DNA from: Ornithinimicrobium ciconiae
GTDB taxonomy: Bacteria; Actinomycetota; Actinomycetes; Actinomycetales; Dermatophilaceae
NCBI RefSeq assembly: GCF_007197575.1
Contig: NZ_CP041616.1
Span: forward strand, 2,232,001-2,296,000
DNA: 64,000 bases
Direction: 5' to 3'
Part shown: positions 1 through 64,000 of the stretch, piece after piece
Numbering within the stretch: the first letter of the stretch is position 1
Layout: the number at the start of each line of letters is the position of its first letter
Notes under the pieces: generated by a model
The model's input: the letters and a program-made list of their open reading frames with translations, nothing else
What the model was told of the DNA's origin: nothing
Database searches by the model: none
Translations under genes and position numbers: made by a program

Positions 1-1677
1 ATCCAGGTCGCGATCCCCGGCACACCCACCGACCAGCAGCTGGACGCGCTGAGCCGCTCCTCCCAGTTGCAGTTCCGCGCGGTCCTGGTTGCCGCTCCGG
101 TCACCCAGCAGGCACCCACCGAGCCGCCGCGCGAGCTGCCGATGCCGGTCGGGCCCAGCCTCGACCCCGCAGCCGACCCGACCGATGCTGAGCCGACTGG
201 TGAGTCCACCGACGCTGAGCCGACCGGCGAGTCCACCGACGCCGACCCGACCGGCGATGGGAACACCGACGACGCGGAGAGCACCAACGCTGCCTACCCG
301 GAGGGCCTGCTGGCCGAGCAGCCCGTCCTGCAGGCCGCCCACCCGCTGCCGGCCACGGACACCGCCGACAATGCCGCGAGCACCGTGGCGCCGTCCGGCG
401 ATGACGCCCCCGCCGACGAGACACCCGCCGACCCCGCCGACGAGGCGCCCGCAACCGACGGAGTAGACGTCACGGACGCACCCCCGGGACCGGAGCCGAC
501 CAGCCCCAGTGACCTGGCCTGGATCACCCCGGAGCTCCAGCAGGAGTTCATGGAGTTCGACTGCACTGACATCGACGCCCAGCGGGCTGCCTCCGAGGCC
601 CCGACCAGCGAGCCCATCGTGGCCTGCTCGGCCGGCGGGACCGAGAAGTACATCCTGGGCCCGGCCGAGGTCACCGGTGCCCAGCTGACCGACGCCAGCT
701 CCGGCCTGCAGATGGGTGGCGGTGGGCAGGTCACCGGGATCGTGGAGGTGCGCCTGCAGTTCGACAGTGCTGGCACCGAGGCTTTCCGTGAGGTGACCAC
801 CCGGCTCTACAACTTCGGTCAGAACAGCACCCAGAACCGTTTTGCCATCGTGCTCGACGGTGAGGTCATCTCCGCACCGGGCGTCAACTCGCCCATCCCG
901 GACGGCACCGCCACGATCTCTGGTGGCTTCACCAACGACAGCGCTGCGGAGCTGGCCAACCAGCTGAAGTTCGGTGCGCTGCCGATGAGCTTTGACATCC
1001 AGACCTCCGAGCAGCTCAGCCCCACCCTCGGCGGCGAGCAGCTGCGGCTGGGCATCATCGCCGGCCTCGTCGGCATGATCCTGGTCTTCATCTACTCGCT
1101 GTTCCAGTACCGTGCCCTGGGCCTGGTCACCGTGGCCTCGCTAATCATCGCGGCCCTCATGGCCTATGGGGCAGTCACGTTGCTGGGCTGGAGCAACAAC
1201 TTCCGTCTCACCATGGCCGGCGTCACGGGTCTGATCGTGGCCATCGGTGTGACGGCCGACAGCTTCATCGTCTACTTCGAACGCATCCGTGACGAGGTCC
1301 GCACCGGCCGGCCGCTGCGCTATGCCGTGGACACCGGCTGGCGGCGTGCCCGACGCACCATCGTCATCTCCGACGTGGTTAACCTGATCGCTGCCGGAGT
1401 GCTCTACTTCCTGTCCGAGTCCGGGGTCAAGGCCTTCGCCTTCGCCCTCGGCCTGAGCACCGTGATCGACCTCATCGTCGTCGTGATGTTCACCCACCCG
1501 GTCGTCAGCCTGCTGGCCAACACCAAGTTCTTTGGTGAGGGCCACAAGTGGTCGGGCATGGACCCCGAGCGTCTCGGCGCGCGCCGGTCCACCTATCTGG
1601 GTCGTGGGCAGTTCGCCCCACCGGAGCCGAAACGGACCGGCCCGACCCGTGAGCAGCTCGAGGGAGGCATCGTCTGA
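1..1677 (+). CDS. secD: Protein translocase subunit SecD, 5' truncated by the window edge
   Basis: SecD works with SecF beside SecYEG and uses the proton gradient to complete protein export across the membrane. The frame is open from base 1, so the true start and first membrane segment lie outside the window. Visible are the end of the periplasmic P1 domain and five membrane helices (about bases 1040-1510), including the family motif GVTADSFIVYFERIRDE near 1246-1296. Oddly, P1 is interrupted by about 130 residues rich in Asp, Thr, Pro, Ala and Ser (about 110-510), partly built from 27-bp repeats. The stop codon shares one base with the secF start (TGATG), so the two are translationally coupled. 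Identification is firm. Confidence 0.96.
   Translation: MQVAIPGTPTDQQLDALSRSSQLQFRAVLVAAPVTQQAPTEPPRELPMPVGPSLDPAADPTDAEPTGESTDAEPTGESTDADPTGDGNTDDAESTNAAYPEGLLAEQPVLQAAHPLPATDTADNAASTVAPSGDDAPADETPADPADEAPATDGVDVTDAPPGPEPTSPSDLAWITPELQQEFMEFDCTDIDAQRAASEAPTSEPIVACSAGGTEKYILGPAEVTGAQLTDASSGLQMGGGGQVTGIVEVRLQFDSAGTEAFREVTTRLYNFGQNSTQNRFAIVLDGEVISAPGVNSPIPDGTATISGGFTNDSAAELANQLKFGALPMSFDIQTSEQLSPTLGGEQLRLGIIAGLVGMILVFIYSLFQYRALGLVTVASLIIAALMAYGAVTLLGWSNNFRLTMAGVTGLIVAIGVTADSFIVYFERIRDEVRTGRPLRYAVDTGWRRARRTIVISDVVNLIAAGVLYFLSESGVKAFAFALGLSTVIDLIVVVMFTHPVVSLLANTKFFGEGHKWSGMDPERLGARRSTYLGRGQFAPPEPKRTGPTREQLEGGIV
184..264 (+). repeat. 27-bp coding tandem repeat in secD, about three copies
   Basis: Three successive 27-bp units at 184, 211 and 238 encode variants of a nine-residue Asp/Ala-Glu/Asp-Pro-Thr-Gly motif inside the low-complexity insertion of SecD. 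The third copy is diverged. The unit is a multiple of three, so copy-number change would keep the frame. Confidence 0.8.
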
Positions 1678-2945
1678 TGGCCAGTTTTGCCCAGTTCGGT
1701 AACGACCTGTTCACCGGCAAGCGTTCGTTCGATATCGTCGGCCGCCGCAAGACCTGGTACGGCATCGCCGCGGTCCTGCTCCTGATCTCCCTCATCGGCA
1801 TCTTCGGTCGAGGACTCAACTTCGGCATCGAGTTCCGCGGCGGCACCGAGCTGCGCGTGCCCGCCGTGAGCAACATGCAGGACTACGAGACCCGCGCGAG
1901 CGACACCCTGCGGGAGAGCACCCCCGCCGCCACCGAGATCTCGGTGACCCAGATCGGCACCGACACGGTGCGGGTGCAGACCGGCGAGCTGACCGTGACC
2001 GAGTCCCGCGGGGCGGTCACCGCCCTGGCGGAGGAGTTCGAGGTCCAGGAGAACGACGTCACCAGCTCCATCGTGGGTCCCTCGTGGGGGCAGACGGTGA
2101 CGACCAAGGCGGTCCAGGCCCTGATCGCCTTCCTGGTGCTGATCAGCGTCGTGCTGGCGTTGTACTTCCGCACCTGGAAGATGTCGCTCGCCGCGATCGT
2201 CGCCCTGCTGCACGACGTGGCTTTCACCGTGGGCATCTATGCGCTGCTAGGTCTGGAGATCTCTCCAGCCTCGATGATCGGCTTCCTCACCATCCTCGGA
2301 TACTCGATCTACGACACCATCGTCGTCTTCGACAAGGTGCGAGAAAACACCGAGTACGCGCTGGAGTCGAAACGGACCACCTACGCGCACGCCGCGAACC
2401 TGGCCGTCAACCAGACCCTGGTGCGCTCTATCAACACCTCGGTGGTGGCGCTGCTACCGGTCGCCACGATCCTGGTCTTCGGGGTCGCCTTCATCGGACC
2501 CGGCACCCTGCTGGACCTGTCCATCGCCCTGTTCATCGGTATGGCGGTCGGCACCTACTCCTCGATCTTCATCGCCACCCCGCTCCTGGTGCAGCTGCGC
2601 CAGGGCGAGCCGGAGGTCAAGGAACTGGAGGCCCGGATCGCCAAGCGCGCGGGTCGTCAGGCCGGCAAGGTCGACTACTCCGCGCCCCCGGGCATGGAGG
2701 CCGTCGACCACAACGCCCCTCCCGGCATGGAGACCGTTGGCGCCGAGGGCGGCGTGGCGGTGCTGACCGAGGACGAGCTCGGAGAACCGGGCGACCCACT
2801 GGCCGAGCCGGCAACGCCGGGCGAGACCAGCACGATCCAGCCACGGGACCGGGCGGTGCACCCCCGCGCCGCCGCGCGCGAGGTGCACCCGCGGGCCCGA
2901 GGTCCGCGCAACCAGCCCAAGCGTCCACCCAAGTCGAAGCGTTGA
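1677..2945 (+). CDS. secF: Protein translocase subunit SecF
   Basis: This is the partner of SecD in the SecDF export complex. The 422-residue protein has one N-terminal membrane helix (about residues 25-45), a periplasmic domain starting with the conserved GIEFRGGTE segment, and five further helices. The family motif GYSIYDTIVVFDKVRE lies near residues 207-222. After the last helix there is a polar tail of about 110 residues, rich in Pro, Glu and Arg, longer than the minimal family member. The ATG overlaps the secD stop codon, and apt follows 25 bases downstream, as in many actinobacteria. Confidence 0.97.
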   Translation: MASFAQFGNDLFTGKRSFDIVGRRKTWYGIAAVLLLISLIGIFGRGLNFGIEFRGGTELRVPAVSNMQDYETRASDTLRESTPAATEISVTQIGTDTVRVQTGELTVTESRGAVTALAEEFEVQENDVTSSIVGPSWGQTVTTKAVQALIAFLVLISVVLALYFRTWKMSLAAIVALLHDVAFTVGIYALLGLEISPASMIGFLTILGYSIYDTIVVFDKVRENTEYALESKRTTYAHAANLAVNQTLVRSINTSVVALLPVATILVFGVAFIGPGTLLDLSIALFIGMAVGTYSSIFIATPLLVQLRQGEPEVKELEARIAKRAGRQAGKVDYSAPPGMEAVDHNAPPGMETVGAEGGVAVLTEDELGEPGDPLAEPATPGETSTIQPRDRAVHPRAAAREVHPRARGPRNQPKRPPKSKR

Positions 2946-2958
2946 GCCGGCCTCCCGG

Positions 2959-2964
2959 CATACT
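2959..2964 (+). promoter_or_regulatory. Candidate -10 box for a leaderless apt transcript
   Basis: CATACT ends six bases before the apt ATG. That spacing would place transcription start at or next to the start codon. Similar boxes precede relA, hisS, cmk, pgsA and the DUF151 gene. Apt may also be read through from secF. Confidence 0.4.
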
Positions 2965-2970
2965 CACTGC

Positions 2971-3540
2971 ATGAGTGAGGACCTGCGCGCCGCCGACCAC
3001 CGCAGCGACGGCCCGGACCCCGACCTGGCCCGGGACGTCGCGCGCGCCCTGCGCACCATCCGGGACTTCCCGGAGCCGGGCGTGGTCTTCAAGGACTTCA
3101 CGCCGCTGCTGCTGGACGTGCCGCTGCGCGACCGGGTGGTCGCCGACGTGGTGGCCCGCCGCGGCTCCGGCGTCGACCTGGTCATCGGGATCGAGGCGCG
3201 AGGGTTCATCCTCGGCTCGGTGATCGCGCACGGTCTCGGCACGGGCTTCGTGCCGGTGCGCAAGGCCGGCAAGCTGCCCTCGACGACGCACGCGGTCTCC
3301 TACTCGCTGGAGTACGGCGAGGCCACCATCGAGGTGCACCAGGACGCGATCCCAGCCGGCGCACGAGTGCTCATCGTCGATGACGTCCTGGCCACCGGCG
3401 GCACCGCGGCCGCGGCGGTGGAGCTGGTCCGACGCACGCAGGGCGAGGTGGTGGCCCTCGAGGTGATCCTCGAGATCGGCTTCCTGCAGGGACGCTCCCG
3501 GCTGACCGGGACGACCGTCCACGCCCTGTTGACCGACTGA
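2971..3540 (+). CDS. apt: Adenine phosphoribosyltransferase
   Basis: It converts adenine and PRPP to AMP and diphosphate in cytosolic purine salvage. The 189-residue product has the usual family size. It shows the early RTIRDFPEPGVVFKDFTPLL segment and the PRPP-binding motif VLIVDDVLATGGT near residues 131-143. It lies between secF and relA, the classical actinobacterial order. The ATG start is supported by a -10-like box six bases upstream. Confidence 0.97.
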   Translation: MSEDLRAADHRSDGPDPDLARDVARALRTIRDFPEPGVVFKDFTPLLLDVPLRDRVVADVVARRGSGVDLVIGIEARGFILGSVIAHGLGTGFVPVRKAGKLPSTTHAVSYSLEYGEATIEVHQDAIPAGARVLIVDDVLATGGTAAAAVELVRRTQGEVVALEVILEIGFLQGRSRLTGTTVHALLTD

Positions 3541-3555
3541 GGGCGCACAGCGGCC

Positions 3556-3561
3556 TACAAT
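3556..3561 (+). promoter_or_regulatory. Candidate -10 box for a leaderless relA transcript
   Basis: TACAAT ends six bases before the relA ATG. A TTGACC sequence lies 21 bases further upstream, at the end of apt, which is longer than the usual spacing. No ribosome-binding site is visible in the short gap, in keeping with a leaderless message. Confidence 0.45.
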
Positions 3562-3567
3562 CAGGCC

Positions 3568-5874
3568 ATGAATGAGGATGTCGCCGCGACGTCCTCCCAT
3601 GCCAGTTATGGCGTCCGCGCCCGCCTGGCCCGTCTGGGAGGCACCAGGATCGGCTCAAACCCGGTCCTCGAGCCGCTGCTGCGTGCTGTCCGGGCCACGC
3701 ACCCCAAGGCCGACCTGGAGCTCATCGAACGGGCCTACGAGGTCGCCGAGAAGGCCCACCGCGGTCAGGTGCGCAAGAGTGGCGACGCCTACATCACCCA
3801 CCCCCTGGCCGTGACAACGATCCTGGCCGAGCTGGGCATGACCCCCTCGACCCTCGCGGCGGCGCTGCTGCACGACACCGTGGAGGACACGGCATACTCC
3901 CTCGACCAGCTCCGCAAGGACTTTGGCGAGGAGATCGCCATGATGGTCGACGGCGTCACCAAGCTGGACAAGGTGCAATATGGCGAGGCGGCCCAGGCGG
4001 AGACCGTCCGCAAGATGGTGGTCGCCATGGCCCGGGACATCCGGGTGCTGGTGATCAAGCTGGCCGACCGGCTGCACAACGCGCGCACCTGGCGCTATGT
4101 CTCGGCGGAGTCGGCCGCCCGCAAGGCGTCCGAGACCCTCGAGATCTATGCCCCGCTGGCCCACCGACTCGGCATGAACACCATCAAGTGGGAGTTGGAG
4201 GACCTGTCCTTCGCCCAGCTCTATCCCAAGATCTATGACGAGATCGTGCGCATGGTGGCGCAACGGGCCCCCGCCCGGGAGGAGTACCTCGCCACGGTCC
4301 GCCGCGAGATCGGCCGGGACCTCAAGGAGGCCAAGGTCAAGGCCGTCGTCACGGGGCGGCCCAAGCACTACTACTCCGTCTATCAGAAGATGATCGTGCG
4401 CGGTCGCGACTTCGAGCAGATCTATGACCTCGTCGCGGTCCGGGTGCTGGTCGAGACGGTGCAGGACTGCTATGCGGTGCTCGGTGCGCTGCACGCGCGG
4501 TGGAACCCGGTCCCGGGCCGGTTCAAGGACTACATCGCGATGCCGAAGTTCAACATGTACCAGTCGTTGCACACGACGGTGATGGGCCCGGACGGCAAGC
4601 CCGTGGAGGTGCAGATCCGCACCCACCAGATGCACCGTCGCGCGGAGTACGGCGTGGCTGCCCACTGGAAGTACAAGGAGGACGGCTCCAAGGTGCCGAT
4701 GGGGGCCGACGGTGGCCCCGGGCAGATGGAGGGGATGGAGTGGCTGCGCCAGCTGCTGGACTGGCAGAAGGAGACGGCCGACCCGGGGGAGTTCCTGGAG
4801 TCGCTGCGCTTTGAGATCAGCGGCGTCGAGGTCTATGTCTTCACGCCCGGTGGCGACGTCATGGCCCTGCCCTCGGGGGCGACGCCGGTGGACTTCGCCT
4901 ATGCCGTCCACACCGAGGTCGGACACCGCTGTGTCGGCGGCAAGGTCAACGGCAAGCTGGTGCCGCTGGACAGCTCCCTCAACAACGGTGATGTCGTCGA
5001 GATCCTGACCAGCAGGGCCGCCGACGCGGCCCCGAGCCGGGACTGGCTCAACTTTGTCAAGAGTCCCCGCGCCCGCAACAAGATCCGGCAGTGGTTCTCC
5101 AAGGAGCGCCGCGAGGAGATGATCGAGTCCGGCAAGGACCAGATCGCCAAGGTGCTGCGCAAGCAGAACCAACCGCTGCAGCGGCTCATGTCCCACGACA
5201 CCCTGACGGCCGTCGCCAATGATCTGCGCTACACCAACGTCGACGGGCTCTATGCCGCGGTCGGGGAGGGGCACGTCTCGGCCGCCCACGTGGTCAAGCA
5301 GCTCGTGGCCACCGTGGGTGGGGAGGACGGTGCCGCCGAGGACCTGGCCGAGGCCACCCTGCCCACCAAGGGCCGCTCCCGGACCCTGGATGCCGGTGTC
5401 ACAGTCGTGGGCACCGACGACGTGTGGGTCAAGCTGGCCAGGTGCTGCACCCCCGTGCCCGGCGACCCGATCATGGGCTTCGTCACCACCGGCAAGGGCG
5501 TCTCCGTGCACCGCACCGACTGCACCAACGCCGAGTCGCTGCTGCAGCACCCGGAGCGGATCATCAAGGTCGCGTGGTCACCCACCGAGACCAGCGTCTT
5601 CCTCGTCCAGCTCCAGGTCGAGGCCCTGGACCGCCCCGGTCTGCTGGCCGAGATCACCAAGGCCCTGACCGAGCAGCACGTCAACATCCTGTCGGCCTCC
5701 GTGCAGACCAGCCGCGACCGCGTGGCCCTGTCCCGGTTCACCTTCGAGATGGCAGACCCCAGCCACCTCGAGTCCGTGATCCGCGCCGTGCGCCGCGTCA
5801 GCGCCGTCCTGGACGCCTACCGAATCACCGGCACCTCCCAGACCGACCCCCACCGCCGCCACCGCACCGCCTGA
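3568..5874 (+). CDS. relA: Bifunctional (p)ppGpp synthetase/hydrolase
   Basis: It makes and degrades the stringent-response alarmone (p)ppGpp. The 768-residue protein has the full long-RSH layout. The N-terminal HD hydrolase contains LLHDTVEDT near residues 100-108. The synthetase domain contains the RFKD motif at residues 318-321, the charge type known for bifunctional enzymes (monofunctional RelA has EXDD), followed by [13 protein letters not shown] domain begins near residue 422 ([20 protein letters not shown]), then a conserved-Cys region ([13 protein letters not shown]), and a C-terminal ACT domain starts near 680. The gene converges on apeB, with 32-bp repeats between the two. Confidence 0.97.
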
Positions 5875-5876
5875 CC

Positions 5877-6005
5877 CATTTTCCGAGAGGTTTCGTCGAC
5901 CGGACTCACCTTTTCCGAGGGGTTTCGTTGGCCGGAAACACCTTTTCCCGAGAGGTTTCGTCGGCCGGAATCACCCTCTTTGGTGAGGCTTGGTAGGCCC
6001 TCTCA
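5877..6005. repeat. 32-bp repeat family, locus 1: three tandem copies plus one degenerate
   Basis: Copies at 5877-5908, 5909-5940 and 5941-5973 follow directly on one another and share the core TTTTCCGAGAGGTTTCGT followed by a Cys-Gly-rich GGCCGGAA end. A weaker fourth copy at 5974-6005 runs into the end of apeB. The array fills the gap between the convergent relA and apeB genes and is AT-richer than its surroundings. Related 32-bp pairs lie at 15076 and 21411 in the opposite orientation. No terminator-like hairpin is obvious. Confidence 0.85.
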
Positions 6006-7298
6006 GGCGGGAGATAGGAACGCTGCCAGCGCTCGGGCATACATGGCCTGGTCTGCCACGCCGCAGGCCTCCCGGGTGGAGTGCATCGACAGGGTCGGTG
6101 CCCCGAAGTCGACCGTGGTCGCCCCGGTCAGCGCCGAGGTCATCGGACCGACCGTGGAGCCGCACGGCAGATCGGTGCGCGTCACGAAGTTCTGCACCGG
6201 CACCCCCGCCTGCTCGCACGCCAACCGGAAGTGCGCGGCCCCCATCCCATCAGTGGCATAGCGGGCCTGGGCGTTGATCTTGAGCACCGGACCGCCGTTC
6301 ATCCGGACGTGGTGCCCGGGCTCGTGGCGGTCCGCATAGTTGGGGTTGGTGGCATGCGCCATGTCGCCGGACGCGATCACCGTGCCAGCCAGGGCCCGCA
6401 GGTAGTCCTCCCGGGAGCCGCCGCGCGCGGCGACGATCCGCTCCAGCACGGCGGGCAGGAAGGTGGACTGTGCCCCCCGCTCGGTGGTGCTGCCGACCTC
6501 CTCGTGGTCGAACAGGGCCACGACCGGCACGACGCCCGTGCCGTCCTCCAGCGCCGCGATGAGCGCCACCACGGCCGCGAAGGAGGTCGCCAGGTTGTCC
6601 AGGCGTGCCGAGGCCAGCAGGTCCCGGTCTCGCCCGATCCGCCGCGCCGGCGTCAGGTCGTGCGTCATCAGGTCCCAGCCGAGGACGTCGCCACGCTCGA
6701 CCTCCAGACGCTCCGCCACGAAGCCCGTGAAGTCGGCTGGCTCGGTGCCCAGGCCCCAGTGCGGCACCAGGTGCTGCTGGGGGTTGAGCTTGAGACCATC
6801 GGTGTTGACCGTCCGGTCCAAGTGCGGTGCCAGTTGGGAGACGCGCAGCAGTGGCTCGTCCAGCAGCAGCAGACGCCCCTCGACCCCGTCTGCGCCACGG
6901 ACGGCGACCCGCCCCGACAGACCGAGGTCACGGTCAAGCCAAGTGTTGAGCAGCGGACCGCCATAGATCTCGACGGCCAGCTGCTGCCACCCGGCGCGGA
7001 CCAGTTCCGGCTGCGGCTTGATGCGCAGGTTGGGCGAGTCCGTGTGCGCTCCCACCACCCGGAAGGGCGCGGAAGGGGCCAGGTCGGCCTCCGTGGACCA
7101 GGCGATCAGCGACCCGCCCCGGACCAGCAGATAGCGCCCCGGCTCAGCCGGGGTGGCCTCGGTCTCCGAGAGCCGGGTGAACCCGCAGGCTTCCAGGAGC
7201 ACCGCCGCACTCTCGACCGCGTGGAATGGTGACGGAGAGGCATCGAGGTATGCCGCCAGGCGAGTTGCGATGTCGTCCTGGTCGAAGGAGTGGGTCAC
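6003..7298 (-). CDS. apeB: M18 family aspartyl aminopeptidase
   Basis: This is a cytosolic zinc aminopeptidase of family M18 that removes N-terminal, mainly acidic, residues. The 431-residue length is typical. Metal-site motifs are visible: VGAHTDSPNLRIKP (His/Asp), LFDHEEVGS (Glu pair) and the C-terminal GGPVLKINAQARYATD region with its conserved HEPGHH segment. The N-terminus LDASPSPFHAVE is also family-typical. The GTG start lies two bases after the stop of the DUF349 gene, so this is the last gene of a minus-strand operon with the cyclophilin and DUF349 genes. Confidence 0.94.
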   Translation of the reverse strand: MTHSFDQDDIATRLAAYLDASPSPFHAVESAAVLLEACGFTRLSETEATPAEPGRYLLVRGGSLIAWSTEADLAPSAPFRVVGAHTDSPNLRIKPQPELVRAGWQQLAVEIYGGPLLNTWLDRDLGLSGRVAVRGADGVEGRLLLLDEPLLRVSQLAPHLDRTVNTDGLKLNPQQHLVPHWGLGTEPADFTGFVAERLEVERGDVLGWDLMTHDLTPARRIGRDRDLLASARLDNLATSFAAVVALIAALEDGTGVVPVVALFDHEEVGSTTERGAQSTFLPAVLERIVAARGGSREDYLRALAGTVIASGDMAHATNPNYADRHEPGHHVRMNGGPVLKINAQARYATDGMGAAHFRLACEQAGVPVQNFVTRTDLPCGSTVGPMTSALTGATTVDFGAPTLSMHSTREACGVADQAMYARALAAFLSPA

Positions 7299-7300
7299 CT

Positions 7301-9106
7301 TCAGCCTCCGAGCTCGGACAGTCCGCCCCGGGCTGCGTCCAGCAGCTGACGTCGAGCATCCAGTGCGGACTGGGCAGCGGCGATCTTGGTGTCATCGCCG
7401 GTGGCCCTGGCCGCCTCCAGGTCCTGCTCGAGGCCCTGGACCGCGCGCTCCAGCTGCGCGGTCATCGACTGGGCGCGGGCGTTCAGCTCGGGGTTGCTGC
7501 GGCTCCACTTGGCGTCCTCGAGGTCGCGGACCGCCTGCTCGACCTTGCGCAGCCGCCCCTCGACCCGAGACATGTCCTCGCGGGGGACCTTGCCGGCCTC
7601 GTCCCACTTCTCCTGGATGGTGCGCAGCTTGGTCTTGGCCGACTCCAGGTCCTTGACCGGGACGAGGGACTCTGCCTCCTTGAGCAGCTCCTCCTTGGCC
7701 ACGAGGTTCTCCCGGAAGACCTCGTTCTCCGCAGCGACGACCTCGTCCTTAGCGTTGAAGAACTGGTCCTGCGCGCTCTTGAACCGCTCCCAGAGGGCGT
7801 CATCGTCAGCCCGCTGCGCCCTGCCTGCCCGGCGCCAGTCCTGCATGAGTCGCTTGAAAGCACCGGCGGTGGGGCCCCAGTCCTTGCTCGTGGACAGTGC
7901 CTCTGCCTCGGCGACGAGCTTTTCCTTGACGCGCTTGGCCTCGCCGTGCTGCACGTCGAGCTCGCTGAAGAATCCCTTGCGGGCCTTGTCGAAGGAGCTG
8001 CGTGCGGTGCTGAGTCGCTGCCACAGGGCGTTCTCCACGTCCTTGTCCAGCTTGGGACCCTTCTTCTGCAGGGAGCGCCACTCGTCGAGCATCCCGCGCA
8101 TCCGCGCACTGGCCGACTTCCACTGGACCTGGTGCACATCGGCGCCGGCCAGTTCCTCGGCCTCGACCACCAGAGCCTCCCGGACGGTGGTGGCCTCGGC
8201 CTTGGCCTGGGCACGAAGCTCGGTCTCGGCGCGCTGGCGCTCCTTGACCGCAGCCTCGATCTGGGTGACCCGCTCGCGCAGGGCCGGCAGGTCGCCGACC
8301 ACGTTGGCCTCGCCGATCTGGTCACGCAGCGACTTCAGGGCCTCGCGGGCCTCGTGGGCGGACAGGTCGGTCTGGCCGAGGCGCTGCTCCAGGAGCGTCG
8401 CGATGGCGGCCAGCTCGTCATACTTGCGGGCGAAGTAGGCCAGGGCCTCCTCGTTGCTCGCCTCCGGGTAGGAGCCGACGGCTCGCTCCTCCTCGCCGTC
8501 CTTGACGAAGACCGTGCCGTCCTCGGCCACCCGGCCGAAGGAGAGCGAGTGGGACGTCGCGACCGGAGTCGGGGCGGCTGCTGCCACCGGCTTCACGGCC
8601 GGCTTGCGTCCGGCCAGCGCGGCCGGTGAGGGGATCGCACCCGGCTTCGGGGCGGATGGCTTCGGCGCGGCCGGGGCGGTGTCCGTCGAGTCAGCAGCGG
8701 TCTCGGAGGGTTGCGGTGTCGGGGTGACCGGCTCGGGGGCAGGCTCGGGAACGGCCGGCTCCGGGGCAGGCTCGGGAACGGCTGGCTCCGGGGCAGGCTC
8801 GGGAACGGCCGGCTCCGGGGCAGGCTCGGGAACGGCCGGCTCCGGGGCAGGCTCGGGAGCACCGGGCGTCGGCACCTCGGACGGCTGCGGCGACGGCACC
8901 ACGGGGTCCTGGGAGGGCTGCGGAGCCCCGGGCACCGGCACCCCGGAAGATTCCGTCACGGCGTCGGTGCTCACCGGCTCTGGTGCTGCCTCGACAGCAA
9001 CCGGCTCAGTGGCTGGGCTCTGCTCGTCCGCCACGGGGACCGTTTCCTCGGCAGGTGCCGGGGTCTCGTCCGGGGTGGGGGTGGTTCCTTGCGGCTGCTC
9101 GCTCAC
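7301..9106 (-). CDS. DUF349 domain protein with Pro/Glu/Ala-rich N-terminus
   Basis: The function is unknown. The last 400 or so residues are predominantly helical and charged, with repeated Trp-containing helices of the DUF349 type (for example LMQDWRRAGRA and TIQEKWDEAGKVP). The first 190 residues are low-complexity Pro/Glu/Ala, including four copies of a nine-residue VPEPAPEPA-like unit. The GTG start overlaps the cyclophilin stop by four bases (GTGA), which indicates translational coupling. Proteins of this family commonly sit near relA and a cyclophilin in actinobacteria, but that context does not reveal a role. Confidence 0.88.
   Translation of the reverse strand: MSEQPQGTTPTPDETPAPAEETVPVADEQSPATEPVAVEAAPEPVSTDAVTESSGVPVPGAPQPSQDPVVPSPQPSEVPTPGAPEPAPEPAVPEPAPEPAVPEPAPEPAVPEPAPEPAVPEPAPEPVTPTPQPSETAADSTDTAPAAPKPSAPKPGAIPSPAALAGRKPAVKPVAAAAPTPVATSHSLSFGRVAEDGTVFVKDGEEERAVGSYPEASNEEALAYFARKYDELAAIATLLEQRLGQTDLSAHEAREALKSLRDQIGEANVVGDLPALRERVTQIEAAVKERQRAETELRAQAKAEATTVREALVVEAEELAGADVHQVQWKSASARMRGMLDEWRSLQKKGPKLDKDVENALWQRLSTARSSFDKARKGFFSELDVQHGEAKRVKEKLVAEAEALSTSKDWGPTAGAFKRLMQDWRRAGRAQRADDDALWERFKSAQDQFFNAKDEVVAAENEVFRENLVAKEELLKEAESLVPVKDLESAKTKLRTIQEKWDEAGKVPREDMSRVEGRLRKVEQAVRDLEDAKWSRSNPELNARAQSMTAQLERAVQGLEQDLEAARATGDDTKIAAAQSALDARRQLLDAARGGLSELGG
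8740..8847 (-). repeat. 27-bp coding tandem repeat, four copies
   Basis: Four nearly identical 27-bp units followed by a partial copy encode the Pro-Glu-Pro-Ala-rich repeats near the N-terminus of the DUF349 protein. The in-frame unit length allows copy-number change without loss of the protein. Confidence 0.85.
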
Positions 9107-9849
9107 TCTGACGCCTTCTCCTGTGTGACCTCGACCGAGAGGATGCTGATCGGCGCCGCCGGGATTCCGTCGGCACCGCCGCCATCGACGCCTTGTTCGG
9201 CGACGCGGTCCACGATGTCCATTCCACCGGTGACCCTACCGAAGATGCTGTAGCCACCACCTTCGACAGGCAGTTCTGTGTCGCGGTAGACGATGAAGAA
9301 CTGGCCACCATTGCTGTTGGGGTCCTGGGCGCGGGCCATCGCCAGGGTCCCGGGCGGGTACTTCCCGTCCTCCGGGGCGTTCTCGATCCCGAAGCCATAA
9401 CCCGGCGCGCCGCGGCCGGTGCCCGTCGGGTCGCCGCACTGCAGCACAAAGATCCCCTGCGTCGTCAAGCGGTGGCAGGGGCTGTCCTGCCAGTAGCCCG
9501 CGGTCGCGAGGTGCTCGAAGGAGGCGACGGTCACAGGTGCCTTGTCGGCATACAACTCCACCTCGATGGGGCCACAGTTGGTCTCGATCACCCCGGTCCA
9601 GGTGCCGGCCACGCCCTCGGTGGGCGGCGGCTCCAACGGCTCGGTGGTCATCCCCGCGCTCGGCACGGCAGGTGCCTCCTCGCAGCCGGCGTCCGCACCC
9701 GCGGGGGAGAGCGTGGTCGCTGCCCCAGAGTGGTTGGTCACGGACGCGTCTGCGGCGTCGGGGGCATCGGAACTACCGCAGGCGGAGACCAGCAGCGTGC
9801 TCGCAACGAGCAGCCCTAGTGCCTGCCACCGGAGACGACCCAGCGTCAT
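9103..9849 (-). CDS. Cyclophilin-type peptidyl-prolyl isomerase lipoprotein
   Basis: It catalyses cis-trans isomerisation of proline peptide bonds. The 248-residue protein starts with a lipoprotein signal peptide whose lipobox LLVSAC places the modified Cys at residue 24, so it should be anchored outside the membrane. After a 50-residue Ala/Ser-rich linker comes a complete cyclophilin domain, with SPCHRLTTQGIFVLQCGD, the ARAQDPNSNGGQFFIVY core and the final IFGRVTGGMDIVD segment. The ATG is preceded by an AGGAG-type ribosome site and a TAGACT box. It is the first gene of the operon with DUF349 and apeB. Confidence 0.93.
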   Translation of the reverse strand: MTLGRLRWQALGLLVASTLLVSACGSSDAPDAADASVTNHSGAATTLSPAGADAGCEEAPAVPSAGMTTEPLEPPPTEGVAGTWTGVIETNCGPIEVELYADKAPVTVASFEHLATAGYWQDSPCHRLTTQGIFVLQCGDPTGTGRGAPGYGFGIENAPEDGKYPPGTLAMARAQDPNSNGGQFFIVYRDTELPVEGGGYSIFGRVTGGMDIVDRVAEQGVDGGGADGIPAAPISILSVEVTQEKASE

Positions 9850-9889
9850 AATTCGTGCTCTCCTGAGTGCTCGGGCGGGTGGAATCGCC

Positions 9890-9895
9890 AGTCTA
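9890..9895 (-). promoter_or_regulatory. Candidate -10 box of the cyclophilin-DUF349-apeB operon
   Basis: On the minus strand TAGACT lies about 40 bases before the cyclophilin ATG, with an AGGAGA ribosome site between them. This is a leadered promoter, unlike the boxes found directly before several other genes in the window. Confidence 0.4.
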
Positions 9896-9966
9896 GGCAG
9901 CGCTCTGTCGCGCAGTGGTCACAGCCCGATGACGGTTTGGACACGATCGGACGTAGGTTTGGTCAC

Positions 9967-10659
9967 GTGCTGGTGATCTCCATCGAAGCTGCCGCCTTCG
10001 GCACGAACTGCTATCTCGTCGCGCCCGAGCGTGGGGAGGAGTGCGTGATCGTCGATCCCGGGGTGGGAGTCGAGGACCAGGTCGCCGCCACCCTGCAACA
10101 GCACGGGTTGCGCCCGGCAGCTGTCCTGCTCACCCACGGACACCTCGATCACACGTATGCCGTCACGCCGGTGTGCGCCGGCACGACCGCCGCTTACATC
10201 CACGAGGACGACCGCTACCGCCTGACCGATCCGTTGGCCAGCACGAGTCCTGCGCTGCTGATGATGCTCGAGCAGCAGTTCGGGACGCGGGCGAGCTGGG
10301 CCGAGCCGGAGACCGTGATCGACCTGGCCGGCGGTCAGACCCTGGAGCTCGGTGGCCTGTCCCTCGACGTCACGCACGCACCCGGGCACACCGAGGGCTC
10401 GGTGCTGTTCGGCCTGGCCGGTGTGCCCACCGGGATGCCCGACGAGGTGGACCGCACAGTGCTGACCGGCGACGTGCTCTTCGCCGGCTCCATCGGACGC
10501 ACCGACCTGCCCGGGGGAGACCACGGGGCGATGCAGCGTTCCCTGCGCGACGTCATACTCCCGCTGCCCGACTCCAGCCTGGTCCTGCCAGGGCACGGCC
10601 CGGCCACCACGATGGCCCGGGAGCGGATGACCAACCCGTTCCTGACCTCACTGACCTGA
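9967..10659 (+). CDS. MBL-fold metallo-hydrolase, glyoxalase II-like
   Basis: This is a cytosolic metallo-beta-lactamase-fold hydrolase, probably acting on a thioester or similar substrate. The metal motif THGHLDH, the HAPGHTEGSV segment, the GRTDLPGGD segment and the C-terminal PGHGPATT are all present. I chose the GTG at 9967 because the product then begins LVISIEAAAFGTNCYLVA, the usual beginning of this family. A TTG at 9937 would add ten residues. The gene precedes hisS, as in other actinobacteria. Confidence 0.88.
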   Translation: MLVISIEAAAFGTNCYLVAPERGEECVIVDPGVGVEDQVAATLQQHGLRPAAVLLTHGHLDHTYAVTPVCAGTTAAYIHEDDRYRLTDPLASTSPALLMMLEQQFGTRASWAEPETVIDLAGGQTLELGGLSLDVTHAPGHTEGSVLFGLAGVPTGMPDEVDRTVLTGDVLFAGSIGRTDLPGGDHGAMQRSLRDVILPLPDSSLVLPGHGPATTMARERMTNPFLTSLT

Positions 10660-10708
10660 CCGGGGCAGCCTCCGCCCACACGGCGTCGGACCCGCGCCTG
10701 CGCCTCGT

Positions 10709-10714
10709 TAGACT
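10709..10714 (+). promoter_or_regulatory. Candidate -10 box for a leaderless hisS transcript
   Basis: TAGACT ends six bases before the hisS GTG start. No Shine-Dalgarno sequence fits in the gap, which supports leaderless initiation. Confidence 0.45.
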
Positions 10715-10720
10715 CGCGGC

Positions 10721-12136
10721 GTGATCAAGCCCCGCACCGCCCCCGGCACCCTCGAGCTCCTGCCCACCGAGCAGATCGCGTTCCAGCGCATGCTCGATGT
10801 CATCCGGTCAGGCTATGAGCGGTTCGGGTTCCTGCCGATCGAGACCCCGGCCTATGAGCTGACCGACGTGCTGCTCACCAAGACCGGCGGCGAGACCGAG
10901 CGGCAGGTCTACTTCGTGCAGTCCACCGGGTCGCTGGACAAGGCTGCCGCCCAGGAGGATCCGGGCCTGCCGGAGCTCGCGCTGCGATTCGACCTGACGG
11001 TGCCGCTGGCGCGCTATGTCGCCGAGCACGAGCACCGGCTCACCTTCCCCTTCCGGCGCTATCAGATGCAGCGGGTCTACCGCGGGGAGCGGCCGCAGCG
11101 GGGTCGCTACCGCGAGTTCTACCAGTGCGACATCGACATCATCGGCAAGGACGGGCTCAGCCCCCGCCACGACGCCGAGTGCCCCGCGGTGATCCACACC
11201 ATCTTTACCGACCTCGACATCGGCGCGTTCACCATCCAGCTCAACAACCGCAAGCTGATGCGCGGCTTCTTCGAGGACCTGGGCATCACCGAGGCGCAGC
11301 AGCAGGTGACCGTGCTGCGCGAGATCGACAAGATCGACAAGCGTGGGCCTGAGGCTGTGCGGGACACGCTCACCGGGGAGGCCTATGGCCTGGCTGCGGA
11401 CGTCGTGCAGACGCTCCTGGACCTAGTCGGGCTGCGCTCCACCTCGCACGACGACGCGCTGGCCATCCTCGACCGGGTGCTGGCCGCGTCCGCCGGCTCG
11501 CCGGTGCTGGCCACCGGTGTCGCCGAGCTGCGTGAGGTGCTCACCGTGCTGCGCGACCTTGGCGTTCCCGAGAGCGACTATTGCCTCAACCTCTCGATCG
11601 CCCGTGGCCTGGACTACTACACCGGCACCGTCTATGAGACGACCCTGGACGAGCACCCGGAGATCGGGTCGGTCTGCTCCGGCGGACGCTATGACGACCT
11701 CGCGGGGCAGTACACCAAGTCCAGGCTGCCCGGCGTCGGCATGTCGATCGGACTCACCCGCCTGTTCTGGCAGCTGCGCGAGGCCGGGCTGGTCGGCACC
11801 GCGGAGTCGACGGTGCAGGTCCTGGTGCCGCAGCTGGACGAGGCCTATCTCCCGCAGTGCCTGGCCCTGGCGACGGACCTGCGGCAGGGCGGGATCAACA
11901 CCGAGGTCGTCCTCGACGGCGGCAAGCTGGGCAAGCAGCTGAAGTATGCCGACCGGGCCGGTATCCGTTTCGTGGCCATCGTGGGGGAGCAGGAGGTGGC
12001 GGCGGACACCGTCACCATCAAGGACCTGCGCCGTCAGGACCAGTTCACGGTGGCCCGTGAGGAGGCCGTGCGCTCGCTGCGGGTCGAGCTCGCCCAGCCG
12101 CTGGGCTTGCCGCATGACGGATCCGACGAGGACTGA
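10721..12136 (+). CDS. hisS: Histidyl-tRNA synthetase
   Basis: It charges tRNA-His with histidine. The 471-residue class II synthetase shows motif 2 around [18 protein letters not shown], the histidine-specific signatures [11 protein letters not shown] and [11 protein letters not shown], the motif 3 region [13 protein letters not shown], and a C-terminal anticodon-binding domain from about residue 365. It is somewhat longer than the roughly 420-residue bacterial average. The GTG start is fixed by the upstream -10 box. The gene stands directly before the his biosynthesis block, but the two are separated by 197 bases holding a separate palindromic promoter region. Confidence 0.97.
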
Positions 12137-12262
12137 GAGTCGTCGTCGGCCCGTCCGCCAACCTCTGGCGATGCGGCAGGGGCGCCGTCGGCATCACGCG
12201 GCGATGGGGCGGCGTCTCTGCTCCGGTGCTCACTGCTCCCGGTTCGGCCACACCGCTCCGGC

Positions 12263-12288
12263 GTGTTAGCGTAATAGCGCGTTAACAC
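12263..12288. promoter_or_regulatory. Imperfect palindrome, candidate operator of the his locus
   Basis: GTGTTAGCG and CGTTAACAC form nine-base arms with one mismatch, separated by the eight-base spacer TAATAGCG. The spacer contains a -10-like TAATAG, so a bound protein would block transcription. The site lies 46 bases before a TrpR/YerC-type regulator gene that heads the his operon. That makes autorepression plus histidine-dependent control the simplest reading. The regulator-site link is inferred. Confidence 0.55.
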
Positions 12289-12333
12289 ACCCGCCCTCGC
12301 CGGAGCCCCGGTAGTCCCGCCCCTGGAGCCGTC

Positions 12334-12771
12334 ATGAAGCGCCGCGACACCGGCCGCCCGGCCACCGCCGCCGACGAGTCGGCGCGGCGTGCCGAGGCAC
12401 AGACCGAGCTCGCTCGGGCGCTGGCCGCAGTGGCGGACCCGGACCAGATGACGGCCTTCCTCATCGACCTGTGCACGCCCGCCGAGCTGGAGGCCCTCGC
12501 GGACCGTTGGAGCGTCGTGCCGCTGCTGGCCGACGGGGTCTCCTACCGCCAGGTCCACGAGCAGACCGGAGTCAGCGTGACCACGGTCGGCCGGGTGGCG
12601 CGCAGCCTGGAGCACGGCACCGGTGGCTACCGGCAGGTGCTCGAGCAGTGCCGCGGTGAGCTCGAACAGAACCGTGAGGCGGCGCTCGCGCGGGACCACA
12701 GCGAGGCCGGACCTGGTCCGGGGGACCCGACCCTCCGGCATACCCGGGGTGCGCAGCCGGCCACCGGTTGA
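12334..12771 (+). CDS. YerC/YecD-family TrpR-like repressor, candidate regulator of his genes
   Basis: The 145-residue protein contains a TrpR-like core (about residues 25-105) with the segment LIDLCTPAELEALADRWSVV, followed by a helix-turn-helix of the type SYRQVHEQTGVSVTTVGRVA. The last 35 residues are a disordered extension. TrpR-family YerC proteins in other bacteria are linked to histidine gene control. Here the gene lies 82 bases before hisG on the same strand, with a palindrome in its own promoter, which supports the same role. The effector (histidine or a derivative) is inferred. Confidence 0.82.
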   Translation: MKRRDTGRPATAADESARRAEAQTELARALAAVADPDQMTAFLIDLCTPAELEALADRWSVVPLLADGVSYRQVHEQTGVSVTTVGRVARSLEHGTGGYRQVLEQCRGELEQNREAALARDHSEAGPGPGDPTLRHTRGAQPATG

Positions 12772-12853
12772 GCGCGCCACCCAGCCCCACCGCGCGACGA
12801 CGCGCCCGTCCAGAACACCAGGGCCACCAGAGCCCACAGCCCGGAAGGTCACC

Positions 12854-13762
12854 ATGACCCCGCCTGCCACCACCCGAGACCGCCTGCGCGTGGCGATCCA
12901 GAAGTCCGGCCGCCTCTCCGACCCGGCCCGTGACCTGCTCGCCTCCTGCGGGCTGACCTGGCGGGAGAGCCGCGACAAGCTCTTCTGCTATGGCGAGTCC
13001 CTGCCCGTCGACCTGCTGCTGGTGCGCGACGACGACATCCCCGGCCTCATCGCCGACGGGGTCTGCGACCTGGGGATCGTGGGTCGCAACGTCCTGGTCG
13101 AGCACGACCTGTCCCGGACCTCCAACGGCCAGGCGAGTGCCCTGAAGGAGTGGCGCCAGCTCGGCTGGGGCGTCTGCCGCCTCGACATCGCGATCAACGA
13201 CGACGAGCAGTGGACCGGCCCGCAGCAGCTCACCGGCCAGCGGATCGCCACCAGTTTTCCGCACACGCTCGGCCGCTGGTTGACCGACAAGGGCGTGCAG
13301 GCCGAGGTCGTCACCCTGTCCGGCTCGGTGGAGATCGCCCCGCGGCTGGGCCAGGCAGACGTGGTGTGCGACCTGGTGTCCACCGGCGGCACGCTGGCAG
13401 CCAATGCGCTCAAGCCGGTCGAGACGCTGTTGCACTCGGAGGCGGTCATCGCCGGTCCCTCGGCCCCGCTCGAGGACGGCCGCGAGGAGATCGCCGACCT
13501 GCTGCTGCGCCGCATGGACGGTGCCCTGCGACTGAAGGAGACCCGGCTGCTCATGCTGCGGGCCGCCCGCGACGTGCTGCCCGAGGTGCTGACCCGGCTG
13601 CCGGCCGGTGGCGAGCCGACGGTCCTGGCGGTTGATGGCCGGGACGAGGTGTCCGTCCAGCTGCTGTGCCACAACGCCGTGCCATGGCCGCGCCTGGAGG
13701 AGCTCAAGGCCGTGGGGGCCCACACCATCATGGTGCTGCCGGTGGAGGGGATGCTGGCGTGA
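12854..13762 (+). CDS. hisG: ATP phosphoribosyltransferase, long form
   Basis: It catalyses the first committed step of histidine synthesis, joining ATP and PRPP. The 302-residue length includes the C-terminal regulatory domain of the long, feedback-inhibited form. The ATG at 12854 follows a GGAAGG ribosome site. Landmark segments RLRVAIQKSGRLSD, LVRDDDIPGLIADGV and LVSTGGTLAANALK resemble the enterobacterial protein closely, more than the actinobacterial one as I remember it. The stop overlaps the hisD start by four bases (GTGA). No hisE lies upstream, unlike the usual actinobacterial hisE-hisG pair. Confidence 0.96.
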   Translation: MTPPATTRDRLRVAIQKSGRLSDPARDLLASCGLTWRESRDKLFCYGESLPVDLLLVRDDDIPGLIADGVCDLGIVGRNVLVEHDLSRTSNGQASALKEWRQLGWGVCRLDIAINDDEQWTGPQQLTGQRIATSFPHTLGRWLTDKGVQAEVVTLSGSVEIAPRLGQADVVCDLVSTGGTLAANALKPVETLLHSEAVIAGPSAPLEDGREEIADLLLRRMDGALRLKETRLLMLRAARDVLPEVLTRLPAGGEPTVLAVDGRDEVSVQLLCHNAVPWPRLEELKAVGAHTIMVLPVEGMLA

Positions 13763-15075
13763 GGACTGTCCTCTGGTCCGAGCTGGACGGGGCCGCCCGT
13801 GCCGACCTGCTGGCCCGTGGCACCGCCGCGGCCGGTCCGCAGGTCACCGCCGGGGTCGCCGACATCCTCAGTGGCGTCCGCGAGGGTGGCGATACCGCCC
13901 TGCAGGAGTATGCCGAACGCTTCGACCGCGCTCCCGCCCAGTCACTGGTGGTCACCGGTGAGCAGTTCGACGACGCCGTCGCGCAGGTCCCGACGACGCT
14001 GCGGTCCGCGATCAGTCAGGCGGCCGGGACGATCCGTGCCTTTCACGAGGCAGGGATGACACGCGACTACGAGGTGGAGACCGCTCCCGGTGTGCGGTGC
14101 GCCCGCGTCGTGCGCCCCATCCGGCGGGTCGGGCTCTATGTCCCGGCCGGGTCGGCACCCCTGCCGTCCACCGCCCTGATGCTCGCGATCCCGGCCCAGC
14201 TGGCGGGCTGCCCCGAGATCGTGCTGTGCACCCCGCCCGGTGAGGACGGTCTGCCCGATCCGAGCGTGCTCGCCGCGGCCGGCGAGTGCGGCCTGAGCCG
14301 GGTCTTCGTCGTCGGGGGAGCCCAGGCTGTCGCGGCGATGGCCTACGGAACCGAGTCGGTGCCCCGCTGCGACAAGATCTTCGGCCCCGGCAACGCCTGG
14401 GTCACCGAGGCCAAGCGTCAGGTCAGCACCGCAGAGGGCGGGCCCGGCATCGACCTGCCCGCCGGCCCCTCGGAGGTCCTGGTCATCGCCGACACGGGGG
14501 CAGACCCGGAGTTCGTCGCTGCCGACCTGCTCTCCCAGGCCGAGCACGGGCCCGACTCCCAGGTGCTGCTGCTCACCGACGACGCGAGCCTGGCCGATGC
14601 GGTCGCCGAGCAGGTGCAGGCCCAGCTCGATGTCCTGCCCCGGGCGGACATCGCCGCCAAGTCGCTAGCCTCCAGTGCGATCGTGATCACGGCTGACCTG
14701 CCCGAGGCCCTCGCGATCAGCAATGACTACGCCCCGGAGCACCTGATCCTCGCGCTGCGGGAGCCTGAGCGCTGGCTCGACAACGTCGAGCGGGCGGGCT
14801 CGGTCTTCCTGGGGGACTGGGCGCCGGAGACACTCGGCGACTACTGCAGCGGCACCAACCACGTGCTGCCGACGGCCGGGGCGGCGCGCTGGACCGGGGG
14901 CGTCAACGTCGCCAGCTTCCAGATCGCGATGACCGTCCAGCGCGTCACCCCCGCTGGTCTGTCCGCCCTGGGCCCGACCGCCGTGGAGCTGTCCGCGGCC
15001 GAGGGACTGCTCGGACACCAGGCCGCTGTGACGCGGCGTCTGGCGCGGGTCGGCACTGTGGACGGTGCGTCGTGA
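13759..15075 (+). CDS. hisD: Histidinol dehydrogenase
   Basis: It oxidises histidinol to histidine in two NAD-dependent steps. The 438-residue product starts at a GTG overlapping hisG. Zinc-ligand region LSQAEHGPDSQ and the catalytic Glu-His pair in NDYAPEHLIL are present, as are the nucleotide region IFGPGNAWVTEAKRQVS and PAGPSEVLVIAD. The sequence resembles the enteric enzyme throughout. The stop overlaps the hisC GTG start (GTGA). Confidence 0.97.
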   Translation: MRTVLWSELDGAARADLLARGTAAAGPQVTAGVADILSGVREGGDTALQEYAERFDRAPAQSLVVTGEQFDDAVAQVPTTLRSAISQAAGTIRAFHEAGMTRDYEVETAPGVRCARVVRPIRRVGLYVPAGSAPLPSTALMLAIPAQLAGCPEIVLCTPPGEDGLPDPSVLAAAGECGLSRVFVVGGAQAVAAMAYGTESVPRCDKIFGPGNAWVTEAKRQVSTAEGGPGIDLPAGPSEVLVIADTGADPEFVAADLLSQAEHGPDSQVLLLTDDASLADAVAEQVQAQLDVLPRADIAAKSLASSAIVITADLPEALAISNDYAPEHLILALREPERWLDNVERAGSVFLGDWAPETLGDYCSGTNHVLPTAGAARWTGGVNVASFQIAMTVQRVTPAGLSALGPTAVELSAAEGLLGHQAAVTRRLARVGTVDGAS

Positions 15076-16343
15076 CCTACGAAACCACTCCAAAAATGCG
15101 TGGCGGGCCTACGAAACCACTCTCAAAATTGTTTCCACCAGACCTGATCCGGGAGGACCTGCGCGACTTCACCGGCTACTCCTCCGCGCGGACGGCGGAC
15201 GACGGGAGGCCCGCCACCATCTGGCTCAACGCCAACGAGGCCGCCACTGGGAGCGTCGTCGACCCCGAGGGTGCTCAGCGCCGCTATCCCGACCCGCAAC
15301 CCGCCGAGCTGGTGAGCGCGCTGGCGAACACCTACGCAGTGAGCCCCGAGCAGGTCGTGGTCGGCCGCGGCAGTGACGAGTGCATCGACCTGTTGGTGCG
15401 TGCCCTCACCGCGCCTGGCAGCCAGGACGCGATCGTCCAGGCGTCCCCGACCTTCGGGATGTATGCCGTGTCGGCCCGGCTGCAGGGGGTGCCGGTGATC
15501 GACGTCCCGCAACGGGACCTCGGCACGATCTGGGAGGTCGACACCGCTGCCCTGGCGGCGGCCGCCGTCGAGCACGGCGCCAAGGTCGTCTTCCTGACCA
15601 GCCCTGGCAACCCGACCGGGGCCGTGGTGCCGACCGACGCCATCGAGACCCTCGCCGATGCCCTGGCTGAGCAGGCCGTCGTCGTCGTGGACGAGGCCTA
15701 TCAGGAGTTCGCCGGTCCGCGGAGCGCCGCGACGCTGCTGTCGGAGCACCCCAACCTGGTGGTGCTGCGCACCCTGTCGAAGGCCCACGGGCTGGCCGGC
15801 GCCCGGGTCGGCAGCGCCCTGTGCCACCCGGACCTGGCCACCGTCCTGCGCAGGGTGCAGGCGCCCTACCCCCTGCCGGGCCCGGTCACCGACCTCGCCA
15901 TCGCCGCGCTCGCCTTCTCGGTGGCCCGATCGGTCGACGCGCGGGTGGCACAGACCCGTCACGACCGTGAGCGTCTCGCGGAGGCGCTCGGTGCGGACCC
16001 GCGGGTGCGCACCGTCTATGCCAGCGAGGCAAACTTCCTGCTCGTGCGCAGCCCCGTCGTCGACGAGTTGCTCAACGACCTGCGGGAGAGTGGCATCGTG
16101 GTGCGCGACATGCGGCACCTGCTCGCCGACGCCCTGCGGGTCACCGTCGGGTCACCCGAGGAGATCCAGGCGGTGCAACAGGCCCTGGCCGGTGCAGTCC
16201 AGGACACCTCGGCACCGACGGAACCGCCCACCACACAGCCCGCCGGACCGGTTCCTGGGCCGCGCCCGCAGCACACCCAGCCATCCGGCATACCGACACA
16301 GACCACGACCACCACCGCACGAGCACGAGGAATCCACTCATGA
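15072..16343 (+). CDS. hisC: Histidinol-phosphate aminotransferase
   Basis: It transfers an amino group from glutamate to imidazole acetol phosphate, using PLP. The fold-type I enzyme shows VWLNANE-like [22 protein letters not shown] and the PLP lysine in [14 protein letters not shown] at K237. The GTG start overlaps the hisD stop, but the first 20 or so codons are made of two copies of a 32-bp repeat. Family-like sequence starts only at [19 protein letters not shown], and a TTG at 15129 is a possible alternative start. A 45-residue Pro/Thr-rich tail is also non-standard. The ATGA overlap leads into hisB. Confidence 0.94.
15076..15140. repeat. 32-bp repeat family, locus 2: two tandem copies at the hisC 5' end
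   Basis: Copies at 15076-15107 and 15108-15140 both begin CCTACGAAACCACTC and continue into an A-rich stretch. The reverse complement carries the GGTTTCGT core of locus 1. The unit lies inside the annotated hisC reading frame. The pair has the same order of variants (CTCC-A-rich, then CTCTC-A-rich) as locus 3 at 21411. Confidence 0.85.
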
Positions 16344-17434
16344 GCACCCTGCGCCCCGTCCTGTTCATCGACCGGGACGGCACGATCATCGAAGAACCCG
16401 AGGACTGTCAGATCGACGCCTACGACAAGCTGCGGCTGGTCCCGGGCGTCATGCCGGCCCTGGCCCGCCTGCGCGACGCGGGCTGGGACTTCGTGATGGT
16501 CTCCAACCAGAACGACCTGGGCGGTCCGAACTTCCCGGTCGAGACCTTCCAGGGACCGCACGACCTGCTGCTGCACATCCTGGAGAGCCAGGGCATCACC
16601 TTCAAGGAGGTGCACGTCGACCCGCACCCGCCGGGCCCCAACCAGCCGGACACCCGCAAGCCGGGCATCGGGATGGTCCGTCACCTGCTCAAGGACCGCA
16701 CCATCGACTGGGACCGCTCGATGATGGTGGGGGACCGCCTCTCCGACCGGGAGTTCGGCGACAACCTCGGCATCAAGACCTTCCTGCTGGAGAGCTCGAT
16801 GGGTCAGGGCGGCGACGAGGCGGTCAACTGGGAGCACATCGCTCACGTCCTGGCCAACCGTCCGCGGGTCGCGGTCGTGGACCGCAACACCTCCGAGACC
16901 AAGATCCACGTCGAGATCGACCTCGACCGCACCGGTGACATCGAGGTCTCGACCGGACTGGGCTTCCTGGACCACATGCTCGACCAGCTCGCCAAGCACG
17001 GTGGCTTCTCGATGAAGGTCACCTGCCAGGGCGACCTGCACATCGACGAGCACCACACCACAGAGGACACCGCCCTGGCCATCGGCCAGGCCCTGGACGA
17101 GGCCCTGGGCGACCGCCGCGGCATCGGCCGCTACGGCTTCACGGCACCGATGGACGAGGCGCAGGCCAGCGCAGCCCTCGACCTGTCGGGGCGCCCGTTC
17201 CTGAAGTTCGACTGCGGCTTCGAGCGCGAGATGGTCGGCGACCTGCCCACCGAGATGGTGGAGCACTTCTGGCGCTCCTTCGCCGAGGCGCTGCGGGCCA
17301 CCCTGCACCTGAGCGTGACCGGTGACAACGCCCACCACAAGATCGAGGTCGGCTTCAAGGCGGTCGCGCGGGCCCTGCGCCAGGCCCTCCGGGTCGAGGG
17401 CACCGAACTGCCGTCCACCAAGGGTGTGCTGTGA
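16340..17434 (+). CDS. hisB: Bifunctional histidinol-phosphatase/imidazoleglycerol-phosphate dehydratase
   Basis: The fused enzyme carries out two pathway steps. Residues 1-165 form a HAD phosphatase with FIDRDGT (D11, D13) and [13 protein letters not shown]. Residues 175-364 form the dehydratase with the metal motifs DEHHTTEDT and [11 protein letters not shown]. The 364-residue fusion is typical of enteric and some other bacteria, whereas actinobacterial HisB usually has only the second domain. The zinc-binding Cys residues of the E. coli phosphatase domain are absent: the corresponding stretch here is [16 protein letters not shown]. It overlaps hisC, and hisH follows after three bases. Confidence 0.96.
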
Positions 17435-17437
17435 TCC

Positions 17438-18049
17438 GTGGCTAGGCCCACCGTCGCCCTCGTCGACTCCGGGGGGACCAACATCGCCTCGGTCAGCTAC
17501 GCCCTGGAGCGGATCGGAGCCGACGCCCGGCTGACCAACAACCCGGCCGACATACGCGCTGCTGACCGGGTGATCCTGCCCGGGGTGGGGGCGGCCGGAG
17601 CCGGCATGGCCCGGCTGCGGGAGGCGGGCCTGGTCGAGGTGCTGCACGAGGTCGAGCAGCCGCTCCTCGGAGTGTGCCTGGGGATGCAGCTGCTCTTTGC
17701 GCACTCCGCGGAGGACGGCGGCACCGAGTGTCTCGGGCTGCTGCCCGGACGCGTCGTGCCGATCCCGCCCGCCCCGGGACTGCGGGTGCCGCACATGGGC
17801 TGGAACACCCTGACCAACCTGCACGCCGACCCGTTGACCGAGGGACTCGCCGATGGCGAGCGGGCCTACTTCGTGCACAGTTTCGCGGTGCCGGTGACGG
17901 CGCACACGCTGCAGACCACCGAGCACTCCGGGACCTGGAGCGCCGTGGTCCGCAGCGGCAACCGGTGGGGCGCCCAGTTCCACCCCGAGCGGTCGGCCCG
18001 CGCGGGGGCGCGCTTGCTGACAAACTTCATCCTGGAGGTGTCGCCATGA
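17438..18049 (+). CDS. hisH: Imidazole glycerol phosphate synthase, glutaminase subunit
   Basis: This subunit releases ammonia from glutamine and channels it to HisF. The 203-residue class I amidotransferase has the nucleophile C80 in GVCLGMQLLF, and the His/Glu pair in QFHPERS near the C-terminus. It starts at GTG three bases after hisB and overlaps hisA by ATGA. Together with HisF it forms the complex that closes the imidazole ring and releases AICAR. Confidence 0.96.
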   Translation: MARPTVALVDSGGTNIASVSYALERIGADARLTNNPADIRAADRVILPGVGAAGAGMARLREAGLVEVLHEVEQPLLGVCLGMQLLFAHSAEDGGTECLGLLPGRVVPIPPAPGLRVPHMGWNTLTNLHADPLTEGLADGERAYFVHSFAVPVTAHTLQTTEHSGTWSAVVRSGNRWGAQFHPERSARAGARLLTNFILEVSP

Positions 18050-18792
18050 CCGACTTCACCATCTATCCCGCGATCGACGTGCGCGAGGGCCGCGTCGTCA
18101 GGTTGCACAAGGGCGATTACGACAAGGAGACCCGCTATGCCAGCGAGCCGCTGGAGGTGGCTCAGGGCTATGCCGAGGGAGGCGCCAGCTGGCTGCACCT
18201 GGTCGACCTGGACGCCGCACGGGCCGGCGGCTACACGCTGATCCCGCTGCTGCGCGAGATCGTCGCCGAGACCCCCCTGTCCGTGCAGACCGGCGGGGGA
18301 GTGCGCAGCAAGCAGGACGTGGCCACCCTGCTCGAGGCCGGTGCCTCCCGCGTGGTGATCGGGTCGCTGGCGATCCAGGAGCCCGAGACGGTGGCCGCCT
18401 GGATCGCCGAGTTCGGCGCGGACCGGATCACCGTCGCCCTGGACGCGCGCACCGGCGAGGACGGCTCCTGGGTGCTGCCCACGGCGGGGTGGACCTCGGA
18501 CTCCGAGACAGACCTGGCGGCGCTGCTGAGCCACTACTCGCGCTCCGGTCTCGCCCACGCTCTGTGCACCGACATCGGTCGCGACGGGACCCTGTCCGGA
18601 CCCAACCTCAACCTCTACACCTTCCTGACCCGCGCGGTGCCCGACGTGGCGGTGCAGGCCTCCGGCGGCACCCGGCACGCCGCGGACGTGCGCGGTGTGC
18701 GCAAGGTCGGCTGCGCCGGCGTCATCCTGGGCAAGGCCCTGCTCGAGGGGCGCCTGAGCATTGATGAGGCCATCACTGAGGAGCGCGTATGA
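18046..18792 (+). CDS. hisA: ProFAR isomerase HisA, not the actinobacterial PriA type
   Basis: It opens the ribose ring of ProFAR by an Amadori rearrangement. The 248-residue beta-alpha barrel has the catalytic Asp pair in [10 protein letters not shown] (D11) and [14 protein letters not shown]. The sequence, including [14 protein letters not shown] at the end and [19 protein letters not shown], reads like gammaproteobacterial HisA. It lacks the look of PriA, the dual HisA/TrpF enzyme standard in actinobacteria. If PriA is missing elsewhere, a separate trpF would be needed. It overlaps hisH and hisF by four bases each. Confidence 0.95.
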
Positions 18793-19649
18793 CGTTGGCG
18801 CGCAGGATTATTGCCTGCCTTGACGTCAAGGACGGTCGGGTTGTCAAGGGCACCCGCTTCCGGGACCACCAGGACATGGGCGACATCACCGAGCTCGCCG
18901 CGCGCTATAGCGCCCAGGGCGTGGACGAGCTGGTCTTCTATGACATCACCGCCAGTCCCCAGGGCCGGCGGGTGGACGTGGACTGGATCGACCGCGTCGC
19001 CCGGGAGATCGACATCCCGTTCTGTGTCGCCGGTGGGATCAGCTCGGTGCAGGACGCCCGGGCGGTGCTGGTGGCCGGGGCCGACAAGGTCTCGGTCAAC
19101 ACCCCCGCCACACGCCGCCCCGAGCTGGTCGGCGAGCTGGCGCGCGAGTTCGGCACCCAGTGCGTCGTCGTCGGCGTGGACAGCCTGCGGGACGAGGACG
19201 GCCAGTGGCGGATCCGCCAGCTGACCGGGGACCCGGAGGCCACCCGTGCCCTGGACACCACCACCCTCGCCTGGGTCGAGCGGGTCCAGGAGCTGGGCGC
19301 CGGTGAGATCGTCCTCAACGCGATGGGCTCGGACGGGGTGCGCCAGGGGTATGACGTGGAGCAGCTCCGTGCCGTCCGTCAGGTCTGCGGTGTGCCCCTG
19401 ATCGCCTCCGGCGGGGCGGGGACCGTCCAGCACTTCATCGACGTCTTCACCGAGGCTGACGTCGACGGTGCCCTGGCCGCTGGCGTCTTTCACTCCGGCG
19501 ACCTGACGATCGGGGACCTCAAGGGGGCCCTGCACCGGGCGGGGGTCGAAGTGCGCCTGGACGATCCGACGCTCAGTGCTGCGGCGGCCTCGACATCGGC
19601 AGGGACCTCCACCTCAGCAGCGACCTTGACGGAGAGCACCGCGACATGA
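18789..19649 (+). CDS. hisF: Imidazole glycerol phosphate synthase, cyclase subunit
   Basis: It uses HisH-derived ammonia to form imidazole glycerol phosphate and AICAR. The barrel shows the two catalytic Asp regions, [14 protein letters not shown] (D12) and the later [14 protein letters not shown], and the phosphate site [10 protein letters not shown]. The family-typical part ends near residue 257 with VEVRLDD. A further 30 residues are Ser/Ala/Thr-rich and not part of the fold. The start overlaps hisA (ATGA) and the stop overlaps the hisIE start. Confidence 0.96.
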
Positions 19650-20419
19650 CTGATCTGCTGCAGCTGCCCGACGGGTTGGACGTGAGCGACCTCGCCTTCG
19701 CCAAGCAGGACGGGCTGCTCCCGGTCGTGGTCCAGCACCACGGCACCGGCCAGGTGCTGATGGTGGGCTACCAGGACGCCGCGGCCCTCACGACCACGCT
19801 GCAGACCGGGATGGCAACGTTCTACAGCCGCAGCCGGGATGAGCAGTGGGTCAAGGGTGGGACGAGCGGCAACTATCTGCGGGTCCAGCAGGTGCGGGTC
19901 GACTGCGACCGGGACACCGTCCTGCTGCAGTGCATCCCGGACGGCCCGACCTGTCACACGGGCGCGCAGTCCTGCTTCGACCCGGCCGGGCAGAGCGCGT
20001 CCGGTCCAGCTGTCCTCGCGCCGGGTGAGTCCGATGCCGAGGCTGTGGAGCCCGGAGACGGCGCGGCCCCACTGAACCGTCGCGAGGCTGTGGAGCCCGA
20101 GGACGGCGCGGCCCCACTAAACCGTCCCGAGACCGAGGTCGGCGCGTTCCTGGCCGAGCTGGAGCAGGTCGTGGTCACCCGCGACCGCGAACGGCCCGAA
20201 GGTTCCTACACCACGTCACTGCTGGAGGGCGGGGTGCGCCGGGTGGCCCAGAAGGTCGGCGAGGAGGGCGTGGAGACCGCGCTGGCAGCTGTCGCCCAGG
20301 AGGACCCGGAGCTGATCGGCGAGTCCGCCGACCTGCTCTATCACCTGTTGGTTCTGCTGCGCTCTCGCGACCTGGGCCTGGCCGACGTCGAGGCCGAGCT
20401 GCGCCGGCGGCATGGGTGA
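19646..20419 (+). CDS. hisIE: Fused phosphoribosyl-AMP cyclohydrolase/phosphoribosyl-ATP diphosphatase
   Basis: This enzyme catalyses pathway steps two and three. The N-terminal HisI domain (about 1-112) has the [16 protein letters not shown] segment and the metal Cys in VDCDRD and PTCHTG. The C-terminal HisE domain (about 163-257) has the Glu-rich [14 protein letters not shown] motif and [13 protein letters not shown]. The linker is expanded by a perfect-phase duplication of 15 residues. Actinobacteria usually carry hisI and hisE as separate genes, so the fusion supports foreign origin of the operon. The stop overlaps the HutD start (GTGA). Confidence 0.95.
20039..20128 (+). repeat. 45-bp tandem duplication in the hisIE linker
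   Basis: Two head-to-tail 45-bp copies (20039-20083 and 20084-20128) differ at a few positions and encode [19 protein letters not shown] units between the HisI and HisE domains. The duplication is in frame and looks recent. Confidence 0.85.
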
Positions 20420-20997
20420 GCGATGTGCAGACTGTGCTGCACCGCTGGTCGGACCGACGGCCGGTGCCGTGGAAGAACGGTGGCGGCATCACGCACGACG
20501 TGGCGTCCTGGCCACCCGGCGCCGGAGCTGACGACTTCCACTGGCGGGTGAGCATCGCCGATGTCGACGCGCCCGGCCCGTTCTCCACGTTCCCCGGTGT
20601 CGACCGGATCATCACGCTGATCGAGGGTGGCTCGATGGTTCTGGACCTCCAGAACGAGGGACGTCAGCACACGCTCACGCCGGGGGAGCCGTTCGCCTTC
20701 AGCGGTGATGACACGCTCGCCTGCCACCTGCCCGAGGGACCGACCCGCGACCTCAACGTGATGACGCGGCGTGGAGTGTGCTCGGGCGACGTGTCGGTGC
20801 ACCAGGTCACGGACCCCCTCACACTGGGTGGCAACTCCCGCCGTCACCTGCTCGTGGCTCTGTCAGACGCCGTCGCCGACGAACGGACGAGCCAGCGGAC
20901 GGACGAGGCGTGGGAGCTGGACCGGCTGGACGTCCTGGAGTTCAGCGCTGCGGTGCAGGTGCGCGCGGGGCTCGTTGCCGTCATACGGATCTGGTGA
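20416..20997 (+). CDS. hutD: HutD-family cupin protein
   Basis: The 193-residue protein matches the HutD family, found in histidine-utilisation operons, where it is thought to limit histidine breakdown. Its biochemical role is unsettled. Family features include VPWKNGGGITHDVA near the N-terminus, DFHWRVSIADVDAPGPFS, and FPGVDRIITLIEGG. The GTG start overlaps the hisIE stop by four bases, so it is co-transcribed with histidine biosynthesis. That pairing of a catabolic-associated gene with the biosynthetic operon is uncommon. Confidence 0.86.
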   Translation: MSDVQTVLHRWSDRRPVPWKNGGGITHDVASWPPGAGADDFHWRVSIADVDAPGPFSTFPGVDRIITLIEGGSMVLDLQNEGRQHTLTPGEPFAFSGDDTLACHLPEGPTRDLNVMTRRGVCSGDVSVHQVTDPLTLGGNSRRHLLVALSDAVADERTSQRTDEAWELDRLDVLEFSAAVQVRAGLVAVIRIW

Positions 20998-21378
20998 TCA
21001 GGGCAGCAGCAGACCGATCCACGAGACCAGGATGACTGCCAGCACGAAGAAGGGCATCCGCGGTTTCCAGGCCACCGGATAGAGCACCCCGGTGAAGTAG
21101 TGGTCGATATAGCCGGTCTCGGTCAGGCGCGGCCAACCGCCGCGCTCCCGAGCGGCGTTCTCCCAGGTGGTCAGGGGGCACGGCAGGTCCCGCACCTGCC
21201 CGGCGACTGCCCAGAGGACGGCTGGCACGTGCAGCCACAACAGCCACGGCTGCCACCAGGCCAGGAAACCGCCGAAGACGACCAGCAGTGAGAATGCGAC
21301 GTGGACGAGCATCGTCCCGACGACGAGAACGCGGTGCGGCAATGCTGTCGCACGGGGGAGGGTCGGGGTGCCGGTCAC
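20998..21378 (-). CDS. DUF2784-like small membrane protein
   Basis: The 126-residue protein of unknown function has about four hydrophobic segments and the conserved block CPLTTWENAARE followed by YIDHYFTGVLYP, as in DUF2784 proteins. It converges end to end with hutD, without any gap. The GTG start faces the repeat-bearing region before lgt. Confidence 0.75.
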   Translation of the reverse strand: MTGTPTLPRATALPHRVLVVGTMLVHVAFSLLVVFGGFLAWWQPWLLWLHVPAVLWAVAGQVRDLPCPLTTWENAARERGGWPRLTETGYIDHYFTGVLYPVAWKPRMPFFVLAVILVSWIGLLLP

Positions 21379-21410
21379 GGTCCCAGACTACGGTGGCGGT
21401 GGGTGCCCTC

Positions 21411-21478
21411 AGGTGCGAAACCCCTCCAAAAATGCGCGCTCGACCTGCGAAACCTCTCTCAAAATGGGGAGGGTTTCG
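21411..21478. repeat. 32-bp repeat family, locus 3: two copies with a hairpin upstream of lgt
   Basis: Copies at 21411-21442 and 21443-21474 share TGCGAAACC followed by a CTC and A-rich part, matching locus 2 in orientation and variant order. Within the second copy CGAAACC (21448-21454) pairs with GGTTTCG (21472-21478), giving a possible hairpin just before lgt. The pair lies between the DUF2784 start and the lgt start, so it may overlap promoter sequences of both. Confidence 0.8.
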
Positions 21479-21499
21479 GTCCGGGGCGCTCGGTCCAGC

Positions 21500-22465
21500 A
21501 TGATGGTCTGCGTGATCCTGTCGATCCCCAGCCCGGGCATCTCCGAGTTCAGTCTCGGTCCGCTGACCATCCACATCTATGCGTTGTGCCTGATGGCGGG
21601 AATGGTCCTGGCCTGGTGGCTGGGGCGCAAGCGCTGGGTGGCACGCGGCGGCATCGCCGAGACCTTCGAGTCGATGGCGATCGTCGCGATCCCCGCCGGC
21701 ATCGTCGGCGCCCGGATCTATCACGTCGCGACCCACTGGGAGGACTACTTCGCAGAGGGGCGCGATCCGATCAGCGCGCTCTACATCTGGGAGGGCGGCA
21801 TCGCGATCTTCGGTGCGGTCATCGGCGGCGCTCTCGGCGCGGCCTACGTGGCGTGGCGGCGCGGCGCACGGCTCACGGCCTTCGCGGACACCCTGGCCCC
21901 GGGCCTGATCTTCGCCCAGGCCGTCGGCCGGCTCGGCAACTGGTTCAACCAGGAGCTCTTTGGCGGCCCCGACGACGGACCGCTGGGGCTTGAGATCGAC
22001 CCCTCGCACCGTCCCCCGGACTATCGCGACGTCGAGACCTTCCAGCCGACCTTCCTCTACGAGCTGACCTGGAACGCCCTCGGCGGCTTCCTGCTGCTCT
22101 GGCTCGACCGCCGGTTCACGCTCGGCTGGGGCAAGCTCTTCTCGCTCTACATGGTCGTCTACGGCACGGGCAGGTTCTGGATCGAGGGCATCCGCACCGA
22201 CTTCAGCTATATGGTCGGCCCGCTGCGCAGCAACCAGGTCACCGCCACGCTGTTCATCATCGTCGGGCTGATCCTGTTCACCTTCCTGCACATCACCCGT
22301 CAGGGACGCGAGCCGTGGGTGGAGCGCGCCGGCGTCGGAGGACCGGAGTATGCCGGCGAGGCCGGGGCCACGGCAGCCGTGGCCTCCGACGGCGACGGGA
22401 GCGACGGTGGCGGGAGCGACGGTGGCGGGAGTGACAGTGGCAGCGGCGGCGGCGGGGGCGACTGA
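21500..22465 (+). CDS. lgt: Prolipoprotein diacylglyceryl transferase
   Basis: It transfers diacylglycerol from phosphatidylglycerol to the lipobox Cys of prelipoproteins in the cytoplasmic membrane. The 321-residue protein has about seven membrane helices and the signature GRLGNWFNQELFGG, plus YIWEGGIAIFGAVIGG. I chose the ATG at 21500 because it is followed by the usual SIPSPGISEFSLGPLTIHIY beginning. The in-frame open stretch upstream crosses the 32-bp repeats and is not protein-like. The C-terminus is a Gly/Ser/Asp low-complexity tail. Confidence 0.94.
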   Translation: MMVCVILSIPSPGISEFSLGPLTIHIYALCLMAGMVLAWWLGRKRWVARGGIAETFESMAIVAIPAGIVGARIYHVATHWEDYFAEGRDPISALYIWEGGIAIFGAVIGGALGAAYVAWRRGARLTAFADTLAPGLIFAQAVGRLGNWFNQELFGGPDDGPLGLEIDPSHRPPDYRDVETFQPTFLYELTWNALGGFLLLWLDRRFTLGWGKLFSLYMVVYGTGRFWIEGIRTDFSYMVGPLRSNQVTATLFIIVGLILFTFLHITRQGREPWVERAGVGGPEYAGEAGATAAVASDGDGSDGGGSDGGGSDSGSGGGGGD

Positions 22466-22469
22466 CTGG

Positions 22470-23087
22470 TCAGGTCCGGCTGAGTGGGGTCGGGCGCAGG
22501 CCCACGCGGCGCAGCTCCATCGCGGCCAGGGCGGAGATCTGCTCCTGGTCTCCTGAGCGCCACCCGGACAGTGGGTCGGCACCGACAGCAGCCAGCCTGG
22601 TCGGCTTCTGGTTCACCAGTGCCCGCAGGGCCAGCAGGTCGAGTGCCCCCTCAGAGTCTCGGAACCGGGCCAGCGCACCGGCCCGGCGGGCAGCAACCAC
22701 GCGCACCAACAGATAGGCCGCCACCACCAGGACGATCGGCACCAGGGCGGTCAGCGTCCCCACCAGGGTGGCCACCCGGTGCACCGCCGACTCCAGGCTG
22801 TCCCCGGCCGTGACCAACGAGCCACCCGCGCTGGCGACCCCTTCGAACGGCCCGGTGAGGCGGTCACCGACCAGGGGAGTGTCACCGATGGTGGTGGCGA
22901 TCTCCTCGGCACGGGTCTGCACTCTCTGACCGGCGGTGCGCAGCGGATCGGCCGGCGCGCTGAGGGCACTGACGAGGGAGTAGATCCACCGGCCGACCAG
23001 CACCCAGAGGACCACCCAGGCCAGGACGACCAGATCGGCGATGACCTGGCGGGTGCGTCGGGCGGGGGTTTCGGCATACCACTGCAT
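22470..23087 (-). CDS. Uncharacterised two-helix membrane protein
   Basis: I do not recognise a family. The 205-residue protein has a membrane helix near residues 15-37 ([18 protein letters not shown]) and another near 110-135 ([17 protein letters not shown]), with a soluble stretch of about 70 residues between them and a basic, Ala/Leu-rich C-terminus. The ATG at 23087 lies only 12 bases from the divergent xerD start, so promoters must overlap the opposite coding regions. It converges on lgt with a four-base gap. Confidence 0.72.
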
Positions 23088-23099
23088 GACAATGACGGT

Positions 23100-24125
23100 A
23101 TGCCCGAAGCACCCGCAGCATCCCGCGACGCGCTGGCCCGCGCCGCCCGCGGATGGCTTGACCACCTGCGGGTGGAGCGCGGCGCCTCCGAGCACACCCT
23201 GAGGGCCTACCGCCGCGACCTCGGACGCTACCTGGATTTTCTGCGCACCCGCGGGGTCACCGACCCGGGCGCGGTCGCCGAGCAGCAGGTGAGCGACTTC
23301 CTGGCCCACCTGCGCACCGGAGACCCGGACCACCAGCCGCTCGCTGCCTCCTCCGCGGCGCGGGCCCTGGTGGCGGTGCGCGGCTTCCACCGCTTCCTGG
23401 CCGCCGAGGGAGTGGTCAGCGACGACCCGGCGCAGGTCGTGACTCCGCCCACGCCGGCCCGGCGCCTGCCCAAGGCGATCAGCATCGAGGAGGTCGAACG
23501 CCTCCTTGAGGCCGCCGCGGTGGGCGACACCCCGGCCAGCCTGCGCGACCGCGCCCTGCTGGAGGTGCTCTACGGCTCGGGTGCCCGAGTCAGTGAGGCG
23601 ATCGGTCTCGACGTGGACGACATCGACCTGGGCACCCGAGACCTGGCCGCCGCCGCGGCCGAGGAGGCCACCGGAGCACCAGCTGCCGTGGGCAGCGGCC
23701 AGTCACCACCGCAGGGCACGGTCGTGCGGCTGTTCGGCAAGGGACGCAAGGAGCGGATCGTGCCGCTGGGCAGCTATGCGACCGACGCACTGGAGGCCTG
23801 GCTGGTCCGCGGCCGACCGGCCTTCTCGATCAAGGGCAAGGGCACCCCGGCCGTCTTCCTGAACCAGCGCGGCGGTCGGCTGTCCCGGCAGAGCGCCTGG
23901 AATGTCATCCAGCAGGCGGCGGAGCGGGCGGGTCTGTCCGGCCACCTGAGCCCACACACGTTGCGGCACTCGTTCGCCACCCACCTGTTGGACGGTGGCG
24001 CGGACGTGCGGGTCGTCCAGGAGCTGCTCGGCCACGCCTCGGTGACCACCACCCAGATCTACACCCTGGTGACCGCTCGTCACCTCCGCGAGGTCTATGC
24101 CCAGGCTCATCCCCGGGCCCGGTGA
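23100..24125 (+). CDS. xerD: Tyrosine recombinase XerD
   Basis: It resolves chromosome dimers at dif together with XerC. The 341-residue protein has an N-terminal SAM-like domain ([19 protein letters not shown]) and a catalytic domain with the Arg in [13 protein letters not shown], Lys in [14 protein letters not shown], HxxR in [14 protein letters not shown], His in [15 protein letters not shown] and the Tyr in the same stretch. An insertion of about 25 Ala/Glu/Pro residues after DIDLGTRDL makes it longer than the usual 300. As in other actinobacteria it stands just before the parA-scpAB block. Confidence 0.94.
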
Positions 24126-24240
24126 GCGTGCCGGGGAGAGGTGAGCGGACGGCATACGGCAGGTGCCGTTGGCCACCGGGGGTGACTGCGGTTAGGGTCA
24201 GAGCGATCGGCGGGAGGCCGACCACGGACCAGAGGGCGGA

Positions 24241-25176
24241 GTGAGCGTGACATCCGAGGCGACGAGGCAGGACGCGGCGACCAGCAATGGCGCCACGCAC
24301 GAGCGACTGCCCGGGACCGAAACAGCCGGCAGCGGTCAGCTGGGCCCGACCGGCCGGGTGATGCCGGACTTCGCCACCCCGCCACCGCTGGACCGGCACG
24401 GGCCGGCGCGCGTCATCGCGATGTGCAACCAGAAGGGCGGGGTCGGCAAGACCACCACCACCATCAACCTGGGTGCGGCGCTGGCGGAGTACGGCCGGCG
24501 CGTCCTGCTGGTCGATTTCGACCCCCAGGGCGCACTGTCGGTCGGTCTGGGCATCCCGACCCATCAGCTGGACATCACGATCTACAACCTGCTCGTCGAG
24601 CGTGGGCACGACGTCAAGGACGTCATCCAGCCGACCCGGGTCACCAACCTCGACGTGCTGCCGGCCAATATCGACCTGTCCGCCGCTGAGGTCCAGCTGG
24701 TCGGCGAGGTGGCCCGCGAGCAGATCCTGTCCCGGGTGCTGCGCCCCGTGATGGACGACTACGACATCATCCTCATCGACTGCCAGCCCTCCCTGGGGTT
24801 GCTGACGGTCAACGCCCTCACGGCCGCCCACGGCGTGATCGTGCCGCTGGAGTGCGAGTTCTTCGCGATGCGCGGGGTGGCGCTGCTCATCGAGACCATC
24901 GACAAGATCACCGACCGGCTCAACCCGGCGCTGACCCTCGACGGCATCCTGGCCACGATGTATGACGGACGCACCCTGCACTCCAAGGAGGTCGTGCGCA
25001 GCGTCGTCGACCACTTCCAGGACCGCGTCTTCCACACCGTGATCAGCCGCACCATCAAGTTCCCCGACGCCACCCTCGCGGCTGAGCCGATCACCTCCTA
25101 CGCCAGCACCCACAGCGGCGCCGAGGCCTACCGGCAGCTGGCGCGCGAGCTGATCTCGCGCGGCGGCGCGCCCTGA
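24241..25176 (+). CDS. parA: ParA/Soj-family ATPase linked to scpAB
   Basis: The 311-residue MinD/ParA ATPase has a deviant Walker A motif CNQKGGVGKTTTTINLG, a Walker B-like LLVDFDPQGALS and DYDIILIDCQPS. The first 55 residues are a polar extension. The gene is the conserved ParA homologue upstream of scpA-scpB in actinobacteria, distinct from the main parAB locus near the origin. A role in chromosome segregation is likely from context, though not proven by sequence. GTG start with a purine-rich AGGGCGGA site upstream. Confidence 0.92.
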   Translation: MSVTSEATRQDAATSNGATHERLPGTETAGSGQLGPTGRVMPDFATPPPLDRHGPARVIAMCNQKGGVGKTTTTINLGAALAEYGRRVLLVDFDPQGALSVGLGIPTHQLDITIYNLLVERGHDVKDVIQPTRVTNLDVLPANIDLSAAEVQLVGEVAREQILSRVLRPVMDDYDIILIDCQPSLGLLTVNALTAAHGVIVPLECEFFAMRGVALLIETIDKITDRLNPALTLDGILATMYDGRTLHSKEVVRSVVDHFQDRVFHTVISRTIKFPDATLAAEPITSYASTHSGAEAYRQLARELISRGGAP

Positions 25177-25178
25177 CC

Positions 25179-26078
25179 TTGGAGACCACGCTGGTGCCGA
25201 CCGGCGGACCGCCAGCGGGGGCAGACCAGACGCTCACCCCCGGAGGGGTGCTGACCCGGCGCGGGCCCACGCCCTTCCAGGTGCACCTCGACATCTTCCA
25301 GGGACCCTTCGAGCTGCTGCTCGGACTCATCGCCAAGCACAAGCTCGACGTCACCGAGATCGCCCTGGCCAAGATCACCGACGAGTTCGTGGCACACATC
25401 CGCGCGGCGCAGCAGGCGGAGGAGGACTGGGACCTGTCCCAGGCCTCGGAGTTCCTGCTGATCGCCGCGACGCTGCTCGACCTCAAGGCGGCCCGGTTGC
25501 TGCCCAACCGTCGCGAGGGCGAGGAGGAGGACCTGGAGCTCATCGAGGCCCGCGACCTGCTCTTTGCCCGGCTGCTGCAGTATCGCGCCTTCAAGGAGGT
25601 CGCCGCCGCCTTCTCCGCGCGAATGGCCACGGTGGGTCGGATCTTCCCGCGCGACGTCGCCCTGGAGGACCGGTTCACAGCCCTGCTGCCAGAGCTGGTC
25701 ATGAATATCACCCCCGAGCAGCTGGCGATGATCGCGGCCCGGGCGATGATCCCGAAGCCGCCGCCGACGGTCGGACTGACCCATCTGCACGCTCCGCAGG
25801 TGTCGGTGCGTGAGCAGGCGGGCATCGTCGTCGACCGGCTGCGCGCGAGCGGCACGTCCACCTTCCGCGACCTGGTCTCTGACGCGGACACCACGCTGGT
25901 GATCGTGGCCCGGTTCCTCGCCCTGCTGGAGCTCTTTCGGGAGTCGTTGCTCACTCTCGAGCAGGAGGACGCCCTGGGTGAACTGACCGTGCGCTGGACC
26001 GGGTCGACGCGCGGGGACGTCCAGGTCAGCGACGAGTTTGACGAGGGTGATGACATGCAGGAGGCCGACGATGAGTGA
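25179..26078 (+). CDS. scpA: Segregation and condensation protein A
   Basis: ScpA is the kleisin that bridges the two SMC heads in the condensin complex, together with ScpB. The 299-residue protein has the kleisin N-terminal part FQVHLDIFQGPFELLLGLI, the helix LLIAATLLDLKAARLLP, and a C-terminal winged-helix part FLALLELFRESLLTLEQE. It starts two bases after parA, most likely at the TTG. A GTG at 25194 would shorten it by five residues. It overlaps scpB by eight bases. Confidence 0.93.
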   Translation: METTLVPTGGPPAGADQTLTPGGVLTRRGPTPFQVHLDIFQGPFELLLGLIAKHKLDVTEIALAKITDEFVAHIRAAQQAEEDWDLSQASEFLLIAATLLDLKAARLLPNRREGEEEDLELIEARDLLFARLLQYRAFKEVAAAFSARMATVGRIFPRDVALEDRFTALLPELVMNITPEQLAMIAARAMIPKPPPTVGLTHLHAPQVSVREQAGIVVDRLRASGTSTFRDLVSDADTTLVIVARFLALLELFRESLLTLEQEDALGELTVRWTGSTRGDVQVSDEFDEGDDMQEADDE

Positions 26079-26748
26079 GCCGCACGACGACAGCCTGTCC
26101 CAAGACCTGCCGGAGGGCGGCGCGGTCGAGCCGGACGATGCGGTCGAGCCGGACGGCGCGGTCGAGCAGGTGGCCTTCGACATCAACGACTTTCCCGGTG
26201 GTGCCCGCTCGGCTGTCGAGGCGGTGCTGATGGTCATCGACGAACCGGTCGAGGAGACGCTGCTTGCCTCTGCCCTGGAGCTGCCGGTGGCAGACGTCAC
26301 GGCGATTCTTGAGGACCTGGCCACCGACTACGCCGAGCACGAGCGCGGCTTCATGCTGCGCAGGCTGGGCGGTCGGTGGCGGATCTACACCCGACCTGAG
26401 TATGCCCCTGTCGTGGAGAAGTTCCTGATGGGCGGACAGCAGGCCCGACTCACCCAGGCGTCGCTGGAGACTCTCGCCGTGATCGCCTACCGCCAGCCCA
26501 TCTCCCGGACACGGGTCAGCGCCGTGCGCGGGGTCAATGTGGACGGTGTGGTGCGCACCCTGGTCTCACGCGGACTGATCGAGGAGGTCATCGTCGACGG
26601 CGAGCCAGGTCTGGCTGCGCTCTATGGCACCACCGACCTCTTCCTGCAGCGGATGGGCCTGGACAGCCTCGACGACCTGCCAGCACTTGCCCCGTATCTG
26701 CCGTCTGCAGATGTGATCGACGAACTCGCCTCGGAAGGACACGCATGA
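26071..26748 (+). CDS. scpB: Segregation and condensation protein B
   Basis: ScpB is a dimer of two winged-helix domains that binds ScpA in the SMC complex. The 225-residue protein shows the domain-one segment AVEAVLMVIDEPV and the highly conserved QASLETLAVIAYRQPISR followed by VRGVNVDGVVRTLVSRGLI. The first 35 residues are acidic and repetitive. The ATG lies inside the end of scpA and its stop overlaps the rluB start by four bases, so all three are coupled. Confidence 0.94.
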   Translation: MSEPHDDSLSQDLPEGGAVEPDDAVEPDGAVEQVAFDINDFPGGARSAVEAVLMVIDEPVEETLLASALELPVADVTAILEDLATDYAEHERGFMLRRLGGRWRIYTRPEYAPVVEKFLMGGQQARLTQASLETLAVIAYRQPISRTRVSAVRGVNVDGVVRTLVSRGLIEEVIVDGEPGLAALYGTTDLFLQRMGLDSLDDLPALAPYLPSADVIDELASEGHA

Positions 26749-27809
26749 CACCGCCCCAGCAACGAGGTGGCTCCAGCGGCCGCTCAGGAGGATCCGGCGC
26801 GGGACGCGGCGGCTCAGGCCGTTCCGGTGGCCAGGGCGGCTCAGGCCGTTCCGGTGGCCAGGGCGGCTCGGGCCGTTCCGGTGGCCAGGGCGGCTCGGGT
26901 CGTTCCGGTGGCCAGGGCGGGTCGGGCCGTTCCGGTGGTGGGCCCGCGGGAAGGGGTCGCCACAAGCACCGGGGTGGGACGGGGAGACCCGTCGGCCCCA
27001 ATGCCGGTCCTGCGCGCAGTTTCAAGCCCAAGCGAGCGTCCGCCGTCGGCCCGGTGCAGAGCTCGGACGTGGACGTCCACAAGCCCGACGGCATACGTCT
27101 GCAGAAGCTGCTGGCCTCCGCCGGGATCGGCAGCCGTCGCGCCTGCGAACTGCTCATCACCCAGGGCCGCGTCGAGGTCGACGGCCAGATCGTCACCGAG
27201 CTCGGAGTCCGCGTGGACCCGGTGTCCCAGACCATCCACGTGGACGGTTCACGGGTAGTGCTGGACGAGAGCCGGGTCTATCTGGCCTTCAACAAGCCGC
27301 TCGGCGTGGTCTCCACGATGAGCGATGAGCTGGGTCGACCCTCGATCTCCGACTTCCTCCCACCGCGCAACGAGCGACTGTTTCACGTCGGGCGGCTCGA
27401 CGCCGACACCGAGGGTCTGCTGCTGCTCACCAACGATGGTGAGCTCTCCCACCGTCTCCAGCACCCGGCCTACGAGGTGCCCAAGACCTATATCGCCAGG
27501 GTGCCCGGTCCGGTGCCTCGCGAGCTTGGCAAGATCTTGCGGGCCGGCGTCGAGCTGGAGGACGGGGTCGTCAAGGTCGACTCCTTCAAGCTCATCGACT
27601 CCGCCCCGGGCAAGGCCATCATCGAGCTGATCCTGCACGAGGGCAAGAAGCACGTGGTGCGTCGCCTGCTGGCCGAGGTGGGCCACCCCGTCGAGGCGCT
27701 CTCCCGCGTCCAGGTGGGCCCCATCCTGCTGGGCCAGTTGCGCACCGGGCGCACCCGGGCACTGAACTCGGAAGAGGTCGCCGGCCTCTACCGCGCCGCT
27801 GGCCTCTAG
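26745..27809 (+). CDS. rluB: RsuA/RluB-family 23S rRNA pseudouridine synthase with Gly/Ser/Arg-rich N-terminus
   Basis: It isomerises a uridine of 23S rRNA to pseudouridine. The S4 RNA-binding domain (about 115-170, RLQKLLASAGIGSRRACELL) is followed by the catalytic domain with the Asp in HVGRLDADTEGLLLLTNDG and the later EGKKHVVRRLLAEVGHPV. The first 110 residues are an unusual Gly/Ser/Arg/Gln tail made of repeated GRSGGQGGS units. Such a basic flexible tail could bind RNA, which is inference. It is the fourth gene of the parA-scpAB operon. Confidence 0.93.
   Translation: MTPPQQRGGSSGRSGGSGAGRGGSGRSGGQGGSGRSGGQGGSGRSGGQGGSGRSGGQGGSGRSGGGPAGRGRHKHRGGTGRPVGPNAGPARSFKPKRASAVGPVQSSDVDVHKPDGIRLQKLLASAGIGSRRACELLITQGRVEVDGQIVTELGVRVDPVSQTIHVDGSRVVLDESRVYLAFNKPLGVVSTMSDELGRPSISDFLPPRNERLFHVGRLDADTEGLLLLTNDGELSHRLQHPAYEVPKTYIARVPGPVPRELGKILRAGVELEDGVVKVDSFKLIDSAPGKAIIELILHEGKKHVVRRLLAEVGHPVEALSRVQVGPILLGQLRTGRTRALNSEEVAGLYRAAGL
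26811..26940 (+). repeat. 27-bp coding tandem repeat in rluB, about five copies
   Basis: About five near-identical 27-bp units each encode a GRSGGQGGS-like nonapeptide in the N-terminal tail of the pseudouridine synthase. The copies differ mainly at third positions. The length is a multiple of three, so expansion would be tolerated. Confidence 0.85.
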
Positions 27810-27851
27810 CCAGCGTCGCGCCCACGTGAGCGCATCCTTCACGGCAACTGC

Positions 27852-27918
27852 CGGTCGTGGGGTCAGGCGGTCGTGGGGTCAGGCGGTCCTGCGGTCATAG
27901 AGGTCGTGGGGACGTGGT
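27852..27918. repeat. 16-bp tandem repeats between rluB and cmk
   Basis: Two perfect 16-bp copies (27852-27867, 27868-27883) containing GGTCGTGGGGTCAGG are followed by two degenerate ones. They lie in the 182-base gap before cmk, which otherwise contains only a short GGGGC/GCCCC hairpin near 27927 and the cmk promoter box. Confidence 0.7.
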
Positions 27919-27979
27919 GTAGGGGGCGAGGCCCCGAGGGGCGTGGCACGCGGTGACCTGTGCAGTGTCCGACAGCGGT

Positions 27980-27985
27980 TAGGCT
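27980..27985 (+). promoter_or_regulatory. Candidate -10 box for a leaderless cmk transcript
   Basis: TAGGCT ends six bases before the cmk GTG. It matches the pattern seen before hisS and pgsA. It separates cmk from the upstream scpAB-rluB operon as a transcription unit. Confidence 0.45.
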
Positions 27986-27991
27986 TGGCCG

Positions 27992-28719
27992 GTGCCTGAG
28001 AACCCGATCACCATCGCTATCGACGGGCCCAGTGGATCAGGCAAGTCGAGCGTGTCCAAGGCAGTCGCCCGTCAGTTGGGGCTGGCCTACCTCGACACCG
28101 GTGCCATGTATCGCGCCCTCACCTGGTGGTGTCTGGAGCGCGGGCTCGACACCACCGACGTGGAGGCAGTTGCCGCCCAGGCGGACACGTTCCCCCTGGT
28201 CATCGGCACCGAGCCTGACGCGGCGACCGTGCACGTGGGCGGGACCGACATCGGGGCCGCGATCCGTCAGACCCGGGTCAGCGAGCAGGTCTCGCACATC
28301 GCCACCAACCTGCAGGTGCGCGCCACCATGCGTGACCTGCAACGACAAATCATCGCCGACGCCCGGCACGCCGGCGCCGGGATCGTGGTCGAGGGACGAG
28401 ACATCACCACGGTCATCGCACCGGACGCCGAGCACCGGTTCCTGCTGAGCGCCTCCGAGGAGGCACGTCTGGCACGGCGGGCCCGGGAACTCTTTGACAC
28501 GGACGATGACTCGGCGCTCGCGGCCACCCACGACCAGATCGTGCGGCGCGACGCCGCCGACTCCACCGTGTCGGCCTTCTTCGAGCCGGCACCGGGGGTC
28601 GTTGGAATCGATACCTCAGACCTGACGTTTGACCAGTCAGTGGCCGCTGTGCTGGACGCCGTCGAGGCGAACGCACCGGCCGGCGAGCCAGTCCGCATCC
28701 CTGACCACGGAGGCAACCG

Positions 28720-28723
<4 letters not shown>
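27992..28723 (+). CDS. cmk: Cytidylate kinase
   Basis: It phosphorylates CMP and dCMP with ATP. The 243-residue protein has the P-loop [18 protein letters not shown], the substrate region [14 protein letters not shown] and the conserved [13 protein letters not shown]. The C-terminal 20 residues are an extension. The start at GTG 27992 is fixed by the -10 box. It overlaps the sulfurtransferase gene by ATGA. In most actinobacteria der follows directly; here two sulfur-transfer genes intervene. Confidence 0.95.
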
Positions 28724-29636
<913 letters not shown>

Positions 29637-29637
<1 letters not shown>

Positions 29638-30119
29638 TGACGGGTCAGTTCACCGCGTCCACCCGCACCGACGACCTGCCCGAGGCCATGGCCGAGCTGG
29701 CGGGCGAGTTCCATGCGTTGGAGCAGCGCGACCGTCTCCAACTGCTGCTGGAGCTGGCCAACGACCTGCCAGACCTGCCTGAGCGGTATGACGGCAAGCT
29801 CGACCAGATGGAACAGGTCGACGAGTGCCAGTCACCGGTCTTCCTCGCCGTGGAGGTGGACAGCGTGGAGCCCCGCACCGTCCACCTGTTCCTGTCCGCC
29901 CCGCCCGAGGCGCCCACCACTCGCGGCTTCGCGGGAATCCTGCACGAGAGCCTGGACGGGCTCGGTGCCCAGGAGGTGCTGGCTGTCCCGGACGAGGCGC
30001 CCTATCGATTCGGCCTCGCCGAGGCCGTGTCCCCGCTGCGGATGCGCGGCATGGTGGGCATGCTCGGGCGCATCAAGCGCCAGGTGCGGGCCCACACCAC
30101 CCTCGAGGAGAGGCAGTGA
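29637..30119 (+). CDS. sufE: SufE-family sulfur acceptor
   Basis: SufE proteins accept persulfide sulfur on one Cys and pass it to scaffold or partner proteins. The 160-residue product carries that Cys in [14 protein letters not shown] near residue 64, and the family segments [14 protein letters not shown] and [19 protein letters not shown]. The ATG shares one base with the sseA stop. The pairing suggests that the rhodanese, rather than a SufS desulfurase, is the sulfur donor. That is inference. Confidence 0.92.
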
Positions 30120-31606
30120 CCGTGTCGCACACCAATGGCGAGCCGCAGGAGGTCGATTCCTCGCTCGAGGGCGACCCCTCGATCGAGCGAGCGCTCCTGG
30201 CCGGCCTTGACGACTTCGATCTCAGCGAGGAGGACCTCGCGCTGGTCGAGGGACGTCGTCGGCAGGCGGCGGAGGACCTCGAGGCGGAGACCCGCCCCGT
30301 CGTGGCCGTCGTGGGCCGTCCCAACGTCGGCAAGTCGACGCTGGTCAACCGCATCATCGGCCGCCGCGAGGCGGTCGTGGAGGACGTGCCGGGAGTCACC
30401 CGGGACCGGGTCGCCTATGACGCCGACTGGTCCGGGCGACGGTTCACCCTGGTCGACACCGGCGGGTGGGAGGTCGATGCCACGGGAATCCATCTGCGGG
30501 TCGCCGAGCAGGCCGAGGTCGCCGTCGAGCTGTGCGACGTCGTGCTCTTCGTGGTCGACGCCACCGTCGGGGCGACCGACACCGACGAGAGCGTCGTCAA
30601 GCTGCTGCGACGCTCCGGCAAGCCGGTCGTGCTGGTCGCCAACAAGGTCGACGACCAGAAGGGCGAGCTCGAGGCAGCTGCCTTGTGGTCGCTGGGGTTG
30701 GGCCAGCCCTGGCCGGTCTCGGCACTTCACGGCCGCGGCAGTGGTGACGTGCTCGACGCGGTCCTCGAGCACCTTCCGGAGAAGTCAGCGGTCTCGGGGG
30801 CCTACCCCCGCGGTGGTCCCCGCCGGGTCGCGCTGCTCGGACGCCCCAATGTCGGCAAGTCCTCGCTGCTCAACAAGCTGGCGGGGGAGGACCGGGCCGT
30901 CGTCGACACTGTCGCCGGCACCACCCGCGACCCGGTCGACGAGCTGATCGAGTTGGGCGGCAAGGAGTGGCGGTTCGTCGACACCGCCGGCATCCGGCGC
31001 CGCGTGCACCAGACTAAGGGTGCCGACTTCTATGCCTCCCTGCGCACGCAGACGGCCCTGGAGAAGGCCGAGGTCGCGGTCGTCCTGCTGGACGCCTCCG
31101 ACAAGATCGCCGAGCAGGACGTCCGTGTGATCCAGCAGGTCATTGACGCCGGCCGTGCCCTGGTGATCGCCTACAACAAGTGGGACGAGGTCGACGAGGA
31201 CCGCCAGTACTACCTGGAGCGGGAGATCGAGCGCGACCTCGTGCAGATCACCTGGGCACCCCGAGTCAACATGTCTGCCCTGACCGGCCGGCATACCAAC
31301 CGGCTCGTGCCGGCGCTGGAGACGGCCCTGGACTCCTGGGACCGGCGGATCTCCACGGCCAAGCTCAACGCCTTCCTCGGGGAGATCGTCGCTGCACACC
31401 CGCACCCCGTGCGGGGCGGCAAGCAGCCGCGCATCCTCTTCGCCACCCAGGCCGACACCCGCCCGCCGCGCTTCGTGATCTTTGCCAGCGGCTTCATCGA
31501 GCACGGCTACCGGCGGTTCCTGGAGCGGCGTCTGCGGGAACAGTTCGGCTTCGAGGGCTCTCCCATCGAGATCTCGGTCCGGGTGCGGGAGAAGCGGCGG
31601 CGCTGA
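30116..31606 (+). CDS. der: Ribosome-associated GTPase Der
   Basis: Der (EngA) is a double GTPase needed for 50S ribosome assembly. The 496-residue protein contains two G domains, each with GRPNVGKS and downstream DTGGW or DTAGI and NKxD motifs (ANKVDD, YNKWDE), followed by a KH-like C-terminal domain ([13 protein letters not shown] at the end). A 60-residue acidic N-terminal extension is typical of actinobacteria. The GTG start overlaps the sufE stop by four bases. Confidence 0.96.
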
Positions 31607-31610
31607 CCGC

Positions 31611-31919
31611 TCACGGGCACTGCACAGGGGCACCTGCCAGTCGGAACTTGGCGTAGGCGGACAGCTGGATGGCGTGGAGCCCACCGACAAGGTCAGCAGG
31701 TCATAGCGGCACGGCTCCAACGGCCACGAGACGCGGTACCCGCAGAGGGCGAACCAGCCTGCAGCCAAGAGCGAGCCAGCCGATGCAAGGTGCGCGAGCG
31801 ACGGAGTCGGCGGGTCGGGTCCGACCTTCGCCCTGACCTCGCTCAGGTGCGCCGCCTCCAAGCCAAGGCTGACGACGTGTCCTGTCGAGATCCAGCCAAG
31901 GTTGCGCGAGGGTGACCAT
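31611..31919 (-). pseudogene. Degraded small-protein remnant, possibly PD-(D/E)XK nuclease-like
   Basis: On the minus strand one frame reads AHLASAGSLLAAGWFALCGY and then VSWPLEPCRYDLL, which resembles the start of small PD-(D/E)XK-type proteins (a hydrophobic helix, then a strand and YDLL). The expected continuation appears in another frame as VGGLHAIQLSAYAKF and ends at a TGA at 31611-31613. A frameshift near 31690 would explain this. The family assignment is tentative; the decay is clearer than the identity. It faces der with a four-base gap. Confidence 0.3.
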
Positions 31920-31956
31920 CGAACGTTGCGCAGACAGGGCCGGGCTCGATGGTCAC
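31912..31956. repeat. Perfect 11-bp inverted repeat with 23-base spacer
   Basis: GTGACCATCGA (31912-31922) is mirrored by TCGATGGTCAC (31946-31956). Part of the arm, GATGGTCACG, recurs near 32062. The site lies between the nuclease-like remnant and a recombinase pseudogene and could be a recombination or regulatory site. From 31957 to 32162 I see no supportable gene. Confidence 0.6.
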
Positions 31957-32162
31957 GCAAAGTAGAGCGCGAGCCCCGCTGATCTCGTGCCGCTTGACGT
32001 CCCTCTCCCGGTGAAGGGTCAGGACGGGTCTACCGAGACGTGCCGTCCCTCGGCTGAGCGCCTGATGGTCACGTCCACGCACCCGTCACCGCTTGTGGTT
32101 CCGCTTGCGGGAAGCCCGATCGAACGTCACCAGCGGGGCGGGTCCGCAGTGCGTCGAGCTGC

Positions 32163-32847
32163 TCAACGAGCAGGCAGGCCAGGAACGCCGACGTCCCGGG
32201 TGTCGGATACGGGACAACCGGCGCCGTGGCCGTGGTCAGCGGCGTGACACACCTCAGTGAGCCCAGCCTTCGCCGCGACGCGTTGGCGTTCGATGGCTCC
32301 GTAGGCGGTGGAGCGGCCGACGCCGAAGAGCTCGGCGACTTCGGCGGTGCTGTACTCGCCGCTTTGCACCAGGGAGACGAGGTGAGCTTCCTGCTTCCGG
32401 TTGAGCTTAGGTTGCTTGCCGCGTAGTCGGCCCTTGGCCTTGGCGACCTTCATGCCCTCGACCGTGCGTAGCCGGATGAGGTCGGACTCGAACTCAGCGA
32501 CCATCGCAAGAACGTTGAACAGCAGCCGACCAACCGCGTCCGTGGGGTCGTAGACCGAGCCGGCGAGCGAGAGACTGATCTGTCGGGCGGTGAGCTCGTC
32601 GGCGATCGCCCGGGCGTCGGGCAGTGATCTGGCCAAGCGGTCGAGTGGTGACCACCAAGGTGTCACCGGCTCGGCATGCAGCGAGGGCTTCACGGAGTCC
32701 GGGTCGTTCCCGGTTGGTGCCGGTCAGCCCGTGGTCGACATAGACGCGTTCCGCCGCTACGCCGAGCATGGTCAGTCCGTCGCGTTGGGCGGTCAGGTCT
32801 TGCTGGTCGGTAGAGCATCGGGCGTACCCGACAAGTAGCGCGCTCAT
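32163..32847 (-). pseudogene. Frameshifted serine recombinase (resolvase/invertase family)
   Basis: The N-terminal half (start ATG at 32847 after a GGAGGTGC ribosome site) reads MSALLVGYARCSTDQQDL, with the catalytic Ser in YARCST, and runs to GDTLVVTT. The rest continues in another frame with DRLARSLPDARAIADELTA, FNVLAMVAEFESDLIRLRT and a C-terminal helix-turn-helix STAEVAELFGVGRSTAYGAI. The junction near 32640-32650 lacks two bases compared with the expected VVTKLDRLARS, which breaks the frame. Such enzymes mobilise transposons and plasmids or invert DNA. This copy should be inactive unless frameshifting occurs. Confidence 0.85.
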
Positions 32848-33032
32848 GGCGCACCTCCAAGGGTGGGCCCGGCTAGGCCACGGGCTGCGGCCGGCTCGGA
32901 CAGCGGGCAACGCCCGATTGCACCAGCCAGCGCCCACCTCGCGTCTTGGCGCAAGGTCAGGTCAGGTACGCGACCTCATGGGTGTGGACCCCGCTGGTGG
33001 CCGCCATCGACACCCAACGCACTGGGGATGGC

Positions 33033-33461
33033 TCAGTCTCTGGGCGTGGTCGTGTCCCAGGGATTGAGGCAAGGGACGCCGAGGGGTTCGAAGTGTTTGG
33101 TGTTCCGCGTCGCGATAGTCATCTCTGCAGACTCCGCGACAGCGGCGATGAGGGCGTCGTCGAACGGTGCGTGTTCGGGGACGCGATAGGCCGCCAGAAT
33201 TCGGGCCGCCGACAGGTCGAACGGCAGGACCCGGTCGGCGAACGTGGGCAAGACGTTCTCTTCGAACCAGCGACGCAGAACTGCTCCTTGCTCAGCGTCG
33301 GATCGCTCCTTCGCAATCACTCCCCGCTCGATCTCCGCGATGGTGAGTGCTGAGACGAACTGGTCACCGACGGGAACCGATGCTGCCCACACTTCGACCG
33401 GCCGGTTGCGCCCTCGGACCCGCAGTGCGGACACCACGTTGGTGTCCAAGACGAATCTCAC
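33033..33461 (-). CDS. vapC: PIN-domain toxin, VapC/FitB type
   Basis: The 142-residue PIN-domain RNase is probably the toxin of a type II toxin-antitoxin pair. Acidic metal-site residues are visible in [12 protein letters not shown], in [10 protein letters not shown], and in [14 protein letters not shown], with the final [19 protein letters not shown] typical of the FitB branch. Its GTG start overlaps the antitoxin stop by four bases. Base composition here is lower in GC than in the flanking core genes. Confidence 0.9.
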
Positions 33462-33685
33462 AGTGGCGCCGAGCGAGCCGTGAGGCCCAGGCGCTCGGGT
33501 TCGAACTCGATGTCGGCGCCTTCGTCGGTGCTCAGGAGGTCAACGATCGTGACGGGCTCGCCCTCCAACGTCCGGGTGAGTATGTCGCGCGCCTCCGCCT
33601 CAACCGATCGGTGACGCTGCTTGGCACGCGCACGAAGCGCAGCTTTGGTCCCCGCGGGAAGGTTGCGGATCAAGATCTGTTCCAT
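33458..33685 (-). CDS. vapB: FitA-like ribbon-helix-helix antitoxin
   Basis: The 75-residue protein begins [19 protein letters not shown], with [13 protein letters not shown] as the second helix, the Arc/MetJ-type DNA-binding fold of FitA antitoxins. The C-terminal part should neutralise the adjacent PIN toxin. The ATG at 33685 follows a strong GGAGGTGGT ribosome site. Two direct copies of GGTGATATC upstream are the likely autoregulatory operator. Confidence 0.88.
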
Positions 33686-33698
33686 CACGACCACCTCC

Positions 33699-33721
33699 GA
33701 TATCACCCCAACGATATCACC
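33699..33721 (-). promoter_or_regulatory. Direct-repeat operator candidate of the FitA/VapC pair
   Basis: GGTGATATC occurs twice on the minus strand (33699-33707 and 33713-33721), 14 bases apart, each with the palindromic core GATATC. It lies 14-36 bases before the antitoxin start, where ribbon-helix-helix antitoxins usually bind to repress their own operon. Confidence 0.55.
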
Positions 33722-33824
33722 GCTAGGTTGGAGTGTCACGCAGGTGCAGCGCGACCTGCCAGTGGCGACCCGGACTGGCGGCAGCACCTGCCTCGGCCCT
33801 TGGTTGATCCCGTGTGCGGATCCG

Positions 33825-34205
33825 CTATCGGATCAGTCGTACACGTATGGGGAGATCGAGGCTTGCCCAGGCACGATCGGCGGTTAAGACATCAGCGGGG
33901 TTGCTGCGGACCGTCAATGCGAGGCAACACCGATCCCCCAACGAGAGGCTCTTGCCGCCCTCCAGCGATCGCATCGCTCCCGCCAGTTCAGCGTCCTCCT
34001 CCAGGACCGGCTCAATGGTGACGCCGGCCGCGGCGAGCAGTCCACGAACTCGGCGGACATCCACTCCAGCGTCGACCAGCTTCCCGATCACCTCAGCGAG
34101 GTTCGCCGCCCCTAGGGATGCGGAACCGAGCTCGGCGATGATTAACTCCGCACCGGGCTCATCCTGAAGGAGAGCGAGGACAGCTGACCCGTCAAGAACT
34201 GTCAT
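33825..34205 (-). CDS. vapC: PIN-domain toxin, second VapC-type
   Basis: The 126-residue protein has a PIN-domain layout: [16 protein letters not shown] at the N-terminus, [12 protein letters not shown] with the second acidic position, [12 protein letters not shown], and the final [14 protein letters not shown]. It is likely a ribonuclease toxin. The start overlaps the AbrB-type antitoxin stop by four bases. It is unrelated in detail to the first PIN toxin, so this is a separate module and not a duplication. Confidence 0.88.
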
Positions 34206-34447
34206 TCGGACCTCTTTGCGGCCTGACGACGCTCTGCCAGTAGCTCATCGACAAGCGAGCGCTGCTTGGACACCTCAGAGGCGAATCCTCGAAGCTCAGC
34301 CACAGCGTCCTCCTGCCGTTCGAGGATCACTCGGCGACCCTCGACGCGCAGGTGCATCTCATCACCGGGCGCGAGCCCGAGCGTGGAGCGGACCTCAGCG
34401 GGAATGACGAGACGACCTTGCTGACCAAGAACCAGCGTGGCATCCAT
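34202..34447 (-). CDS. vapB: AbrB/SpoVT-type antitoxin
   Basis: The 81-residue protein carries an AbrB-like swapped-hairpin DNA-binding domain: [20 protein letters not shown] and [18 protein letters not shown]. The C-terminal half is helical and should bind the toxin. It is the first gene of the pair; a perfect palindrome GCCACGTGGC lies 12 bases upstream of its ATG. Confidence 0.9.
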
Positions 34448-34458
34448 AGGGTTATCAT

Positions 34459-34468
34459 GCCACGTGGC
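34459..34468. promoter_or_regulatory. Perfect 10-bp palindrome before the AbrB/PIN pair
   Basis: GCCACGTGGC lies just upstream of a TGATAA-like -10 region for the minus-strand antitoxin gene. An AbrB-type antitoxin could bind it to autoregulate. The rest of the 174-base gap to 34622 shows no gene. Confidence 0.4.
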
Positions 34469-34621
34469 GCATCGTTGTGCCAGGTCGATCGAGAACCCCT
34501 GGCGGAACGTGGCTGGCCGCGGCGCTGAGGAGGCTGTGAGCCCAGCGGCCCGGACCGCGGCTGGTTCCTGCTGCGGAACGTACGGAGGAGCACAGTTCCG
34601 AAGGGATGCAGACTAGGCGCT

Positions 34622-34960
34622 ATGGATAGCGTGCTCGCTGAACTGTTCGTCGCCGAGAATGCGCGCGACTGGGCAACATTCCATGCTCTCCTCCACTCAG
34701 AGGTGGAGTGGACGCTCATCGGGCCGGATGCAACCGCCGTCGTTCTGGGAAGAAGTGCTTACATGGACCGCATCTTGGCCGCCTACGAGTCGGCACCTGG
34801 TGCACGATTCTCCGTTCGTCGTTCACTCCGCAACGAGGCAGGCATGGTCGTGACGGAGCTGATCGACAACCACGGCGATGTGTCCATCGATGTGTTCGAC
34901 GTGCGTGATGGTCAGGTGCGACGACAGTGGGAGTTCCTGCTCGGAAGCACTGTCCGCTAG
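34622..34960 (+). CDS. SnoaL/NTF2-like protein
   Basis: The 112-residue protein has the NTF2-like cone-fold pattern of small SnoaL-type proteins: an N-terminal helix ELFVAENARDWATFHALLH, EVEWTLIGPD, then beta strands ending VFDVRDGQVRRQWEFLLG. No catalytic residues can be assigned, and members range from isomerases to binding proteins. It lies alone on the plus strand inside the accessory island, next to tRNA-Pro. Confidence 0.72.
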   Translation: MDSVLAELFVAENARDWATFHALLHSEVEWTLIGPDATAVVLGRSAYMDRILAAYESAPGARFSVRRSLRNEAGMVVTELIDNHGDVSIDVFDVRDGQVRRQWEFLLGSTVR

Positions 34961-35036
34961 ACGATCGGCTTGCGGGACTGCCCACTAAGCGCGAGAAAGG
35001 TTGCGCCGTGAACTGCGCGCACCACGCGACCTTCGA

Positions 35037-35113
35037 TGGTCGGGCTGACAGGATTTGAACCTGCGACCCCTGCACCCCCAGTGCAGTGCGCTACCAAACT
35101 GCGCCACAGCCCG
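35037..35113 (-). tRNA. tRNA-Pro (anticodon GGG)
   Basis: The minus strand folds into a full cloverleaf: acceptor CGGGCTG with CAGCCCG, a four-pair D stem GCGC, anticodon stem CTGCA with TGCAG enclosing CTGGGGG (anticodon GGG), and a T arm with TTCAAAT. A discriminator A and an encoded CCA follow at 35040-35037. The accessory island begins directly beyond its 3' end. I see no second copy of the tRNA end that would mark an attachment site. Confidence 0.96.
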
Positions 35114-35114
35114 T

Positions 35115-35132
35115 TTGCCCCTTGCGGGGCAA
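35115..35132. other. Seven-pair hairpin next to the tRNA-Pro 5' end
   Basis: TTGCCCC and GGGGCAA enclose the loop TTGC, one base from the tRNA 5' end. There is no T-run, so it is not a standard terminator in either direction. It might influence processing or initiation of the tRNA transcript. A TACATT box (minus strand, 35138-35143) is a possible tRNA promoter element. Confidence 0.45.
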
Positions 35133-35241
35133 CGAGAAATGTACCCCATGCAGGGGCACACCTTTGAATCGGTGCGCCCTCACGGGCATGCACAGCTCCT
35201 GATCGGAGGATCACACCCCGCCGGCGAGCACCGATCTCACG

Positions 35242-35730
35242 TCACGGCGAGCCGATCTGGTCCATCGCCGCTGTGATCTGAGCGATGTCGATGCGGGACT
35301 GCGTGAGCATCGTCTCCATGGCGGCCTTGGCGCGCTCGGTGTCGGGGTCTTCGACGAGGTCGTCGAGTTCGGCGGGATAGATCTGCCAGGACAGGCCGTA
35401 CTTGTCCTTCAACCAGCCGCAGGGGCCGAACTCGCCACCATCTCCCAGCGCCTGCCAGTAGTGGTCGGACTCCTCCTGGGAGTCGCACGGCAGGACGATG
35501 GAGATCGCCTCGCCGAAGCTGAACTGCGGCCCACCGTTGAGGGCCTGAAAGGGCCGGCCGCCGAGCTCGAAGTCCACGGTCAGCACGCTGCCCACCGGGT
35601 TGGGTGACGGCGTCTCCACGGTGTAGCGCGTGACCTTGACGATGCGTGAGTCGGGGATGAGGGAGGTGTAGAAGGTGGCCGCCTCCTCGCCCTCGGTGTC
35701 AAACCAGAGGCAGGTGCTGATGGGTCGCAT
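35242..35730 (-). CDS. VOC/PhnB-like protein
   Basis: The 162-residue protein belongs to the vicinal-oxygen-chelate fold branch often called PhnB or 3-demethylubiquinone methyltransferase-like. Indications are MRPISTCLWFDTEGEEAATF at the start, FQALNGGPQFSFGEAISI, and PCGWLKDKYGLSWQIYP. The substrate is unknown. The ATG at 35730 follows a GAAGGAT ribosome site; upstream in-frame sequence is not protein-like. Confidence 0.85.
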   Translation of the reverse strand: MRPISTCLWFDTEGEEAATFYTSLIPDSRIVKVTRYTVETPSPNPVGSVLTVDFELGGRPFQALNGGPQFSFGEAISIVLPCDSQEESDHYWQALGDGGEFGPCGWLKDKYGLSWQIYPAELDDLVEDPDTERAKAAMETMLTQSRIDIAQITAAMDQIGSP

Positions 35731-35843
35731 GGTGATCCTTCGGTGCGTCCGCGACGCCGGGTTGCGCCGTCGCTGATACCGACCCGCGGCACACGACATA
35801 CTCATCGGCGCTGTCGGTGGACCCTTGAGCACCCGCGGGATCG

Positions 35844-35849
35844 TAGGCT
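35844..35849 (+). promoter_or_regulatory. Candidate -10 box for a leaderless pgsA transcript
   Basis: TAGGCT ends six bases before the GTG of the CDP-alcohol phosphatidyltransferase gene, which heads the long plus-strand block that follows. Confidence 0.45.
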
Positions 35850-35855
35850 GTCCAC

Positions 35856-36464
35856 GTGAGCAGCACGCAGCAACTCGGGGGAGGCCAGGGCACCAACTGG
35901 AATGTGCCCAATATCCTCTCCACGCTGCGCCTGGTGGGCGTGCCGGTCTTCCTCTGGGCACTACTGACCCACCAGGATGTGCTGGCGCTGCTGGTGCTGA
36001 TGGGCTCAGGCATCTCCGACTACCTCGACGGAAAGATCGCCCGGCACTATGGGCTGGTCACCAAGCTGGGTCAGTATCTCGACCCGATCGCCGACCGGCT
36101 CTATATCGCCACCACGCTCTTCGGGCTGGCCTGGCGCGACATCATCCCCTGGTGGTTGGTGGTGGCGCTCATGGCCCGCGACGCCTTCATCCTGGCGATG
36201 TACCCCACCGTCCGCGCCTACCGCGTGCCGGTGCCCCCCGTGCACTACATCGGCAAGGCCGCGACCTTCAACCTGCTCTTTGCCTTCCCGCTCCTGCTCC
36301 TCGGCCAGTTCTCCGGCTGGCTGGGCGCAGTCGCCCTGCCGGTGGGGTGGGCGTTTGTGTGGTGGGGGACCACGCTCTATTGGCTGGGCGCCTTTCTCTA
36401 TGCCTGGCAAGTCAGCGTCATGGTGGCCCAGCGACGGCGCCAGTGGCAGGCGGTGGGAGCGTGA
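35856..36464 (+). CDS. pgsA: CDP-alcohol phosphatidyltransferase, PgsA-like
   Basis: This membrane enzyme transfers a phosphatidyl group from CDP-diacylglycerol to an alcohol, most likely glycerol 3-phosphate or a related polyol. The 202-residue protein has about six helices. The diagnostic DxxDGxxAR...GxxxDxxxD motif is complete: SDYLDGKIARHYGL, then LGQYLDPIADR. The gene corresponds in position to M. tuberculosis Rv1822 (pgsA2), upstream of the DUF881-sbp genes. The exact lipid product cannot be read from the sequence. The next gene overlaps by GTGA. Confidence 0.93.
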   Translation: MSSTQQLGGGQGTNWNVPNILSTLRLVGVPVFLWALLTHQDVLALLVLMGSGISDYLDGKIARHYGLVTKLGQYLDPIADRLYIATTLFGLAWRDIIPWWLVVALMARDAFILAMYPTVRAYRVPVPPVHYIGKAATFNLLFAFPLLLLGQFSGWLGAVALPVGWAFVWWGTTLYWLGAFLYAWQVSVMVAQRRRQWQAVGA

Positions 36465-37324
36465 GATTTCTGCGCATCCGGGCCAGCAACACACCGCGGG
36501 ACCCCGGTGCCTCGATGGCACTGCTGGAAGAGGTCATGGACCCGCCCCTGGACCCCGGCTACACCTCGTGGACAGCATCTCGGCGGGCCGCCGGTATGCC
36601 GGGGAGCACCGGGAGCAGGACTGTCCTGTTGTTCGTCAGCATGCTGGTGCTGGGATTCCTGATCTCGGTGGCCGCCCAGACCCTGCGCACGCCGGACCCG
36701 GCAGCGGCCTCGACCCGGGACGAGCTGCGCACCCGGATCGAGGCCACCAGTCAGCGAGGCGATGAGTATGTCGAGCACATCGCCACGTTGCGGCAGGAGA
36801 TCAGCTCTCTCGAGGCGGCCCAGGCGCAGCCGGCGACCGAGCAGGTGGCCGGTGAGCAGGCAGCGCTCCAGGCCGGTGCCACGCCCGTCGTCGGCGAGGG
36901 CGTCGTGCTCACCCTCAACGACCCGCCCCTCTCGGCAGACAGCGAGGAGGGGGACCGGGTGCTCGCCCGGGACCTGCAGGTGATCGTCAACGGACTATGG
37001 GCCCACGGCGCCGAGGCGATCGCGATCAACGAGCAGCGCCTGACCTCCACCTCGACCATCCGGTTCGCCGGAGAGGCGATCGTGGTTGACCTGCGTGGTC
37101 TGGCACGTCCCTACGTCGTGCAGGCCATCGGACCCCAGGAGGCACTCGCGGCCGAGCTGCGTTCTGGGGCCACCGGCAATTATCTGGGTGAGCTGCAGTC
37201 GGACTTCAATATCGTCGTGCAGCTGACCCCCGAGGACGAGCTCACGGTGCCCGCCGGGTCTCGCCTCAGCACGCGGATCGCCACCGTGCCCGACACAGAC
37301 GCCACAACGGAGGACGCACCATGA
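36461..37324 (+). CDS. DUF881 family protein, first copy
   Basis: The 287-residue protein has a short cytosolic N-terminus, one membrane helix (VLLFVSMLVLGFLISVAA, about residues 48-66), a coiled-coil stretch, and an extracellular DUF881 domain with GVVLTLNDPPLS and VNGLWAHGAEAIAINEQRL. The function is unknown, but DUF881 pairs flank the small basic protein gene in many actinobacteria and firmicutes. The start codon GTG overlaps pgsA; the stop overlaps sbp (ATGA). Confidence 0.9.
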   Translation: MRFLRIRASNTPRDPGASMALLEEVMDPPLDPGYTSWTASRRAAGMPGSTGSRTVLLFVSMLVLGFLISVAAQTLRTPDPAAASTRDELRTRIEATSQRGDEYVEHIATLRQEISSLEAAQAQPATEQVAGEQAALQAGATPVVGEGVVLTLNDPPLSADSEEGDRVLARDLQVIVNGLWAHGAEAIAINEQRLTSTSTIRFAGEAIVVDLRGLARPYVVQAIGPQEALAAELRSGATGNYLGELQSDFNIVVQLTPEDELTVPAGSRLSTRIATVPDTDATTEDAP

Positions 37325-37653
37325 TCCCGATTATCGGCCTGCTGGCCGGCATCGTCCTCGGACTGGCCCTGGCCCCCACGGTGCCCCTGTGGTTGGAGCC
37401 CTATCTGCCCATCGCGGTCATCGCGGCGCTGGATGCCGTCTTCGGCGGCGTCCGAGCCGCCCTGGAAGCGGCCTTCAACGACAAGGTCTTCGTGGTGTCC
37501 GTGCTCTCCAACGTCCTGGTGGCCGCGCTGATCGTGCTGCTCGGCAACCAGTTGGGTGTCGGCAGTCAGCTGTCGACCGGAGTCGTGGTCGTCCTGGGCC
37601 TGCGCATCTTCTCCAACGTCGCCGCGATCCGGCGCCACCTCATGGGGGCGTAA
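37321..37653 (+). CDS. sbp: Small basic protein Sbp (DUF1290)
   Basis: The 110-residue integral membrane protein has three hydrophobic helices and the conserved middle YLPIAVIAALDAVFGGVRAA, followed by FVVSVLSNVLVAALIVLLG. Its role is unknown. It is always found between DUF881 genes, which suggests one membrane complex. Overlap with the upstream gene supports co-translation. Confidence 0.93.
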   Translation: MIPIIGLLAGIVLGLALAPTVPLWLEPYLPIAVIAALDAVFGGVRAALEAAFNDKVFVVSVLSNVLVAALIVLLGNQLGVGSQLSTGVVVVLGLRIFSNVAAIRRHLMGA

Positions 37654-37656
37654 GCC

Positions 37657-38613
37657 GTGGCGAAGCCCCGCAAGAAGCGCAAGCAGGCTCGCCGGCCCGC
37701 GGCTCCGCAGGGCAGTGCGGCGGTCACCGAGCCAGACATCACCCACGCAGAGATCACCGACCCAGAACCAGTCGCCGACCCCAACACGGCCCCAGAGCCA
37801 GAGATCACTGACCCAGAACCAGTCGCCGACCCAGAACCCACCGACCCAGAGCCAGTCGCCGAGCCGCAGGCCGTCCCGGTCCCGGGGATGCCGACCTCGG
37901 TCCGGCACGCCTGGCGCCGGCTCGCTCGGTTGGCCAAGCCCCGAGCCAGTATCGGCAACGTCCTGGCCGCGCTCATGACCCTGGCGGTCGGCTTCGCGCT
38001 GGTGGCCCAGGTCCAGGCTGCTAATGACGTCCCGTTCGAGGAGCTCCGCGAGTCGGACCTGATCGCACTCCTCGATGACGTCAGCGAGCGCGCTGACACG
38101 CTCGAGGGGGAGATCCGGTTGCTGGAGGCGGACAAGCGGGCCCTGGCGGATGGCAGCGGGGCCGAGGCCGCCGCCGCTGCTGAGTCGCGGCTGACTAGTC
38201 ACCAGATTCTCGCCGGGTCCGTGCCAGTCGAGGGACAGGGGATCACCATGACGGTGTCGGCCCCTGAGGGCGGGTTCACCGCGACGATGATGATCGATCT
38301 CATGCAGGAGCTGCGCAATGCGGGAGCCGAGGCGATCCAGATCGGTCCGGTCCGTGTGGTCGCCGACACCTGGATCGGCATCGACAACGGCCGACTGAGC
38401 GTCAGTGGGCAGATCGTGGACGAACCGTTCCGCATCATCGCCATCGGGGACTCCCACACCCTGGCAGGGGCCATGGCCATCCCCGGTGGGTTCGCCGACA
38501 GCGTCCGGGGGATCGCCGGCAACGTCCAGATCGTCGAGGGCGAGCAACTGATCATCGATGCGTTGCACCAGCCGCGCGAGTCTCAGTACGCTCGGCCCGT
38601 GCCGTCCGAGTAG
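37657..38613 (+). CDS. DUF881 family protein, second copy
   Basis: The 318-residue paralogue has a longer N-terminus with a basic start and about 45 residues of Asp/Pro/Glu repeats (units like ITDPEPVADP), one membrane helix (VLAALMTLAVGFALVAQVQ, about 105-124), a coiled coil, and the DUF881 domain (GQGITMTVSAPEGGF, LRNAGAEAIQIGPVRV). GTG start three bases after sbp. It closes the DUF881-sbp-DUF881 set. Confidence 0.9.
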   Translation: MAKPRKKRKQARRPAAPQGSAAVTEPDITHAEITDPEPVADPNTAPEPEITDPEPVADPEPTDPEPVAEPQAVPVPGMPTSVRHAWRRLARLAKPRASIGNVLAALMTLAVGFALVAQVQAANDVPFEELRESDLIALLDDVSERADTLEGEIRLLEADKRALADGSGAEAAAAAESRLTSHQILAGSVPVEGQGITMTVSAPEGGFTATMMIDLMQELRNAGAEAIQIGPVRVVADTWIGIDNGRLSVSGQIVDEPFRIIAIGDSHTLAGAMAIPGGFADSVRGIAGNVQIVEGEQLIIDALHQPRESQYARPVPSE

Positions 38614-38659
38614 GGTCGGCAGGACCCGCACATGTTTCGAAGAAGAGACCGGAGACCCG

Positions 38660-39049
38660 ATGAGCGAGCTGCAGTACCCCGACGACCTGCGCTACACCTC
38701 CGACCACGAGTGGATCAAGGACCAGGGCGACGGTGTCGTCCGTGTCGGGATCACCTCCTACGCCCAGGACGCGCTGGGAGACGTCGTGTACGTCAGCCTC
38801 CCCGCGGTCGGAGACGAGCTGACTGCTGGAGACACGTGCGGCGAGGTCGAGTCGACCAAGTCCGTCAGTGATCTCTACGCCCCGCTCGCCGGCGAGGTCA
38901 CCGCAGTCAACGAGTCCCTCGACGCCACGCCGGAGCTGATCAACTCAGATCCTTATGGAGAGGGTTGGATGATGGAGATCAAGGTCGCCAACCCGGCGGA
39001 CGTCGAGACGCTGCTGGATGTCGCGGCCTATCGGGAGCAGACCAACTAG
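38660..39049 (+). CDS. gcvH: Glycine cleavage system H protein
   Basis: The lipoyl carrier of the glycine cleavage complex shuttles the aminomethyl group between GcvP, GcvT and the dihydrolipoyl dehydrogenase. The 129-residue protein has LRYTSDHEWIKDQGDG and the lipoylation Lys in EVESTKSVSDLYAP. The ATG at 38660 follows a GGAG site. It lies in the conserved gcvH-garA-ftsR group; gcvP is 3 kb downstream and gcvT is not in the window. Confidence 0.96.
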   Translation: MSELQYPDDLRYTSDHEWIKDQGDGVVRVGITSYAQDALGDVVYVSLPAVGDELTAGDTCGEVESTKSVSDLYAPLAGEVTAVNESLDATPELINSDPYGEGWMMEIKVANPADVETLLDVAAYREQTN

Positions 39050-39075
39050 GCTTCGGGAGGAACAAGGAGGTATAG

Positions 39076-39528
39076 GTGAGCGAGCGCGAGCGCGAGCACT
39101 ACGGATCCGGTGTGGACCCGACGGCGAACCTGCCCGCAGGGACTGACCTTCCGGCCCAGGGCTACTCCTTCGACGAGGACCTACCCCGGCTCTCGGAGGA
39201 CGACCAGCGCACCGTGGACGCACTGCGTCCGGGAACAGCGCTGTTGATCGTCCTGCGCGGACCCAACACCGGCGCGCGCTTCCTGCTCGACGCCGACGAG
39301 GTGAGCTCGGGGCGACACCCCAGCAGCGACATCTTCCTCGACGATGTGACAGTCTCTCGGCGGCACGCGGTCTTCGCCCGCTCGGAGCAGGGTTATGAGG
39401 TGCGTGACGTGGGCTCGCTGAACGGCACCTACGTCAATCGGGAACGCATCGACGCCCGACTGCTGGAGCAGGGTGACGAGGTGCAGATCGGCAAGTTCCG
39501 ACTGGTCTACTACCGCGGGCGGCAGTGA
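39076..39528 (+). CDS. garA: FHA-domain protein GarA/OdhI-like
   Basis: In mycobacteria and corynebacteria this protein, when unphosphorylated, inhibits 2-oxoglutarate dehydrogenase. The 150-residue product has a complete FHA domain from about residue 55: SSGRHPSSDIFLDD, VSRRHAVF and GSLNGTYVNRERID. The N-terminal 50 residues lack the ETTSVF phospho-Thr motif that PknG and PknB target in GarA, so regulation may differ. A strong AGGAGGT site lies before the GTG start. It overlaps the MerR gene. Confidence 0.9.
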   Translation: MSEREREHYGSGVDPTANLPAGTDLPAQGYSFDEDLPRLSEDDQRTVDALRPGTALLIVLRGPNTGARFLLDADEVSSGRHPSSDIFLDDVTVSRRHAVFARSEQGYEVRDVGSLNGTYVNRERIDARLLEQGDEVQIGKFRLVYYRGRQ

Positions 39529-40379
39529 GGTTGCACTCCATCGGGGCGGTGTTGCGGGAGTTGCAGGAAGAGTTCCCAGACCTCACCGTCTCCAAGATCC
39601 GTTTCCTCGAGACCGAGGGGCTGGTGCTTCCCCGGCGCCGGGAGTCCGGTCAGCGCGCCTTCACCGGCGAGGACATCGAGCGTCTCCGATTTGTGCTGCG
39701 GGCCCAACGGGATCGGTTCTGGCCACTCAAGGTGATCAAGAGCGCCCTGGACCGGATGGACCTCGGTGTTGATCCGCCACCGGGTGGGGCCGGGACCCCG
39801 GACGCCTCGCTCGGCACGCCATCCGGTGCTCCGCCCGTGGGCGCCACGCCAACTGCCTCTGCCGACCCCCGGCCGGGCCAGGCAAGCAGTGCGGGCTCGC
39901 CAGCGTCTGGGAGTGCAGGTGAGGCAGCCGACGGTGCCCCATCTCCCCAGGGGACTCGACCCGCAGAAGGGGCTCGCCTGCCGACTGCTGCCCAGCTGCG
40001 GCGGCGCCGGACGATCCGTCTCACCCCGACCGAGCTGCGCGAGCACACCGGCCTGGACGTGGCCGCCTACACCCAGCTCAAGGCCTTCGGCCTGATCCGG
40101 ACGGACTCCGCCGGTCGGCACGCCGCGGATGACCTCGACGTCGCGCGCGAGTGCGCGACGCTGGCGGCCTTCGGGCTCGAGCCACGACACTTGCGGCTAT
40201 TCCGGGTCGCAGCCGACCGTGAGGTCGGGTTGGCGCAGCAGATCCTGGAGCCGGTGCGGCGACGCCGGGCCCGCGGTGCGGCCAACGCCGACCCCGAGGA
40301 GCTGGAGGCCGAGATCGTCGCGCACACCCTTGCCCTCCACGTCGCTCTGGTCCGCGCCGGGCTCGGCCAGGCAACCTAG
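39525..40379 (+). CDS. ftsR: MerR-family regulator, FtsR-like
   Basis: The 284-residue protein has an N-terminal MerR helix-turn-helix (SIGAVLRELQEEFPDLTVSK, then FLETEGLVLPRRRESGQRAF) and a C-terminal part with a second conserved block (LTPTELREHTGLDVAAYTQL). Between them lie about 75 Pro/Ala/Gly-rich residues. The gene order garA-merR-DUF151 matches Rv1827-Rv1829; the corynebacterial counterpart FtsR activates ftsZ. The same target here is inferred. Confidence 0.88.
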   Translation: MRLHSIGAVLRELQEEFPDLTVSKIRFLETEGLVLPRRRESGQRAFTGEDIERLRFVLRAQRDRFWPLKVIKSALDRMDLGVDPPPGGAGTPDASLGTPSGAPPVGATPTASADPRPGQASSAGSPASGSAGEAADGAPSPQGTRPAEGARLPTAAQLRRRRTIRLTPTELREHTGLDVAAYTQLKAFGLIRTDSAGRHAADDLDVARECATLAAFGLEPRHLRLFRVAADREVGLAQQILEPVRRRRARGAANADPEELEAEIVAHTLALHVALVRAGLGQAT

Positions 40380-40487
40380 GTCCCGAAGCCAGCTCCCCGC
40401 GCCAGACCAGGCCGCGACCTCGTCCACAAAAGCCCCCTCACCCACGCCGTGATGTCGGCCCTGCAGGCAGGACCGGCGCGGACCCAG

Positions 40488-40493
40488 TAGCCT
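40488..40493 (+). promoter_or_regulatory. Candidate -10 box for a leaderless DUF151 transcript
   Basis: TAGCCT ends seven bases before the GTG at 40501. It lies in a 121-base gap that otherwise holds no gene. Confidence 0.42.
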
Positions 40494-40500
40494 GGACAGG

Positions 40501-41013
40501 GTGAAGGAGTTGGACGTCCTGGGTGTGCGCGTCGAGATGCCGACCAACAACCCCATCGTGTTGTTGCGCGAGCGTGAGGGGCAGCGCTATCTGCCGATCT
40601 GGATCGCTGCGCCCGAGGCCACCGCCATCGCCTATGCGCAACAGGGAGTCCAGCCGCCACGACCTCTCACGCACGATCTGATGGTGACGCTCCTGCAGGA
40701 CCTGGGCCACCGCCTCGATGAGGTGCGGATCACCGCGATGAAGGACAACATCTTCTATGCCGTGCTCGTCGTGGACGGCACCACCGAGATCTCCGCGCGG
40801 CCCTCGGACGCCATCGCCCTGGCCCTGCGGTCGGCGACACCGATCCTGGCGTCCGAGGACGTCCTGGATGCTGCGGGGGTGACCATGGCAGTCGAGGACG
40901 AGGCCGAGGACGAGGTCGAGCGCTTCCGAGAGTTCCTGGACCAGGTGTCCGCCGAGGACTTCGAGGCGAGCGAGGACGATCCACCCAGCGAGCCCGGGGG
41001 AGCGGGACTGTGA
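40501..41013 (+). CDS. Bifunctional nuclease family protein (DUF151)
   Basis: The 170-residue protein belongs to the DUF151 family, some members of which have DNase and RNase activity in vitro. Conserved stretches are LREREGQRYLPIWIAAPEA, TAIAYAQQG, RPLTHDLMVTLL and ISARPSDAIALALRSATPI. The C-terminal 35 residues are acidic. It corresponds to Rv1829 in the conserved order. Its physiological role is unclear. Confidence 0.92.
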   Translation: MKELDVLGVRVEMPTNNPIVLLREREGQRYLPIWIAAPEATAIAYAQQGVQPPRPLTHDLMVTLLQDLGHRLDEVRITAMKDNIFYAVLVVDGTTEISARPSDAIALALRSATPILASEDVLDAAGVTMAVEDEAEDEVERFREFLDQVSAEDFEASEDDPPSEPGGAGL

Positions 41014-41156
41014 CCTCCACCGTGAGGACCGGGCCGAGCGCCGGCCCCGCGGTCACGATCTGACAGTCACACGGTCCGCGGGCGTGGCGGTCATTGACCC
41101 GGACGCCATCAGGGCTTACCGTCGAATCACACGAACGTAGTCTAGGAGGGCCGCCA

Positions 41157-41729
41157 GTGGGCACTGGAGCCGAAGTGCGCGGGCCGCAGGGTGCGGCAAC
41201 GCCAGAGCAGGGTCTGCTGTTTACCTCCGACGTGCCCGCGCTGGAGGAGGGCGTCGGTTATCGCGGCCCCACCGCCTGCGGCGCTGCCGGGGTGACCTAC
41301 CGCCAGCTCGACTACTGGGCACGCACCGGGCTCTTGGAGCCCTCGGTCCGCAACCCCAGCGGATCCGGCACGCAGCGCCTCTACAGCTTCCGCGACATCC
41401 TGGTCCTCAAGATCATCAAGCGCCTGCTCGACACCGGAGTCTCGCTGCAGCAGATCCGTGTCGCCATCACCCAGTTGCGTGAGCGCGGTGTCCAGGACCT
41501 GGCCCACATCACCCTCATGAGTGACGGGGCCAGCGTCTATGAATGCACCTCCGACGACCAGGTCATCGACCTGGTGCGCGGGGGACAGGGCGTGTTCGGG
41601 ATCGCGGTCGGCAGCGTCTGGCGCGAGGTGGAGGGCACGCTCGCGTCGATGCCCAGCGAGAAGGCCGAGTCGCCCGGCACCGGTGACGACGAGTTGTCGC
41701 AGCGGCGCCGAGCCCGCAAGACCAGCTGA
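41157..41729 (+). CDS. MerR-family regulator, Rv1830/ResR-like
   Basis: The 190-residue protein has a MerR helix-turn-helix: TYRQLDYWARTGLLEPSVR, followed by SGTQRLYSFRDILVLKIIKR, then a helical dimerisation part. It matches Rv1830 in position and type, a growth regulator in mycobacteria. The GTG at 41157 has a perfect AGGAGGG site; the extra in-frame codons upstream lie in promoter-like sequence. It is short and compact compared with the FtsR-like protein upstream. Confidence 0.9.
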   Translation: MGTGAEVRGPQGAATPEQGLLFTSDVPALEEGVGYRGPTACGAAGVTYRQLDYWARTGLLEPSVRNPSGSGTQRLYSFRDILVLKIIKRLLDTGVSLQQIRVAITQLRERGVQDLAHITLMSDGASVYECTSDDQVIDLVRGGQGVFGIAVGSVWREVEGTLASMPSEKAESPGTGDDELSQRRRARKTS

Positions 41730-41831
41730 CGCGCGTCCGCGCCCACCGCACCCGGGCATCCGCGCCCACCGCCCAGGCGGTCGCGTCGGCCACGCCGTTG
41801 CGCACACGCTGAGTTCGCGACAACTTCTGGC

Positions 41832-41837
41832 TAGACT
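41832..41837 (+). promoter_or_regulatory. Candidate -10 box of the gcvP riboswitch transcript
   Basis: TAGACT lies about 20 bases before the riboswitch core, so transcription would begin near 41844 and include the full aptamer. A convincing -35 box is not visible. Confidence 0.45.
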
Positions 41838-41852
41838 GGCAGCGCTGTTGAC

Positions 41853-41950
41853 CCCGCGCGTGAGAGTCCTCACGTCGTGAGGCGCCGAAGGGGCAACCTC
41901 CCCGCCAAGCTCTCAGGCGCCAGGAACGTGTGGGTGAGGCAACTCTGAAC
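41853..41950 (+). ncRNA. Glycine riboswitch upstream of gcvP
   Basis: The leader has the conserved order of a glycine aptamer: TGAGAG at 41861, a hairpin, GCGCCGAAGG at 41882, GGGCAACCTCCCC, CTCTCAGGC at 41910, a variable hairpin, GGGTGAGG and ACTCTG at 41942. These are the signature blocks of the class. A single aptamer is visible, with about 40 bases between it and the gcvP GTG. Glycine binding would be expected to turn expression on. The gcvP start must lie after 41950, which decides the start codon. Confidence 0.93.
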
Positions 41951-41989
41951 GGGCACACCGGACAGAGGGGGTCGAAGCAAGGAGTCACT

Positions 41990-44881
<2,892 letters not shown>

Positions 44882-44887
44882 GCACCT

Positions 44888-44915
44888 GCGGGCGGGGCCG
44901 GGAGGCTCCGCCCGC
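44888..44915 (+). terminator. GC-rich hairpin after gcvP
   Basis: Arms of 12 bases (GCGGGCGGGGCC and GGCTCCGCCCGC, one G-T wobble) enclose a four-base loop, seven bases after the gcvP stop. There is no U-tract, as is common in high-GC bacteria. It probably ends or stabilises the gcvP message. Confidence 0.65.
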
Positions 44916-45013
44916 GGCCGGCCGGAATTCGAGTCCGCAGCTCGGATTGTCGTGTCCGCCGGGCGGGAACGGGTTGTGTCTGATTAGGCTGTGTCCAACC
45001 GTCAGGAGGCGCT

Positions 45014-46525
45014 ATGGGTCAGGAAGTCAGTTCGGCCGCGTTCAGCCGGGAGGACCGGCAGGCCTACCGCCACAAGGTCCTGCAGTCTCTCGACATCTTC
45101 GAGCACATGCTCGAGCAGAGCCGGTTCGACTTCACCCGCCCCCAGATGGGCCTGGAGATCGAGCTTAACCTGGTGGACAGCAACCTGGATCCGGCGTTGA
45201 TCAACGAGACGGTTCTGGCAGAGCTCGAGGGCTCGGAGTTCGACTTCCAGACCGAGGTCGGGCGCTACAACATCGAGATGAACGTGCCACCGCGCCCGAT
45301 GGCCGGTGACCAGGCCGTGCGCCTGGAGCGCTGGCTCAACGAGAGCCTGCGGCGGGCCGGTGACGCCGCCCGGGGCCACGGGGCCCAGGTGGTGGCGATC
45401 GGCCTTCTTCCCACCCTGATGCAGGAGTTGTTCGAGGGCGACTGGCTCAGCCTGGGTGTGCGCTACACCGCGCTGAACAACGCGATCCTCACCGAGCGGG
45501 GCGAGGGTCTCGAGCTGGATGTGGAGGGTGAGTCCGGCGAGCGGGTCTCCGGCTACTTCGAGACGATCGGTCCACTGTCGGGATGCACGTCGGTGCAGTT
45601 GCACCAGCAGGTGACTCCGCAGGACTTCCCGATGTACTGGAATGCCGCGTCGGCGATCTCCGGGGTGCAGGTGGCTATGGCCGCCAACTCGCCCTACCTG
45701 TTCGGGCGGCGGTTGTGGGCCGAGACCCGGATCCCGCTGTTCACCCAGATGGTCGACACTCGCTCGATCGAACTCAAGGCGCAGGGCGTGCGCCCGCGAG
45801 CCTATTTCGGGGATCGCTGGATCACCTCGATCTTCGACCTGTTCGAGGAGAACGTCCGGTGTTTCCCGGCGCTGCTGCCCGAGCAGACGGACGAGGACCC
45901 GGTCGCGGTCTACCGGGCCGGGGAGGTTCCCACCCTCGGAGAGCTGCGGCTGCACAACGGCACCGTCTACCGGTGGAACCGGCCGATCTACGACAACGTG
46001 CGCGGGGTGCCCCACCTGCGGGTGGAAAACCGGGTGCTGCCCGCCGGGCCGACGGTCATCGACATGGTCGCCAACGCCTGCTTCTACTACGGCCTGCTGG
46101 AGAAGCTCACCAGCAGTGGCCGACCGATCTGGACGACGATGCCGTTCAGCGACGCCGAGGACAACTTTGACCAGGCCGCCCGGCACGGGATCACCTCGGT
46201 GCTGGCGTGGCCCGGAGTCGGCCGGGTGCCGGTCACCGAGCTGGTTGCCGAGCACCTGCTGCCGCTGGCTGATGAGGGTCTGGCTGGGCTAGGGTTACGC
46301 CGTGAGGTGCGGGCCCACTACCTGGACATCATCGCGCAGCGGTGTGCCGCCGTGCAGAACGGCTCCTCCTGGCAGGTCGCGTGCACCGAGTTCTTCGAGG
46401 AGCAGGGTGATGACCGCCCGACGGCGCTGAAGAAGATGTTCGCTCTCTACATCGAGCACATGGACGACAACCAGCCGGTCGCGTCCTGGGAGCTGCCGAG
46501 GACCGCCACCTCCGTTCCCTCCTGA
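45014..46525 (+). CDS. GCS2-like glutamate-cysteine ligase family protein
   Basis: The 503-residue protein matches the carboxylate-amine ligase (GCS2-like) superfamily, which joins an amino group to the gamma-carboxyl of glutamate or similar acids. Family-like stretches are MGLEIELNLVDS, TEVGRYNIEMNVPP, TSVQLHQQVTPQDF and RVENRVLPAGPTVIDM. The physiological substrate is unknown; actinobacteria generally make mycothiol, not glutathione. A strong CAGGAGG site precedes the ATG, and a TAGGCT box lies at 44985. Confidence 0.86.
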   Translation: MGQEVSSAAFSREDRQAYRHKVLQSLDIFEHMLEQSRFDFTRPQMGLEIELNLVDSNLDPALINETVLAELEGSEFDFQTEVGRYNIEMNVPPRPMAGDQAVRLERWLNESLRRAGDAARGHGAQVVAIGLLPTLMQELFEGDWLSLGVRYTALNNAILTERGEGLELDVEGESGERVSGYFETIGPLSGCTSVQLHQQVTPQDFPMYWNAASAISGVQVAMAANSPYLFGRRLWAETRIPLFTQMVDTRSIELKAQGVRPRAYFGDRWITSIFDLFEENVRCFPALLPEQTDEDPVAVYRAGEVPTLGELRLHNGTVYRWNRPIYDNVRGVPHLRVENRVLPAGPTVIDMVANACFYYGLLEKLTSSGRPIWTTMPFSDAEDNFDQAARHGITSVLAWPGVGRVPVTELVAEHLLPLADEGLAGLGLRREVRAHYLDIIAQRCAAVQNGSSWQVACTEFFEEQGDDRPTALKKMFALYIEHMDDNQPVASWELPRTATSVPS

Positions 46526-46544
46526 GCGGACCAGAGGGCCCGTC

Positions 46545-47126
46545 TCAGGCCAGGATGTTCCATCCCTCGATGACCGGATCCTCACGGTGGTGACCCAGGA
46601 TGCCCACGGCGCCGGTCTCGAAGGTGAGGTGGGCCCCGAATCGGGGCTCGGTGCGCAGGAAGACCGCGGTCAGGATGCGCAGAGACTGGCCGTGGCCACA
46701 CAGGGCCACGTCGCCGTCATACGAGGCAACCTTCGCCAGCACCCGGCTCGCCCGCGCCGCCACCTCCTCGACGGTCTCACCCGGGGTCTCGCCCGGCCGC
46801 ACACCGTCACGCCACACCGACCAGTCGGTCCCGGTCTCCTCGCGCACCGTGGCGGTGCTGATCCCCTCGTAGGCCCCGTAGTCCCACTCGACCAGGTCAG
46901 GGTCCACACGGTCGACCTCCAGGCCAGCCAGCTCGGCGGTCCGGCGGGCTCGTTGCAGCGGTGAGGAGCGCACATGGGTGATGTTGAACCGAGCCAGCAG
47001 GGGAGCGAGCGCCCGGGCGCCCTCCTCTCCGGCCGGGAGCAGGGGCAGGTCGGTCAGACCGGTGTGCTGGCCCGACTCGGACCACTCGGTGGCGCCGTGA
47101 CGGACCAGGATGAGTCGTGAAGTCAC
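46545..47126 (-). CDS. Histidine phosphatase family protein
   Basis: The 193-residue phosphoglycerate mutase-like phosphatase has the phospho-His motif LILVRHGATEWSESGQHTG, and the second His in ALCGHGQSLRIL near residue 150. Other members act on sugar phosphates, cobalamin precursors or acid phosphatase substrates; the substrate here cannot be deduced. It diverges from the OsmC-like gene with an 18-base gap. Confidence 0.9.
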   Translation of the reverse strand: MTSRLILVRHGATEWSESGQHTGLTDLPLLPAGEEGARALAPLLARFNITHVRSSPLQRARRTAELAGLEVDRVDPDLVEWDYGAYEGISTATVREETGTDWSVWRDGVRPGETPGETVEEVAARASRVLAKVASYDGDVALCGHGQSLRILTAVFLRTEPRFGAHLTFETGAVGILGHHREDPVIEGWNILA

Positions 47127-47144
47127 TCTGGCAGGCTAGACCCT

Positions 47145-47567
47145 ATGACCGCTGAAAACCTGCGCACCATCGAGCTGACCCGCACCGCGAAGGGCTCCTA
47201 CGAGGCCGTCAACGACCGTGGGGGCCGACTGCCCTTCGGCGATGGCAGCTCCACCGACTTCACCCCCGTCGAGCTCCTGCTGGTGGCGATGGCTGGCTGT
47301 TCGGCCATCGACGTCGACTACCTGACCAGCCGCCTCGCGGAGCCGACGGGCTTCCGGGTCAGTGGCGCCGGGGAGAAGCTCAGCGACGAGCAGGGCAACC
47401 ACATGGGGGGGATCACCGTCACCTTTGACATCCAGTTCCCCGAGGGGGAGGACGGGGACCGGGCCCGCACCCGCCTGCCGGACGCGGTCGCCAGGTCTCG
47501 GGACCGGCTCTGCACCGTCTCCCGCACCGTCCAGCTGTCCGCCCCGGTCACCTACGTCACGACATGA
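47145..47567 (+). CDS. OsmC-family protein
   Basis: The 140-residue OsmC-like protein has one peroxidatic Cys in VAMAGCSAIDVDYLTSR near residue 50 and a second Cys in SRDRLCTVSRTV near residue 124, the usual two-Cys arrangement for thiol-dependent peroxidases of this family. A role in hydroperoxide removal is plausible. The first in-frame ATG is taken as start. Confidence 0.88.
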   Translation: MTAENLRTIELTRTAKGSYEAVNDRGGRLPFGDGSSTDFTPVELLLVAMAGCSAIDVDYLTSRLAEPTGFRVSGAGEKLSDEQGNHMGGITVTFDIQFPEGEDGDRARTRLPDAVARSRDRLCTVSRTVQLSAPVTYVTT

Positions 47568-47579
47568 CCAGGGCCTCGC

Positions 47580-47620
47580 GCCACCCGCGCGGCACCACCC
47601 GCCACCCGCGCGGCACCACC
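47580..47620. repeat. 20-bp direct repeat between OsmC and APC transporter genes
   Basis: GCCACCCGCGCGGCACCACC occurs at 47580-47599 and again at 47601-47620, immediately before the transporter start. The duplicated unit fills the 61-base gap between the two genes. Confidence 0.75.
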
Positions 47621-47628
47621 GCCCAGAC

Positions 47629-48879
47629 GTGACCGGCCTGACCCGCAGGCTCAGCCTCCATGATGCCGTCGGCATCGGGCTGGGTTCGATGATCGGCGCG
47701 GGCGTCTTCGTGGTCTGGGCGCCGGCCGCCCAGGCGGCGGGCTCCTGGCTGCTGCTGAGCCTGGCTGTCGCCGCGGTCGTCGCGGTCTGCAACGCCTGGT
47801 CCTCGGCCGCCCTCGCCGTGCGCTATCCCTCAGCTGGCGGCACCTACGTCTACGGCCGGGAGCGGTTGGGCAGCTTCGCCGGATATCTGGCGGGCTGGTC
47901 CTTTGTCGTCGGCAAGATCGCCTCGTGCGCCGCGATGGCCATGGCGATCGCGGCGTATGTCGCACCGGGCCGCGAGCGCGTCGCCGCCGTCGTCGCGGTG
48001 GTGGTCGTGACCGCGCTGAACCTCACCGGCGTGCAGCGCTCGGCACGGGTGTCCCGCGTCATCAGCTCCGTCGTGATCGCGGTCCTGGCGGGCGTCATGG
48101 TGGCTGGGCTGGTCGGCGGCGAGACGGGCGCGCAGGGCGCTTCCGGCGAACTGTTCACCGATGCCTTCAGCGCCTACGGGGTGTTGCAGGGGGCCGGGCT
48201 GATCTTCTTCGCCTTCGCCGGATATGCCCGCATCGCCACCCTCGCCGAGGAGGTCGAGGCCCCGGAGCGCACGATCCCGCTGGCCGTGGCGATCACCGTC
48301 ACGGCCGTCCTGACGCTCTATGCCTTCGTGGCCGTCCTCACCCTGGTTGTCCTCGGACCCGAGCAGCTGGCCCAGCTCCCGGACCCGGTCGCCGCCGCCA
48401 CCGACGCCGTGCTGTCGGCCCCGTGGGTCTGGGCGGTGCGGACAGCCGCAGCACTGGCCGCCTTCGGTGCCCTGCTCAACCTGGTGCTCGGCGTCTCCCG
48501 GACCTCGCTGGCGATGGCCCGGGACGGACACCTGCCGGCGCCAGTGGCCCGCGTCAGTGCCCGCGGGGTGCCCCACCACGCCGAGCTGGCGGTCGGTGCC
48601 ATCGTGCTGCTCCTCGTGCTCGTGGTGGACCTGCGTGGTGCGATCGGCTTCTCCAGCTTCGGGGTGCTGACCTACTACGCCGTGGCCAACGCCAGTGCCT
48701 GGACGCTCGGCGGTGACTGGCGGTGGGCCCGGACCGTGCCGGTCCTCGGCCTGCTGGGGTGTCTCGTGCTGGCATCCACCCTGCCGTGGCCCTCGGTGCT
48801 GGGGGGTGTGGTGGTGCTGGGCATCGGCATCCTGCTGTATGCCGTGACCCGGGACCGTCGAGCCCGCGCCCGGACCTGA
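47629..48879 (+). CDS. APC-superfamily amino acid permease
   Basis: The 416-residue membrane protein has about twelve hydrophobic segments and the APC signature GIGLGSMIGAGVFVVWAPAA near the start, with YPSAGGTYVYGRERLG and FFAFAGYARIATLAEEVEAP further on. It is an amino acid or polyamine transporter, and the substrate is not identifiable. The GTG at 47629 directly follows the direct repeats. No partner genes are close. Confidence 0.9.
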   Translation: MTGLTRRLSLHDAVGIGLGSMIGAGVFVVWAPAAQAAGSWLLLSLAVAAVVAVCNAWSSAALAVRYPSAGGTYVYGRERLGSFAGYLAGWSFVVGKIASCAAMAMAIAAYVAPGRERVAAVVAVVVVTALNLTGVQRSARVSRVISSVVIAVLAGVMVAGLVGGETGAQGASGELFTDAFSAYGVLQGAGLIFFAFAGYARIATLAEEVEAPERTIPLAVAITVTAVLTLYAFVAVLTLVVLGPEQLAQLPDPVAAATDAVLSAPWVWAVRTAAALAAFGALLNLVLGVSRTSLAMARDGHLPAPVARVSARGVPHHAELAVGAIVLLLVLVVDLRGAIGFSSFGVLTYYAVANASAWTLGGDWRWARTVPVLGLLGCLVLASTLPWPSVLGGVVVLGIGILLYAVTRDRRARART

Positions 48880-48942
48880 CCTGACCGGGGAGGGACGAAA
48901 AAACGGTCGCGCAGACCGCCGGAGCGGACGACACTGTCGGCT

Positions 48943-49878
48943 GTGACTATCTGGAGCCATCTGCACGCTGCGGACGTGCCTGCCTGGACCGAGCTGACCA
49001 ACCTGTTGGCCAGGGTGGACCGGACCGAAGAGTTCTACGACGCCGAGGACCTGGCCGAGGAACTCAGCGAGCACGGCTTCACGGCCGAGCGTGACTCCTG
49101 GGCGCTGTGGGAGGGTGACCAGCTCGTCGGCTACGGACAGTTGCGGGTCCGGGAGAGTCACGACGGGGAGGTCAAGATCTACCTGGCCGGCGGCATCCAT
49201 CCGGACTACCGGCGCCGGGGACTGGGTCAGCAGCTGATGGACCAGATGGAGGCCCGCGGGGTGGAGGTGGCTCAGGAGCGCCATCGGGGAGCGCCGGCGG
49301 TCTGGGCCGTCTCTGGTGGGGTCGAGGGCGCCTCCGTGCGGCCGATGCTCGAGCGGCGCGGCTATGCAATCGTGCGCTACTGGAACGAGATGAAGCGGTG
49401 GGTCACGGACGAGCCGGTGACCGTCCCGGAGGTCGACGCGGTGCTGATCTCACCGACCGACGAACACCAGGAGGCCACCCGCCTGGCGCACAACGAGGCC
49501 TTCCGCGACCACTGGGGGGCGGGGCCGCGGTCCGTTGCGGAGTGGTCCGACACCTGGACCGCGCGCTCCAACCGGATGCCCCTGTCGACACTGGCACTGG
49601 GTGCCGACGGCAGCGTCCTGGCGTATGTCCTGGTGGGACAGTGGGTGCCCGAGGAGGCCTACATCAATCTGGTCGGCACGGTTCCCACGGCTCGGGGAAG
49701 GGGTCTGGCTCATGCCGCCCTGCTGCGCACAGTCAGCCTCGCCCACGGCTACGACTACGTGGCCCTGGACGTCGACTCCGCCAGCCTCACCGGGGCCACC
49801 AGGCTCTATGAGAAGGCGGGCTTTGCCCAGGCCAAGGTGACCTGCTCCTACCACCGCGCCCTGCCCGCTATCCCCTGA
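48943..49878 (+). CDS. Tandem GNAT acetyltransferase
   Basis: The 311-residue protein contains two GNAT domains. The first has the acetyl-CoA loop GGIHPDYRRRGLGQQLM (about residues 85-101), the second has GTVPTARGRGLAHAALL (about 246-262). The layout resembles mycothiol synthase MshD, but the family includes many other N-acetyltransferases, so I give no gene symbol. It starts at GTG, and is followed by 17-bp tandem repeats. Confidence 0.88.
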   Translation: MTIWSHLHAADVPAWTELTNLLARVDRTEEFYDAEDLAEELSEHGFTAERDSWALWEGDQLVGYGQLRVRESHDGEVKIYLAGGIHPDYRRRGLGQQLMDQMEARGVEVAQERHRGAPAVWAVSGGVEGASVRPMLERRGYAIVRYWNEMKRWVTDEPVTVPEVDAVLISPTDEHQEATRLAHNEAFRDHWGAGPRSVAEWSDTWTARSNRMPLSTLALGADGSVLAYVLVGQWVPEEAYINLVGTVPTARGRGLAHAALLRTVSLAHGYDYVALDVDSASLTGATRLYEKAGFAQAKVTCSYHRALPAIP

Positions 49879-49903
49879 CCGAGCGCAGGGGGTGGCGCTC
49901 CAC

Positions 49904-50000
49904 CGGCGCGTCCCACGGCTCGGCGCGTCCCACGGCTGGGCGCGTCCCACGGCTCGGCGCGTCCCACGTCTCGGTGCTCCCCACGGCTCGGCGCGTCACG
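49904..50000. repeat. 17-bp tandem repeat, 5.7 copies
   Basis: Units of CGGCGCGTCCCACGGCT start at 49904, 49921, 49938, 49955, 49972 and 49989 (partial). The array occupies the space between the convergent GNAT and YciO genes and touches the last codons of yciO. Copies are contiguous, so this is a minisatellite rather than a CRISPR array. Confidence 0.88.
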
Positions 50001-50616
50001 CGAAGGGGGACGAGTCTCCCGCTCCCTCGCGCACGACCTCGGGGTAGCCGTTGGAGAAGTCGATGACTGTGGTGGGCCCGTTGCCGGTCTCGTCGCCGTC
50101 AATCACCAGGTCGACCTGGTCGTCCAGCCGCTCCTTGATCTCCCAGCCCGTGGCGAGGGGCTCCTCGTCCCCAGGCAAGAGCAGTGTGCTGGAGAGCATC
50201 GGCTCGCCCAGCTCAGCCAGGATCGCTTGGGTGATCCGGTGCTCCGGGATGCGCACCCCGACGGTCTTCTTCTTGGGGTGCTGCAACTTGCGCGGGACAC
50301 CCGGGGTGGCCGGCAGGATGAAGGTGAACGGTCCGGGGGTTGCCGCCTTGACCGCACGGAAGACAGCGTTGTCCAGCTGGACAAACTGGCCCAGCTGGGC
50401 GAAGTCGGCACACACCAGGGTGAAGTGGTGCTTGTCGTCAAGCCTGCGGATGGCGATGATGCGCTCCTTGGCTGCCTGGTTGCCCAGCTGGGCCCCCAAC
50501 GCGAAACAGGCATCCGTGGGGTAGGCGATGAGTCCGCCCTCCCGGAGCGTGTCAACGACCCGGTTGACGAGGCGCGGCTGCGGATCCACGGGGTGAATAT
50601 CAAGAAAGGTGGCCAT
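49996..50616 (-). CDS. yciO: YciO-type Sua5/YrdC family protein
   Basis: The 206-residue protein is a YrdC-domain protein resembling E. coli YciO rather than TsaC. Shared stretches are GLIAYPTDACFALGAQL, ATPGPFTFILPATPGVPRKL, GEPMLSSTLLLPG and TTVIDFSNGYPEVVREG. TsaC/Sua5 makes threonylcarbamoyl-AMP for tRNA t6A; the role of YciO is less certain. A TACAGT box (50622-50627 on the minus strand) lies five bases before the ATG. It diverges from the hydrolase-CHAT operon. Confidence 0.92.
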   Translation of the reverse strand: MATFLDIHPVDPQPRLVNRVVDTLREGGLIAYPTDACFALGAQLGNQAAKERIIAIRRLDDKHHFTLVCADFAQLGQFVQLDNAVFRAVKAATPGPFTFILPATPGVPRKLQHPKKKTVGVRIPEHRITQAILAELGEPMLSSTLLLPGDEEPLATGWEIKERLDDQVDLVIDGDETGNGPTTVIDFSNGYPEVVREGAGDSSPFA

Positions 50617-50714
50617 GCGTCACTGTAACCATGCCCACGACACAACATCATCCTGGAGAAGGTAGACCGGGTCATCGCCCGTGAGTAGGCTCGAACATGC
50701 ATTCGCGCTGGTGT

Positions 50715-50741
50715 GGATCCCGGTGATGGACACCGGGATCC
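50715..50741. promoter_or_regulatory. Perfect 11-bp inverted repeat upstream of the CHAT operon
   Basis: GGATCCCGGTG (50715-50725) and CACCGGGATCC (50731-50741) enclose ATGGA. It lies 70 bases before the first gene of the four-gene CHAT operon, in a 194-base gap after the yciO start. It could be an operator for a dimeric regulator or an RNA hairpin in the leader. No regulator gene is adjacent. Confidence 0.65.
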
Positions 50742-50810
50742 GTGGAGGCGGGACCGTGTCTCGGGTCTTTCGTGGACGGTCACCGCTCACTGGTCTCACG
50801 CTGGGAGCTG

Positions 50811-52136
50811 ATGACGATGACAGCGGCAATTCGCGGACCGTGGAAGATCGTGCCGAGCAGCGGCGGTCAGACCGCCCCGTTCTACATGATCCGCTTCGAC
50901 AAGCGTGGGGTGTGCACCAGCCCGGCCAGCCTCGCACACCTGGTGACGGCATCGGCCGAGGCCACGGACGTCTTTCTGTTCAGCCACGGCTGGAACAACG
51001 ACTGGGCCGCCGCCACCCGACGCTACGAGCAGTTTCTTGAGCAGTTCACCCAGGTGCGCGAGCAGGAGTGGGACCCTCCCGCGCGGGAGTTCCGTCCCGT
51101 GCTGGTGGGCGTGCACTGGCCCAGCACCGTCCTGGTCGGCGGGGACGACCGGGGCCCGGATATCGCCGGGGAGGAGCCGGAGGCAGCCGAGGAGGCCGAG
51201 GTGGACCTCGGACTGCTCGGCGAGCACCTGGATGCCGACCAGGCAGCCCGCTTCTATGAGCTGGCTGACGAGGCGCAGCTCACCGGTGCAGACGCCCTGG
51301 AGCTCGCCTCGCTGCTGGCTCCCGCGCTCGCCGGTGCGGACGACGAGCTCGGTTCGGGTCCGGAGCACACTCCGGACGCGAAGGAGTTGGTGCGTCTGTG
51401 GGCCGCCATGCCCTCCGAGGACCCACAGGCCCCCACGAGTCGCGGCGGTTTTGTCGACGAGACACCCGAAACGAACGGGACCGACCCGCAGGCTGCCGGC
51501 TGGCTCGACACGCTCAATCCGCGCAACGCGATCCGCAGCGCAACCGTCCTGCTGATGAAGGACCGGGCCGGCCGGGTCGGGGGAGCCGGTGTGCGCACCA
51601 TGCTGCACGGCATACTCAAGGCCTCCCCAGACTCGCGCGTGCATCTCATCGGGCACAGCTATGGGGCCAAGGTGGTGCTGTCGGCTCTCGCCGCTGGAAG
51701 CGCGCCCACGCGCCCGGTGGAGTCTGTGCTCCTGCTGCAGCCGGCCACCTCGGCGAAGTGCTTTGCCGACCCGGACGGCACTGAGCCAGCCGGTGGCTAC
51801 CGGCCCGCCCTGGACCGCTGCGCACAACCCATCATGACCACGTTCAGCAGGCACGATGCCCCGCTGACCAAACTGTTCCACTTCGCCGCACGCCGGGCCT
51901 CCGACCGGCGTGAGGTGGTCATCGCCGGAGCGCCGTCGGAGTTTGCGGCGCTGGGCGGCGTCGGCCCTCAGGACACCTCGTCAGTCACCGTCGTCGACGC
52001 CCGCACCGCTCCGCAGCGGTATCAGCACACCACCGAACAGATCATCGCGATCCGGGCCGATGCCGTCATCAGCGGTCACGGCGACGTGCAGAACCCCGCC
52101 ACGGCGTGGGCACTGCTGTGCCAGGTCATGGAGTAG
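50811..52136 (+). CDS. Alpha/beta-hydrolase-like protein, first gene of the CHAT operon
   Basis: The 441-residue protein has an alpha/beta-hydrolase pattern: a strand and oxyanion-type loop VFLFSHGWNND near residue 60, the nucleophile elbow GHSYGAKVV with S283, and a candidate His in ISGHGDVQ (H423). Between them is an acidic, helical insertion (about residues 115-225). There is no signal peptide or membrane helix, so it is probably a cytosolic esterase, lipase or peptidase. The ATG at 50811 follows GGGAG. It heads four tightly linked genes, all of unknown function. Confidence 0.78.
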   Translation: MTMTAAIRGPWKIVPSSGGQTAPFYMIRFDKRGVCTSPASLAHLVTASAEATDVFLFSHGWNNDWAAATRRYEQFLEQFTQVREQEWDPPAREFRPVLVGVHWPSTVLVGGDDRGPDIAGEEPEAAEEAEVDLGLLGEHLDADQAARFYELADEAQLTGADALELASLLAPALAGADDELGSGPEHTPDAKELVRLWAAMPSEDPQAPTSRGGFVDETPETNGTDPQAAGWLDTLNPRNAIRSATVLLMKDRAGRVGGAGVRTMLHGILKASPDSRVHLIGHSYGAKVVLSALAAGSAPTRPVESVLLLQPATSAKCFADPDGTEPAGGYRPALDRCAQPIMTTFSRHDAPLTKLFHFAARRASDRREVVIAGAPSEFAALGGVGPQDTSSVTVVDARTAPQRYQHTTEQIIAIRADAVISGHGDVQNPATAWALLCQVME

Positions 52137-52140
52137 TCCG

Positions 52141-53490
52141 ATGGCGATGCTGGTGCGCACCGAGCACGATCTGCCGACCGTGCGGATCGCCTATCGAGAT
52201 GGCGGGCGGGTCACGGTGCGCGTCTGGCTCCAGCGTGGCGGCGACGAGCCGCACCTCGTCGCCGAGTGCCGTGGCAGTGAGCTGGGCCCCCTGGACTTCA
52301 AGGGTGGGGAACCCGCCACCGACGACCAGTTCAGTCTGCCCTCTGACGTGCTCCGAGCCCTCGCGACGCAGGTCCCCACGCTGGGTGACTCCGCAGCACT
52401 GCCGACTCGCGCACTGTGGTTGGAGCTGCCCAGCCCCCGGGGCTATCTGCACCTGGTGCCGTGGGAGCAGCTACTGGCACCCCTGGGTCGACCCCTGGTC
52501 CGCCTCCCCAACTACACGGTGCGACCACGCGCACAGAGCCAGACGCTGGAGGTGGCCCTGTGCGCGGGGTGGTCGGTCGTCTCCGGAGAGTTTGACGCCG
52601 CCGGATCCCTGGCCGCGCTCGCCCGGGTGTGGCGCAGCGTGTCGGGACGGCCCACCACCGTCCACGTGTTCAGCGACGGGTGGGTCTATGAGCGGCTCAG
52701 GTCACTGGTCGAGGGGGAGGAGCAGGTCATCGCCCACGACCCCGGCCAGTGGCAGGCGGGGGACCAGCACCCCTCGGCCACCGGCAACTCGTGGCTCGGC
52801 TGGATGGGCCGAGAGCTCAGGGGGAAGGCCCTGGATGTGGTGCACCTGGTCGGACACGGCTATCTGTCCGGCGGGCGGGGCGGCGTCGCCATGTCCATGA
52901 CCCCGTCCCGGCTGCAGAACCAGCCTGAGTCGGATGACTGGGCAGGGGACGCCACCCCGGTGGGGGAGTTTGTCGGAGCCCCCAAGTTGGCGCAGTTCGT
53001 TGCCGGCCAGGGAGCCTGGTCCTTCATCGCCTCTGGGGCACCGGACAACTACTCCGGCGCGGCCCTGCGTGAGGTGGCCGACGTGCTGGCGCTCAACAGT
53101 CCGGGCATCACGATCTCCCACGACCTCGGACTGGACCCGGACGCGGAGCAGTTGGCCCGGGTTCTCACTCTCGTCCTCACTGGTCAGGACACGGTCGAGA
53201 CCGCCCACCCGGCGATCGCTGCCTGGGCGCACCCGCGGTTCGTGGCCTATCCCGAAGAGAGCCTGATGACCAGCAGCGGACACTCCGTGATGGTCCAGCA
53301 GGCCACGCAGGACCTCCTGGCCGGGGCACACACCCCGGTCTCGGTGGCCGCCGCCACCCGCTACCTGGAGTCACTGCAGGCCAAGTGGGTCACGGCAGGC
53401 GATGCACCGGATCCTGATGCGGTCACTGCCCTGCGGACGGTGTCGGACCTGATCGAGACCCGCGCCACGGAACTGGGAGCGCCGCGATGA
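52141..53490 (+). CDS. CHAT-like protein lacking the catalytic Cys
   Basis: The 449-residue protein has the arrangement of a CHAT domain: an N-terminal part with LHLVPWEQLLAPLGRPLV, then VVHLVGHGYLSGG with the expected His (H239). Where active CHAT proteases have a Cys (LSAC-type strand end), this protein reads WSFIASGAPDNYSG. It is therefore probably a pseudoprotease, perhaps a regulatory partner of the next protein. It starts four bases after the hydrolase gene and overlaps the next by ATGA. Confidence 0.7.
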   Translation: MAMLVRTEHDLPTVRIAYRDGGRVTVRVWLQRGGDEPHLVAECRGSELGPLDFKGGEPATDDQFSLPSDVLRALATQVPTLGDSAALPTRALWLELPSPRGYLHLVPWEQLLAPLGRPLVRLPNYTVRPRAQSQTLEVALCAGWSVVSGEFDAAGSLAALARVWRSVSGRPTTVHVFSDGWVYERLRSLVEGEEQVIAHDPGQWQAGDQHPSATGNSWLGWMGRELRGKALDVVHLVGHGYLSGGRGGVAMSMTPSRLQNQPESDDWAGDATPVGEFVGAPKLAQFVAGQGAWSFIASGAPDNYSGAALREVADVLALNSPGITISHDLGLDPDAEQLARVLTLVLTGQDTVETAHPAIAAWAHPRFVAYPEESLMTSSGHSVMVQQATQDLLAGAHTPVSVAAATRYLESLQAKWVTAGDAPDPDAVTALRTVSDLIETRATELGAPR

Positions 53491-55103
53491 GCAGGGTCGT
53501 CTTCAGCATCGTGGAGATGCCCGGACCCGACGGGGTGTGCCTGGGGATCCAGCTCAAGGAACCCCCAGAGCTGCCGCGGCCACAGCCGGAGCCGTTGGGG
53601 CTGGCAGCCACCGACCCCGCCTTTCAGGCACTACGTGGCGTGCCTCCCGACGGTGCTGTCCGGGAGGCCGGACGGCTGCTGTTCGACGCCCTGACCCAAA
53701 ACTCCCCGGTGGCCAGGCAACTCTCGGCGGCGCTGCTGGTGCAGCCGCCTGAGCGCCGCCCGGTCTTTGTCGAGCTGGCCACCACCGACGGTGAGAACTT
53801 CCCGTGGGAGGCGTTGTGCAACGCCGAGGGACGCTTCCTCGGTCTCGACGAGCGCTGGGCCGTGGGGCGCATCGTCGAGACCGTCATCCCGGTGGACGGT
53901 TACTGGCACTTCGAGCCGCCCCTGCGACTGGCCGCGATCCTGTCCTGTCTGGGCGTGCCCGCCATCGATGAGTGGACCGCGCTGCGCGCCGCTGTCGAGG
54001 CCACCGCCCTGCCCCTTGAGCTGCTGGTCCTGGTGAGCGAGGACACGCTGCACGCGGAGATCTCGCAGTCCGCGCCGCCGTGGGTGCACGTGGAGTTTGT
54101 GCCTTCCACCGTGGCGGAGATGCAGGTGCGTCTCCAACAGTTCAACCCGCACGTCCTCCACATGTTTTGCCACGGCCTGTCGACGGAGACCAGCCCACAC
54201 CTGCAGGTGGCGACCCGGGCCGACTGGCTCACGGGGGAGAGCAGCAGCCTGATGGTGGAGGCCGGAGACATCGGAGGCTTCAACCCGCCGGTGGACGCAC
54301 TGCCCTGGCTGGTGGTGCTCAACAGTTGTGAGACCGCCTCTGCCACGGGGGTCGAGGCGGCTGGCTCCGTCGCACTGAACCTCATCTACACCGAGGGAAT
54401 CCCCGCCGTTGTGGGCATGCGCGAACCGGTCCGTTCCGATGACGCCACGCTGTTCACCAAGGCCTTCTACGACCAGCTGCTGCCTGAGTTCAACGCGCTG
54501 CTGAGCACCCCCGGAGTCCCGGAGCAGCTGGATTGGGCCCGGCTGCTGGTCAACGCACGTGAACAACTGGCTGACCAGTATGAACCGCTCGATGCCCAGC
54601 GGGGCACCAAGAAGGAATGGACCCTCCCGGTGGTCTACACCCGTCCCGCAACGTTCCGGGTCCAGGCGTCAGCGGCCCCGAGCGTGGGGACAGAGGTGGG
54701 TCCCGAACCTCAGGTGGCAGGTGCGGCTGAGTCCCCGCCTGCCCTGCCCGAGGACGTCGAGCCCGAGCACGTCGAGCCCGAGCACGTCGAGCCCGAGCAC
54801 GTCGAGCCCGAGCACGTCGAGCCTGAGCACGTCGAGTCCGAGCACGTCGAGTCCGAGCACGTCGAGTCCGAGCACGTCGAGCCCGCCGCCGCCGCGCAAC
54901 GGTCTGCGACGCCACCACCATCGCCACCGCCACCCGGAGGCACCCCGGCGCCGGTCACCGACCAGACCACGCGCTCCCTGGTGCTCACCGTCGAGGCACT
55001 CACCGGGTTGCGAACCACGGTCGAGGGCACCGGAGACACCACCCTGCTGGACTCCATCGACACCCACCTCATCCTCGTGCTGGACGAACTGGAGCAACGA
55101 TGA
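53487..55103 (+). CDS. CHAT-domain caspase-like protease with pentapeptide-repeat linker
   Basis: The 538-residue protein contains a CHAT domain (about residues 85-400), a relative of caspases and separase. The catalytic pair is intact: H229 in LHMFCHGLST and C281 in LVVLNSCETASA. The N-terminal part has ENFPWEALCNAEGRFLG, typical of CHAT. After the domain comes a linker with eight copies of VE(P/S)EH (about residues 424-463), a Pro-rich stretch, and a short conserved-looking helical C-terminus. It is coupled to both neighbours by four-base overlaps. Its substrate is unknown; a neighbour-encoded protein is a natural candidate. Confidence 0.85.
   Translation: MSRVVFSIVEMPGPDGVCLGIQLKEPPELPRPQPEPLGLAATDPAFQALRGVPPDGAVREAGRLLFDALTQNSPVARQLSAALLVQPPERRPVFVELATTDGENFPWEALCNAEGRFLGLDERWAVGRIVETVIPVDGYWHFEPPLRLAAILSCLGVPAIDEWTALRAAVEATALPLELLVLVSEDTLHAEISQSAPPWVHVEFVPSTVAEMQVRLQQFNPHVLHMFCHGLSTETSPHLQVATRADWLTGESSSLMVEAGDIGGFNPPVDALPWLVVLNSCETASATGVEAAGSVALNLIYTEGIPAVVGMREPVRSDDATLFTKAFYDQLLPEFNALLSTPGVPEQLDWARLLVNAREQLADQYEPLDAQRGTKKEWTLPVVYTRPATFRVQASAAPSVGTEVGPEPQVAGAAESPPALPEDVEPEHVEPEHVEPEHVEPEHVEPEHVESEHVESEHVESEHVEPAAAAQRSATPPPSPPPPGGTPAPVTDQTTRSLVLTVEALTGLRTTVEGTGDTTLLDSIDTHLILVLDELEQR
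54756..54875 (+). repeat. 15-bp coding tandem repeat, eight copies
   Basis: Eight contiguous 15-bp units encode VEPEH (five times) and then VESEH (three times) in the linker of the CHAT protease. The near-identity of copies points to recent expansion, and copy number should vary between strains. Confidence 0.92.
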
Positions 55104-56557
55104 CCGCCCCCGCGTCCCCGGACGAACCTCGCCAGGATCAGCCACCGCTGCGTGACCTCGAGGTGCAGGCCAACGCCTTCACCGGTGAGGAGGCCGCGAC
55201 CGGACACTTCGCTGACACCCTGGGCCGATGGACGGTCGGCGCTGCAGATCTTGGGGTGCCACACCTGGTTCCGAGTCCCGTCGACCCTGCGCACTGGCGT
55301 GATCCGCGTGTGGGGTGGGGCGTCATACTCCCGGAGCGCGAGGGACTGGATCCGGTCGCACTCGCCACCGCGGACGACGCCCCCGAGCCGATCCGTGAGC
55401 TGGTGGTGCAGCGGCAGGGCAAGGTCCTGCGCTATCGCCCCGGCACCGCGCTGGCCCAGTGGGCGCTGCGCGACTATGCCGGTGGGGGAGACCTGTTCAC
55501 GGCCGCCTCACCGCAGGGTATGGGCGCCCAGGAGCTGCCGTTGTATCTGCTGATCGCCGCGTCTCCCGCTGACGTCCCGTGGCAGGTCCAGTACGCGTTG
55601 AACCCCGTGCGTTATGTCGGTCGTCTTGACCTCGACGACGCAGGCCTGGCCAACTATGTCAGCGCGCTGATGGACGGGTGGCGGGACTCGACCGCTTCGT
55701 ATGCCGCACCCCTGGTCTGGTCGGTCGACCACGGTGGGGGAGATATCACCACCCTCATGCGGGAGGTCATCGGAGCCGGACTGCACGACACCTTCGCGGC
55801 GGACGCCGACATGCCCGGGCTGCGATACGTCGACGGGTCGGTCACCGACGCCACCGGGGCGGCGCTGACCGCGGCGCTCACCGAGCTGCGCCCCCTCGTG
55901 ATCGTGACGACGAGCCACGGCAAGACCGGGCCGCTCAGCGACCCGGACCAGATGCGCCGTGACCTCGGGATGCTGGTCGACGCCTCCCACCAGGTGGTCG
56001 ATCCAACTGCGCTCACCGCGACGTGGTCGCCCGACGGCGCCGTCTGGTTTGCCCAGGCCTGCTGCTCGGCCGGAGCGGACCAACCCTCGGCCTACGAGGG
56101 GCTGTTTGCCGAGTCCGGCACCGTGGGTCGGGTCCTCACCGAGGTGGCCCGCCTCGGCGCACAGACGGCACCGACCCCGCGTGCACTGCTCGGCGCCGCC
56201 AAGCCGCTGCGGGCCTTCATCGGGCAGGTCGAGCCGACCTTCAACTGGACGATGTCCTTCCCACCCAACCAGGCGGACCTCACCGCCAGCCTGCGCCGGA
56301 CCGTCTACGAAGGCATCTGCGGTGGCAAGCCGGTCGGGATGGCGCTGGCGGCCTACTACGACGTGATCGGGTCGCTGCTGGTCAACCATGGTCGTGCCCT
56401 GAAGTCGTTCAACGTCGGCTCGACCACCGCACTGGACCTGGCGGCCTACAGCAAGGCCACGGCATACGACCGGGCCAGCACCGTTCTCCTGGGCGACCCG
56501 ACGGTGGCGATCCCCCTGCCCGGAGCAGCGCCGCCCGGACAACCGTTGCCTGCGTGA
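55100..56557 (+). CDS. Caspase-like (clan CD) protein, last gene of the CHAT operon
   Basis: I do not recognise a named family for this 485-residue protein, but it has the core pattern of clan CD proteases: a hydrophobic strand ending in His, PLVIVTTSHGKTG (H273), and 48 residues later a strand ending in Cys, AVWFAQACCSAG (C321, C322). Upstream lies a domain of about 200 residues with QELPLYLLIAASPADVPWQV. The C-terminus contains AAYYDVIGSLLVNHG. Overlap with the CHAT gene (ATGA) indicates one functional unit. Catalysis is inferred from motif spacing alone. Confidence 0.65.
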   Translation: MTAPASPDEPRQDQPPLRDLEVQANAFTGEEAATGHFADTLGRWTVGAADLGVPHLVPSPVDPAHWRDPRVGWGVILPEREGLDPVALATADDAPEPIRELVVQRQGKVLRYRPGTALAQWALRDYAGGGDLFTAASPQGMGAQELPLYLLIAASPADVPWQVQYALNPVRYVGRLDLDDAGLANYVSALMDGWRDSTASYAAPLVWSVDHGGGDITTLMREVIGAGLHDTFAADADMPGLRYVDGSVTDATGAALTAALTELRPLVIVTTSHGKTGPLSDPDQMRRDLGMLVDASHQVVDPTALTATWSPDGAVWFAQACCSAGADQPSAYEGLFAESGTVGRVLTEVARLGAQTAPTPRALLGAAKPLRAFIGQVEPTFNWTMSFPPNQADLTASLRRTVYEGICGGKPVGMALAAYYDVIGSLLVNHGRALKSFNVGSTTALDLAAYSKATAYDRASTVLLGDPTVAIPLPGAAPPGQPLPA

Positions 56558-56590
56558 CCCCTGCTCGGGACCACCGCGGCGGGACAGTTC

Positions 56591-59350
56591 CTACTCGGTG
56601 ACCTCCAGGAACCCATGAGCACCGCGCTCGGCATCGATCATCAGGTGCGACACGAGTGGATAGTGGCCCGCCTCGGGCATCTCAAGCTCGACGAAGCCAC
56701 CCTGGGCCGGCAGCAGTCCCAGCACCTGGCTCCCGCCGGTGCCCTCACCGTCCGAGGCTGACCCGTTCTCGGCACCGGGTCCGCCGAGCACCCAGTGGCC
56801 CTCCTCATAGACGGTGTCGAACTGGCCGCCGACGACGTGGAAACTGCTGAGCCTGTTGGGTCCGGCGGCGAGCACCCAGATGCGCACCCGGTCACCGACC
56901 TTCGCCTGGAGCATGTGCTCGTCGTACTGGTTGGCGATCCCGTTGAACACCACGAGGTCCGGATCGTCGGCCATGATCTTGTCGACGTTGACCTCGGTGG
57001 CCTCCTCCGCGGACTGCGCGACCGTGTCGAGGTAGACCTCGGACTGCACCAGCACGAACTCGTGGTCGACCTCCGGCAACCCCGGCGGATCGATGATCAC
57101 CGCCCCGGTCATCCCGGCCGCGATGTGCGACGACATGGGCATCGTGGAGCAGTGATACATCCAGATGCCCGACCTGGTCGCGGTGAACCGATAGACCAGG
57201 GACTCACCCGGGGGGATCGTGCGCATCGGCTCGTCCGGGGCGAGCGCGCCTGCGTGGAAGTCGATGGAGTGCCCGAGGGTGCCGTCGTTGACCAGGGTGA
57301 TCTCGAAGACGTCGCCGACCGTGCCGCGCAGCGTCGGGCCGGGGGCCTGACCGTTGAAGGTCCAGCGCTGTTGCCACACCCCGGGCGCCACCTCCAGGGG
57401 CACCTCCTGCGCGGTGAGGGTCACCTGGTGCGTCGTCGCCCCGGGAGCCGGAGCGAGAGTCGGGTCGACGGGCTGTATGACGGGGGGCGGGTCGTCGCCG
57501 AGGATCGGGGCACCGCCGTGCTCGGCGTGGGCGTCACCGCCGTTCTGCGTGGGTGCCGGGGCTCCGTCGGTGGCCCCGTCAGTGGCTCCGTCAGCGGTCC
57601 CGCTGGGCACCGCTGCGGGGGTGCCCTCGGTGGTCACCGTGAAGGTCATCCCGCTCTGCCGGTGCCCCACGATCGTGCACCAGCCCTCCATCGGTCCGGA
57701 CACGACGTCAATGACGATCTCAGCGCGCTCGCCGTGGGCCAGCCGGGGTGTCTTCTGACCACCGAGGGTGAGGTCGTGGGTGGTTGACACGTCGTCATTG
57801 ACCAGGTCGATGACCAGGCGGTTGCCGATGGGGACGCTCACCGTGTCGGGGGTGAAGGTCATGCCCTTGGCCGAGACCTCGACCCGGGTCGTCTCACCGG
57901 TGGCCGGCACCGTCGCGGTGGAGGAGTCGCCAGTGGCGGGCGCACCGAGACCGGCGGCCACCGGGTCCAGGCCCACGCCAACCGTGATGGCCACCAGCAG
58001 GGCGGTGACACCGGCGACGGTCTGACCCAGGGTCAGCGCCGATGGTGGACGCTCCACGCGCGCACCGGGCTCCAGCGGCGGGAGCCCGTCGCCCAGGGCA
58101 CGCCGGGCCCGCACTGAGCGGATGATGCCGCCGATCATGAGCGGCAGAAAGGCCGCCAGCGCCAGGAGCACCAGCACGGAGACGGTCACGCGCACCAGGG
58201 ACGGGACCGGCAGCAGGCACATGGCCAGGCCCACGTTGATGATGACCAGGCGCAGTGCCGCGATCTTATTGAAGACGGCCTGCCCGGCACGCACGACCGA
58301 TGGGCCACCGCCCAGGGCGGTGGGCATCAGGTAGGACAGGGCACCGGTGAGCAGCTGGGCCGCGAAGCCGACCACGAAGATGGCCCCGAGGGTGCCCACG
58401 CTGTCGCTGACGGAGCCCTGGGCGACCAGAGCGATCGTGGTGCCGATGCCGACCGCCAGCCACAGCAGCGCAGAGGCGACCGAGGCGGTGGCGAACTCCC
58501 GGGGTGGGCGGCGCCTCGCCGGTTGCCAGAGGGCGCGGCCCCACCAGGCCAGCCCGGCGGCATACAGGACCAGCCCGGAGACGGTGACCTGGCGCAGACC
58601 GGACAATGCCCCGGTGGTGATGATGACCAAGGAGACACCCAGGATCGGCAGTGCCAGGCGGGCCAGGTGCTCAGCACGGGTGTCCATCGGGGTGCGCAGC
58701 ATGGTGGGCCACAGCGTGATCAGGGTGCCAGTGACCGTCAGGCCCACCCAGCCGAGCAGGTTGGTCATCATGTGCGCCACCAGGAGGCGGTCGTGCCAGT
58801 TCTGGCTCAGGCCCAGGGCGAGCGTGGCACCGAAGGCGATGCCGACCGGCAGACAGATCGCCGCCACCTGGTAGTAGCGGATGGTGATCCGGAAACGGCC
58901 CGGGAGCGCGTTGCGCAACCGGCGCCGCAGCATGAGCGCGTGCCAGAGCACCGCGACCGACACCAGGATGGCGCCGGTGAGGACGAGCCACCACCAGGTG
59001 GTGGGAACACCGATCAGCACGAGAGTGGTCCCCAGCAGCAGCAACGCCAGGCGGCGGCTCTGGTTGGCGCGGGTGTCCAGCGCCTCCGGGGTCTTCAGCA
59101 GCGCCTGCGCGAAGTGGGTGCTCCAGACAAAGATCGAGTGGGTGATCGCGCCGAGCAGCACGAGGTGGACCATCAGCCAGGTCGCATCGGGCACCCACTG
59201 GTGGACCAGCGCCACGAGGACCGCCAGCACCATCCAGAGCAGTGCGGGACGGTCCCGCAGGGCCCACTCACCGCGGGCCTGGCTGCCGCCGCGCCGCGGT
59301 GCGGGGTCGGTGTTGGGGATGGTGTTGCGGACGGATCGGGGCAGAGTCAT
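56591..59350 (-). CDS. nirK: Membrane-anchored copper nitrite reductase fusion (NirK-like)
   Basis: The 919-residue protein joins three parts. Residues 1-470 have about twelve membrane helices (for example LGAITHSIFVWSTHFAQALL). Residues 500-600 form a cupredoxin with a type-1 copper set (TTHDL, GWCTIVGHRQSGM). The last 290 residues match the two-domain AniA/NirK enzyme: HSIDFHAGALAP (type-2 ligands), WMYHCSTMPMSSHIAAGMTG (type-1 and type-2 ligands) and SSFHVVGGQFDTVYEEG. It should reduce nitrite to NO outside the membrane. The ATG at 59350 overlaps the upstream gene by four bases. Confidence 0.92.
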   Translation of the reverse strand: MTLPRSVRNTIPNTDPAPRRGGSQARGEWALRDRPALLWMVLAVLVALVHQWVPDATWLMVHLVLLGAITHSIFVWSTHFAQALLKTPEALDTRANQSRRLALLLLGTTLVLIGVPTTWWWLVLTGAILVSVAVLWHALMLRRRLRNALPGRFRITIRYYQVAAICLPVGIAFGATLALGLSQNWHDRLLVAHMMTNLLGWVGLTVTGTLITLWPTMLRTPMDTRAEHLARLALPILGVSLVIITTGALSGLRQVTVSGLVLYAAGLAWWGRALWQPARRRPPREFATASVASALLWLAVGIGTTIALVAQGSVSDSVGTLGAIFVVGFAAQLLTGALSYLMPTALGGGPSVVRAGQAVFNKIAALRLVIINVGLAMCLLPVPSLVRVTVSVLVLLALAAFLPLMIGGIIRSVRARRALGDGLPPLEPGARVERPPSALTLGQTVAGVTALLVAITVGVGLDPVAAGLGAPATGDSSTATVPATGETTRVEVSAKGMTFTPDTVSVPIGNRLVIDLVNDDVSTTHDLTLGGQKTPRLAHGERAEIVIDVVSGPMEGWCTIVGHRQSGMTFTVTTEGTPAAVPSGTADGATDGATDGAPAPTQNGGDAHAEHGGAPILGDDPPPVIQPVDPTLAPAPGATTHQVTLTAQEVPLEVAPGVWQQRWTFNGQAPGPTLRGTVGDVFEITLVNDGTLGHSIDFHAGALAPDEPMRTIPPGESLVYRFTATRSGIWMYHCSTMPMSSHIAAGMTGAVIIDPPGLPEVDHEFVLVQSEVYLDTVAQSAEEATEVNVDKIMADDPDLVVFNGIANQYDEHMLQAKVGDRVRIWVLAAGPNRLSSFHVVGGQFDTVYEEGHWVLGGPGAENGSASDGEGTGGSQVLGLLPAQGGFVELEMPEAGHYPLVSHLMIDAERGAHGFLEVTE

Positions 59351-60429
59351 GCGGTGCTCACCAGGTAGATCGCGGTGAGCGCGAGGAGCAGCACCGCGAT
59401 GATCGTCAGGACGGAGCCGGTCTGATAGGCGAAGGGGTCCGCGCCGCCGAGCATGTTGCCGCCGACGCGCACCACCATCCCCGTGTGCAGCACGGCCAGG
59501 GGGACCCACAGCACGGGGCGGTAGGGGAGGCGGACCGACAACACCGCGGGCAGGATGACCGGGGCGTGGGCCATCACCATGGAGATGGCAAAACCGAGGA
59601 AGGTCGCGTGCACGACGGTGTCATAGGCCGCCGGGTGGTTGGCCAGCGGTCCGCCTCCGGCACCAGGAACAGCACCGAGTGCCCAGAGGGTTCCGGCCAG
59701 AGCCAGCCAGCCATAGCCGATGAGCAGCGCGGCCGCGCTGAACCTGGGCAGCCCCGTGGAGCGGATGAGGTTGCGGGCCACGTCGTGCCGGGCCAACCAG
59801 GCTGTCAGGGCCACCAGGGTCAGACCGAACAGCGGCCCACCGACAGCGGGTCGGAGCAGGGTCACGACCACGGCGACCGTCAGCAGGAGCGCCAGGCCAA
59901 GGAGCTGCTCACCGGCTCCCGTGGGCATCGCCAGCCGGGCGAGCTCGGCGCGTTCGGCCGCGATCGTCAGGACCATGAAGGCCACCAGCCAGGGGAGTAT
60001 GACGGCGACGTCCGTGCGCATCCACAACGCCGCTGCGCAGGTGGCCAGGACCGCCCCGAGTAGTTGGACCAGGACCGTGACCTCCCGCGACCTGCTGTAG
60101 AGCGCGATGTAGACGGCGGCGAGCAAGGCGCTGCCCAGGACCAGGAACAGCTGGCCGAGCACGATGGGCGCGGGGGAGAGGAGGGCAATGCCCCCGGCAC
60201 CGAGCAGGGCCGGAGCCAGGAAGCCCCACCCTTGACGCAGTGCCTGGGCCCGCTCGAGCGCGATGACCGTGCCCAGGAAACCCAGGACCATCAGGATGCC
60301 GTGGATGTCAGCCAGTCGGTCCGTCCGGACCGGGGCCGGCAGCCCGAGCAGCAGCAGGGCGGCGTTCAAGCCGGCCAGGAGGCAGACTCCCCCGCCGGCC
60401 AGCAGGAGCCATCGGATCTGAGGTTTCAC
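59347..60429 (-). CDS. NnrS-like multi-helix membrane protein
   Basis: The 360-residue protein consists of about twelve hydrophobic helices. IHGILMVLGFLGTVIALERA near the N-terminus and AYDTVVHATFLGFAISMVMAH further on are His-bearing stretches like those of NnrS proteins, which are linked to NO metabolism and bind heme and copper. Family membership is likely but not certain. It overlaps the hemerythrin gene upstream and nirK downstream, so it works in the nitrite/NO module. Confidence 0.72.
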   Translation of the reverse strand: MKPQIRWLLLAGGGVCLLAGLNAALLLLGLPAPVRTDRLADIHGILMVLGFLGTVIALERAQALRQGWGFLAPALLGAGGIALLSPAPIVLGQLFLVLGSALLAAVYIALYSRSREVTVLVQLLGAVLATCAAALWMRTDVAVILPWLVAFMVLTIAAERAELARLAMPTGAGEQLLGLALLLTVAVVVTLLRPAVGGPLFGLTLVALTAWLARHDVARNLIRSTGLPRFSAAALLIGYGWLALAGTLWALGAVPGAGGGPLANHPAAYDTVVHATFLGFAISMVMAHAPVILPAVLSVRLPYRPVLWVPLAVLHTGMVVRVGGNMLGGADPFAYQTGSVLTIIAVLLLALTAIYLVSTA

Positions 60430-61013
60430 GGGTGATCGTGGTCGTGGGGGTGCGAGTGGTCGTGTTCGTGGGGGTGCGAGTGGTCGTGGTCATGCGCAGG
60501 GTCGTGGGGGTGCGCGTGCCCGTGACCCGGCCCGGCCTCGCGGGACAGCAGGTGGCCGCGACCGTCGGTGATCGCCTCCTGTGCCTCGGGAGTGGTCTCG
60601 TCGACCCGCTCCCAGTCCGTCCCGTCCAGTGACATGGCGGCAGCGGGAAACAACCCGTTGTCCTCCTTGTCGATGTGGTTGCGCAGGGCCAGCTCAAACT
60701 CCGGTGCCCGCGCGAAGTCACCGTTGGCGACCAGCTCGAGCAGCTCGTCAAGACTCGTGTGTTCCCCGCACAGCACGTCGATGTGATCGGTGAACTCCTC
60801 CTGCTCGCGCATCACGGCAAACAGGCCGACCTCCTCGGCGTGCGTGTGCGGGTGCAGCAGCCGGGCCACCACCTGTGCGGTGGCACGGACAGTCTCAGCA
60901 TCGCCGGAGCTCGCCGCACGGACCATCTGTCCCGTGGCGTTGATGATCTCGTCGTGCTCGGCCATGAACCGGCCGACGACGGTGATGGACTGGCAGCCGC
61001 AGTAGGAACACAT
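60426..61013 (-). CDS. Hemerythrin-like protein with His-rich tail
   Basis: The 195-residue protein begins MCSYCGCQ, then has a hemerythrin HHE domain (about 15-130) with iron-ligand candidates in FMAEHDEIINA, LLHPHTHAEEVGLF, CGEHTSLDELLEL and LRNHIDKEDNGLFP. Hemerythrins of this type act in NO response or iron-sulfur repair. The last 32 residues are about half His (HDHDHSHPHEHDHSHPH), which suggests metal storage or delivery, perhaps copper for the adjacent nitrite reductase. That last point is inference. The stop overlaps the NnrS-like start. Confidence 0.92.
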   Translation of the reverse strand: MCSYCGCQSITVVGRFMAEHDEIINATGQMVRAASSGDAETVRATAQVVARLLHPHTHAEEVGLFAVMREQEEFTDHIDVLCGEHTSLDELLELVANGDFARAPEFELALRNHIDKEDNGLFPAAAMSLDGTDWERVDETTPEAQEAITDGRGHLLSREAGPGHGHAHPHDPAHDHDHSHPHEHDHSHPHDHDHP

Positions 61014-61162
61014 GCAGACATCCTCCCTCGTCGACCGGGTCGGCCGAGCGGGTCATGAGTTGGGCGGCCACACGCGCTCAGCTCCTGCGGGTGGCGGGCA
61101 CACGCGCTCAGCGCCCTGCGGGTGGGGCGCAGCGCGTGCGGGGTGGCGGCGACCGACGCCCG

Positions 61163-61450
61163 TCAGCGCGCGCGGGTGAGGCGCAGGGTCCATGCCTCGG
61201 GGCCGGGCACCAGGTACTCGACGTCGATCGCGCCCGACTCGCGGTCCGCGATCTGGGCCAGCAGCGGCTTCGGGTCGTGGGGGGCCACCAGGTCCAGGGC
61301 ACCGCCGACCGGGATCGCGGACAGGGCGCCAAAGACCGTCGCGTGGCGGATCGCGTGCGGCACAACGCGCACGTCCAACTCGGGGACCTGCACGTCGTGC
61401 TCGCCGCAGGCGCAGCCGGAGACGTCCTGCAGGGGGATGTCACTGGTCAT
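61163..61450 (-). CDS. DUF2249 domain protein
   Basis: The 95-residue protein matches DUF2249: VPHAIRHATVFGALSAIPVG followed by LVAPHDPKPLLAQIADRE. Proteins of this type occur with hemerythrins, NirK and NO-related genes, and may bind metal through the conserved His residues and the CAC motif near the N-terminus. It is the first gene of the minus-strand nitrite/NO operon. The ATG follows GAGGAGA. A 149-base gap to the hemerythrin gene contains only short GC-rich direct repeats. Confidence 0.88.
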   Translation of the reverse strand: MTSDIPLQDVSGCACGEHDVQVPELDVRVVPHAIRHATVFGALSAIPVGGALDLVAPHDPKPLLAQIADRESGAIDVEYLVPGPEAWTLRLTRAR

Positions 61451-61503
61451 CGTGGTCTCTCCTCAGTTTGCGGTCGGTACGGAAGCATTATTACACTCCC
61501 CAT
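61451..61503. promoter_or_regulatory. Divergent promoter region of DUF2249 operon and regulator
   Basis: The 53 bases hold one AT-rich centre, GCATTATTAC (61487-61496). Read on the minus strand it supplies TAATAAT, 37 bases before the DUF2249 start. Read on the plus strand it gives a -10-like TATTAC about eight bases before the regulator GTG, fitting a leaderless message. Shared elements imply that binding of the regulator would affect both directions. Confidence 0.6.
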
Positions 61504-62211
61504 GTGAAGAAAACGACGCGGCTGGGCCCGAAACCGTGGGTGCCGTCCGCCGACCCGGACCAGGCGCCCGCCGAGCGGGTCCTTGCCGTGCTCGCGGAGA
61601 AGAGCCGTCCGGTGACCACCGCTGATCTGGTGGCCGAGGTCGGATTCCATGCCAACACCGTGCGGGCACACCTGCAGGAACTGGTGGAAGCCGGCCTGGT
61701 CACGGTCCGGGCAGTCGCGCCGAGCGGCCGGGGCAGGCCCGCCCACGAATACACCATCACCGATGAGGGACGCGCCGTCCCCAGGGTCAACGACCCCGCG
61801 TTTGCCGAGTACCGAGGCCTCACCACCGCCTTCGCCAGCTATCTGATGGCCCGCACACAGGATCCCGCTGACGAGGCCCGTCAGATCGGCCGGGCCTGGG
61901 GCACACAACTGGCCTCCGAGAGGCCCGAGCACAGCGAGAGCCCGCAGGAGCTGGTGCTCCCGCTGCTGGCCAGGCTGGGCTTCACCCCGGTGCCGCCAGA
62001 CACCTCTCCCGCCGACGAGGGGATCGCGCTGCGCACCTGCCCGCTCCTGGAGCTGGCCGAGCAGATGCCTGAGGTGATCTGCCAGGTCCACCAGGGTCTG
62101 GTCGAGGGCGCCCTGGCCCGCGGTGGCGCCGTGAGCACCGAGGCAGATCTGCGCCCTTTCAGCGAGCCGGGTGCGTGCCGACTCTATCTGCGCGAGACTA
62201 TGCCGCAGTGA
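61504..62211 (+). CDS. Winged-helix regulator with C-terminal Cys cluster, SufR-like
   Basis: The 235-residue protein has an N-terminal winged helix (TTADLVAEVGFHANTVRAHL, LVEAGLVTVRAVAPSGRGRP). The C-terminal part has Cys in LRTCPLLELAEQMPEVICQV and in GACRLYLRET, a spacing like that of iron-sulfur regulators of the SufR type. Placed divergently to a nitrite/NO operon, it is a good candidate for an NO-sensing Fe-S repressor. Cluster binding is inferred. I chose the GTG at 61504 because upstream in-frame sequence crosses the DUF2249 gene and the promoter. Confidence 0.82.
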   Translation: MKKTTRLGPKPWVPSADPDQAPAERVLAVLAEKSRPVTTADLVAEVGFHANTVRAHLQELVEAGLVTVRAVAPSGRGRPAHEYTITDEGRAVPRVNDPAFAEYRGLTTAFASYLMARTQDPADEARQIGRAWGTQLASERPEHSESPQELVLPLLARLGFTPVPPDTSPADEGIALRTCPLLELAEQMPEVICQVHQGLVEGALARGGAVSTEADLRPFSEPGACRLYLRETMPQ

Positions 62212-62340
62212 GTTCTGTCGGCACCGCGCAGTGACCACGGGCGCTGCGCCAACCGGGCCCCAGCCCGACTCTGATCCACCCACCTGACCCCAACCACCCC
62301 ACCTGATCCCACATCGGAACCAGAGGACCAAAGGAGCGCG

Positions 62341-63573
62341 ATGTCCGACTCACCGGGCACCACCACCACCCAGGCGGCCCCCGCCAAGGCCAACGGCAAG
62401 GCCTGGACGATGCTGATCATGGCGACCATCGGTTTCGCCGTGAACTTCTGGGCGTGGGCCCTGCTCAGCCCACTGGGACCGCTGTGGGCTCAAGACGGCA
62501 CCCTGGGCAACATCACCGAGGGTGACGTCGCCCTCCTGGTCGCCGTGCCCGTCATCGTCGGGTCGCTCGGCCGCATCATCGTCGGTGCCCTCACCGACAA
62601 GCACGGCGGGCGCGTCATGTTTCCGCTGGTCTCCGTGGCCACGATCGTCCCGGTGCTGGTCATCGGGTTCTTCGCACAGAGCTCCCTGATTGCGATCCTC
62701 ATCACCGGGTTCTTCCTCGGCATCGGTGGCACCGCCTTCGCCATCGGGGTCCCGTTCGTCAACGCGTGGTTCCCCCCGAGCCAGCGCGGCCTGGCGATCG
62801 GCATCTTTGGCGCCGGCATGGGCGGCACGGCCATCAGTGCACTGACCACCGTGCCGCTCTACAAGAACAGCCACAGCCTGCCGTTCCTCATCACAGCTGT
62901 CGCACTGGCCATCTATGCCGTCGCCGCCTGGCTGATCATGCGCGACGCCCCCGGCCGTTCGACACCGACCGGGTCGCTCGTCTCTCGCGTGGTCGCCAAC
63001 TCGAAGCTGTCGATCACCTGGATGCTGGCCTTCCTCTATGCCGTCGCTTTCGGTGGCTATGTCGCCTTCTCGGTCTATCTGCCCTCCTACCTCAAGGTCG
63101 CCTACGAGCTCGATCCGGGCGACGCCGCCAACCGGATGGCGGGCTTCGTCTTGATTGCTGTCATCTGCCGACCGGTCGGCGGCTGGCTCGCGGACAAGCT
63201 CGGAGCCATCGAGGTGCTCTCCGGGTGCTTCCTGATCGTCGCGATCGGTGCCACCATCGCCTCCACCACACCGATCCTGGAGCACCTGGGCACGTTTGCC
63301 TTCCTCGGCATGGCTGCCGCCCTGGGTGCCGGCAGCGGCGCCACCTTCGCGCTCATCGCCAAGGTCACCGAACCGGGCCGGGTCGGTGGCGTGACCGGCA
63401 TCGTCGGCGCGGCCGGAGGACTGGGCGGGTTCCTGCCGCCCCTGCTGATGGGCTATATCTATGGCCGCACCGAGTCCTACTCCCTCGGCCTGCTCCTGCT
63501 GGCCATCACCGCCATGGTGGCGCTGATCATGACGGTCACGGTCGTGAAGAAGAAGCAGGACGCCCCCGCGTGA
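62341..63573 (+). CDS. narK: NarK-type nitrate/nitrite MFS transporter
   Basis: The 410-residue protein has twelve membrane helices. The nitrate signature motif is present near the C-terminus (GIVGAAGGLGGFLPPLL), along with GSLGRIIVGALTDKHGGRVM, the MFS loop between helices two and three. It moves nitrate or nitrite across the membrane, and here it probably supplies or exports nitrite for the NirK system. The ATG is preceded by a strong AAAGGAG site. It lies 129 bases after the regulator on the same strand. Confidence 0.93.
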   Translation: MSDSPGTTTTQAAPAKANGKAWTMLIMATIGFAVNFWAWALLSPLGPLWAQDGTLGNITEGDVALLVAVPVIVGSLGRIIVGALTDKHGGRVMFPLVSVATIVPVLVIGFFAQSSLIAILITGFFLGIGGTAFAIGVPFVNAWFPPSQRGLAIGIFGAGMGGTAISALTTVPLYKNSHSLPFLITAVALAIYAVAAWLIMRDAPGRSTPTGSLVSRVVANSKLSITWMLAFLYAVAFGGYVAFSVYLPSYLKVAYELDPGDAANRMAGFVLIAVICRPVGGWLADKLGAIEVLSGCFLIVAIGATIASTTPILEHLGTFAFLGMAAALGAGSGATFALIAKVTEPGRVGGVTGIVGAAGGLGGFLPPLLMGYIYGRTESYSLGLLLLAITAMVALIMTVTVVKKKQDAPA

Positions 63574-63597
63574 AGTCAGGTGGGCACCGCGCCTGGC

Positions 63598-64000
63598 TCA
63601 GCGCTGACGAGCCAGGAAGTAGGCGTTGAAGGGGTCGCCCTCCACCTCGTGGCGTTCGACCTGTCCGAACCCGGCCTCACGGAGCATCCGCTCGGCGGTC
63701 TGCACGCCCCAGACGGTCCCCAGACCCGCGCCGCCCTGGCCGAGCGAGACGGACATGCAGTGTGTCGTCGAGACGGCATACAGGAAGGTAGCCCAGGGCA
63801 GGTCGAGGTTGTCCTCCAGGTTGCTCTGCGCGAACATGTCGACCATCAGGAAGGTACCGTCCGGACGCAGCGCACGGTGCACGTTTGCCAGCACTGCGGC
63901 GGGCTGAGCCTGGTCGTGGATGGCGTCGAAGGCGGTCACCAGGTCGAACGCGGCGACGTCCTGGTCCGGCAGCGTGGCCACGTCCCTGGTGATGAAGTCC
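63598..64000 (-). CDS. Class I SAM-dependent methyltransferase, C-terminal part
   Basis: The frame is open to the right edge, so the start is outside the window. The visible 134 residues show the end of a Rossmann-type methyltransferase: FDLVTAFDAIHDQAQPAAVL (strand four region), VHRALRPDGTFLMVDMF, and the final AERMLREAGFGQVERHEVEG. The substrate cannot be told. It converges with narK, 24 bases apart. Confidence 0.85.
   Translation of the reverse strand, partial: DFITRDVATLPDQDVAAFDLVTAFDAIHDQAQPAAVLANVHRALRPDGTFLMVDMFAQSNLEDNLDLPWATFLYAVSTTHCMSVSLGQGGAGLGTVWGVQTAERMLREAGFGQVERHEVEGDPFNAYFLARQR

What the first reader, a model, noticed from the sequence alone, without database searches (positions are those of the whole stretch)
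50811..56557. Four-gene hydrolase / pseudo-CHAT / CHAT / caspase-like operon, possibly an undescribed protease-based system
Seen: four co-directional genes with a gap of four bases and two ATGA overlaps encode an alpha/beta-hydrolase (GHSYG, S283), a CHAT-like protein with His but no Cys, a CHAT protease with H229/C281, and a clan CD-like protein with H273/C321-C322. Known: CHAT and caspase-like proteases act in bacterial cell-death and antiphage systems (for example Craspase partners and gasdermin-activating proteases), often with a second effector. Inference: the CHAT protein may activate the hydrolase or the terminal caspase-like protein by cleavage, in a defence or stress-induced death pathway. 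I know of no named system with this four-gene content.
Basis: partly seen in the sequence, partly recalled or inferred. Interest (0 to 1): 0.85.

Follow-up and report, generated by a model that had tools for sequence, protein, structure and literature searches.

The report
Protease trio paired with a hydrolase
Four neighbouring bacterial genes, found together in the same order in distant bacteria, encode a lipase-like enzyme, two relatives of cell-death proteases and a dead copy of one of them; they look like a small proteolytic switch that turns the enzyme on, but no experiment has yet shown what it does.

Summary
In detail: four co-directional genes (gap 4 bases, two ATGA overlaps) encode an alpha/beta hydrolase, a pseudo-CHAT protein, a CHAT protease and a clan CD-type peptidase, C25-like rather than C14 caspase. 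The same order occurs in all 17 other loci opened with a full-type gene 4 (one cut by contig ends), in Actinomycetota and Alphaproteobacteria, some on plasmids. Catalytic residues of genes 1, 3 and 4 are invariant in the alignments; gene 2 has no Cys at the catalytic column (0 of 39) and lost His239 in 12 of 39. Elsewhere the hydrolase family stands beside other proteases (S8 subtilases, C25, CHAT with STAND NTPases). Genes 2 and 3 changed partners together relative to genes 1 and 4 and the flanking genes. Best reading: a protease-controlled hydrolase with the pseudo-CHAT/CHAT pair as variable trigger. A link to phage defence is not shown: flanks carry no more known defence families than a control (1 of 96 each). 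Hydrolase-caspase pairing in conflict systems is published (PMC7159879); this NTPase-free four-gene form I did not find in print. No structure was predicted (tool off).

The parts
50811..52136 (+). gene 1: alpha/beta hydrolase (441 aa), triad S283-D349-H423
   Evidence: Pfam DUF900 5.4e-6 and Abhydrolase_8 2.4e-4, both over cut-off; S283, D349, H423 in 16 of 16 aligned; ATG 50811 fits homologue starts better than the GTG at 50742
52141..53490 (+). gene 2: pseudo-CHAT (449 aa), no catalytic Cys
   Evidence: hhalign with the gene 3 family 96.8% over 213 columns; no Cys in the columns of residues 298-300 in 39 of 39, His239 in 27 of 39
53487..55103 (+). gene 3: CHAT protease (538 aa), H229/C281, with C-terminal linker and tail
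   Evidence: Pfam CHAT 7.7e-14; PADLOC SAVED_CHAT 6.8e-8; family profile hits PDB 8tl0 'CHAT domain-containing protein' 3.4e-6; H229, C281 in 16 of 16
54746..54885 (+). 15-base tandem array (9.3 copies) in the linker of gene 3, in frame (EHVEP/EHVES units)
   Evidence: linker length differs between homologues
55100..56557 (+). gene 4: C25-like clan CD-type peptidase (485 aa), H273/C321
   Evidence: no Pfam match itself; C25 by intermediates L037, L089, L092; H273, C321 in 55 of 55

Best explanation
A cytoplasmic, protease-controlled hydrolase system. Shown by sequence: an alpha/beta hydrolase with intact triad, an intact CHAT protease, an intact C25-like peptidase and a CHAT relative without the catalytic Cys form one inherited cassette. 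Inferred: the dead CHAT (gene 2) and the active CHAT (gene 3) form the input unit that senses a trigger; on activation gene 3 cleaves and switches on the C25-like peptidase (gene 4) and/or the hydrolase (gene 1); the hydrolase, or the hydrolase and gene 4 together, then act on cell components (lipids or other esters being the likeliest substrate) and stop growth or kill the cell. The setting is most likely a conflict or stress-death response; phage defence is one possibility. My confidence is about 0.95 for the anatomy, about 0.75 for functional coupling of hydrolase and proteases, about 0.4 for a conflict or defence role.
For: Order gene 1-2-3-4 on one strand in 17 of 17 other loci with a full-type gene 4 (15, one of them cut by contig ends; 2). 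Catalytic residues invariant in genes 1, 3, 4; no catalytic Cys in gene 2 in 39 of 39. The hydrolase family is next to a protease gene in 11 of 11 plasmid loci opened outside the four-gene type (11 of 18 such records opened): 8 S8 (one only a fragment), 2 C25, 1 CHAT-nSTAND1; four of the S8 ones are near copies. In genomes, 7 of the 11 full-length hydrolase hits outside the four-gene type are directly preceded by an S8 gene, gap 1-44 bases, where the 13 genomes checked hold 4-19 S8 matches each. Contexts with nSTAND1 and SIR2_2 (L037), nSTAND1-WD40 (L092) and NB-ARC/TPR (L086) point to conflict systems. Genes 2 and 3 both place the window with L006 (support 100/99 in each), while genes 1 and 4 and four of four flanking genes reject this (AU p 0.020, 0.0065, 1.7e-6, 0.0008, 0.0024, 0.010), so 2 and 3 moved as a unit; they are also the most divergent (mean identity 36.0 and 37.5% against 48.9 and 50.8%). 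Precedent: caspase/hydrolase pairs (PMC7159879), protease-activated pro-nucleases including caspase-nuclease canu loci (PMC12799240; passages).
Against: No experiment and no structure. No cleavage site or zymogen feature was identified; the roughly 90-130-residue insertion of the hydrolase that might gate it is also in the Streptomyces copies without a protease beside them. Hydrolases without an S8, CHAT or C25-like match on the stretch fetched exist (L076, L078, L079, L082, L083, L084). Flanks carry no excess of defence families (1 of 96 against 1 of 96), no phage carrier was found, nor a viral contig by a pattern scan for close relatives, and the site is fixed in the window's clade. In 7 of the 39 gene 2 sequences a Cys stands five residues after the aligned place, so a displaced active site in those cannot be excluded without a structure. 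The clade (window, L006) was chosen after identities were seen, and with 15 loci gene 1 rejects it only at p 0.072.
Confidence: 0.5

Rival explanations
1. Antiphage abortive-infection system: infection triggers the CHAT pair, and the hydrolase or C25-like peptidase kills the cell.
For: Patchy presence (own genome counted): 7 of 31 genomes of the genus, 2 of 396 of the phylum; plasmid carriers; an independent divergent copy in G812 on another contig (L116); related loci with STAND NTPases or SIR2_2; a WYL-domain gene and helicase/nuclease genes near the Sinorhizobium hydrolase-C25 pair; a DUF499 gene near the Bradyrhizobium copy (its link to defence is recalled).
Against: No PADLOC match for genes 1, 2, 4; flanks 1 of 96 against 1 of 96 (ORFs over 900 aa and ORFs cut by the locus end, so also that DUF499 gene, were dropped); stable syntenic site in the Ornithinimicrobium clade; no phage record.
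Confidence: 0.25
2. Housekeeping or developmental regulated proteolysis (envelope or lipid homeostasis, programmed lysis) without conflict role; the hydrolase is the regulated enzyme.
For: One chromosomal place in six genomes of the window's clade; no clear membrane-spanning or secreted part; hydrolases without protease neighbours in Streptomyces-type genomes.
Against: 24 of 31 genomes of the genus gave no gene 4 match; G809 has YrdC and the multicopper oxidase next to each other without the operon (L114); the unit also lies on plasmids.
Confidence: 0.2
3. The gene neighbours are co-inherited but the proteases mainly degrade foreign or stress-damaged protein; the hydrolase is an independent second effector, not a substrate.
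For: Neither a cleavage site nor a conserved linker was found in the hydrolase.
Against: Repeated pairing of the hydrolase with unrelated protease families, S8 above all, suggests that it is the proteases' partner.
Confidence: 0.2

Closest known systems
Alpha/beta-hydrolase plus caspase pairs of VMAP MoxR-vWA ternary conflict systems (PMC7159879; passages seen)
   Same: A caspase-superfamily peptidase with a neighbouring alpha/beta-hydrolase gene, suggested there to operate together
   Different: No MoxR, vWA or other NTPase in the four genes or the ten flanking ORFs scanned; peptidase is C25-like; has CHAT and pseudo-CHAT genes. The words CHAT and C25 do not occur in that paper's main text
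canu caspase-nuclease loci and nuclease-protease pairs of Hachiman/AVAST (PMC12799240; abstract and passages seen)
   Same: Paired protease and effector enzyme, the effector recurring with different protease families
   Different: Effector here is an alpha/beta hydrolase, not an MBL-type nuclease; activation by cleavage not shown here
Type III CRISPR SAVED-CHAT and TPR-CHAT (Craspase)
   Same: Gene 3 matches the PADLOC SAVED_CHAT model and, as a family profile, the CHAT chain of PDB 8tl0, named SAVED-CHAT in PMC11417357 (passages). That a CHAT protease can act on a second, caspase-like protease there is recalled, not read
   Different: No SAVED or TPR match in gene 3; no Cas gene among the four genes
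Hydrolase / C25 / CHAT-nSTAND1-WD40 locus of a Nostoc plasmid (L092) and CHAT-SIR2 / nSTAND1 / C25 / hydrolase locus (L037)
   Same: Homologous hydrolase and C25-like peptidase with a CHAT protein
   Different: They have STAND NTPase, WD40 or SIR2 domains, and the gene 2 profile found no gene 2 on them; I know of no name for them

Membership tests
CHAT proteases (gene 3) | Pfam CHAT match over cut-off | tested here: met
   52.3 bits, cut-off 24
CHAT proteases (gene 3) | His-Cys dyad | tested here: met
   H229 and C281 in 16 of 16
CHAT proteases (gene 2) | Homology to CHAT | tested here: met
   hhalign 96.8% with the gene 3 family; one member, P0129, bears Pfam CHAT; no Pfam match for the window's own protein
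CHAT proteases (gene 2) | Catalytic His and Cys | tested here: not met
   Cys at the aligned place in 0 of 39, His239 in 27 of 39
Peptidase family C25 (gene 4) | Pfam C25 match | tested here: inconclusive
   None for the window protein; 2 of 55 members match at E up to 1; intermediates match over cut-off and align with gene 4
Peptidase family C25 (gene 4) | His and Cys in register with C25 relatives | tested here: met
   H273 and C321 in 10 of 10 of the joint alignment
Caspases C14 (gene 4) | Pfam Peptidase_C14 match | tested here: not met
   No match for the window protein at E up to 1; not among the 13 families matched by any of 55 members
Alpha/beta hydrolases (gene 1) | GxSxG nucleophile and Ser-Asp-His triad | tested here: met
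   Pfam over cut-off, 16 of 16 for all three residues; the role of D349 and H423 is inferred from conservation and order
MoxR-vWA ternary conflict systems | MoxR ATPase and vWA protein next to the peptidase | tested here: not met
   None in the four genes or the ten flanking ORFs scanned
canu / nuclease-protease pairs | Partner is an MBL-type nuclease | tested here: not met
   No nuclease match in genes 1-4
Antiphage defence system | Protection against phage | not testable with these tools
   Needs a phage challenge
Antiphage defence system | Neighbours enriched in known defence genes | tested here: not met
   1 of 96 flanking ORFs of ten loci against 1 of 96 control ORFs at E 1e-10; rough ORF calls, ORFs over 900 aa and cut ORFs dropped
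Clan CD fold (genes 2 and 4) | Caspase-type fold in a structure model | not testable with these tools
   Structure prediction switched off

The most novel reading that the evidence does not exclude
Bacteria have a general class of protease-activated hydrolases, parallel to the pro-nuclease/protease pairs: one alpha/beta-hydrolase family has been joined to S8, CHAT and C25-type proteases. The window's form is an NTPase-free proteolytic cascade, CHAT to C25-like peptidase to hydrolase, whose trigger is a swappable pseudo-CHAT/CHAT pair, working like the inactive caspase homologue that controls an initiator caspase in animals (that parallel is recalled).
Probability: 0.3. Interest if true: 0.82.

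Novelty: new variant of a known kind. Interest (0 to 1): 0.62.

Why it matters
If true, it gives a four-gene, NTPase-free system in which an initiator protease, its dead paralogue, a second clan CD-type protease and a hydrolase effector can be studied together, and a testable general rule: this hydrolase family is the output of proteases of several unrelated kinds. It would extend protease-activated effectors from nucleases and (recalled) gasdermins to lipase-like enzymes, and would supply a bacterial pseudoprotease/protease pair that diversifies and is exchanged as a unit.

Tried and rejected
Gene 4 as a caspase (C14): no match; C25-like by intermediates. Gene 4 as a CHAT relative by hhalign: 1.1% and 0.6% with the gene 3 and gene 2 families. 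C322 as the nucleophile: rejected. Relatives in the PDB: none credible for genes 1, 2 and 4; gene 3 alone none, its family profile 8tl0. Defence island: not supported; the control is imperfect, since two of its eight loci (L033, L036) came from gene 4 searches. Phage or viral carriage: none found. Literature: searches listed no paper that I could recognise as describing this four-gene set; I saw listings and passages, not whole texts, and most subscription papers and preprints are not in that library. Recombination by synonymous sites: fourfold sites are nearly saturated inside the operon (44-57% identity in genes 1-4), so they carry no signal. A shared LodA/peroxidase neighbourhood was looked at and left as weak. 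Gene calling in flanks was a home-made GC3 rule and made errors, for example in L071 and L075, corrected by hand.
Full report
What is in the window. The genome is one 4.09-Mb contig; its genus group of 31 genomes holds the Ornithinimicrobium cavernae locus L002 (G806 has the same YrdC coordinates). Gene 1 passes the Pfam cut-offs of DUF900 and Abhydrolase_8, gene 3 that of CHAT; genes 2 and 4 match nothing in Pfam, PADLOC or NCBIfam at E up to 1. None has a clear membrane-spanning stretch: the highest 19-residue hydropathies are 1.19, 0.99, 1.61 and 1.32, the 1.61 of gene 3 lying near the usual (recalled) threshold.

A conserved unit. A protein search with gene 4 gave 842 relatives among the 7,996 candidates scored. 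Loci came from a genome-contig scan (5 loci), plasmids (5 records, 4 opened) and genome samples, the own genome counted: 2 of 396 genomes of the phylum (3 of 396 with a profile that includes a distant variant), 2 of 119 of the family, 7 of 200 in the family of the Kitasatospora carrier, two of these weak, and 7 of 31 of the genus. With profiles of all four genes, order 1-2-3-4 on one strand was found in 15 loci besides the window (L002-L006, L009-L012, L029-L032, L034, L035; L030 is cut by contig ends in genes 1 and 4) and in two more (L115, L116): 17 of 17. Not in this count: L033 (pieces of gene 4 only), L036 (weak hit, no family member found), L037 and L085 (distant variants, below), and the second Bradyrhizobium plasmid, not opened. 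The seven genus hits are the window, L115, L116 and, by coordinates, L002, L003, L004 and L006. The unit occurs in Actinomycetota, two of them Embleya records of 3.1 and 5.7 Mb that are filed as plasmids, and on plasmids of the Alphaproteobacteria Bradyrhizobium and Gemmobacter.

Catalytic residues. Gene 1: S283, D349, H423 in 16 of 16. Gene 3: H229 and C281 in 16 of 16. Gene 4: H273 and C321 in 55 of 55, C322 in 54 of 55. Gene 2: no Cys in the columns of residues 298-300 in any of 39 (residue 300 faces C281); His239 in 27 of 39. In 12 of 39 a Cys lies elsewhere within residues 290-308, in seven of them in the column of residue 305, three of which lack the His. So gene 2 looks like a conserved pseudo-protease; L115 and L116 were not part of these alignments. 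Its kinship to gene 3 rests on hhalign (96.8%, E 2.5e-10, 213 columns, PWE and HG motifs in register).

What gene 4 is. No direct match. A variant locus (L037, genome G711) has a gene 4 relative that passes the Pfam C25 cut-off, as do relatives from Sinorhizobium (L089) and Nostoc (L092, 7.9e-10). The gene 4 profile finds them at 1e-100 (L037, which was in the set searched when that profile was built, so this value is not independent), 1.5e-51 and 5e-67, with H273 and C321 in register in 10 of 10. Gene 4 is therefore C25-like. Clan CD as the roof over CHAT, C14 and C25 is recalled.

Partners of the hydrolase elsewhere. A profile of gene 1 hit 25 of 396 genomes of the phylum. Of 13 full-length places two are the four-gene type; of the other 11, seven (L071, L072, L073, L074, L075, L077, L080) have an S8 subtilase directly upstream, gap 1-44 bases, and four have not (L076, L078, L079; L081, where an S8 of the same kind lies about 6.3 kb away). 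Among partial hits opened, L086 has CHAT plus an NB-ARC/TPR protein; on L082, L083 and L084 no S8, CHAT or C25-like match was found. Eight genomes with short weak hits only, G013 and a second weak place of G153 were not opened as regions. L077 also has a C14 caspase and a UDG-domain gene. On plasmids 23 records matched gene 1, five of them the four-gene type; of the other 18 I opened 11, and all 11 have a protease gene beside the hydrolase: S8 in L090, L094, L095, L119, L120, L121, L122 and, as a fragment, in L091; C25 in L089 and L092; CHAT-nSTAND1 in L093. L095, L119, L120 and L121 are near copies at one place beside thiM, so they are not independent. Ten paired S8 proteins compared are 42-69% identical to each other, while the 13 genomes checked hold 4-19 S8 matches each.

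Variants with sensors. L037: CHAT-SIR2_2, nSTAND1, C25-like, hydrolase. L092: hydrolase, C25, CHAT-nSTAND1-WD40. L093: hydrolase, CHAT-nSTAND1. L085: C25-like, an LCAT-type hydrolase and a CHAT end piece at a contig end. In L037, L092 and L093 the CHAT protein carries or neighbours a STAND NTPase; the window's form has none and has gene 2 instead. That gene 2 took the sensor's place is inference.

Genes 2 and 3 as a module. In the window's clade the operon sits between YrdC and a multicopper oxidase in six genomes (window, L002, L003, L004, L006, L115); G809 has these two genes end to end, their coding ends about ten bases apart, with no operon (L114), and G812 has a divergent copy (gene 1 38%, gene 4 40% identity) on another contig (L116). 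Genes 2 and 3 join the window with L006 (79 and 74% identity, others 55-64%), gene 1 shows no preference, and gene 4 is closest to L002. Trees: support 100/99 for (window, L006) in genes 2 and 3; with 15 loci gene 4 rejects it (AU p 0.0015) and gene 1 only tends to (p 0.072); with eight loci p 0.0065 and 0.020, and four of four flanking genes reject it (p 1.7e-6, 0.0008, 0.0024, 0.010), as does their concatenation (p 0.0002). The clade was picked after looking, so these p values are not those of a blind test, and flanking gene trees also differ among themselves. Still, genes 2 and 3 agree with each other against the rest, which fits a physical pair. Over 15 loci they are also the most divergent (36.0 and 37.5% mean identity against 48.9 and 50.8%).

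Against a defence reading. 96 flanking ORFs of ten loci outside the window's clade gave one PADLOC match at E 1e-10 (CARF_2OG), and 96 control ORFs of eight loci also one (mads_1). ORFs over 900 aa and ORFs cut by a locus end were dropped, among them a DUF499 gene near the Bradyrhizobium copy that may be a defence gene (recalled); two control loci (L033, L036) came from gene 4 searches. No phage record carries gene 4; a pattern scan of viral contigs, which sees close relatives only, found none.

Literature. [quoted passage not shown] 'CHAT' and 'C25' do not occur in its main text. PMC8195603 (passages) lists alpha/beta-hydrolases, for hydrolysis of membrane lipids, among effector domains of such systems. 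PMC12799240 (abstract and passages) shows protease-activated pro-nucleases and caspase-nuclease loci. PMC11417357 (passages) names 8tl0 as SAVED-CHAT. PMC12669027 (two passages) added nothing. A CHAT-to-caspase cascade in type III CRISPR is recalled; I did not find that paper.

Conclusion. The four genes are a real and mobile unit whose parts point to proteolytic control of a hydrolase. The order of cleavage, the trigger and the biological role are open.

Noticed in passing
window 49996-50616: The YrdC/Sua5 gene next to the operon is on the - strand, whereas in L002, L003, L004, L006, L114 and L115 it lies on the same strand as GNAT (and the operon where present): a small local inversion in the window's lineage.
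   Followed up: partly
window 54746-54885: 9.3 copies of a 15-base unit in frame inside gene 3, coding an EHVEP/EHVES repeat in a linker that varies strongly between relatives.
   Followed up: partly
L077 5519-12101: S8 subtilase, hydrolase, a 138-aa gene, C14 caspase and a UDG-domain protein in a row: another protease/hydrolase assembly.
   Followed up: no
L033 9674-10870: Second, broken gene 4 copy in genome G545, without genes 1-3 on the 20-kb stretch.
   Followed up: no
L009/L088 and L074: A Bradyrhizobium plasmid carrying the four genes has a LodA/GoxA oxidase, FAD monooxygenase and halogenase nearby; the S8-hydrolase locus L074 holds a 35% identical relative of one gene of that stretch.
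   Followed up: partly
L085 537-4463: C25-like gene facing an LCAT-type hydrolase and a CHAT end piece: the same triad with a different hydrolase family.
   Followed up: no
L114 7118-7128: Empty site: in G809 YrdC and the multicopper oxidase end about ten bases apart with no operon between them.
   Followed up: yes
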